40,778 nucleotides of DNA from an uncultured Clostridia bacterium (GTDB lineage Bacteria > Bacillota > Clostridia > Oscillospirales > JAAYOS01), in contig CANPWY010000004.1 in the NCBI GenBank assembly GCA_947585215.1, forward strand, positions 1 through 40,778. Reading direction: 5' to 3'. The stretch's first letter is position 1; each line of letters begins with the position of its first letter. The position numbers were made by a program, and so were the translations under genes. Shown here one piece after another: positions 1 through 40,778 of the stretch. The notes under the pieces were generated by a model. It ran no database searches. It saw only the letters and a list, made by a program, of their open reading frames with translations, and was not told where the DNA came from.

Positions 1-849
1 GCGTCCGGCGCGGACAGGTACGACCTCATCGGCGCAGGCGACCAGGGGATGATGTTCGGCTGCGCCACGCGCGAGACGCCCGAGCTGATGCCCGCCCCGA
101 TAGCCTATGCGCACAAGCTCTCCCGCCGCCTCACCGAGGCGCGCAAGACCGGCGCGCTCGACTTCCTCCGTCCGGACGGAAAGACTCAGGTGACGGTCGA
201 ATACGGCGAGGGACGCACCGTAAAGCGCATAGAGGCGATAGTCGTCTCGAGCCAGCATTCGGCGGATGTGTCACTGGAGACGCTCCGCGACGGGATAGAG
301 GCGGAAGTGATACGCAAGGTCATCCCCGCGGAGCTCATCGACGCGAACACCAAGATATACATCAATCCCACCGGGCGCTTTGTCGTGGGCGGCCCGCACG
401 GCGACTCCGGCCTCACCGGACGGAAGCTCATTGCAGATACCTACGGCGGGTACGGACGTCACGGCGGCGGCTCGTTCAGCGGCAAGGACCCGACGAAGGT
501 GGACCGCAGTGCGTCCTACATGGCGCGCTACGTCGCAAAGAACATCGTCGCGGCGGGGCTTGCCGACCGCTGCGAGCTCGAGATAGCCTACGCGATAGGC
601 GTCGCGCACCCGCTTTCGGTGAGCGTCGAGACATTCGGCACCGGCGCGCTGCCGGACGACCGCCTCGCGGCGCTCGTCCGTGAGAAGTTCGACCTCCGCC
701 CGGCGGCGATAATCGACACGCTCGACCTCCGCCGGCCGATATATTCCGCCACCGCCGCCTACGGTCACTTCGGCCGCACCGACGTCGACCTCCCGTGGGA
801 GCACACCGACATGGCGGAGGCGCTGAAGGACGCGGCGGGCGTGCGCTGA
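1..849 (+). CDS. metK: S-adenosylmethionine synthase, 5'-truncated by window edge
   Basis: Frame 1 is open from base 1 ([40 protein letters not shown]...); MetK motifs [12 protein letters not shown]-like, [21 protein letters not shown] and [19 protein letters not shown]. Confidence 0.97.
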
Positions 850-872
850 ACAAAGCGCCGATACAGTCTGTG

Positions 873-914
873 ACGAAGAGCAGAGCCGTTTCGGCTCTGT
901 TCTTCGTTTATTTT
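873..914 (+). terminator. Rho-independent terminator after metK
   Basis: Stem acgaagagcagagccg (873-888) / cggctctgttcttcgt (892-907) with one wobble, followed by ttattttg. Confidence 0.8.
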
Positions 915-919
915 GCCGT

Positions 920-948
920 TTGACTGTACGGCTCGGAAGTGATACAAT
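920..948 (+). promoter_or_regulatory. Sigma-70-type promoter for the methyltransferase gene
   Basis: TTGACT (920-925), 17-nt spacer, TACAAT (943-948). Confidence 0.7.
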
Positions 949-980
949 GTTTTCAAACTGGGAAATTGGGGGTAAACGGT

Positions 981-1844
981 ATGTGGACCGCGCCGGACTG
1001 GACAGACTACGAGCTGCTTGACTGCGGCGCGGGGGAGCGCCTCGAGAGATGGGGCGACGTGTACCTCGTCCGCCCCGACCCCCAGGCGATATGGCAGCCG
1101 GCGGGGCGCGACCCCCATTGGAAGCACCCGGACGGCCGGTACATCCGCTCGAGCTCGGGCGGAGGACGGTGGGAGCGGAACGGTGTTCCCGAGCGCTGGC
1201 AGATAAAGTGGCGCTCGCTCGTCTTCAACATCAAGCCGATGAACTTCAAGCACACCGGCGTATTCCCCGAGCAGGCGGCTAACTGGGACTTCTGCGCGAA
1301 GAAGATTCGTTCGGCGGGGCGCGAGGTGAGCGTCCTCAACCTCTTCGGCTACACCGGGGCGGCGACGCTCGCGTGTGCCGAGGCCGGCGCGCGCGTCTGC
1401 CACGTGGACGCGGCGAAGGGCATGGTCTCATGGGGACGCGAGAACGCCGAGGCGAGCGGACTTTCCTCAAGGCCGATACGCTGGATAGTGGACGACTGCA
1501 TGAAGTTCGTGCTCCGCGAACAGCGGCGCGGGAACCGCTACGACGCTGTTCTTATGGACCCGCCCTCCTACGGGCGCGGCCCGGGCGGCGAGGTTTGGCA
1601 CATTGAGGACACTCTGTGCGAACTCATCGACGAGTGCGTGAAGATACTTTCGGCAAAACCGCTCTTTTTCATCATCAACTCATATACCACAGGGCTCGCG
1701 CCCGGGGTGCTCAGCTACATCCTTTCGGATAAGCTTATGCCGCGCTTCGGCGGCAGGGTGGAGTGCGAGGAGCTGGGGCTTCTCTCGACCTCGACCGGGC
1801 TGCCGCTCCCGTGCGGAGCGGCGGGACGCTGGCAGAGCGAGTGA
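981..1844 (+). CDS. class I SAM-dependent (rRNA) methyltransferase, RlmI/RlmK-like
   Basis: VLNLFGYTGAATLACAEAGA SAM-binding motif and DPPSYGRG catalytic motif; start placed at ATG 981 rather than ORF start 939. Confidence 0.85.
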   Translation: MWTAPDWTDYELLDCGAGERLERWGDVYLVRPDPQAIWQPAGRDPHWKHPDGRYIRSSSGGGRWERNGVPERWQIKWRSLVFNIKPMNFKHTGVFPEQAANWDFCAKKIRSAGREVSVLNLFGYTGAATLACAEAGARVCHVDAAKGMVSWGRENAEASGLSSRPIRWIVDDCMKFVLREQRRGNRYDAVLMDPPSYGRGPGGEVWHIEDTLCELIDECVKILSAKPLFFIINSYTTGLAPGVLSYILSDKLMPRFGGRVECEELGLLSTSTGLPLPCGAAGRWQSE

Positions 1845-1889
1845 CGGGACGCGCAGACAGTACGGATAATATTCAGGATTGGAGACACT

Positions 1890-2732
1890 ATGGACGACGC
1901 TGTTCTCCGTGCGGAGAAGCTGACATTTGAATACGATACGGACGACGGGGAGCTGGAGGTTTTCCGCGACCTCGACATCACGGTAAGGCGCGGCGAGGTC
2001 GTCGCCGTGCTCGGCCACAACGGATGCGGAAAGTCGACGCTTGCAAAGCATTTCAACGCGATACTTCTGCCCACCGGCGGCAAGGTGTACGTCATGGGCA
2101 TGGACACCGCGTCCGACGACCTTCTGCTCGACATACGGCGCACGGTCGGGATGGTTTTTCAGAACCCGGATAACCAGATAGTCGCCGCCGTCGTGGAGGA
2201 GGACGTCGCATTTGCGCCGGAAAACCTCGGCGTGCCGCAGGCGGAGATAGTCGAGCGGGTCGACTCGGCGCTCGAGACGGTCGGCATGACCGAGTACCGC
2301 AATCACGCGCCGCACCGCCTCTCCGGCGGGCAGAAGCAGAGGATAGCCATAGCGGGAGTGCTTGCGATGCGCCCGGAGTGCATAGTCCTCGACGAGCCGA
2401 CGGCGATGCTCGACCCGGTGGGGCGCGCGGAGGTCATGAAGACGATACTCGAGCTCAACCGTCGGGACGGAACAACGATAGTGCTCATCACCCACCACAT
2501 GGACGAGGCGGCGCAGTGCAGCCGCGTCGTCGTGATGGAGGACGGGAGCTTCATAGCGGACGGGACGCCGGAGGAGGTCTTCACGCAGGTGGAGCTCCTG
2601 CGCGGCGTGGGCCTTGAGGTGCCGCAGACGGTGGAGCTGCTCTACGAGCTAAGAAAGCGCGGCTTCAACCTGCCGCTCGACGCGCTCGGGTGCGACGAGT
2701 GCGCGGCGGCGATAGCGGCCGTGATGCGCTGA
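1890..2732 (+). CDS. ecfA1: ECF transporter ATPase EcfA1
   Basis: Walker A GHNGCGKST, signature LSGGQKQR, Walker B CIVLDEPTAMLDP; adjacent EcfA2/EcfT. Confidence 0.92.
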   Translation: MDDAVLRAEKLTFEYDTDDGELEVFRDLDITVRRGEVVAVLGHNGCGKSTLAKHFNAILLPTGGKVYVMGMDTASDDLLLDIRRTVGMVFQNPDNQIVAAVVEEDVAFAPENLGVPQAEIVERVDSALETVGMTEYRNHAPHRLSGGQKQRIAIAGVLAMRPECIVLDEPTAMLDPVGRAEVMKTILELNRRDGTTIVLITHHMDEAAQCSRVVVMEDGSFIADGTPEEVFTQVELLRGVGLEVPQTVELLYELRKRGFNLPLDALGCDECAAAIAAVMR

Positions 2733-2773
2733 ATATTTCGATTGCAAAGGACCCGGAGAGGTCACGGAGGAAC

Positions 2774-3643
2774 ATGGCGGTAATTCGAGCGGAAAATCTT
2801 ACATACGTATACGGCGCGGGCACTCCGTTCGAGCGGAAGGCGCTCGACGGCGTGAGCTTCGAGATAGAGCGCGGCGAGTTCGTCGGGCTCATAGGTCACA
2901 CCGGCTCGGGCAAGAGCACGCTCATCCAGCACCTTAACGGCCTTCTGAGGCCGACGGAGGGGCGGGTGTTCGTTGACGACCGGGACATCTGGGAGGACGA
3001 GAAGAGCATCCGCGAGGTGCGCTTCAAGGTAGGCCTCGTGTTCCAGTACCCCGAGTACCAGCTCTTCGAGGAGACGGTGGAGAAGGACATAGCCTTCGGC
3101 CCGAAGAACATGGGCCTCTCCGACGAAGAGATCGCGGAGCGGGTGCGCGAAGCGGCGCGGTTTGTCGGAATAGACGAGGAGTCGCTTTCAAAGTCGCCGT
3201 TCGAGCTCTCGGGCGGACAGAAGCGCCGCGTAGCGATAGCGGGCGTGATAGCCATGCGCCCGGAGGTGCTCATCCTCGATGAGCCGACGGCGGGTCTTGA
3301 CCCGCGCGGTCGGCGCGAGATACTCGGAAGGATAGACGACTATCACCGCGAGAGCGGCGCCGCCGTCATAATAGTCACTCACAGCATGGAGGAGGCGGCG
3401 CGCTACGCGTCGCGGATAATAGTCCTCGACGATAACGGAATAAACTGCACCGGCACGCCCGCCGAGGTGTTCGCGAGGGCGGACGAGCTCGAGCGCATCG
3501 GGCTTGACGTGCCGATGGTGACAAAGGTGTTCCGGGAGCTGAAGCGCCTCGGCGTCGCGGTGAACCCGGCGGTCTACACCGTCGAGGACGGCGTGCGGGA
3601 GCTCCTGCGTGTGAAGGGAGGGAACGTCCGTGGCAATGCTTAA
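2774..3643 (+). CDS. ecfA2: ECF transporter ATPase EcfA2
   Basis: GHTGSGKST, LSGGQKRR, LILDEPTAGLDP; start placed at ATG 2774 (MAVIRAENLTYVYG). Confidence 0.92.
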   Translation: MAVIRAENLTYVYGAGTPFERKALDGVSFEIERGEFVGLIGHTGSGKSTLIQHLNGLLRPTEGRVFVDDRDIWEDEKSIREVRFKVGLVFQYPEYQLFEETVEKDIAFGPKNMGLSDEEIAERVREAARFVGIDEESLSKSPFELSGGQKRRVAIAGVIAMRPEVLILDEPTAGLDPRGRREILGRIDDYHRESGAAVIIVTHSMEEAARYASRIIVLDDNGINCTGTPAEVFARADELERIGLDVPMVTKVFRELKRLGVAVNPAVYTVEDGVRELLRVKGGNVRGNA

Positions 3644-4460
3644 GGATATAACCCTCGGACAGTATTTCCCGGGGAACACTCCGCTTCACCGGATGGACCC
3701 CAGGATGAAGATACTCCTCACGATAGCGTACATCGTTGTGCTGTTCGTCGCGGACGGGCTCGTGAGCTATCTTGCGATAATTGCGTTTCTCTGCACGGCG
3801 ATAGCCATATCGCATATAACGCCGAAGATGATACTCCGGGGGATGAAGACGCTCATCTTCATCATTGCCCTCACCGGAATACTGAATATGTTCTACACCA
3901 AGGGGGAGGGAAAGCCCCTCCTGAGCTTCTGGAACGTCGCGATATACAAGGAGGGCATCGTGACGGCGGTGTTCATGATAGTCCGGATAATCCTGCTCAT
4001 CTCCGGCACGTTCATGCTGACCTACACCACGTCCCCGCTCCAGCTCACCGACGGCATCGAGAGCCTGCTGAAGCCGCTCGAGAAGATACACGTCCCGGCG
4101 CACGAGCTCGCGATGATGATGTCGATAGCCCTCCGCTTTATCCCCACGCTCATTGAGGAGGCGGACAAGATAATGTCCGCGCAGAAGGCGCGCGGGGCGG
4201 ACTTCGAGAGCGGCGGACTTCTCCGCCGCGCGAAGGCGCTCATCCCGCTGCTCGTGCCGCTATTTATAAGCGCGTTCCGGCGGGCGGACGAGCTCGCCGT
4301 CGCGATGGAGTGCCGCTGTTACCACGGCGGCGAGGGACGGACGCGGATGCGCTCGCTGAAGTTCGGCACGGTTGACCTGTGGGCGCTCCTCACCGTAGCG
4401 GCGCTCGCGGCGGCGGTCATACTGCTGAAGATATTCCCGGTGGAAGTGTTCGGGATATGA
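3630..4460 (+). CDS. ecfT: ECF transporter transmembrane component EcfT
   Basis: Polytopic protein with ALRFIPTLIEEADKIMSAQKARGAD coupling motif; 14-nt overlap with ecfA2. Confidence 0.92.
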   Translation: MAMLKDITLGQYFPGNTPLHRMDPRMKILLTIAYIVVLFVADGLVSYLAIIAFLCTAIAISHITPKMILRGMKTLIFIIALTGILNMFYTKGEGKPLLSFWNVAIYKEGIVTAVFMIVRIILLISGTFMLTYTTSPLQLTDGIESLLKPLEKIHVPAHELAMMMSIALRFIPTLIEEADKIMSAQKARGADFESGGLLRRAKALIPLLVPLFISAFRRADELAVAMECRCYHGGEGRTRMRSLKFGTVDLWALLTVAALAAAVILLKIFPVEVFGI

Positions 4461-5230
4461 CGCCGCTCGGTACGGAACGCGGAAGGCGGAATATCGCCAT
4501 GCGGCTTGCCTACGACGGTACGGCCTACCACGGCTGGCAGGCGCAGAAGAGCGACGTCACCGTATCCGAGACGCTCGAGAGAGCGCTCGAGGGGGCGGTG
4601 GGTCACCCCGTCCGCGTCACCGGGTGCGGTAGGACGGACGCGGGCGTACACGCCCGAACCTACGTCGCAAACTTCCGCACGGAGAGCGGGATACCGGCGG
4701 CGCGTCTGCCGTATGCGGTGAACACTCGGCTTCCGCGCGACATAGCCGTCTACTCCGCAACAGACGTCGGGGAGGACTTCCACGCAACATTCTCGGCACT
4801 TGCAAAGGAGTACACCTACGTCATAAGCCCCTCGCGCATACACGACCCGTTCCTTGCCGACCGCGCGTACTTCTACCCGAGAACGCCGGACGTCGCGCGG
4901 ATGCGCGCGGCGGCGGAGATACTCGTGGGCGAGCATGACTTCGCGGCGCTCCGCTCGGTCGGCTCGAACGTAAAGACGACGGTGAGGACGATGCACGAGC
5001 TCGAGGTACGCGAGGAGGGCGGCGCGGTGCTGATACGCATGAAGGCGAACGGCTTCCTCTACAATATGGCGCGCGCGATATCCGGCACACTGCTGTATGT
5101 GTCGGAGGGGAAGCTCTCACCGGAGGATATACCGGCACTGCTAGAAGCGGGCGAGCGCACGGCCGCGGGGCCGACGCTTCCGGCCTGCGGCCTGTATATG
5201 ACCGGCGTGTGGTACAGGGAAAACGTCTGA
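4457..5230 (+). CDS. truA: tRNA pseudouridine(38-40) synthase TruA
   Basis: RLAYDGTAYHGWQAQ, GCGRTDAGVHA, NGFLYNMAR motifs; ATGA overlap with ecfT. Confidence 0.95.
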   Translation: MTPLGTERGRRNIAMRLAYDGTAYHGWQAQKSDVTVSETLERALEGAVGHPVRVTGCGRTDAGVHARTYVANFRTESGIPAARLPYAVNTRLPRDIAVYSATDVGEDFHATFSALAKEYTYVISPSRIHDPFLADRAYFYPRTPDVARMRAAAEILVGEHDFAALRSVGSNVKTTVRTMHELEVREEGGAVLIRMKANGFLYNMARAISGTLLYVSEGKLSPEDIPALLEAGERTAAGPTLPACGLYMTGVWYRENV

Positions 5231-5248
5231 ATCTTAGGTCGGTGAGGA

Positions 5249-6433
5249 ATGAAAATGGCAAAGGACAGAGAAAATCCGGCGGCGGAGGAAAAACCGAAGC
5301 GGAAAATCGACCCGCTCGGGCTTATACTGCGGTGCCTGCTCGTGATAGCGGCGGGTCTTTTTGTCACGCTTGCCGTGGTCAGCTGGCCGAGCATCCGCGA
5401 AAACGGCTTCTACGCCACCTTCTTCGGCGCGGAGGAGGAGCAGGGAACGCTTGAGCGCGCGGAGGAGATAGAGTTCGTCGCGAACACCCGCAACGTGTTC
5501 TGTGCCTATCGCGAGGGCGCGGCGATACTCGGGCCGAGCGGACTGCAGGTCGTCCGGCCGGACGGCTCTACCGAAATTGACGAGGCAAAGAGCTTCACAA
5601 ACCCCGTTCTCCGCTGTGACGGAAATTGGCTCCTCGCCTACGACGCGGGCGGGACGGGCATGATCCTCGTCGAGGACGGCAAGGTGAAGGCAAACGACTC
5701 CGCGCCGGGCGACCTCATATTCGCGGAGGTCAACGGCAGCGGATGGCGGCTGATGATACAGCAGAGCGCGAACTGGCGCGCCGTCGCCACCGTCATTGAT
5801 GAGGACGGCAGGACGGTGTACGAGCTCTCGAGCGCGGAGCGCTATCTGATAGGGGGAGACGTCTCGCCGGACGGCACGCGAACCGCGCTCGCGGGCGTGC
5901 GCCAGCTCGATGCGCAGATACTCTCCTCGGTCTACATATTCGAGCACTCCAGCGCGGAGGCGGAGCCGATGGCGTTCTGGGAGGATCCGAACGGCATGGT
6001 GCTCTCCGCCGAGTTCCTTGACGACGAAACGATACTCGTCCTCACGGACGAGGCGGCGGTTTTCGTGGACGGAGACACCGGCGCGGAAAACGCGCGCTAT
6101 GAGTTCGGCGCGTACAACCTTACGTCCTACGGCGTGGGGAACGGATTCGTGTCGCTCGCGCTCACAGGTGCTTCGGGGCTCAGCTGCCGCGTGGTGACGC
6201 TCGATTTCCATGGCACGGAGCTCGCTTCTCGGGTGACGGGAGGCGTTGAGGACATGGACGCCGAGGGCGCCGATTTTGGAATTTTGACAAACGACGGGTT
6301 TGTGGTGTATAATAGTAATTTAGAGAGCGCGGCGCAGGGCCCGTGTCCCGCCGGGAGCAGGAAGCTGCTTGTGGCGCGGGGCGGCACGGTCTACGTCATA
6401 ACCTCGGGCGCGGCCTCCGTCTATCAGTATTGA
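5249..6433 (+). CDS. DUF5711-like membrane-anchored protein of unknown function
   Basis: N-terminal TM helix (LGLILRCLLVIAAGLFVTLAVV) and repetitive beta-rich extracytoplasmic region; resemblance to DUF5711 is from memory. Confidence 0.65.
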   Translation: MKMAKDRENPAAEEKPKRKIDPLGLILRCLLVIAAGLFVTLAVVSWPSIRENGFYATFFGAEEEQGTLERAEEIEFVANTRNVFCAYREGAAILGPSGLQVVRPDGSTEIDEAKSFTNPVLRCDGNWLLAYDAGGTGMILVEDGKVKANDSAPGDLIFAEVNGSGWRLMIQQSANWRAVATVIDEDGRTVYELSSAERYLIGGDVSPDGTRTALAGVRQLDAQILSSVYIFEHSSAEAEPMAFWEDPNGMVLSAEFLDDETILVLTDEAAVFVDGDTGAENARYEFGAYNLTSYGVGNGFVSLALTGASGLSCRVVTLDFHGTELASRVTGGVEDMDAEGADFGILTNDGFVVYNSNLESAAQGPCPAGSRKLLVARGGTVYVITSGAASVYQY

Positions 6434-6475
6434 CGCGGGCGGCCGGAGGACTTTCAAGGAGACTCGGAGATACGG

Positions 6476-7147
6476 ATGAACGCTTTTCAGAACATAATTC
6501 TTGACCTCGTGATAGCCGCCGCACTTATTTTCGCGACGGTGCGCGGAGCGAAGCGCGGGTTCGTGCTGATGCTCGCGTCTATTCTGAAGGTCATCATAGC
6601 GCTCGTGGGCTCTGTCATCATCACTCACATGCTTGCCCCGGTGGTCGCAAGCGCGGTACAGCCGGCTATAGAGGAGAGGATACTTCCTCCGCTCATGGAG
6701 ATAGCGGACGAGACCGGCAGGCTTGCGGACGCTTCGCTCGAAGCCGTGTCCGAAATAGACGTGTTCGGCGTCCGGCTCGGCGACTATCTCGATACAAGCG
6801 CCGAAGGGAGCGTAGGACAGGCGGGCGGCGAGCTTGCGGCGTCCGCCGCAAACAAGCTGAGCGCGGAGGTGGCGGACACGCTTGCGCGGTTTATAGTGAG
6901 CACGGTGTCCTTCTTCCTGCTGCTCATAGCGGTGATGCTTGTGGCGCACGCGCTCGACTTTGCGTTCCGTCTGCCGCTGCTCGGCGGGATAAATCATGCC
7001 TTGGGGCTTCTGCTCGGAGCCGCGAGCGGGCTTCTTGTCGTACTGCTCTTCGTGACCGTGGCGGAGATATTCGTCGCGCCGGAGGTCGCGGACAACACGG
7101 TGCTCTTCTCGTTTTTCCGCGACATTGATCCGTTCTCGCTCCGCTGA
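6476..7147 (+). CDS. CvpA family membrane protein
   Basis: Start NIILDLVIAAALIFATVRGAKRGFVLMLASILKVIIALVGS is typical of CvpA; multiple TM segments. Confidence 0.75.
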   Translation: MNAFQNIILDLVIAAALIFATVRGAKRGFVLMLASILKVIIALVGSVIITHMLAPVVASAVQPAIEERILPPLMEIADETGRLADASLEAVSEIDVFGVRLGDYLDTSAEGSVGQAGGELAASAANKLSAEVADTLARFIVSTVSFFLLLIAVMLVAHALDFAFRLPLLGGINHALGLLLGAASGLLVVLLFVTVAEIFVAPEVADNTVLFSFFRDIDPFSLR

Positions 7148-7243
7148 CGGAGCGTGCGAGCTCCCAAAGCCCTGCGGCTTCGGAAGGGCGTATAATTTCC
7201 GGGCGGACGCCTCGGGCGTCTCCCGATTTAAGGAGGATACTCT

Positions 7244-7783
7244 ATGAATGTGCCGAATGCGTTATCGCTGCTCCGAATAGCCATGGTTCCTGCGTTTGTG
7301 GGAGTATTCTTCTCCGGTCTGCCGAATGCGCACAGGTGGGCGGGACTTATCTTCCTGCTCGCGGCGTTCACGGATATGCTTGACGGACGGATAGCGCGGA
7401 AGTACAACAAGATAACGCGCCTCGGCAGAGTGCTCGACCCGCTCGCGGATAAGCTGATGACTGCGGCGGCGCTCGTCTGCATAATAATATCGAAGATGAT
7501 ACCGCTCTGGATATTCATAGTGTTTGCGATAAAGGAAATACTGATGGGCCTCGGCTCGGTGATACTTTACAAGTATATCGACGACGTGCCGCCCTCGAAC
7601 ATACTCGGAAAGGCGTCTACGGTGGTGTTCTTCACGTCCTGCCTTGTGATGATGCTTTTTGATGTGCCGCCGACGGCGGCGACGGTAGTCATGACCTGCG
7701 CGCTCGCGCTGACGCTCATAGCATTCGTCGGATACGCGCTCAACATGTTCCGCCTGCTTGCCGAAAAGAAGGCCGCGCACTGA
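7244..7783 (+). CDS. pgsA: CDP-diacylglycerol--glycerol-3-phosphate 3-phosphatidyltransferase
   Basis: CDP-alcohol phosphotransferase motif DMLDGRIARKYNKITRLGRVLDPLADKL; RBS taaggaggata before ATG. Confidence 0.93.
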   Translation: MNVPNALSLLRIAMVPAFVGVFFSGLPNAHRWAGLIFLLAAFTDMLDGRIARKYNKITRLGRVLDPLADKLMTAAALVCIIISKMIPLWIFIVFAIKEILMGLGSVILYKYIDDVPPSNILGKASTVVFFTSCLVMMLFDVPPTAATVVMTCALALTLIAFVGYALNMFRLLAEKKAAH

Positions 7784-7822
7784 AAATTTTTGACTTCTCA
7801 GCTGAAAGGAAATTACGGCAAA

Positions 7823-10186
7823 ATGCAAAATAACCCCATGATTTGCAGCAGATGCAAGAAAAATATAGCCACGATATTCGTCACGCGCGTCGAGAACGGC
7901 GAGCAGAAGAACGAGGGTCTCTGCCTGAAGTGCGCAAAGGAGCTCGGCATACGCCTGCCGGACGACGCGCTGAAGCAGATAGACCAGATGATAGAGCAGC
8001 TCGGCATCACGCCCGAGGAATTTGAACAGGCTCAGAGCGAGATGATGGGTATGCTCTCCGAACAGTCGCACGACCATGACGACGGTGACGGTGACAGCGG
8101 AGACGACGATAAGGACGAGGGGAGAACGGCGACCTTCCCGTTCCTCGACCGCCTCTTCGGCGCGAACGGCGGGGAGCCGCCAGCGCCGCAGCCCTTCCCC
8201 GGCGGAGACGGAAGCTCCGCGCGGAGCGAGAAGCGCTCAAAGCAGGACAGGAACCGCAAGTTCCTCGACTCCTACTGCATATCCCTCACCGGCAAGGCCG
8301 CCGAGGGAAAGCTTGACCGCGTAGTCGGCAGAGAGACCGAGATAGAGCGCGTCACGCAGATACTCAACCGCCGCCAGAAGAACAACCCGTGCCTCATCGG
8401 CGAGCCGGGCGTCGGCAAGACCGCCATAGCGGAGGGACTCGCGCAGCGCATTGTCGACGGAGACGTGCCGGACAAGCTGAAAAGCAAGGAGGTCTATCTC
8501 CTCGACCTCACGGCACTCGTCGCGGGAACGCAGTTCCGCGGACAGTTCGAGAGCCGCATGAAGGGTCTCATAGACGAGATAAAGCGCCTCGGGAACATCA
8601 TCCTGATGATAGACGAGGTACACAGCATCGTCGGCGCGGGGGACGCGGAGGGTTCGATGAACGCCGCGAACATCCTCAAGCCGGCGCTCTCGCGCGGCGA
8701 GATACAGGTCATCGGCGCAACGACGTTTGCCGAGTACCGCAAGCACATCGAGAAGGATACCGCGCTCGAGCGGCGCTTCCAGCCGGTCACGGTGAGCGAG
8801 CCGTCCGTGGATGAGACGGTGGAGATAATAAAGGGCATCGCCCACTATTACAGCGACTTCCACGGCGTGAAGATAAGCGACTACGTCGCGCGGGAGGCCG
8901 CCGTCCTCAGCGAGCGGTACATCACCGACCGCTACCTGCCGGACAAGGCGATAGACCTCATCGACGAGGCTTGCAGCGAAGTGAACCTCAAGAGCCCCGT
9001 CATAAACGAGCGCGACAGGCTCCGCCGCGAGCTTGACTCGATAGTTGACGAGCGCGTGAAGCTCGACGCCGCCACCGCAAGCGGCAAGACACCGGCGGAC
9101 GCGCAGGAGAGCTATCAGCGTCTTGCGATGCTTCGGAGCCGCGAGCTCCAGATAAACGCGCGGATAGCCGACCTTGAGCAGAACCTTCCGTCGCTCGGCG
9201 TGGAGGACCTCGCTCGGGTGATAGAACTGTGGACAAAGATACCCGCGTCCTCCATTCAGGAGGCGGAGTTCGAGAAGCTGAAGGATCTCGACAAGCGCCT
9301 CCGCTCTAGGATAGTCGGCCAGGACGAGGCGATCGACGCCGTCGCGCGCGCCATACGGCGCGGACGCGTCGGTATCTCCGCCAAGCGCAAGCCGGTGAGC
9401 TTCATATTCGTCGGACCCACCGGCGTCGGCAAGACCGAGCTTGTGAAGTGCCTCGCGCGCGACCTCTTCGACTCGCCGGAGAGCCTTATCCGCCTCGACA
9501 TGAGCGAGTTTATGGAAAAGCACTCAGTCAGCCGCATAGTCGGCGCGCCTCCGGGATACGTCGGCTATGACGAGGCGGGCCAGCTCACCGAGAAGATACG
9601 CCGCAAGCCCTACTCCGTCGTCCTGTTTGACGAGATAGAGAAGGCGCATCCCGACGTGCTGAACATCCTCCTGCAGATACTTGACGACGGACGGATAACC
9701 GACGCGCACGGCAAGGAAGTGAACTTCGAGAACACCGTCATAATCATGACCTCCAACGCCGGAAGCGACCGCAAGGGGAGCGGCTCGGTCGGCTTTGACC
9801 GAAGCTTCAACGAGCAGTCCCGCGAGCGCGCGATGAAGGCGCTCGGCGAGATAATGCGCCCCGAGTTCATCAACCGCGTCGACGAGGTCGTGGTATTCAA
9901 CCAGCTCTCCGAGGAGGACTTCTCGCGCATAGTCCGCATAATGCTCGGAGACCTCAGGGATTCGATGAAGGAGCGCGAGATGACGCTCGAGTGGAGCGCG
10001 GAGGTGGAGCAGTGGCTCGTGAAAAAGAGCTATTCGCTCACCTACGGCGCGCGCAATCTCCGCCGTCTCATACAGAAGGAGGTCGAGGACGCACTCGCGA
10101 CTGTACTCATCGACAACTACGACCGCAATGTCCGCGGCTTTAAGCTCGACGTCGCGGAGGACAAGATAACCGTAGAAATACAGTAA
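7823..10186 (+). CDS. ClpE/ClpC-type AAA+ Clp ATPase with N-terminal zinc finger
   Basis: N-terminal CSRCKKN...[11 protein letters not shown] zinc finger; Walker A motifs [10 protein letters not shown] and [13 protein letters not shown] tripeptide resembling a ClpP-binding loop; start placed at ATG 7823. Confidence 0.9.
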
Positions 10187-10192
10187 ATAAGG

Positions 10193-10216
10193 AAACGTGC
10201 CCCTGCGGGCACGTTT
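10193..10216. terminator. Hairpin after clp-like gene, possible terminator
   Basis: aaacgtgccc-ctgc-gggcacgttt perfect stem; weak U-tract. Confidence 0.5.
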
Positions 10217-10257
10217 CTCGTAAACTCCGCCTTACGGCGGAATAAGGGGGTCTTGAG

Positions 10258-12237
10258 ATGAAGAAGATAGTTTCCGACACGTTTGCCGAGTTCCGCTACC
10301 CGAGCATGCCCGGTTTCTCACCGGACGGGAAGATGCTTGCGTATGTGGAAAGCGGCGTTTCCAAGGAGGAGAACAAGTACATCGGCGACATTCACGTCGT
10401 CGATGTCGCAAGCGGCAAGGAGCGCCGCCTCACCGGCTCGGGGGACGCACGAAGCTACGTCTGGACGAAGGCGGGGAAGCTGCTTTTCCCCGCGATGAGG
10501 GATGAGAAGCTGAAGAAGCGCGCCGAGGCGGGCGAACCGCTCACGGCGTTCTATGAGATAGACCCGTCGGGCGGCGAAGCGGCGCTCGCGTTCACGCTGC
10601 CGCTCGTCGGTGCGAGCCTCCGTCCGATAGACGGGGAGAGGTACTTGGTCACGGCGACATACGACAACACGCTCCCAGACCTCGCCGGAATGAGCGAGGA
10701 GGAGAAGGAAAAGACGCTTCGCGAGCGGCGCGAGTCGCCCTGCGACGTGCTCACCGAGTATCCGTTCTGGGAGAACGGCGGCAGGTTCACGTCGGGACAC
10801 CGGAGCCGCCTCTACATATTCAATCGCTCCTCCGGGGAGCTGAAGCCGATAACGGGGGAGTGGTTCGACCTCGCGGGCTTTGCTCCCTCGCCGGACGGAA
10901 AGACCGTCGTATTCGGCGGCGGAGAGTGGCACGACTACACAAGCTACACCGAGAAGACCGGGCTCTTCATCTGTGACCTAAAGACGTTGAAGACCCGCGA
11001 GCTGCTCGGCGCGGGACGCTTCTATCTCTCCGGCTTCGACTTCCTTGACGCGGGCACGCTCATCATGTGCGCCGGGGACGGCACGGCGCTCGAGACCGGC
11101 GACTTCTACACCCTCTCGCTCGACTCCGGCGAGTGCCGAAAGATCGCCGACAACGACCACAGCGTCGGCTACGGCTCGGTCGGAAGCGACGCGCGCGTCG
11201 GCGGCGGACGCGGCGCGAAGATCGTCGACGGAAGCTGGTACTTCATCTCCGCGCGCGGGGACGGCAGCGAGCTCTGCGTCATACGTCCGGACGGACGCCT
11301 CGCGGACGGGCTCACGCCGGAGGGCGCGTGCGACTGCTTCGACATAGCGGACGGCCACCTCGCCTTCTGCGGCCTCTACGGCGACAAGCTCTCCGAGCTC
11401 TACATTGACGGCAGGGCCGTGACCGATTACAGCGCGGCGCTCTCGGAGTATGACGTCCGCACGCCGGAAAAGCACGTCTTTACCGCGTCGGACGGGTACG
11501 AGATACACGGCTGGGCGATGACGCCCGCGGGCTACACGCCGGGAAAGAAGTATCCCGCGATACTGCACATCCACGGCGGGCCGCGCACCACGTTTGACGG
11601 AGTGTTCCACCACGAAATGCAGGTCTGGGCGAACGCCGGGTACTTCGTGTTCTTCTGCAACCCGCGCGGCTCGGACGGCCGCGGGGACGACTTCGCGGAT
11701 ATATGGGGCAAGTACGGCTCGGTGGACTACGCGAACATAATGGAGTTTGCCGACCTGATGCTCGAGAAGTATCCGGACGCCGACGCGGAGCGCTTCGGCG
11801 TCACCGGCGGCAGCTACGGCGGATTTATGACGAACTGGATAATAGGCCACACGAACCGCTTCGCCGCCGCCTGCTCGCAGCGCTCCATAGCGAACTGGAC
11901 GAGCTTTGAGCACACGACGGATATAGGCATACCGTTCACCGAGACGAACCATCTCACGACGACGAGGGAGAACGTCTCGGCGCTGTGGGACTTCTCGCCG
12001 CTGAAATACGCGCCGAACTGCGTTACGCCGACGCTCTTTATCCACTCCGACTCGGACTACCGCTGCTGGATGGTCGAGGGACTGTCGATGTACACCGCCC
12101 TCAAGCGGAACGGGTGCGACGCGAAGCTCTGCCTCTTCAAGGGCGAGAACCACGACCTCAGCCGCACGGGACGTCCGAAGAGCCGTATCCGCAGGATGGA
12201 CGAGATACTTGCGTGGTTTGATAAGTACTTGAAATAG
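10258..12237 (+). CDS. S9 family (prolyl oligopeptidase/acylaminoacyl-type) peptidase
   Basis: Beta-propeller-like N-terminus; alpha/beta hydrolase domain with GGSYGGFMTNW nucleophile motif and C-terminal GENHDLSRTGRP histidine. Confidence 0.92.
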   Translation: MKKIVSDTFAEFRYPSMPGFSPDGKMLAYVESGVSKEENKYIGDIHVVDVASGKERRLTGSGDARSYVWTKAGKLLFPAMRDEKLKKRAEAGEPLTAFYEIDPSGGEAALAFTLPLVGASLRPIDGERYLVTATYDNTLPDLAGMSEEEKEKTLRERRESPCDVLTEYPFWENGGRFTSGHRSRLYIFNRSSGELKPITGEWFDLAGFAPSPDGKTVVFGGGEWHDYTSYTEKTGLFICDLKTLKTRELLGAGRFYLSGFDFLDAGTLIMCAGDGTALETGDFYTLSLDSGECRKIADNDHSVGYGSVGSDARVGGGRGAKIVDGSWYFISARGDGSELCVIRPDGRLADGLTPEGACDCFDIADGHLAFCGLYGDKLSELYIDGRAVTDYSAALSEYDVRTPEKHVFTASDGYEIHGWAMTPAGYTPGKKYPAILHIHGGPRTTFDGVFHHEMQVWANAGYFVFFCNPRGSDGRGDDFADIWGKYGSVDYANIMEFADLMLEKYPDADAERFGVTGGSYGGFMTNWIIGHTNRFAAACSQRSIANWTSFEHTTDIGIPFTETNHLTTTRENVSALWDFSPLKYAPNCVTPTLFIHSDSDYRCWMVEGLSMYTALKRNGCDAKLCLFKGENHDLSRTGRPKSRIRRMDEILAWFDKYLK

Positions 12238-12251
12238 GTTCATGGGAAAGC

Positions 12252-12284
12252 AAAGGAGCGGGGCTTGAAGCCTCGCTCCTTTTT
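12252..12284. terminator. Terminator between convergent S9 peptidase and cotJC
   Basis: aaaggagcggggcttgaagcctcgctccttttt hairpin with U-tract. Confidence 0.8.
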
Positions 12285-12338
12285 CGCATAGGTCGGCTGT
12301 CACCAAAGTTATTGTTTTGTGTGCTAAAGACCGAACCG

Positions 12339-12944
12339 TCACTTCACCGGACGGTCGAACGACGGGTTGAACGCGTAGAAGTTGCGGCTGTTCAGCCTGT
12401 CGGTGGTACGGCTCAAAGCTTCTCCAAATCTCTGGAAATGCACTACTTCGCGCTCGCGCAGGAAGCGTATCGGGTCGATGACGTCCGGGTCGTCCACCAT
12501 GCGGAGAATGTTGTCGTAAGTCACTCGGGCCTTTTGTTCGGCCGCGAGGTCCTCGCTGAGGTCGGCTATCGTGTCGCCCTTGACGCCGATGAACGCCGCC
12601 GTGAACGGCACTCCGCTCGCCGCCTGCGGGTAGACGCCCGCCGTGTGGTCGACGAAATAGGTGTCAAAGCCCGCCTTCTTTATCTCCTCGTCCGACATGC
12701 ACCGGGTGAGCTGGTGGACTATCGCGCCTATCATCTCCATGTGCGCGAGCTCCTCGGTGCCGATGTCGGTGAGCAGTCCCTTCAGATCGGCGTATGGCAT
12801 GGAGAAGCGCTGGCTGAGATAGCGCATGCTCGCCGCGAACTCGCCGTCCGGGCCACCATACTGACTGATGATGAACTTTGCGAGCGCCGGGTTCGGATTT
12901 TTTATCTTTACCGGGTACTGGAGCGCCTTTTCGTATTCAAACAT
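12339..12944 (-). CDS. cotJC: CotJC / manganese-catalase-like spore coat protein
   Basis: MFEYEKALQYPVKIKNPNPALAKFIISQYGGPDGE..., LTDIGTEELAHMEM, REREVVHFQRFGEAL (Mn-catalase ferritin-like motifs). Confidence 0.92.
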   Translation of the reverse strand: MFEYEKALQYPVKIKNPNPALAKFIISQYGGPDGEFAASMRYLSQRFSMPYADLKGLLTDIGTEELAHMEMIGAIVHQLTRCMSDEEIKKAGFDTYFVDHTAGVYPQAASGVPFTAAFIGVKGDTIADLSEDLAAEQKARVTYDNILRMVDDPDVIDPIRFLREREVVHFQRFGEALSRTTDRLNSRNFYAFNPSFDRPVK

Positions 12945-13414
12945 TATATATCCCTCCTGCCAAGTTCCCACGGCCACGGGTCGTCTGTCCAGTCATAGCC
13001 GTCCGAGCAGACGACGTCCTGCTTGGAGAGCGGACCGAACCGCTTCACATACTCCTCGCGCTTCTCACGGTACGCCTTCTGATAGGCGCGCAGGAGCGCG
13101 AGCGCTTCGCGGTCGGAGCAGTGAGTGTCGAGATAAAGACTGAGCTCGGTGATGCTGAAGTGGAGCGCCTGAAGCTCACTGAGGGGAGTCATCCTCACCG
13201 GCTGGACGTTGTAGTTGTTCCCGAGAGGCAGCTCGAGACCGGGGTAGAGCGTGCCGCGCGAGAGCGCCGCGCCCGGCTCAAACTTCGCGGAGCCTTGCCG
13301 CTGCATCGGGGTGTAGGTCATGGCTATGACCGCCTCCTGCGGAAGGTCGCCGATATCCGCGCCCGAACGCGGCCGGCGCTCGGGCATCTGCATAAGCAGC
13401 TTGTCGTGATCCAT
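12944..13414 (-). CDS. CotJA-CotJB-like fused spore coat assembly protein
   Basis: N-terminal half AMTYTPMQRQGSAKFEPGAALSRGTLYPGLELPL (CotJA-like); C-terminal half LQALHFSITELSLYLDTHCSDREAL...RFGPL...DDPWPWE (CotJB-like); one open frame; start placed at ATG 13414. Confidence 0.82.
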   Translation of the reverse strand: MDHDKLLMQMPERRPRSGADIGDLPQEAVIAMTYTPMQRQGSAKFEPGAALSRGTLYPGLELPLGNNYNVQPVRMTPLSELQALHFSITELSLYLDTHCSDREALALLRAYQKAYREKREEYVKRFGPLSKQDVVCSDGYDWTDDPWPWELGRRDI

Positions 13415-13591
13415 TGTATACCGCCGTTTCTCCGCACCTTGCATCTGCTCCCGCGCCGGTGCGGCTGTCGCGGGAGCGCCCGTATCGGGCTACGTATAAG
13501 TATGCCGGAAGCGGGCGGACCGTTCCGGGCGCGGCAGGGAAGGGACTCGTCGAGGTGCGCCAAATAGAATAAATCGGGCTTTCCGAGGGAG

Positions 13592-13619
13592 AAATTTTTG
13601 TTAAACCCTACAAAAATTT
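13592..13619. repeat. Inverted repeat in divergent intergenic region
   Basis: aaatttttg (13592-13600) / caaaaattt (13611-13619). Confidence 0.6.
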
Positions 13620-13658
13620 GCCGACTGAAAAATAGATGTCGCAAACGGTCGAAACAGG

Positions 13659-13690
13659 TGTTACAATATTTTTGGCAGAACTGCCAAAAA
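13659..13690 (+). promoter_or_regulatory. Extended -10 promoter with palindrome at the predicted transcription start
   Basis: TGtTACAAT (13659-13667) followed by perfect inverted repeat TTTTTGGCAG-AA-CTGCCAAAAA (13669-13690). Confidence 0.55.
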
Positions 13691-13710
13691 CTTGATAGGA
13701 GGAAATCACT

Positions 13711-15144
13711 ATGTCGCATGGTCTCAAAAAGGCAGCCGCGCTCCTGCTTGCCGTGGCACTGGTCGCCGGTCTCGGATTTGCCGGCGCTTCCACGCTCACC
13801 GAAAAGCAGCTCACCGTCTACGGCGGGGTGGACGTCTATAAGGAAGACGCCCTGCTGAACCCGAAGGACGCCGGAGGAGCCGCGGTTGACACGTTCATCT
13901 ACAACGGAACGACCTACCTGCCCGCCCGCGCGGTAAGCGAGGCGCTCGGCCTCGACGTCGACTTCGACGCGACCACCAAGACCGTCTACATCGACGATCT
14001 CGCAGGCAATGCCGAGAAGGCTGACGAGTACATCAAGCACTTCTTCGGAGTCACCTTCACGGGTACCGTCACGCTTGACGCGTGGAACAAGGCTGTCACG
14101 GCCGTCGGCGGCACCGCCGTCACCGGCACGACCCTCACCACGGGCGACGCGATAGAGTCCGCCGTGAACGCCGCCGGACTTACCGAGCTTGCCGCCAGCT
14201 ACTCGGCAGAGAAGGCCGCGGAGCGCATCGCCGCTTACGGCGTGCCCGCCAAGGTTTCCGCCGCGGCCGCGCCCGCGTATGCCTGCGCTCTTGACGCCGA
14301 CCTCATCACCGCCACCGCCGATCCCGCCGCCCCGCTTGACGCCGACACCGCGACCGAGCTCATCATGGGCGTCGCGCAGATTACCGGTCAGGGCCGCCAC
14401 TACATCGGCCGCATCAGCGATGCGGACATCGCGTCGAAGCTTGTAAGCGCGCTGGATTCCATCACTGTTCTCAGCGACGGCGGCGTGCTCGACAAGCTCG
14501 GGCCGGAGATAGTTATGCGTGACGCTACCACCGGTTACAACCTCAAGTACGCGGGCTACAAGGCAAACTTCCTGCCCGAGTATACGCTTCAGTACGGTCA
14601 CAGCGATCCCACTCATGCCGTTCAGCTCATAGAACTGCTCCAGAGTGAAGGGTTTGACGCCTATGTCCAGATAGAGCCGAAGGTTTCCATTTACGAGTAC
14701 GACCTCTCGTGGGGCGAGCCCGGCCCGAAGGTCACAAAGGTGTCGGACGATTTCTATTACACCTACGACATCGAGTACGATATGCAGCTGGAGTTCGAGA
14801 CCGTCGCGGAGAAGGAAGAGTTCCACAGCGTTATCGAGGAGTATGCGAAGAAGTATGCCGCAAATCAGAACGAGGACGGCAGCTTTGACGGACTTATCGC
14901 CGGCGCATGGTGGCAACCGCTCTACACCTCGCTCACTCCGATGAAGAACGAGGAATTTGAGACGATATACGACAACGTCATAAAGAACGGTGACTACGAG
15001 ATACATTCGTTCAGCACCGCCGCGAACGTTGACGCCGTCGGCAAGGTCGTTTCGGAGCTCGCGCCCGACCTCAAGGTCGAGACCGTGACCCGTTATGTCA
15101 ACCCCGCTTTCTGGCGTTACATCAACGGCACCAGTGGAGAATGA
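13711..15144 (+). CDS. Secreted stalk-domain (copper amine oxidase N-terminal-like) protein with SLH-like region
   Basis: Signal peptide; IYNGTTYLPARAVSEALGLDVDFDATTKTVYIDD stalk motif; degenerate SLH-like segment; strong RBS ataggagg. Confidence 0.7.
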   Translation: MSHGLKKAAALLLAVALVAGLGFAGASTLTEKQLTVYGGVDVYKEDALLNPKDAGGAAVDTFIYNGTTYLPARAVSEALGLDVDFDATTKTVYIDDLAGNAEKADEYIKHFFGVTFTGTVTLDAWNKAVTAVGGTAVTGTTLTTGDAIESAVNAAGLTELAASYSAEKAAERIAAYGVPAKVSAAAAPAYACALDADLITATADPAAPLDADTATELIMGVAQITGQGRHYIGRISDADIASKLVSALDSITVLSDGGVLDKLGPEIVMRDATTGYNLKYAGYKANFLPEYTLQYGHSDPTHAVQLIELLQSEGFDAYVQIEPKVSIYEYDLSWGEPGPKVTKVSDDFYYTYDIEYDMQLEFETVAEKEEFHSVIEEYAKKYAANQNEDGSFDGLIAGAWWQPLYTSLTPMKNEEFETIYDNVIKNGDYEIHSFSTAANVDAVGKVVSELAPDLKVETVTRYVNPAFWRYINGTSGE

Positions 15145-15174
15145 TCCGAGAGAAAACAGAATAGCGTAAACGAA

Positions 15175-15210
15175 ACAGAACGCTCCCGGCATACGTCGGG
15201 AGCGTTCTGT
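15175..15210. terminator. Terminator-like hairpin after stalk protein
   Basis: acagaacgctcccg (15175-15188) / cgggagcgttctgt (15197-15210), 14-bp perfect stem; no strong U-tract. Confidence 0.65.
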
Positions 15211-15296
15211 ATCTGCAATTCGCGGGCTTTCCGAACCGTTTTGAGGGGGAAGACCAGTCACGGGGCTGTTTTTTTATCGAAGTTCACAGATTGTTC

Positions 15297-15325
15297 TTTT
15301 CATTCAAGCAATTCTGTGGTATGAT
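15297..15325 (+). promoter_or_regulatory. Extended -10 promoter
   Basis: TTTTCA, 17-nt spacer, TGgTATGAT (-10 at 15320-15325). Confidence 0.5.
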
Positions 15326-15360
15326 TACAATAAAGACAGTTTTTTGCGGAGGTACAGCTA

Positions 15361-16040
15361 TGCCTGACAACACAAATCTTCCGGAAAAGAATGACTGGGC
15401 CGATCGAAACGAGAAGCCGACGCAGTGGGGCGCACGCATTGACGACGCGTCGCGCACGGAGGCGCGCCGCACGCGCAGGGGGCCGCAGATATTCAACATC
15501 ATCGGCGCGCACATAATCGGCGCGTTCCTGACGTTCCTTGTGATGAACGTCCTCGGTCTCGTTATAGACGAGACTGTGGCGACGGTCGTCGGCTACGCCG
15601 TCGGTATATTCAGCTTCACCGCCGTCACCTACATCGAGGGGTGGCACGCGGGCGAGCGCGACGTAAATATGATGAACTACGGTCACATACCGCGCGACAA
15701 ATTCCGTGGGCTCAAGTGCGCGATGATTGCCGAGAGTGTCGGACTGCTGTTCGCGGTGCTGATGATGGCGCACGGCTTTGTCGTGCTCTCTCAGCGCGCG
15801 CAGGGGCTCGACCCGCTCATGCAGACCGGCATAAGCGTCATCATCCCGATAGCCTACCACACGTTCTACATGCCGTTCCTGTTTGTACTGCAGAAGCTCG
15901 AGGACGTGTCGCCGCTGTTCTGCCTGCTCCCCGTCGTGATAGCGCCGGCGATATATCACGTCGCCTACACCTTCGGGATGAAGCATTTTTCGATACTTGC
16001 AAGGCTCGTCTACAAGAAGCCGGACAAGGAAAAGAAGTAA
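15361..16040 (+). CDS. Uncharacterised integral membrane protein
   Basis: Polar N-terminus then several hydrophobic helices; ATG 15361 after ggaggtacagct RBS; no family recognised. Confidence 0.7.
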
Positions 16041-16123
16041 AGCGGCGGCATGCCCCGCGCGTAAAAAGCAAATTGCGGCGATTTTCTGACCGCCTCCCAC
16101 ATATTCTGTACGGGAGGCGGTCG

Positions 16124-16768
16124 ATGATGAAAAGAGTTATTTCGGCACTTGCGCTCGCGGCGCTGCTCGTGCGTCCTGCCGCGGCGTACACACCCGTCAT
16201 AGACGCCGGTCACGGCGGCTTCGACGGCGGCGCGGTGAGCTCGAGCGGAGTGATAGAGAGCGGGCTGAACCTCGCCATTTCGCTCAAGACGGCGGCGCTG
16301 TTCCGGCTGTTCGGCGTTGACCCCGTGCTCATTCGCGAGACCGACACGGCGGTGGGGGACGGCGCAAAGTCCGGCAAGAGCGCCAAGGCCGCCGACCTGC
16401 GGCGGCGCGTCGAGATAGTCGCGGAGACGGAGGACGCGTTCCTTATCAGCATACACCAGAACATGTTCGGGGACAGCCGGTACGGCGGCGCGCACATATT
16501 CTACAAGGGCGACGAGGCAAAGCCGCTCGCGGAGACGCTCCAGAGGAACGTCCGCAGTCAGCTCGACCCTGAGAACACGCGCGAAGCGAAGCCCGTCGCG
16601 GGCGACGTGTACCTGTTCCGAAAGATAACCTGCCCCGGGATACTCGCAGAGTGCGGATTTCTCTCCAACTCCCGCGACCTCGCGGAGCTCCAGGACGACG
16701 GGCACCAGAAGAAGCTCGCCTGCCTTCTCGTGAGCGGACTGCTCACGCTCGAGAGCGGCGGGATGTGA
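16124..16768 (+). CDS. N-acetylmuramoyl-L-alanine amidase, CwlD-like (Amidase_3)
   Basis: VIDAGHGGFDGGAVSSSGVIESGLNL, SIHQNMF, ILAECGFLSN motifs; signal-like N-terminus. Confidence 0.9.
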   Translation: MMKRVISALALAALLVRPAAAYTPVIDAGHGGFDGGAVSSSGVIESGLNLAISLKTAALFRLFGVDPVLIRETDTAVGDGAKSGKSAKAADLRRRVEIVAETEDAFLISIHQNMFGDSRYGGAHIFYKGDEAKPLAETLQRNVRSQLDPENTREAKPVAGDVYLFRKITCPGILAECGFLSNSRDLAELQDDGHQKKLACLLVSGLLTLESGGM

Positions 16769-16834
16769 CGCCGGCGCTCCGCCGCCGTGACGTGAAAGAA
16801 AAACAGAAGTCAAAGCGCGAAAGGAAGATGTAAC

Positions 16835-18205
16835 TTGCCCGCATCGAAGGAAAAAACGCTGTTCTTCTGCTCAGAGTGCGGATACGAGACCTACAAGTGG
16901 TCGGGACGCTGTCCGAGCTGCGGAAAGTGGAACACGCTTGTCGAGAGCACGGTCGTCACCGGCCCCGCGGCGAAGCACGCGGTCTCCGCGCCCGCCGGGC
17001 GGGAGAACAACGTCATGCGCCTCTCGGAGGTGTCGGAGGAGAGCGAGCCGCGCTTCTCGACGGGGCTCGGGGAGCTCGACCGCGTGCTCGGCGGCGGCGC
17101 TGTGCAGGGAAGCCTTGTGCTCGTGGGCGGCGAGCCGGGCGTAGGCAAGTCGACGCTTCTGCTCCAGATTTGCGCCTCGCTCTGCCTCGAGCGTCGGGTG
17201 CTCTATGTCTCAGGCGAGGAGAGCATCCGCCAGATAGGCATGAGGGCGCGCCGCCTCGGCGTTTCGGGGGACAACCTCTCCGCGCTCTCCGAAACAGACC
17301 TCGACAGGATAATAGACCTCGTCCGCGAGAACAATCCGGACATACTCATAGTCGACTCGATACAGACGATGTTCCGCCGCTCGAACGCCTCCGCGCCGGG
17401 GAGCGTCAGCCAGATAAAGGACTGCACGCTCGCGCTGATGCAGCTTGCAAAGACCGACGGGGTGACGGTGTTCGTTGTCGGCCACGTCAACAAGGAGGGC
17501 TCGCTTGCGGGGCCGAAGGTGCTCGAGCACATCGTCGACTGCGTGCTGAGCTTCGAGGGGGACAGAAACCTCATCCACAGGATACTCCGCGCCGAGAAGA
17601 ACCGATTCGGCTCGACAAACGAGATAGGCGTGTTCGAGATGACGGGGGAGGGACTGCGCGAGATACCGAACCCGTCCGAGATGCTTCTCTCCGGCCGGCC
17701 GTCAAACGTCGCGGGCTCCTGCGTCGCATGCGTGATGGAGGGCTCGCGGCCGGTGCTCGCGGAAGTGCAGGCGCTCGTGACGCCCACCGCCTACGGCAAT
17801 CCTCGGCGGATGAGCTCGGGACTCGCCTACGACCGCGCCGTCCTGATGCTCGCGGTGCTCGAGCGCCGCGCGGGGCTGATAACCTCCAATCGGGACGCCT
17901 ACATAAACATCGTCGGCGGACTGAAGGTGGACGAGCCCGCCATAGACCTCGCGACGGTGCTCGCGCTCGCGGGTGCGCTGCTTGACCGTCCCACCGGGGA
18001 CGACCTCGCCGCGTTCGGCGAGGTCGGACTTGCGGGCGAGCTGAGAGGCGTCACCGCCGCAGAGCAGCGCCTCGCGGAGGTGCGCCGCCTCGGATTCAAG
18101 CGGTGCGCCATGCCCGCGCGCGGCGCGAGGGACGTCCGCGTGCCGGACGGCCTCGAGGTGATTCGCGTGAGGACCGTGAGCGAGGCAATAAAGGAGCTTC
18201 TGTGA
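16835..18205 (+). CDS. radA: DNA repair protein RadA/Sms
   Basis: FFCSECGYETYKWSGRCPSCGKW zinc finger, GGEPGVGKSTLLLQ Walker A, KNRFGSTNEIGVFEM motif; TTG start. Confidence 0.96.
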   Translation: MPASKEKTLFFCSECGYETYKWSGRCPSCGKWNTLVESTVVTGPAAKHAVSAPAGRENNVMRLSEVSEESEPRFSTGLGELDRVLGGGAVQGSLVLVGGEPGVGKSTLLLQICASLCLERRVLYVSGEESIRQIGMRARRLGVSGDNLSALSETDLDRIIDLVRENNPDILIVDSIQTMFRRSNASAPGSVSQIKDCTLALMQLAKTDGVTVFVVGHVNKEGSLAGPKVLEHIVDCVLSFEGDRNLIHRILRAEKNRFGSTNEIGVFEMTGEGLREIPNPSEMLLSGRPSNVAGSCVACVMEGSRPVLAEVQALVTPTAYGNPRRMSSGLAYDRAVLMLAVLERRAGLITSNRDAYINIVGGLKVDEPAIDLATVLALAGALLDRPTGDDLAAFGEVGLAGELRGVTAAEQRLAEVRRLGFKRCAMPARGARDVRVPDGLEVIRVRTVSEAIKELL

Positions 18206-18233
18206 CAGATATTCTTTCTCTCGGAGGACGGAA

Positions 18234-19295
18234 ATGAGCAGCATATCCGTAAAATGCACGGCGATGGCGTGCGCGGCGGCGCTGATACTCGGCGGGTGCT
18301 CGCTGCTGCCGGAGGAGGCGGAGGCGCCGTCGCCCCCGCTGATATACGCCTACGAAAAGACAGACTACACCTTCGCAAACGTCGACCGCGGGGACATCCT
18401 CGAGACAAAGAGGGTGACCTTTCGCTATATGCCGTCCGTGAAGCAGTCGCTTGCGTTCGACGTGAACGGAGCGGCGCTCGACGCGGTATATGTCTCGGTC
18501 GGGGACGACGTGAAGGAGGGCGAGCTGCTCTGCGAGCTCGAGGACGGCGGCCTCTCCGACGAGATAGACGCCGCGCGCGAGACGATAGCGGGCTACGAGC
18601 GGACGCTTGAGGAGATGGCCGAGAGCTCAAAGCTCGAGCTCGAGCGGTACGACCTCCGCATCGCGGCGGATCCGACGAGCGAGAGCCTGAAGAGCGAACG
18701 TAAGGCGGCGGAGGAGAACTACAAAGCAAACCGCCGCACGACAGAGCTTCGCCTTGCCGCAGAGGAGGCAAGGCTTGACGAACTGCTTTCGGACGAGGAG
18801 AAGCACCGTCTCTGCGCCCCGTTTGCGGGGACCGTGACCTACGTCAAGAGCTTCGGCGGAGACGGCTTTACCTCGACCGCCGGGGAGACTTTCATAACGA
18901 TAAGCGACAAGACCTCCATGGTCTTCTCTTGCGACGAGACCGACGCGAAGGGCCTCTTTGCCGTCGGGGACGTTGTTACGGTCAATATCGGCGGCGAGGA
19001 GTACGAGGCGGAGGTCGTCTCGACAGAGGGAAGCGTCGCGAGCATCGTGCCGCGCGACTACACCGAGACGGCAGCTGAGGGCACCTACGGAGTGGTGAGC
19101 ATTACGACCGACGCCGTGTACGACGTTCTGCGAGTCCCATCCGGGGCGGTGAAGAGCGCGAACGGCCGGTCGATAGTCTATATGCTCGAGGACGGCGTCC
19201 GCGTGATGAGAAACGTCGAGACGGGCTTCTCGGCGGACGGTATGACCGAGATAGTTTCCGGCCTCGAGGAGGGAGAGCAGGTGATAGTTTCATGA
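18234..19295 (+). CDS. HlyD/MFP-type efflux adaptor lipoprotein 1
   Basis: Lipobox LGGC; VSVGDDVKEGELLCELEDGG biotinyl-lipoyl-like motif; coiled-coil; C-terminal VRVMRNVETGFSADGMTEIVSGLEEGEQVIVS. Confidence 0.85.
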   Translation: MSSISVKCTAMACAAALILGGCSLLPEEAEAPSPPLIYAYEKTDYTFANVDRGDILETKRVTFRYMPSVKQSLAFDVNGAALDAVYVSVGDDVKEGELLCELEDGGLSDEIDAARETIAGYERTLEEMAESSKLELERYDLRIAADPTSESLKSERKAAEENYKANRRTTELRLAAEEARLDELLSDEEKHRLCAPFAGTVTYVKSFGGDGFTSTAGETFITISDKTSMVFSCDETDAKGLFAVGDVVTVNIGGEEYEAEVVSTEGSVASIVPRDYTETAAEGTYGVVSITTDAVYDVLRVPSGAVKSANGRSIVYMLEDGVRVMRNVETGFSADGMTEIVSGLEEGEQVIVS

Positions 19296-20374
19296 AGCTG
19301 AGACTGCTCGCGGCGGCGGCCGCCGCCGCGCTGATAATGTCGTCCTGCGGGGGCGGCGGAGAGACGTCCGCGCCGCCGCTCGCGGACACCGTGAAGGTCG
19401 TGTACGACACGGCGAAGGCGGAGCGCGGGGACGTCGAAGCGGTGCTTGTGTACTCCGCCTGCGTCCTGCCGGTGCAGACCGACGTGTCCTTTGAGGACTC
19501 GTCCGGCGTGGTCGACAGAGTGTTTGTAAAGACGGGGGACAGCGTCTCCGAGGGGGACGCGCTCCTGCAGCTCGACACCGAGGGACTTCGGGAGAGGCTT
19601 GACGACGCGAAAGAGCGGCTCGCTTCGCTCGAGGAGAGCGGCGCGCGCGAGCGCCGTATGCTTGAGATAGATCTGGAGCTTGCAAAGCTCGACCTCGAGG
19701 AGGCGGAGGAGGCCGACCCGGACGGGCTGGACGCCTCTCTGCTCCGGCTCGAGGTAGAGAGCCGTCAGTCCGACCTTGACAGGTACGACGGACAGCTTGA
19801 GAGGTCGCTTGACGCCGCGAAAAAGGACATAGCGGAGCTTGAAAAGGAGATAGAGAGCGCGACACTGCGCGCGCCGGTGAGCGGCGAGGTCATATCGGTC
19901 TACATATCGGAGGGCGCGCGCGCCGCGTCCTCGACGACGCTTGTCACTCTTTCCGACGGCGACCGGCGCTACATAAGCTGTGCGGCGGGAGAAAAGGTGC
20001 CGTCTACGGCACAGCTCAGTTACATCGAAGACGGAACGGAGTACCCGCTTGAGCACTGGGAGTATACCGACCGCGAGATCGCGGTGTTCGAGGCGACGGG
20101 GAAGGACGCTCCGCAGAGGTTTGTGCGCTCGGACGGCGGCGAGCTTCCCGTGTCGGGCGAGTTTGTACAGCTCCGCGCCGTCCGCGAGAGCGCTAAGGAC
20201 GCCGTGCGGATACCTTCCGGCGCGCTCTACCGCGACTCGGGCGTCACCTACGTCTATATCGAGGACGGCGGTGAGCTCGTGTACACCGAGGTGAAGGTCG
20301 GCGTCACGAACGACGCGTATGCAGAGATCCTGGACGGAGTAGAGGAGGGGGATGAGGTCTATGTCGGCGGCTAA
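19292..20374 (+). CDS. HlyD/MFP-type efflux adaptor lipoprotein 2
   Basis: Lipobox MSSC; VKTGDSVSEGDALLQLDTEGL; EVKVGVTNDAYAEILDGVEEGDEVYVGG; ATGA coupling with upstream gene. Confidence 0.85.
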   Translation: MKLRLLAAAAAAALIMSSCGGGGETSAPPLADTVKVVYDTAKAERGDVEAVLVYSACVLPVQTDVSFEDSSGVVDRVFVKTGDSVSEGDALLQLDTEGLRERLDDAKERLASLEESGARERRMLEIDLELAKLDLEEAEEADPDGLDASLLRLEVESRQSDLDRYDGQLERSLDAAKKDIAELEKEIESATLRAPVSGEVISVYISEGARAASSTTLVTLSDGDRRYISCAAGEKVPSTAQLSYIEDGTEYPLEHWEYTDREIAVFEATGKDAPQRFVRSDGGELPVSGEFVQLRAVRESAKDAVRIPSGALYRDSGVTYVYIEDGGELVYTEVKVGVTNDAYAEILDGVEEGDEVYVGG

Positions 20375-21494
20375 GAGACTTTGCGCGCTGCTGCTCGCGG
20401 CGACGGCGGCATTTTCCCTCGTCTCCTGCTCGGAGAGTGAGAGCGCGGGCGAGGCGCTGATAAAGCCGGTGGAGAGGAGCGGAGGAAGCTCCTCCGGCTC
20501 GACGCGTACGGCGGAGGTCACGGTGGGCGGCATATCGCGCAGTATGTCGGCCGACGCCTCCGTGTCATTTGCAACGCAGGACATATACTGTGAATTTAAC
20601 GGCGCGCGCTTTGCCGAATACTACGTTTCCGCAGGAGAAACGGTGGAGGAAGGCGCGCCGATAGCGCGCTTTGCGATAGAGACGAGCGCGGCGGAGCGTC
20701 AGCGCCTCGAGGCGGAGCTTGAAATAGCGAAGAGCGAAACGGAGCGCACGCTGGAGACCGCGCGGAGCGCCGCCTCTTCGGCGCGCGAAGCGCTCGCGGC
20801 GGCGGACAGGTCGGACTCGCGCGCGTACCGCCGCGCGGAGCTTCAGCTTGAGCGCGCGGAGCTCCAGCTTGAGGCGGCCGAGTCCGGCGCCGAAGACCGC
20901 GTCGCGGCGGCACAGGATGCGCTCCGCGAGTTTGACGAGCGCGCGGCGGAGGACACCGTCTATGCCCCGGCGCGCGGGTGCGTCTACTCGCTCGAGAGCT
21001 TAGGAGTGGGTCTCCCGGTGGAATACGGCCGCCGGGTGTGTACCTTCATAAGCTACGAGGACATAGCCGTCACCGCGCCGAGCGACATCACCGGCGTTCC
21101 GCGCTACGGCGAGAGGGCGACAATCAGGACCGACCTCGCCGACGGAGACATAGAGAGCCGCGTGCTCGACGCGCCGATAAACCGCGGCGAGGACACGGGC
21201 ACCTTTACGGTGGAGATACCGGACGAGGTAATAGAGGCCGCAAACGCTGTCCTCGCCTCGGACGGCGCGGGAAGGTTCATGCCGCGCATACGGGTGGAGG
21301 TCGAGCGTTTCTCGCTTGACGGCGTTGTGGTCGTACCGAACAGCGCACTGAAAAGCGAGGAGGGCAGGCGGTACGTCTACGTCATGCGGGACGGGTCGCC
21401 GAGGAAGCGCTTCGTCGTCGCGGGACTTGCGGACGATAAGAACACACAGATACTTGCCGGCCTTGAGCCGGGCGAGTATGTGAGCGTCGGTTAA
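20352..21494 (+). CDS. HlyD/MFP-type efflux adaptor lipoprotein 3
   Basis: Lipobox LVSC; VSAGETVEEGAPIARFAIETS; ends ...ILAGLEPGEYVSVG; overlaps upstream gene. Confidence 0.83.
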   Translation: MRSMSAAKRLCALLLAATAAFSLVSCSESESAGEALIKPVERSGGSSSGSTRTAEVTVGGISRSMSADASVSFATQDIYCEFNGARFAEYYVSAGETVEEGAPIARFAIETSAAERQRLEAELEIAKSETERTLETARSAASSAREALAAADRSDSRAYRRAELQLERAELQLEAAESGAEDRVAAAQDALREFDERAAEDTVYAPARGCVYSLESLGVGLPVEYGRRVCTFISYEDIAVTAPSDITGVPRYGERATIRTDLADGDIESRVLDAPINRGEDTGTFTVEIPDEVIEAANAVLASDGAGRFMPRIRVEVERFSLDGVVVVPNSALKSEEGRRYVYVMRDGSPRKRFVVAGLADDKNTQILAGLEPGEYVSVG

Positions 21495-21508
21495 GGGGAG
21501 GGAGAGAA

Positions 21509-24307
21509 ATGTTCGGATTCATCCTCAGAAAGATGCTCTCAAACAAGTGGCTCGTCGCGAGCCTGCTGATAGGAAACCTCCTGCTCTGCTCTATGGTCGC
21601 GAGCATACCGATATACTCGGACGCGATACTTCAGCGGATGATAGTCCGCACGCTCGACGCAAGACAGGTGGAGCGGAACAGCTATCCGCTCGCGGTGGAG
21701 CTGCGCTTCAACTCGCTCAATATGAACAAGGGCCGCGAGCGGGACGGACTGATGCAGTTCGAGGAGCGGCTTGCCGCTTTTGAGGAGAGCATGCCCGTCC
21801 CCTTTAAGGAGAAGGTGACGGTCTACACTACGTCCGACTATCAGGCGCTCGAGGTGGACGGACGCCGCACCGAGGCGGACAGGATGCTCCGCCTCCAGTC
21901 GATGAGCGGCGTGGAGGATCACCTGAAGATAGAGACGGGCCGAATGTATTCCTCCGAGCCGGACGGCGGCGTGATAGAGGTCATAGTGAACGAGAGGACG
22001 CTTGTGGAGCAGGACCTCATCCTCGGGGAAGTGCTCGAGATGAAGCAGGCGAAGCTCAACAGCGGCGGCGCGGTACGTTTCAAGGTCGTCGGCACCTACA
22101 TAAACAGCGAGGAGAGCGACCCATACTGGTACTACTCGCCGCAGACCTTCACCGACGTCTGCCTGATGGACGAGGATCTGTTCCGGGAGACGTTTATCGA
22201 CCCGCTGCCGCAGGAAGTGAACTTCGGCGCGCAGTACTACGACCTCTTCGACTACTCCTCGCTTGACGCCGACGGCGCGCGCGAGGTGTACGAGGCGACG
22301 CTTGCCGGCGCGAAGGAGTTCGAGCGCTACGGCACCCTCGGCTTCCGCGCGGGATATACGCAGACGCTCGAGAGCATACTTGACGAGGCGTCCCGCCTCA
22401 CCGTCACGCTCTGGGTGCTCCAGACGCCCATATTCATACTCTTTGCGTTCTTCATATTCATGGTGTCAAAAGAGATACTCGAGCAGGAGAAGAACTCGGT
22501 GGCGGTGATAAAGAGCCGCGGCGCCTCGCGCGGACAGGTCATACTCCTGTTCCTTGCGGAGAGCGGAATAGTCGCGGGAGTGAGCTTCCTTGCGGGACTG
22601 CCGCTCGGTCTGCTGATATGCAGGGTGCTCGGCGCGTCGGACGGGTTCCTCGGACTCGTGAGCCGCGCGTCATTAAACGCGCGAATAGTGCCGGAGGCCG
22701 TGCTTTACAGCGGCGCGGCGGCGGTCCTCGCCGTCCTGATGATGACGATACCGGCATTCAGGTATTCAAAGATAACGATAGTCGACCACAAGCGCGCAAA
22801 GACGGGACGCTCTACGCGTCCGCTCTGGCAGAAGCTGTTCCTTGACGTGATACTTCTCGGAGCGTCGATATACGGCCTCTACTCCTACAACAATCAGAAG
22901 GACCTTCTGAGCGCGGGAGGGGGCGGGATAGACCCGCTGCTCTTCATCACGTCGTCGCTCTTTATGGTCGGCGCGGGACTTCTGCTCGTGCGTGTGTTCC
23001 CGTGGATAATGCGGCTGATATTCCGGGTGGGACGGCGCTTCTGGCCGCCCGCGCTCTACGCGTCCTTCCTGCGGATAACGCGGTCGGTGGGCGAGGAGCA
23101 GTTTATAATGATATTCCTCGTGCTGACCATAGCGACCGGCATATTCAGCTCGTCCGCCGCGCGCACGATAAACCTCAACATGGAGGAGAACATCCGCTAC
23201 GAGTACGGCGCGGACGTCGTCGTGCGGGAGGAGTGGACGTCAAACAAGAGCTTCGTCACCGCCTCGGACGAGACGGTGTGGTACGAGCCCGACTACGAGA
23301 GATATTCGCCCCTCATCGCCGCCGGAATGCGGCTGACGAAGGTACAGCGCACGGAGGACGTCGTCGCCCCGACGCAGAGGCTGAACGATGTCACGATGCT
23401 CGCGATAGACTCCAAGGAGTTCGGAGAGATTGCGTGGTTCCGCGAGGGACAGCTCCCGGCACACCAGAACGAGTATCTGAACGCTTTGGCGTCCGACGCG
23501 TCCGCCGTATTGCTCTCGATGAACTTCCACACAAAGCAGGGCCTCGAGCTCGGAGACACGATAAATCTGTTCAGCCCTGAGGGAAACAGCAGCACCGGCA
23601 TCATAGCGGGATTTGTGGACTACTGGCCGAGCCTCGTCATGACTACGCCGCGGGCGGACGGCTCGGGCGGCGTCACCTACGAGGAGAACTACTTCGTCAT
23701 CGCAAATATCGCGCAGATACAGGCGGAGTGGGGAATCACTCCCTACGAGATATGGATGAAGAACTCGCCGGAGGGCGCGCGCCCGGTCTACGACCTCGCG
23801 GAGGCGCAGGATATGCGCTTCGAGGTGTTCCTTGACGCGGACGCGGCGGTCGTCGCCGAGAAGAACGACCCGGTGCTCCAGGGAACGAACGGCGTCCTCA
23901 CCGTCGGATTCATCATCGTGCTTGCGGTCTGTATGACCGGCTTCCTGATATACTGGATACTCTCGATACGCTCGCGGGTGCTCCAATTCGGAATATTCCG
24001 CGCGATGGGTATGTCGATGCGGGGCATATTCTCGATGCTTCTCTCGGAGCAGGTGTTCATATCCGGCGTATCTATAGGCTTCGGCGTGGGGGTGGGGCTC
24101 CTCGCCTCGCACTTCTTCGTGCCGCTCATTCAGATGGGCTACTCCGCGGGGCAGAACGTCCTGCCGCTCCGGATAGCCATGGAGGGGAGCGACTTTGCGC
24201 GGCTGTTTATCGTGATAGGCGTAATGCTCGTCGTGTGCATTGCAGTGCTCTGCGTGCTGATATCGAAGATACGCATAGCGCAGGCACTCAAGCTCGGCGA
24301 AGACTGA
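21509..24307 (+). CDS. ABC transporter permease, FtsX/MacB-like
   Basis: 932 aa; N-terminal TM helix, large extracytoplasmic domains and FtsX-like TM blocks (FRAMGMSMRGIFSMLLSEQVFISGVSIGFGVGVG). Confidence 0.85.
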   Translation: MFGFILRKMLSNKWLVASLLIGNLLLCSMVASIPIYSDAILQRMIVRTLDARQVERNSYPLAVELRFNSLNMNKGRERDGLMQFEERLAAFEESMPVPFKEKVTVYTTSDYQALEVDGRRTEADRMLRLQSMSGVEDHLKIETGRMYSSEPDGGVIEVIVNERTLVEQDLILGEVLEMKQAKLNSGGAVRFKVVGTYINSEESDPYWYYSPQTFTDVCLMDEDLFRETFIDPLPQEVNFGAQYYDLFDYSSLDADGAREVYEATLAGAKEFERYGTLGFRAGYTQTLESILDEASRLTVTLWVLQTPIFILFAFFIFMVSKEILEQEKNSVAVIKSRGASRGQVILLFLAESGIVAGVSFLAGLPLGLLICRVLGASDGFLGLVSRASLNARIVPEAVLYSGAAAVLAVLMMTIPAFRYSKITIVDHKRAKTGRSTRPLWQKLFLDVILLGASIYGLYSYNNQKDLLSAGGGGIDPLLFITSSLFMVGAGLLLVRVFPWIMRLIFRVGRRFWPPALYASFLRITRSVGEEQFIMIFLVLTIATGIFSSSAARTINLNMEENIRYEYGADVVVREEWTSNKSFVTASDETVWYEPDYERYSPLIAAGMRLTKVQRTEDVVAPTQRLNDVTMLAIDSKEFGEIAWFREGQLPAHQNEYLNALASDASAVLLSMNFHTKQGLELGDTINLFSPEGNSSTGIIAGFVDYWPSLVMTTPRADGSGGVTYEENYFVIANIAQIQAEWGITPYEIWMKNSPEGARPVYDLAEAQDMRFEVFLDADAAVVAEKNDPVLQGTNGVLTVGFIIVLAVCMTGFLIYWILSIRSRVLQFGIFRAMGMSMRGIFSMLLSEQVFISGVSIGFGVGVGLLASHFFVPLIQMGYSAGQNVLPLRIAMEGSDFARLFIVIGVMLVVCIAVLCVLISKIRIAQALKLGED

Positions 24308-24320
24308 GGAGGGGACGCGA

Positions 24321-25013
24321 ATGGAAAACATTATCACGGCTGAGGGCGTGTCCCGCTCCTTCAGGGCGGGGGAGAACGACTTCTGGGCTCTCAGCGACAT
24401 AACTCTCGGCATCCCGAAGGGAAAGCTCACGATGCTTCGCGGCCGGAGCGGCTCCGGAAAGACGACGCTTATGAACATCCTTGGCGCGCTCGACCGTCCG
24501 ACGGCAGGCACGGTCACGGTGGACGGCGTGGACATCACCGCCGCCTCCGAGCCCGAGCGGGACGCCATACGCCGAAAGAAGATAGGCTTCGTATTCCAGT
24601 CGGTGGCGCTTGTGAGCATAATGACGGCGTATGAGAACGTGGAGTTCGGGCTCCGCATAGCGGGAGTACCGGCGGCGGAGCGCCGCCGCCGCGCGGAGGA
24701 GTGCCTGCGGCTCGTCGGCCTCGGCTCGCGAATGGACCATATGCCGCAGGAGATGTCCGGCGGCGAGCAGCAGCGCGTCGCGATAGCGCGCGCCATAGCG
24801 CACCGTCCGGCGGTGCTGTTTGCGGACGAGCCCACGGCGGAGCTGGATACCGCCACCGGCCTCTCGGTCATGAAGACCTTCCGCGAGCTTATCGAGAGCG
24901 AGGGCGTCACCCTCGTCATGACCACGCACGACGTGGGGCTCGTCGGCCTCGCGGACTGCACCTACGAGCTTGCGGACGGAAAACTCGTGCAGGGGGTGGA
25001 CTCCGATGAATGA
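24321..25013 (+). CDS. ABC transporter ATP-binding protein, MacB/LolD-like
   Basis: GRSGSGKTTLMNILGALDRPT, MSGGEQQRVAIARA, LFADEPTAELD. Confidence 0.92.
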   Translation: MENIITAEGVSRSFRAGENDFWALSDITLGIPKGKLTMLRGRSGSGKTTLMNILGALDRPTAGTVTVDGVDITAASEPERDAIRRKKIGFVFQSVALVSIMTAYENVEFGLRIAGVPAAERRRRAEECLRLVGLGSRMDHMPQEMSGGEQQRVAIARAIAHRPAVLFADEPTAELDTATGLSVMKTFRELIESEGVTLVMTTHDVGLVGLADCTYELADGKLVQGVDSDE

Positions 25014-25950
25014 GACGGCTGTGCGCGACAACATAATAGAGTGTCAGGACCTCGTCAAGATCTACAAGACGAGGGACCTCGAGGTCCTCGCGCTCCAGGG
25101 GCTTGAGCTCACCGTCGCGCGGGGCGAGCTGATGGCGATAATCGGAAACAGCGGCTCGGGCAAGAGCACATTCCTCAATATGATAGGCGGGCTCGACCGT
25201 CCGAGCGCCGGACGGCTCATAGTGGACGGCAAGGACCTCTTCAAGCTCGATGAAAAGCAGCTTGTCGATTACAAGCGCTACACCGTCGGGTTCGTGTGGC
25301 AGAACAACGCTCGGAACCTCCTGCCGTATCTCACGGCAGTGCAGAACGTCATGATGCCGATGAGCTTCTGCAAGGCGGACATGCCGCGCGAGGACGGGGC
25401 GCTTCAGCTTTCTGACAACCGCAGGACGCGCGCACTTCAGCTTCTCGAGCTCGTAGGCATGGGGCACAGGAAGAACAGCCGGCTCCAGATGCTCTCCGGC
25501 GGCGAACAGCAGAGAGTGGCGATAGCCCTCGCGCTCGCGAACAACCCGAAGCTTCTGCTCGCGGACGAGCCCACCGGCTCGGTCGACGCGGGGACGGCGA
25601 GTTACATCCTCGACGTGTTCCGCGAGCTCAACCGCGAGCTCGGCACGACGATAGTGATAGTCACCCACGACAGGATGCTCGCAAAGAAGGTCGAGCGCGT
25701 CGTCGCCATACGCGACGGCAAGACCGCAAGCGAGTTCATAGTGAGGCGCGACCTCAGCGACGTCGCGAGCCTCGCGGAGGAGGGCGGCGAGACGCAGGAC
25801 GAGTTCGCGGTGCTCGACCGCGCGGGGCGCGTGCAGATACCGCGCGAACTGCTTGACAGGCTGGGCGTCAACGGAAACAAGGTCCGCTTGGAGTATTCGG
25901 AGGGCAGGGTGGTCATATCCGCGCCGCCCGCCGAGGAGGAGAAGAGTTGA
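25006..25950 (+). CDS. ABC transporter ATP-binding protein with C-terminal AbrB-like tail
   Basis: GNSGSGKSTFLNMIGGLDRPS, LSGGEQQRVAIALA, LLADEPTGSVD; C-terminus FAVLDRAGRVQIPRELLDRLGVNGNKVRLEYSEGRVVISAP. Confidence 0.9.
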   Translation: MNETAVRDNIIECQDLVKIYKTRDLEVLALQGLELTVARGELMAIIGNSGSGKSTFLNMIGGLDRPSAGRLIVDGKDLFKLDEKQLVDYKRYTVGFVWQNNARNLLPYLTAVQNVMMPMSFCKADMPREDGALQLSDNRRTRALQLLELVGMGHRKNSRLQMLSGGEQQRVAIALALANNPKLLLADEPTGSVDAGTASYILDVFRELNRELGTTIVIVTHDRMLAKKVERVVAIRDGKTASEFIVRRDLSDVASLAEEGGETQDEFAVLDRAGRVQIPRELLDRLGVNGNKVRLEYSEGRVVISAPPAEEEKS

Positions 25951-27179
25951 AGACGCTTGCGATACTCGGCGGCGGAGCGGCGGGTCTTGCCGCCGCGGTG
26001 AGCGCCCTCCGCACGTCGGAGGGGCGCGTGCGCGTCGTGATAGCGGAGCGCCTTCCGCGAGTGGGGAAGAAGCTGCTCTCCACCGGCAACGGGCACTGCA
26101 ACTTCACAAATACCGACATATCCGCCGCGCACTACCACGGGGACACCCGCTTCGCGGAGCGGGTGATTTCACGCTTCGGAACGGAGGACGCCATCCGGTT
26201 CTTCCACTCTGTCGGCGTGCCGGAATATGTTGAGGACGGCAGAGTGTACCCCATGAGTGAGAGCGCGGCGGGGCTTCTCGACGCGCTCCGCGCCGCCACG
26301 TCCGGCGCGGAGACAGCGACGGACTTCCGGGCGGCGGAGCTCCTGCCGCCGCAGACCTCCGGCGGAGAGTGGCGTATACTTTCGGCGGACGGATCGGAGC
26401 TCGCGGCGGACGCCGTGATAGTCGCGACGGGCGGACGCGCCGCGCCGTCGCTCGGCTCGGACGGGAGCGGCATAGAACTCCTTCGCGCCCTCGGCTATGA
26501 GGTGACGCGACTGCTTCCGGCGCTTGTACAGCTGAAGGTCGAGCGGCCGTCCGTCGCGGCGCTGAAGGGAGTGCGCATCCGTGCGGAGGCGAGCGCCTTC
26601 TCACGAGGACGGCTCGTCCACAGCGAACGCGGCGAGGTGCTTTTCACCGAGTACGGACTGTCCGGCATACCGATATTCCAGATAACGGCACACGAGGAGT
26701 GCGACATCGTGACGCTTGATTTGTGCCCGGAACTAAGTAAAGGCGAACTGCTTGACGAACTGAAAAATCGTAAAAAGATTTTCTTTACACATACGGCGGA
26801 GGACTTCTTTGTGGGGATGCTTCAAAAGCGCCTCGGAAACCTCGTCCTCCGCGCGGCCGGTGTCGAGAAGCTGTCGCGACCGGTGTCCTCCTTTGACGGC
26901 GATATGCTCGAACGCATCGCGTCGGCGCTCAAGCGGCTGGAGTTCCGTGTGTCCGGCAGGATGGGCTGGGAGAACGCACAGGTGACGGCAGGAGGCGTCC
27001 GCGCCGCACAGTTCGACCCCGAGACGATGGAGAGCCGCCTGCACCCGCGCCTCTATGCGGCGGGGGAGCTGCTCGACGTCCACGGCGACTGCGGCGGTTA
27101 CAACCTCCACTGGGCGTGGGCGACCGGCGTCACGGCGGGACGCGCCGCCGCGCGGGCGTTGGAGGCGGCGGAGAAATGA
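25947..27179 (+). CDS. BaiN/HI0933-like NAD(P)/FAD-dependent oxidoreductase
   Basis: LGGGAAGLAAAVSA, PRVGKKLLSTGNGHCNFTN, C-terminal AGELLDVHGDCGGYNLHWAWATG. Confidence 0.93.
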   Translation: MKTLAILGGGAAGLAAAVSALRTSEGRVRVVIAERLPRVGKKLLSTGNGHCNFTNTDISAAHYHGDTRFAERVISRFGTEDAIRFFHSVGVPEYVEDGRVYPMSESAAGLLDALRAATSGAETATDFRAAELLPPQTSGGEWRILSADGSELAADAVIVATGGRAAPSLGSDGSGIELLRALGYEVTRLLPALVQLKVERPSVAALKGVRIRAEASAFSRGRLVHSERGEVLFTEYGLSGIPIFQITAHEECDIVTLDLCPELSKGELLDELKNRKKIFFTHTAEDFFVGMLQKRLGNLVLRAAGVEKLSRPVSSFDGDMLERIASALKRLEFRVSGRMGWENAQVTAGGVRAAQFDPETMESRLHPRLYAAGELLDVHGDCGGYNLHWAWATGVTAGRAAARALEAAEK

Positions 27180-28741
27180 GGATAAGCGAGATAAAGCTAC
27201 CGGCGGAGCACACGCCGGAGGAGCTGCGCGCGGCAATCGCGCGCAGAGTCGGTGTGAAGCCCGAAAGCTTTACTGCGCGTGTGCGGATACTCAAAGAGTC
27301 TCTCGACGCGCGGAAGAAGCCGAATATCTTCCGCGTATACAGCGTCGCGGTGGACGAGGACGACGCTCCGAGAGAGAAAATGCTGTCAAGCTCGGAGACT
27401 TTACAGCGCGCGGCGGAGAACATACGAACCGGCGCCTCTGAGTCTCGTCCGGCGGTCATCGGAAGCGGCCCCGCGGGACTGTTCGCGGCGCTTCAGCTTG
27501 CGCGCGCGGGACTTCGCCCTATAGTCCTCGAGCGCGGCCGTCCGGTGGACGAGCGCGTCCGCAAGGTGGAGAGCTTCTGGTCGGGCGGCGCGCTCGACCC
27601 GGAGTGTAACGTGCAGTTCGGCGAGGGCGGAGCCGGGACTTTCTCGGACGGAAAGCTTACCACTGGCACGAAGGACCCGCGCATTCGCTCGGTACTCGAC
27701 GCGTTCATCGAGGCGGGAGCACCGGAGGAGATAGGATACCTCGCGCACCCGCACATCGGGACAGACCTGCTTCGCGGCGTCGTGAAAAACATCCGCTCCG
27801 CTATAGAGCGTATGGGCGGAGAGTTCCGCTTCGGGGAAAGATTTGAGGGCTTCGACGCGCCGGAGGGTGCGCTGAAAAGCCTCCGCGTCCTGTCGGCGGG
27901 AGGCGAGTACGAGCTGCCGACCCGCGCCGCCGTCCTCGCGATAGGCCACAGCGCGCGGGACACCTTTGAAATGCTCCGCGACGGCGGCGTCGCGATGGAG
28001 AGAAAGGCATTCTCGGTCGGCGTGAGGATAGAGCACCGGCAGGAGCTGATAGACTTCGCTCAGTACGGCCGCGCGCGTGGGACGCTGCCTCCGGCGGAGT
28101 ACAAGCTCGCGACGCACCTCGAAAACGGGCGCGGCGTCTACACTTTTTGCATGTGCCCCGGCGGACAGGTCGTCGCGGCGGCAAGCGAGCTCGGCGGCGT
28201 AGTCACGAACGGGATGAGCCTCCACGCGCGGGACGGGGAGTTTGCAAACTCGGCGCTCCTCGTCGGCGTCGGCGCGGAGGACTTCGGCGAGGAGGGAGGC
28301 GTCCTCGCGGGGGTGGAGCTTCAGCGCCGCCTCGAGCGCGCGGCGTTCCGCGCCGGAGGCTCGGACTACCGCGCTCCGGCGGAGCTCGTGGGCGACCTGC
28401 TCGGAGGGAAAACTCCGTCCGGAAGCCTCGGCTCCACATACCGCCCCGGCGTCACGCCGTGCGACCTGCGGGAGGTCCTGCCGGGATACGTCGCGGACTC
28501 GCTCCGCGACGGGATACGGATATTCGGGCGGAAGCTCCGCGGGTTTGACACGGCGGACGCGCTCCTCATCGGCGTCGAGAGCCGCTCGAGCTCGCCAGTG
28601 CGGATACTGCGCGACGGGAACTGCATCTCGAACGTGCGCGGCCTCTACCCCTGCGGCGAGGGCTGCGGCTACGCGGGCGGCATCATCAGCGCCGCCGTAG
28701 ACGGGATGAGGGTGGCGGAAAGCGTCATCTACGGTAAGTAA
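27176..28741 (+). CDS. FAD-dependent dehydrogenase (COG2509-like)
   Basis: VIGSGPAGLFAALQLARAGLRPIVLERG, GEGGAGTFSDGKLTTGTKD, YPCGEGCGYAGGIISAAVDG; ATGA overlap with previous gene. Confidence 0.92.
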   Translation: MRISEIKLPAEHTPEELRAAIARRVGVKPESFTARVRILKESLDARKKPNIFRVYSVAVDEDDAPREKMLSSSETLQRAAENIRTGASESRPAVIGSGPAGLFAALQLARAGLRPIVLERGRPVDERVRKVESFWSGGALDPECNVQFGEGGAGTFSDGKLTTGTKDPRIRSVLDAFIEAGAPEEIGYLAHPHIGTDLLRGVVKNIRSAIERMGGEFRFGERFEGFDAPEGALKSLRVLSAGGEYELPTRAAVLAIGHSARDTFEMLRDGGVAMERKAFSVGVRIEHRQELIDFAQYGRARGTLPPAEYKLATHLENGRGVYTFCMCPGGQVVAAASELGGVVTNGMSLHARDGEFANSALLVGVGAEDFGEEGGVLAGVELQRRLERAAFRAGGSDYRAPAELVGDLLGGKTPSGSLGSTYRPGVTPCDLREVLPGYVADSLRDGIRIFGRKLRGFDTADALLIGVESRSSSPVRILRDGNCISNVRGLYPCGEGCGYAGGIISAAVDGMRVAESVIYGK

Positions 28742-28770
28742 GGCGCTCTCGCCAACCCGATATGTCAACA

Positions 28771-28806
28771 TAAAAAGCGCCCCGAAACGTCAGTTTCGGG
28801 GCGCTT
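28771..28806 (-). terminator. Terminator for lacI-family gene, in convergent intergenic gap
   Basis: aagcgccccgaaac (28775-28788) / gtttcggggcgctt (28793-28806); U-tract on minus strand from ttttta. Confidence 0.85.
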
Positions 28807-28848
28807 CGATTTACGGAAAATCCACAGAGCGGCGACACGCCGCGAAAC

Positions 28849-29856
28849 TCACTCCAGCGTCGGGTCGGTGGAGCCGCGAACGATTATTTTGTGGTCGAGG
28901 AAGATCCGCTTCTCCTCGACCTCCTTGCCGCTCATGATGTTCACGAGCATACGCACGCACTCCGCGCCCATCTCGAAGAACGGCTGGTCGACGGTGGTGA
29001 GCTTCGGGTTGGCGTAGACGGCGCGGCGGTTGTCAAAGCCGGTTATAGCGGCGTCGCGCGGGATGCCCATTCCGCCGCGTATCAGGCGGTTCATGCAGGC
29101 GAGGGCTATCGTGTCGGAGGCGCAGATTATCGCGTCCGGACGCTCCTCCGAGGGCAGGGCGAGCCATTCGTCCGCCGTCCTCTCCGCCGCTTCAAAGCTG
29201 CTGCCGGGGGTGGGGTAGCGGACAACGAAGCGCTCGTCAAGCGGGATGCCGCGCTTTTTCAGTGCGCGGCGGAGTCCCTGCTCGCGCGCCTCGGCGTAGT
29301 GGATGGTGTAGTTTTGGCGGCTGCCGGGGCCGATGAACGCGAAGCGGCGGCGTCCCTCATCGGCAAGCATATCGGTGAGCTCCGCTATCGCCTTATCGTC
29401 CCGTATCGAGACAAGGCACGCCTCGGGAAAGTCGACATACTCGGCGCACTGTACGATGGGGTACTCCGCGCCGAGCTTTGCTATCCTGCTGTCGGTGCCG
29501 CGGAAGTTGATGAACATTATGCCTCCCGCAAGCCCGTTCTCGAAGTACTTGAGCGCGTCCTTGTCGTCCTCCTCGGTGGTGTAGGAGAGAATGAGGTCGT
29601 AGCCGAGCTCCTTTGCCGCGTAGCTTGCGCCGTGGAGCATATCGTCGTCTATCCACGAGCTCACGACAAGTATCGTGCGGTTCTCACTTCGGCTGAGGTT
29701 CCGTCCGATGATATTCGGACGGTAGCCGAGCTCCCGCACCGCGTCAAGCACGAGCTGACGCCGCTTGTCGCTTACCTTGTAGTTTTCGTTCAGAACGCGC
29801 GACACGGTAGCGGTCGACACTCCCGCGAGCTTTGCAACATCCTGAATAGTCGCCAT
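28849..29856 (-). CDS. LacI-family transcriptional regulator
   Basis: MATIQDVAKLAGVSTATVSRVLNENYKVSDKRRQLVLDAVRELGYRPN HTH plus periplasmic-binding-like domain. Confidence 0.96.
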   Translation of the reverse strand: MATIQDVAKLAGVSTATVSRVLNENYKVSDKRRQLVLDAVRELGYRPNIIGRNLSRSENRTILVVSSWIDDDMLHGASYAAKELGYDLILSYTTEEDDKDALKYFENGLAGGIMFINFRGTDSRIAKLGAEYPIVQCAEYVDFPEACLVSIRDDKAIAELTDMLADEGRRRFAFIGPGSRQNYTIHYAEAREQGLRRALKKRGIPLDERFVVRYPTPGSSFEAAERTADEWLALPSEERPDAIICASDTIALACMNRLIRGGMGIPRDAAITGFDNRRAVYANPKLTTVDQPFFEMGAECVRMLVNIMSGKEVEEKRIFLDHKIIVRGSTDPTLE

Positions 29857-29886
29857 AACCGAACCCCCCGTCTTGAATATATGGAA

Positions 29887-29911
29887 CCGGGGAGAGGCGT
29901 CCTCTCCCCGG
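29887..29911 (-). terminator. Intercistronic hairpin between Gfo/Idh gene and lacI
   Basis: ccggggagagg-cgt-cctctccccgg, perfect 11-bp stem; no strong U-tract. Confidence 0.55.
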
Positions 29912-29925
29912 GTGATATGTCCGAC

Positions 29926-31050
29926 TTACTCGAAATCGACGGCCTTGCCGGTGGCGTCCGACTCGAGAGCGGCCTCCATGAGACGGAGTATGCGGAGAGC
30001 TTCCTCGTTCTTGACTATCTGCTCGGCCTTGCCGAGTATCACGTCGCAGAGATTCGAGTAGAGCTCGTTGCGGTCATAGTCATAGTAGGGCAGGGGAAGC
30101 TCCTCGGTGGAGTTGGCGCCGCGCGGAGCCATCGTCTTGGTAAGTCCCTCGCCCGCGAGAATCGGGGTGGCGTCCTTGTCCGCCCAGTCGCGCAGGACGA
30201 CCATGCGGCCGGGATCGTTGAAGCCGTTTATCGAAGCGGTGCCCTGGCTGCCCGCCATGTACCACTGCGGCAGGGTGATGAAGTGGCAGGTGCCGACCTC
30301 GACCGTCGCGGTGACGCCGTTTGCAAAGGTGATGAACATGATGAAGCCGTCGTCGACCTCGTCGTTTGTGACGTGGTTCATCTTGGCGTAGACCTTGGTT
30401 ATCTTCTCGGGAACCATCAGCACGAGGCGGTCGAGAAGATGCACGCCCCAGTCAAACATCATGCCGCCGCCCTGCTCCTTGCGTCCGCGCCAGTCGCCGG
30501 GGATACCGCGCGAGCCGTGCATGCGGGTCTCGATATGGAAAACGTCGCCCACGAGCTTTTCCTCGTAGATCTTCTTCATGACGAGGTAGTCCCTGTCCCA
30601 GCGGCGGTTCTGACGCGGGTAGAAGACGCGGCCGGTCTCCTTTGCGACCTCGAGCACGTCCTCAAGGTCCTTGCTCGTCATCATGACCGGCTTCTCGCAC
30701 AGGACGTGCTTGCCCGCGCGCATGGCGCGGATGGCAAGCTCCTTGTGACTGTCGTTCGGCGTTGCGATGAGGACGACGTCCACCTTGTCGTCCGCAAGTA
30801 TCTCCTCAAAGCTCGAGTAGGTATGAAGACCCTGCAAACGCGCCCACTCCTGGCGGGCCTCCGCTATGTCGTATGTGCCGGCGAGGACCATCTTCTCGGC
30901 TATCGGGGTATCGGAGGGCTCGAGCTCGCGCCCGCGTCCGCCGTCGTTGCGCCACACGGCCTGTCCGCTGCCGCTCGAAATGGCTATCGCGTGGCCGCCG
31001 CCCATGCCGCCGCAGCCGACTATCGCTACCGCGATCTTGTTGTCTATCAT
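29926..31050 (-). CDS. Gfo/Idh/MocA family oxidoreductase
   Basis: VAIVGCGGMGGGHA Rossmann motif, CEKPVMMTSKDLEDVLEVA; RBS ggaggcttcaattATG. Confidence 0.93.
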   Translation of the reverse strand: MIDNKIAVAIVGCGGMGGGHAIAISSGSGQAVWRNDGGRGRELEPSDTPIAEKMVLAGTYDIAEARQEWARLQGLHTYSSFEEILADDKVDVVLIATPNDSHKELAIRAMRAGKHVLCEKPVMMTSKDLEDVLEVAKETGRVFYPRQNRRWDRDYLVMKKIYEEKLVGDVFHIETRMHGSRGIPGDWRGRKEQGGGMMFDWGVHLLDRLVLMVPEKITKVYAKMNHVTNDEVDDGFIMFITFANGVTATVEVGTCHFITLPQWYMAGSQGTASINGFNDPGRMVVLRDWADKDATPILAGEGLTKTMAPRGANSTEELPLPYYDYDRNELYSNLCDVILGKAEQIVKNEEALRILRLMEAALESDATGKAVDFE

Positions 31051-31082
31051 AATTGAAGCCTCCTATAAATATGCGAAATAAA

Positions 31083-31136
31083 AGAAATCGCTTGCTATGC
31101 TTCTTACATTATTACATTTTTGCCGGGTATTGTCAA
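31083..31136 (-). promoter_or_regulatory. Minus-strand promoter and candidate LacI-family operator for the Gfo/Idh-lacI operon
   Basis: Minus strand TTGACA (rc of 31131-31136), 17 nt, AATAAT (rc of 31108-31113); downstream TAGCAAGCGATTTCT (rc of 31083-31097) matches the WTGNAANCGNWNNCW consensus except one base. Confidence 0.55.
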
Positions 31137-31148
31137 GACAATTTTTCC

Positions 31149-31177
31149 TTGCAAACGGATACGCGATACTCTATAAT
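31149..31177 (+). promoter_or_regulatory. Sigma-70-type promoter for ABC-F gene
   Basis: TTGCAA (31149-31154), 17 nt, TATAAT (31172-31177). Confidence 0.75.
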
Positions 31178-31258
31178 AGTTACCGCCGGATGTTTGCGGC
31201 AAGCATACGAATCGAAAGGATACTCCGGGCGGAAGCCGCCGGAGAATATACTGGAAAA

Positions 31259-33187
31259 ATGCCTATTTTGTCGGTGATGGGCGCCGGAAAGGACTTCGGC
31301 GAGGTCACCATACTGGAAAACGTAACATTTGAGGTACAGCCGGGCGATCGCGTCGGCCTGATAGGCGACAACGGAACCGGCAAGACCACTCTGTTCAAAA
31401 TGATCTCCGGCGAGTACGCCTGCGACAAGGGGAGCGTACACATCGCGCCGGGTACGCGCGTCGGCGTCCTCGACCAGATACCGTACTACCCGGACGGGAC
31501 GACGGTCGAGCAGGTCCTTCGCGGTGCGTTCGAGCGCCTTGACGGCATAGCCGCGCGGATGCGTGAGCTCGAGCAGAGAATGAGCGAGGGAGACGCGCAG
31601 GCGGTCCGCGAGTACGGCGCGCTCGAGATAGAGTTCTCGGCGGGCGGAGGCTACGACACGGAGGTGCAGTTCCGCCGCGTCGCGAACGGTCTCGGCCTCA
31701 CGCCGATGCTCGAAACACGGTGGGAAAAGCTCTCCGGCGGCGAGAGGACGCGGATAAACCTCGCGCGGATGATCCTCACCGACGTCGATTTGATGCTCCT
31801 CGACGAGCCTACGAACCACCTCGACATACAGTCGACCGAGTGGCTCGAGGACTTCCTCGCCTCATTCAAGGGCTCGGTGCTGATAATATCGCACGACCGC
31901 TACTTCCTCGACCGAACGGTGGGGAGAATAGTCGAGCTCGAGGGCGGCACGGCGAAGGTCTGGAACGGAAATTACAGCGAGTTCCTCCGCCAGAAGGAGG
32001 AGTATATCCGCTCAGCCGAAGCGCAGATGCGTAACGCCGAGAAGAAAGTGAAGCAGCTCGAGGACGCGGTGAAGCGCGTACGCCTCTGGGCGTTCCTCGG
32101 AAACGACAAGCTCTACCGGACGGCGTTCTCGATGGAGAAGCGGATAGCGCGGATAAAGGCGTCGATGCCGAAGCTCGTCAAGCAGGGGAGAAACCTCCGC
32201 GCGACCTTCGGCGAGACGCGCCGCTCAGGCGAGGACGTACTGTCGGTCACGGGGCTCAAAAAGAGTTTCGGAGACAGGACACTCTTCTCGGACGTGGACC
32301 TCGAGATAAAGAAGGACGAGCGCGTCGGCCTGATAGGCGCAAACGGCGCGGGGAAGACAACGCTTCTAAACATTCTTCTCGGCAAGCTGCCGCCGGACGA
32401 GGGACGCGTGAAGTGGGGCGTCGGCGTCAAGACGGCGTACCTGCCGCAGATGGTGAGCTTTGAGTATAACCACACGACGATAGTTGACAGCGTCTGCCGC
32501 ACTCTCAGCATAAGCGAGGCGGAGGCGCGGAACATCCTCGCGCGCTTCAACTTTACCGGCGAGGACGTGTTCAAGGATATCGACACGCTCTCCGGCGGCG
32601 AGAAGAGCCGCCTCCGCCTGTGTATTCTCATGCAGGGCGGCGTTAATATGCTCATCCTTGACGAGCCCACGAACCACCTCGACATTCGCTCGCGCGAATG
32701 GCTCGAGCAGGCGATAGACGAGTTCGACGGGACGCTGCTGCTCGTCAGTCACGACCGCTACTTCCTCGAGAAGTTCGCAACGAAGATATGGTCGGTGGAG
32801 CAGGGAGGGATAATCGACTTCGACGGGACCTACAGCGAGTACCGCGAGGTCGCCGAGACCCTGCGCACCGCGCGCGAGTCCGCCGTGCCGCCGCCGGAGC
32901 CGCAAAAGAAGGAGCCCGAGCCGAAGAAGGAGCAGGAGCAGAGCGAGGCTCGCGAGGCGCATAAGCGCAGCCGCGAGACCGACGCGCTACGCAAGCGCGT
33001 TCCGATAATCGAGCGCCGCATATCCGTCCTCGAGGACGAGATAAAGCAGATAGACGAGGAGCTGACGGAGGCCTCGAGCGACCACATCCGCCTCGGCGAG
33101 CTGCTGACTAAGCGCGAGGAGACCGAGCACCGCATAGATATGCTCATGCTCGAATGGAGCGAAATAATGGAAAAATTGGGAGAATAG
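31259..33187 (+). CDS. ABC-F family ATP-binding protein
   Basis: Two ABC domains (GDNGTGKTTLF, GANGAGKTTLLN), LSGGERTR and LSGGEKSR, two DEPTNHLD motifs; charged C-terminal coiled-coil; no TM. Confidence 0.93.
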   Translation: MPILSVMGAGKDFGEVTILENVTFEVQPGDRVGLIGDNGTGKTTLFKMISGEYACDKGSVHIAPGTRVGVLDQIPYYPDGTTVEQVLRGAFERLDGIAARMRELEQRMSEGDAQAVREYGALEIEFSAGGGYDTEVQFRRVANGLGLTPMLETRWEKLSGGERTRINLARMILTDVDLMLLDEPTNHLDIQSTEWLEDFLASFKGSVLIISHDRYFLDRTVGRIVELEGGTAKVWNGNYSEFLRQKEEYIRSAEAQMRNAEKKVKQLEDAVKRVRLWAFLGNDKLYRTAFSMEKRIARIKASMPKLVKQGRNLRATFGETRRSGEDVLSVTGLKKSFGDRTLFSDVDLEIKKDERVGLIGANGAGKTTLLNILLGKLPPDEGRVKWGVGVKTAYLPQMVSFEYNHTTIVDSVCRTLSISEAEARNILARFNFTGEDVFKDIDTLSGGEKSRLRLCILMQGGVNMLILDEPTNHLDIRSREWLEQAIDEFDGTLLLVSHDRYFLEKFATKIWSVEQGGIIDFDGTYSEYREVAETLRTARESAVPPPEPQKKEPEPKKEQEQSEAREAHKRSRETDALRKRVPIIERRISVLEDEIKQIDEELTEASSDHIRLGELLTKREETEHRIDMLMLEWSEIMEKLGE

Positions 33188-33309
33188 CTTGCCACAACTC
33201 TGCGGGCGGAACCTCGCGACCAAGCGGGCAAAGCCCACACCTAATAGCGGGGAAGCCATAGCGGGGAAGCCCCGCGGGTATCCGCGGGGCAAGCCCCCCG
33301 CGTCCCTAA

Positions 33310-33432
33310 GTGAGGCAGAGCCTCACGCTGCCTTGCGGGGGCTGCGCCCCCGCGCCCTGCGTTACTTTTTGCTTGTGCAAAAAGTAACCAAAAAGCACAC
33401 GAAGGGGAGAAAACCTATGGTTTTCTCCCCTT
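33310..33432 (+). repeat. Four-hairpin module, copy A
   Basis: GTGAGGC/GCCTCAC; GCGGGGGC/GCCCCCGC; GTTACTTTTTGC-TTGT-GCAAAAAGTAAC; AAGGGGAGAAAACC-TAT-GGTTTTCTCCCCTT, in that order. Confidence 0.9.
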
Positions 33433-33745
33433 TGGACCCCTCTTTCCTTTGACCGGAAGGTTTCTGCGACGCGTGGCGTCTGTCCGTAGCTTAGTACAAG
33501 CGTCCACGCTCAAACTTTCCATTAGAACCGAAAGTATTGTTTTCTCGGGAAAGTATCTGCATTACGCTTATAGTGTGAGCGTAGGACCGGACTTTTGTAT
33601 CTACTACGCAGGAATCGTTCGATGTTGTCGGCCGCCTAGGGAAAAGTCTGATAGAAACTCACACGGTCGGATGACAGATTTGTTTGATACAGAGCTTGTC
33701 CTGCTATGTGGGTTGCGGTTGTGTGTCGTGTTGGGAGAGGGATTT

Positions 33746-33869
33746 TTAAGGGAGAGGGCGGAGCCCTCTCCCTTAAGCGCGTTTTTGGTTACTTTTTGCG
33801 CGAGCAAAAAGTAACGCAGGGGTGCGGGGCGGCACAGCCCCGCGAAGGTGTCGGAACCGCTAGGTTCCG
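33746..33869 (-). repeat. Four-hairpin module, copy B (inverted)
   Basis: On minus strand: CGGAACC-TAGC-GGTTCCG; GCGGGGC/GCCCCGC; GTTACTTTTTGC-TCGC-GCAAAAAGTAAC; TTAAGGGAGAGGGC-TCC-GCCCTCTCCCTTAA. Confidence 0.9.
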
Positions 33870-33886
33870 CATAATCCCTCGAAGTT

Positions 33887-35083
33887 TTACTTCGCAAAAA
33901 GAAAGCTTTCCAGTCTGTCAAGCCCCAGCTTGATATTCTCCAAGCTTGTGGCGTAGCTCCATCTCACATGCTTCGGCGCGCCGAAGCCGGTGCAGGGCAC
34001 CAGCGCGACGTGGCCGGCGGTGAGGAATGCATCCGCAAAGTCGTCCGCATTGTGTATCTCAACGCCGCCGAGAGTCCTGCCGATAAACGCGCTTATGTCC
34101 ATCATGACGTAGAACGCGCCGTCCGGCGGGATTATTTTCACGTCGGGAACCTCGCTCACGCGCTCGATGAAGTACTCGCGCCGCGCCTCAAACGCCCGGC
34201 GCATCAGCTCTATCGAGCTCTGCGAGGCGGTAAGAGCCTCGGTCGCGGCCTTCTGCGCTATCGAGTTCGGCGCGGAGGACATGTGGCTCTGGAGGTTCGA
34301 TATCACCTTCGCTATCTCCGGCGCGGCGGCGCTGTAGCCTATCCGCCAACCGGTCATGGCGTAGCTCTTGGATACTCCGTTTATAAGTATCGTCAGCCTC
34401 TTCACGTCCTCACCGAGGGCGGCGATACTAGTAAAGCGCGCGTCGCCGTATACGAGCTTGTAGTAGATCTCGTCGGCTATGATATAGACGTCGCTCTCCA
34501 CGCAGACGCGCGCGAGATCGGAGAGCTCGCCCGTCGTGTACACGACGCCGGAGGGGTTGGACGGATTGTTCAGTATGAACGCCTTCGTCTTCGGTGTTAT
34601 CGCCGCGCGGAGCATGTCAGCCGTCATCTTCCAGCCGCTCGTTTCGCCGCACTCGACTATGACCGGCACGCCGCCGACCATGCGGATAAGCTCGTAGTAG
34701 CTCACCCAGTAGGGAGCGGCTATTATCACCTCGTCGCCGGGGTCGACGAGCGCGGAGAGCGCGAGGAAAAGCGACTGCTTTGCGCCGTTCGAGACGACGA
34801 CCTCATTCGGCTTGTAGCTCACGCCGCAGTCCTTCTCAAGGCGCGTGCAGACCGCCTCGCGGAGCTCGAGCGTTCCCGCGGCGGGGGTGTATCTCGTGAA
34901 ATTCGAGCCTATCGCCCGGATGGCTTCCATCTTGATGTTGTCCGGAGTATCGAAGTCCGGCTCGCCCGCGCCGAAGCCGATGACGTCCATGCCGGCCGCC
35001 TTCATCTCTTTGTATTTGGTATCTATCGCGATAGTCGTTGAAGCGCGCACCTGCGCCGCTATTCGTGACAGCTCCTTTGGCAT
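33887..35083 (-). CDS. PLP-dependent class I aminotransferase (aspartate aminotransferase-like)
   Basis: FGAGEPDFDTPDNIK, NNPSNPSGVVY, LINGVSKSYAMTGWRIGY PLP-lysine motif. Confidence 0.94.
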   Translation of the reverse strand: MPKELSRIAAQVRASTTIAIDTKYKEMKAAGMDVIGFGAGEPDFDTPDNIKMEAIRAIGSNFTRYTPAAGTLELREAVCTRLEKDCGVSYKPNEVVVSNGAKQSLFLALSALVDPGDEVIIAAPYWVSYYELIRMVGGVPVIVECGETSGWKMTADMLRAAITPKTKAFILNNPSNPSGVVYTTGELSDLARVCVESDVYIIADEIYYKLVYGDARFTSIAALGEDVKRLTILINGVSKSYAMTGWRIGYSAAAPEIAKVISNLQSHMSSAPNSIAQKAATEALTASQSSIELMRRAFEARREYFIERVSEVPDVKIIPPDGAFYVMMDISAFIGRTLGGVEIHNADDFADAFLTAGHVALVPCTGFGAPKHVRWSYATSLENIKLGLDRLESFLFAK

Positions 35084-35145
35084 CGCTCATCATCCTCCGG
35101 TTTTGCAAGATTTGGGTGGCTGACTTGCATCAGCGCACCTTGGAT

Positions 35146-35174
35146 ATTATATGCGCAAATCGCCGCGGTTGCAA
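35146..35174 (-). promoter_or_regulatory. Promoter for aminotransferase gene
   Basis: Minus strand TTGCAA (rc 35169-35174), 17 nt, TATAAT (rc 35146-35151). Confidence 0.7.
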
Positions 35175-35397
35175 TACCCGAAAGTGATAATTTTACATTG
35201 ATTTACCGGCGGTGATATGGTGATTTTGCAGGATTCGGACAGGTGAAATTCCTCGCGGCGAAGCGGCCGTGTTTAAATTTGCATATCCGGCGCGCCAAAA
35301 AGTGCATAGCCGAGTGCTTTCGGTTCACTCGGCGGAGCCGCGCCGCCGGCGAGATGTGTCAAGACGTATTTCCTGTCTAGCCAAGCGGACTTTTCTA

Positions 35398-35406
35398 TGC
35401 TATAAT
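35398..35406 (+). promoter_or_regulatory. Extended -10 promoter element for purB
   Basis: TGcTATAAT at 35398-35406; no convincing -35. Confidence 0.5.
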
Positions 35407-35427
35407 AAGTAAAAGCTTAGAAATCAG

Positions 35428-35462
35428 CATATCCGTCGGGAACAGAGTCTCCGACGGATATG
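35428..35462 (+). promoter_or_regulatory. Leader hairpin in purB 5' UTR
   Basis: catatccgtcgg (35428-35439) / ccgacggatatg (35451-35462), perfect 12-bp stem between promoter and start codon. Confidence 0.6.
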
Positions 35463-35484
35463 AAATAATACATGGGAGGTCAAC

Positions 35485-36918
35485 ATGAAGTCCAAATACG
35501 AATCCCCGCTCTCGAGCCGCTACGCGAGCGACGAGATGCTCTATCTCTTCTCGCCGGACTGCAAGTTCCGCACGTGGCGGCGGCTGTGGGTCGCGCTCGC
35601 GCGCGCGGAGCACAGGCTCGGCCTGCCGGTCACGGAGGAGCAGATAGCGGAGCTCGAGGCGCACGTCGAGGATATAAACTACGACTCGGCGGACGAGTGG
35701 GAGCGCAAGCTCCGCCATGACGTCATGGCGCACATCCACGCCTACGGCGAGCTCTGCCCGAACGCGATGCCGATAATCCACCTCGGCGCGACGAGCTGCT
35801 ACGTCACCGATAACACGGATATAATCATCATGCGCTCCGCGCTCGAGCTCGTCGCGTCCAAGCTGCTGATGGCGATATCGCGCCTTGCGGACTTCGCGGA
35901 GAAGTACGCCGATATGCCGACGCTGGGGTTCACGCACTTTCAGCCGGCGCAGCTCGTCACCGTCGGCAAGCGCGCGACTCTGTGGATACGCGACCTCATG
36001 GCGGACTTCGAGGAGGTCGAGTACCGCATCTCCACCCTCAAGCTCCTCGGCTCGAAGGGCACGACCGGCACGCAGGCGAGCTTCCTCGAGCTCTTCGAGG
36101 GCGACCACGAAAAGTGCAAGGAGCTCGAACGGCTCATAGCGGAGGAGATGGGCTTTGCGAAGTGCGAGCCGGTGAGCGGCCAGACCTACTCCCGCAAGAC
36201 CGACGCCTTCGTCCTCGCGACGCTTGCGGGGATAGCCGAGAGCGCGTCCAAGTTTGCAACCGACGTCCGCCTCCTCAGCCACCTCAAGGAGGTCGAGGAG
36301 CCGTTCGAGACAAAGCAGGTCGGCTCGTCCGCCATGCCCTACAAGCGGAACCCGATGCGCTGTGAGCGCATCTGCGCGCTCGCGCGCTACGTCATAGCGG
36401 ACGCGCAGAACCCCGCCTTCACTGCCGCGACGCAGTGGTTCGAGAGGACGCTTGACGACTCCGCAAATAAGCGCATCTCCACGGGCGAGGCGTTCCTTGC
36501 CGTTGACGCGATACTCGGCATAATCATAAACGTCGCGGGCGGGCTCACCGTCCACCCGAAGGTGATAGAGAAGCACGTCGCGGAGGAGCTGCCGTTCATG
36601 GCGAGCGAAAACATCCTCATGGACGCGGTGAAGGCCGGCGGCGACCGTCAGGAGCTGCACGAGCGCATCCGCGAACACTCTCTCGGCGCGGGCTACGCCG
36701 TCAAGGAGGAGGGCAAGCCGAACGACCTCATCGAGCGCATCGCCGCCGACCCGGCGTTCGGGCTCAGCCTCGACGAGCTGAAGGCCGGTCTCGACCCGAG
36801 AAAATATGTGGGACGCAGTCCCGAGCAGGTGCGCGAGTACCTCTCGGAGGAAGTCCGTCCGCTCCTCGAGAAGAACAAAGCCCGCCTCCCGAAGTCGGAA
36901 AGCGAGCTGAAAGTCTGA
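35485..36918 (+). CDS. purB: Adenylosuccinate lyase
   Basis: [40 protein letters not shown] fumarase/ASL signature. Confidence 0.96.
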
Positions 36919-36923
36919 AAGTC

Positions 36924-37174
36924 GCGGGAAATCGCGCGGGCTTCGCCCGCGACCTATTTCCCGCGAGACCGTCGGACAGGGCTTTGCCCTGCCGACGGCA
37001 GCGCTCCGCTACGCGCCGAGTTTTCCGCCTGCGGCGGAAAATCGACGCACGCTCCGCGAGAAGTATTTTTCCCGACGTACACGCCGACGGGAAAAATAGA
37101 TTGAACTCTATTTCGCGCCTGCGGCACCCTCCGGCTCTTGTAATGTAGTGCATTCGGCGCTTTGCGCCAAATGC
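36924..37174 (+). repeat. Cluster of at least five hairpins downstream of purB
   Basis: Nested 36924-36964; 36971-36996 (gtcggacagggc-ttt-gccctgccgac); 37021-37041 (ttttccgcc-tgc-ggcggaaaa); 37064-37098 (tatttttcccg/cgggaaaaata); 37150-37174 (gcattcggcgc-ttt-gcgccaaatgc). Confidence 0.8.
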
Positions 37175-37265
37175 TGATGCGCCCGGTAGGAAGTTTCAGT
37201 GCGTAATAAGTTGAGGGGCGCATTCTCTGCGAGGCTTTTACAATCTTGACAATCTATTGATTAAA

Positions 37266-37289
37266 GCGGGCGGTCCGAAGACCGCCCGC
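37266..37289 (-). terminator. Terminator-like hairpin after nth
   Basis: gcgggcggtc-cgaa-gaccgcccgc, 10-bp perfect stem. Confidence 0.65.
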
Positions 37290-37301
37290 GAAAGTGAGAG
37301 C

Positions 37302-37949
37302 TTATTCCGTCGCCGCAAGTGACGCCGCGTGGTCACAGTAATCTCTCATACAGCACGCGGCGCAGTTCGGGCGGCGCGCGACGCAGACCGCGCGCCCGTG
37401 GAGCACGAGGCGGTGGCAGAACGCGCCCGCCTCGTCCGGCGGCAACAGCTCGCGGAGCTGTACCTCGACCTTCGCCGGATCCTTCCCCTCGGTGAGGCCG
37501 AGAAGGTTCGTGATGCGGATGCAGTGCGTATCGCAGACATAGCTCGGCTTGCCGAAGATGTCCCCGAGGACGAGGTTTGCGGTCTTACGGCCGACGCCCG
37601 GTATCTTCAAAAGCTCCTCCATGCTGTCCGGGACCTTCCCGCCGTAGTCGTCAAGCAGGACGCGCGCCGCGGCCTTGAGGTCGCGGGCCTTCATGCGGAA
37701 GAAGCCGGTGGGGCGGAGGTCGTTTTCAAGCTCGGGAATGTCCGCCTCGGCAAACGCCTCGAGCGACGGATACTTCTTGTAGAGAGTTTTTGTCACGATG
37801 TTCACGCGAGCGTCGGTGCACTGCGCCGCGAGGCGCGTGGAGAACAACAGCTCGTAGTCCTTCTCGTAGTCTATCGTGCATATCGCGTCGGGATACTCGA
37901 GCTTCAGCGCGTCTATACAGCGAAGCGCCCGTTCCTTTTTTTCAAGCAT
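37302..37949 (-). CDS. nth: Endonuclease III
   Basis: LLKIPGVGRKTANLVLGDIFG HhH, DTHCIRITNLLGL, C-terminal Fe-S Cys pattern CVARRPNCAACCMRDYC; start at ATG 37949 (ORF track starts far upstream). Confidence 0.95.
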   Translation of the reverse strand: MLEKKERALRCIDALKLEYPDAICTIDYEKDYELLFSTRLAAQCTDARVNIVTKTLYKKYPSLEAFAEADIPELENDLRPTGFFRMKARDLKAAARVLLDDYGGKVPDSMEELLKIPGVGRKTANLVLGDIFGKPSYVCDTHCIRITNLLGLTEGKDPAKVEVQLRELLPPDEAGAFCHRLVLHGRAVCVARRPNCAACCMRDYCDHAASLAATE

Positions 37950-38093
37950 ACGAAAGCCCCCTTTTTCGACGATTTTAGCACAAAACGCCCGCGTTTGCAA
38001 GTGCCGCGCGGCGAGCAGTATATGCGCCGTCCCCGGCGGGAGGGGAACGGCCGCCCGCATTCCCGCGACCCGTTTTGAAAGGAAGTGACCGAC

Positions 38094-39344
38094 ATGGCTT
38101 CGATGATGGAAAATGTGCTCGGATTGGTTTCGGAGGCCGACCCGGAGGTCGGCGCGGCTATATCGAAGGAGCTGATGCGCCAGCGCCGTAACATCGAGCT
38201 CATAGCCTCGGAGAATATCGTGAGCGAGGCGGTGATGATGGCCGCGGCAAACGTCATGACGAACAAGTACGCCGAGGGCCTGCCGAAGAAGCGCTACTAC
38301 GGCGGATGCGAGTATATCGACGAGCTCGAGAGCCTCGCGCGGAAGCGCGCGTGCAGGCTCTTCGGCGCGGAGCACGCGAACGTCCAGCCCCACTCCGGCG
38401 CGCAGGCGAACACTGCCGTCTACTACGCCTTCTGCGAGCCGGGGGACACCGTCCTCGGCATGAGCCTCGCGCATGGGGGACACCTGTCCCACGGAAGTCC
38501 CGCGAACATCTCGGGGAAGTACTTCAACGTCGTCCCCTACGGCATCGACCCGGAGACGCACAGGATAAACTACGACGAGGTGCGCCGCCTCGCCCTCGAG
38601 CACCGTCCAAAAATGATAATCGCCGGCGCGAGCGCCTACCCGAGAACGATAGACTTCGAGCGCTTCGCGGAGATAGCTCACGAGGCCGGCGCGATACTCA
38701 TGGTGGATATGGCGCACATCGCGGGTCTCGTCGCGGCGGGGGAGCACCCGAACCCCGTGCCGTATGCGGACGTCGTCACGACCACGACGCATAAGACTTT
38801 GCGCGGCCCGCGCGGAGGACTCATTCTCTGCAAGAAGGAACACGCCAAGGCGATAGACAAGGCGGTGTTCCCAGGAACGCAGGGAGGTCCGCTCGAGCAT
38901 ATAATCGCCGCAAAGGCGGTCTGCTTCGGCGAGGCGATGAAGCCCGAGTTCAAGGAGTACCAGCGCGCCGTCGTGCGGAATGCCGCGGCGCTCGCGGAGG
39001 CTCTCCTCGCGCGCGGGTTCGACCTTGTCACCGGCGGCACCGACAACCACCTCATGCTCGTCGACCTCAGACGCTTCGGCGTCACCGGCAAGGAGATGGA
39101 GCGCCGCCTTGACGAGATGCACATCACGGTAAACAAGAACGCTATCCCGGACGACCCGGAGAGCCCGTTCGTGACAAGCGGCATACGTGTCGGAACGCCC
39201 GCCGTCACGACGCGCGGCTTTGACGAGGCGGACATGGAGAAAATTGCGGAGCTCATGCGCCTCGCCGCGACGGACTATCCCGACTGCGCGGACACGGTCC
39301 GCGCCGAGGTGGCGGAGCTCTGCGGAAAGCACCCGATCTACTGA
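38094..39344 (+). CDS. glyA: Serine hydroxymethyltransferase
   Basis: [55 protein letters not shown]-lysine motif. Confidence 0.97.
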
Positions 39345-39380
39345 TTTTCGGGAGACCACGAGAAAGAGAAGTGATGAAGG

Positions 39381-40646
39381 ATGTATCAGCCGCTTGCGGA
39401 CAGGATCCGTCCGACGACGCTTGACGAGGTGTTCGGCCAGAAGCACATCCTCGGAGAGAACGGCCTGCTCCGGAGGATAGTGAAGAGCGGAAAAATACCG
39501 AATATGATCTTCTACGGCCCCTCCGGCTCGGGCAAGACGACCGTCGCGAACATCATCGCGCGGGAGACCGACCGCGAGCTGCGCCGCCTGAACGCCACGA
39601 GCGCGTCGCTCCAGGACATAAAGGACCTCATAGCCGACCTCGACACATTCCTCACGCCGAACGGCATCCTGCTCTATCTCGACGAGATACAGTATTTCAA
39701 CAAGCGCCAGCAGCAGTCGCTGCTTGAGTTCATCGAGAACGGCAAGATAACGCTCATCGCGTCCACCACCGAGAACCCGTACTTCTACATCTACAACGCC
39801 GTACTCAGCCGTTCGACCGTGTTCGAGTTCAAGGAGCTTACGTTTGAAGATATGCTCGAGGCCGTTCGACGGGCGGAAAAGCTCGCGCGGGAGACCTTCG
39901 GCGAGGCGGAGATAGAGGACGGCGTCCTCGAGCACGTAGCGTCCTCGTCCAGCGGGGACGTCCGCAAGGCGGTAAATTCCATCGAGCTGCTGTTCACCGC
40001 CGCAGTAAAGACGGAGGACGGGATGCTCCACATCTCGCTCGAGGACGCGGAGCTCGTCTCGCAGAAGAGCGCCATGCACCACGACCGGGACGGCGACGGA
40101 CACTACGACGCGGTCTCGGCGCTGATGAAGTCGCTCCGCGGCTCCGACCCGGACGCGGCGCTCCACTACCTCGCGCGGCTCCTCGCCGCGGGCGACCTCG
40201 CGGGCGCGTGCCGGAGGATACTCTGCTCCGCGTCGGAGGACATCGGGCTCGCGTATCCGCAGGCGGTATCGATAGTGAAAAGCTGCGTTGACAGCGCCCT
40301 GCAGCTCGGTTTGCCGGAGGCACAGCTCCCGCTCGCGGAGGCGGTGATACTCCTCGCTACCGCGCCTAAGTCGAACTCGGTGGTGGAGGCGATAAACGCC
40401 GCCATGGCGGACGTCCGCGCGGGGAAGGTGGGACCCGTCCCGCGCGAGCTTCAGAACGTCCACGCGGACGGCACCGGCTTCGAGCGCGAGCAGGGCTACA
40501 AGTACCCGCACGACTTCCCAAATCACTGGGTAAAGCAGCAATATCTGCCCGACAACCTCGCGGGGACGGTCTACTACCGCTTCGGAGACAACAAGAACGA
40601 GCAGGCCTACGCCGCGTACTGGGAGAAGATAAAAAACAGTTTATAA
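39381..40646 (+). CDS. rarA: Replication-associated recombination protein A (RarA/MgsA AAA ATPase)
   Basis: LADRIRPTTLDEVFGQKHIL, YGPSGSGKTTVANIIA, YLDEIQYFNKRQQQSLLEFIE, GYKYPHDFPNHWVKQQYLPD. Confidence 0.95.
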   Translation: MYQPLADRIRPTTLDEVFGQKHILGENGLLRRIVKSGKIPNMIFYGPSGSGKTTVANIIARETDRELRRLNATSASLQDIKDLIADLDTFLTPNGILLYLDEIQYFNKRQQQSLLEFIENGKITLIASTTENPYFYIYNAVLSRSTVFEFKELTFEDMLEAVRRAEKLARETFGEAEIEDGVLEHVASSSSGDVRKAVNSIELLFTAAVKTEDGMLHISLEDAELVSQKSAMHHDRDGDGHYDAVSALMKSLRGSDPDAALHYLARLLAAGDLAGACRRILCSASEDIGLAYPQAVSIVKSCVDSALQLGLPEAQLPLAEAVILLATAPKSNSVVEAINAAMADVRAGKVGPVPRELQNVHADGTGFEREQGYKYPHDFPNHWVKQQYLPDNLAGTVYYRFGDNKNEQAYAAYWEKIKNSL

Positions 40647-40674
40647 AGAAACGGTTAAAATGTTTATGCAGAGC

Positions 40675-40704
40675 TTGACTAATCATACCGCATTCGTGTA
40701 AAAT
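40675..40704 (+). promoter_or_regulatory. Promoter upstream of pyrH
   Basis: TTGACT (40675-40680), 18 nt, TAAAAT (40699-40704). Confidence 0.6.
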
Positions 40705-40736
40705 AGACAGGTATAAAAGGGAAGGAGTGGTTCCGG

Positions 40737-40778
40737 ATGGAATTGAAATACAAGCGCGTGCTCCTCAAGGTCTCCGGC
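40737..40778 (+). CDS. pyrH: UMP kinase, N-terminal fragment (truncated by window end)
   Basis: MELKYKRVLLKVSG matches the typical PyrH start; preceded by ggaagg RBS. Confidence 0.75.
   Translation, partial: MELKYKRVLLKVSG

Follow-up and report, generated by a model that had tools for sequence, protein, structure and literature searches.

The hairpins that the initial annotation had taken for two inverted copies of a four-hairpin module are the ends of one roughly 600-base repeat, which occupies about positions 33224 to 33894 of the window, that is, of the whole 40,778-nucleotide stretch of Clostridia DNA that was analyzed. This repeat, present dozens of times in the intergenic regions of a few uncultured gut Clostridia, carries a two-part core between inverted palindrome arrays, its modules form a mosaic that varies among copies, and its orthologous sites are found filled, empty or with the core reversed. 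It is probably a single composite, non-coding interspersed palindromic repeat of one genus, BOX/BIME-like in kind, that sits as a non-autonomous mosaic in gene-end gaps. As such, it looks like an elaborate, genus-restricted form of the known bacterial intergenic palindromic repeats rather than a proven new RNA.

All eight hairpin arms quoted in the initial annotation are present at their positions, and the resemblance of the right arm (B) to the left arm (A), 87% over ~57 nt (E=8e-14), is beyond chance; the structure moreover recurs in the genome. The two-copy interpretation, however, left out the core of ~310 nt between the arms, which is itself conserved and repeated. Searched alone, this 310-nt core matched 25 places in the window's genome (G000), 16 of them at full length; A and B are thus the two ends of one element, and the further copies that had been proposed as a check do exist. 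With the stretch 33190-33900 as query, many near-complete copies were found in the same genome. The sequence change in the fourth hairpin is not drift between copies but a fixed difference between ends, with H4L in the left ends and H4R in the right ends of essentially all copies.

Comparison of 59 distinct full-length and 14 partial cores gave the following plan of the element: (abc hairpin unit)n - H3 - H4L - L-module - R-module - H4R - H3 - (cba)n. Its two palindromic ends are inverted relative to each other, a trait of REPINs. Each abc unit measures ~95 nt and holds three hairpins (a, b and c), the number of units per arm varies, and the left hairpin array reaches outward to ~33224. Palindrome a exists in variants of its inner pairs (AG/CT, AA/TT, GA/TC and GG/CC), and hairpin b in three classes (GTGAGGC/GCCTCAC, GTAGAGC/GCTCTAC and CGGAACC/GGTTCCG). 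The features at the window's site are as follows.

31097 to 33187, plus strand: flanking ABC-F-type ATPase gene, 696 aa, outside the element (gene call)
33224 to 33238, plus strand: outermost left hairpin GCGGGC-AAA-GCCCAC, of a type retained at some empty sites (sequence)
33260 to 33304, plus strand: module a of the left arm, nested palindrome GCGGGG..CCCCGC with inner stem CCCCGCRR-NNNN-YYGCGGGG (185-unit alignment)
33310 to 33326, plus strand: module b hairpin (H1) of the left arm, GTGAGGC/GCCTCAC (sequence, arm-unit alignment)
33335 to 33353, plus strand: module c hairpin (H2) of the left arm, GCGGGGGC/GCCCCCGC (sequence, arm-unit alignment)
33361 to 33388, plus strand: module d of the left arm, H3 palindrome GTTACTTTTTGC-TTGT-GCAAAAAGTAAC (sequence, pattern search)
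33402 to 33432, minus strand: H4L, terminator-like on the minus strand, hairpin then CGTGTGCTTTTT (T-tract in 55/56 copies)
33433 to 33652, plus strand: L-module of the core, with the highest conservation at ~33558-33630
33653 to 33745, plus strand: R-module of the core, also found alone with the right arm at several sites
33746 to 33776, plus strand: H4R, terminator-like on the plus strand, hairpin then GCGCGTTTTT (T-tract 33782-33786; 55/56 copies)
33788 to 33815, minus strand: module d' of the right arm, H3 palindrome (sequence, pattern search)
33824 to 33843, minus strand: module c' hairpin of the right arm, GCGGGGC/GCCCCGC (sequence)
33852 to 33869, minus strand: module b' hairpin of the right arm, CGGAACC/GGTTCCG (sequence)
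33880 to 33894, no strand assigned: terminal right hairpin CGAAGTTTTACTTCG, overlapping the aminotransferase stop codon and in the same place in the G001 locus L114
33887 to 35083, minus strand: flanking class I/II aminotransferase gene, 398 aa, outside the element (gene call)

The plus-strand hairpin H4R and the minus-strand hairpin H4L each consist of a GC stem followed by a T-tract, the form of an intrinsic terminator, and they are the only terminator-like sites in 32700-34300. Shuffles of this interval average 1.9 such sites, so that finding two matches the chance number and only their conservation is notable: in each hairpin, stem and T-tract are kept in 55/56 copies, with the T-tracts pointing away from the core. 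Since both hairpins point out of the core, a transcript from either neighbor would end at the far H4, and the element, judged from its sequence, probably stops transcription from both sides. To this extent the initial annotation is supported: the repeat is dispersed and palindromic, bears terminator-like stems and frequently lies at the 3' ends of genes. Neighboring genes, oriented from the gene calls of a home-made codon model, were convergent at 14/32 deduplicated sites compared to 18/200 among the remaining neighbor pairs of the retrieved loci (Fisher p=5e-6). Convergent versus divergent pairs alone (14:5 versus 18:16) did not differ significantly (p=0.16), hence the enrichment may partly mean that elements need a gap, and termination is a reasonable inference rather than a result.

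The core is present in G000, G001, G002 and G004, three of the four sister species thus holding comparable sets, and pattern and similarity searches found no core in their congener G003, nor in the genomes examined from other genera of the family. Across these four species, in the order given, the b-hairpin pattern was counted 43, 38, 79 and 73 times and the central 24-nt H3 pattern at 39, 34, 42 and 46 places, the latter occurring nowhere else among the 40 genomes searched. Scanning the 85,462-species GTDB collection, in which records at or near the window's own genome may be missing, returned the core pattern only from two rabbit-gut uncultured Clostridia MAGs (G004 and G001). A covariance model of the core, run with strict filters on 394 genomes of the order, gave only the four known species among the candidates listed, and the IMG/VR, phage and plasmid collections contained no match to the repeat. 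The Rfam comparison that had been advised produced sub-threshold matches and no family at the gathering threshold, and a literature search, with most subscription journals outside its coverage, found no published description of this repeat. Many contigs of G000, G002 and G004 end inside the repeat (e.g., C11, C28, C46 and C99 of G000); copy numbers are therefore minimum values, and the repeat is probably one cause of the fragmented state of these MAGs. The b-hairpin pattern also matched in G038, which belongs to another family of the order, but this match proved to be part of a distinct repeat whose GC hairpin is similar (GGTCAAGCCTTTTTCAAAAGGCTTGC then GGGGTGTGGGGCAGAGCCCCAC, 19 copies, L282-L300). 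In that repeat, an H3-like palindrome stands beside a GC hairpin, following the same logic with unrelated sequence.

Among the copies, modules are lost, repeated or swapped. The number of abc units is variable and the L, R, R' and e modules are optional, which gives the ordered-module composition of a BOX-like element. The R-module stands alone with its arm at several sites, with a start mostly at one point near CCCCAGAAACTC; the L-module occurs without R at loci L262 and L258, and G002 has a shorter R-module variant, R'. An extra module e of 103 nt (TGTTTCGTGAAGAAAGTG...GCACGCACTCGTTAC) lies next to H3 in 12 fetched loci (L122, L129, L135, L137, L138, L144, L147, L154, L160, L164, L188 and L260), at 85-98% identity to the query, and is conserved in an internal part that its stems do not include. 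Solo R-modules were also observed just upstream of a response-regulator-like gene (L185 on G000:C112 and L132 on G001:C7) and upstream of a glycosidase-like gene (L188 on G000:C57, L130 on G001:C4 and L170 on G002:C107), both genes being named by eye. Both sites are orthologous across two or three species, and these solo modules are possibly co-opted 5' regions.

Defining orthologous sites by their flanking proteins, we obtained 15 groups in which two or more species have a core, and the core had the same orientation in 8/15 and the opposite orientation in 7/15, two of these seven having a flank match on a single side. For the pair L127/L190, the two species align collinearly over the outermost 75 nt of either flank (94% and 82%; alignment scores of 59 and 47 versus a background 95% point of 37) while the core is reversed, which corresponds either to an in-place inversion or to replacement of the core within a conserved array. 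Some reversed cores could stem from misassembly of short-read MAGs across inverted repeats, or the element could have inserted independently in the two orientations. At the window's own site, the core of G001 (L114) runs as in G000 and that of G002 (L246), as far as the contig reaches, the other way; in G004 (L257) the site is empty, with a plain bidirectional terminator between both genes. Ordinary terminators stand at several empty sites. Several empty loci (L264, L253, L268 and L252) retain one outer hairpin. In sister species, the sites of L116, L174 and L122 have nothing left but a single short outer hairpin; at L265, the left and right a-hairpins are joined and the core is absent. Such joined and solo hairpins are expected if palindromes of the two arms recombine, and the solo hairpin at empty sites resembles a solo LTR, the mechanism being one that we infer. 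At the site of L116, locus L249 (G002:C17) shows a synteny break at the otherwise empty repeat site, the downstream gene being different in G002.

In organization, the repeat is closest to pneumococcal BOX and to REPIN/BIME clusters. BOX of Streptococcus pneumoniae is built as boxA-boxBn-boxC, measures 67-637 bp and has terminal inverted repeats and target duplications (PMC3049150). BOX and the present repeat are both composite, dispersed intergenic repeats with ordered modules and stem-loops that are absent from most relatives (PMC3049150), whereas here inverted multi-palindrome arrays flank a core of ~310 nt that has two parts and is bordered by two terminator-like hairpins facing outward. 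Target duplications are reported for BOX (PMC3049150), and no clean one was seen here; the likeness is one of organization. With REPIN/BIME, the repeat shares intergenic palindromes in inverted pairs and mosaic clusters (PMC3116915), but REPINs accompany a RAYT transposase (PMC3116915), and a search with PF01797 found no Y1/RAYT gene in G000-G004, so that it falls outside the REPIN definition; its unit is also far longer and has a conserved core. The SPRITE repeats of S. pneumoniae are likewise terminator-like, lie near the 3' ends of coding sequences and have been suggested to be co-opted as terminators (PMC3049150), but SPRITE is a simple 18-bp duplex with a U-rich tract (PMC3049150), in contrast to a compound element with two opposed hairpins.

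The inverted ends, the dispersed copies and the coexistence of filled and empty sites would also suit a MITE-type element that an insertion-sequence transposase, recognizing the H3/H4 ends, moves in trans, and a possible GCTTTG repeat flanks the filled site of L116, ambiguous as a target duplication. Nevertheless, the filled/empty pairs showed no clean target-site duplication, the outer ends are variable arrays with no fixed termini, and the five genus genomes lack a Y1/RAYT protein by PF01797, all of which makes this origin unlikely.

The pairing on which the initial annotation built its case for selection on RNA structure is real, since the hairpins do keep pairing despite sequence change (96% of arm stem cells are Watson-Crick, with swapped pairs), but the selection itself was not supported. 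We used an R-scape-like covariation test (G-test with APC, substitutions being redistributed on a FastTree tree). Within the core, it found no credible pair in 73 copies under the tree-based null, the single match (9-15) lying on one side of H4L and not being a base pair. Across 185 arm units, the predicted a and b stems supplied the highest-ranking pairs, with E about 0.05, so that arm covariation is borderline in this tree-aware test. G-U exceeded A-C in the arms (80 versus 38), mostly from the inner a stem. Replication template switching can make paired changes in one event that keeps stems perfect (PMC8794818), and in yeast it homogenizes inverted-repeat arms and inverts short spacers (PMC8604942), the spacer here being ~300 nt.

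A large structured non-coding RNA acting in trans, made by the core from many copies with the arms as terminators, would account for the invariant stretches of a core whose mean identity is 81%, for the outward terminator-like hairpins that close it on both sides and for some core stems that swap pairs (e.g., GCTT/AAGC versus GCTG/CAGC). We hold it quite improbable, given that core covariation is not significant, that fold z-scores are modest (mean -1.55 on the plus strand and -2.50 on the minus strand), that core pairs predicted on both strands are balanced between G-U (33) and A-C (29), and thus favor neither RNA strand, that no promoter-like site was found in 32700-34300 and that Rfam gave no match. 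A coding core was rejected as well, a frame being open over 90 codons in no more than 20/56 copies, and the 121-aa open reading frame at 33449-33814 had no Pfam match. Core conservation, strong at about columns 162-237, nonetheless exceeds the needs of a passive spacer. The L-R core might be a functional entity of its own, as RNA or as recombination substrate, with a conserved motif driving copying and in-place inversion at gene ends; we give this idea only a small chance, and, if true, it would define a new type of invertible, terminator-carrying mobile repeat.

A programmed switch, in which a site-specific recombinase flips the core and so alters expression of the neighbors, would fit the orientation difference in 7/15 orthologous groups, but the ends are long imperfect palindromic arrays and no promoter-like site was found in 32700-34300, making it very unlikely. 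A retroelement-like origin, in which reverse transcription would insert the unit at terminators in the manner of group IIC introns and R-only copies would be 5'-truncated products, is barely credible, for although R-only copies mostly share a start point and ordinary terminators lie at several empty sites, Rfam gave no group II intron match and such an origin is disfavored because the five genus genomes (G000-G004) contain no reverse transcriptase (RVT_1, PF00078).

Returning to the BOX/BIME-like repeat, we propose a model in which the element would be a non-autonomous selfish or neutral mosaic that may persist in gene-end gaps because its core ends bear outward-facing terminator-like hairpins. 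A transcript coming in from either neighbor would run through the near arm and the core before ending at the far H4. The element's own palindromes would recombine or template-switch, leading to inversion, loss to a solo hairpin and module swapping. An agent spreading it to new sites was not found among the mobility enzymes searched in G000-G004 (PF01797 and PF00078).

The points of interest of this repeat are the core orientation that differs at orthologous sites and the conserved core itself. The apparent compensatory changes between two hairpin "copies" were misleading, and they illustrate that palindrome repair can mimic RNA selection. The same loci in close species show filled, empty, solo-hairpin and reversed states, and these four states make it possible to trace, step by step, how a bacterial palindromic mosaic repeat arises, inverts and decays.
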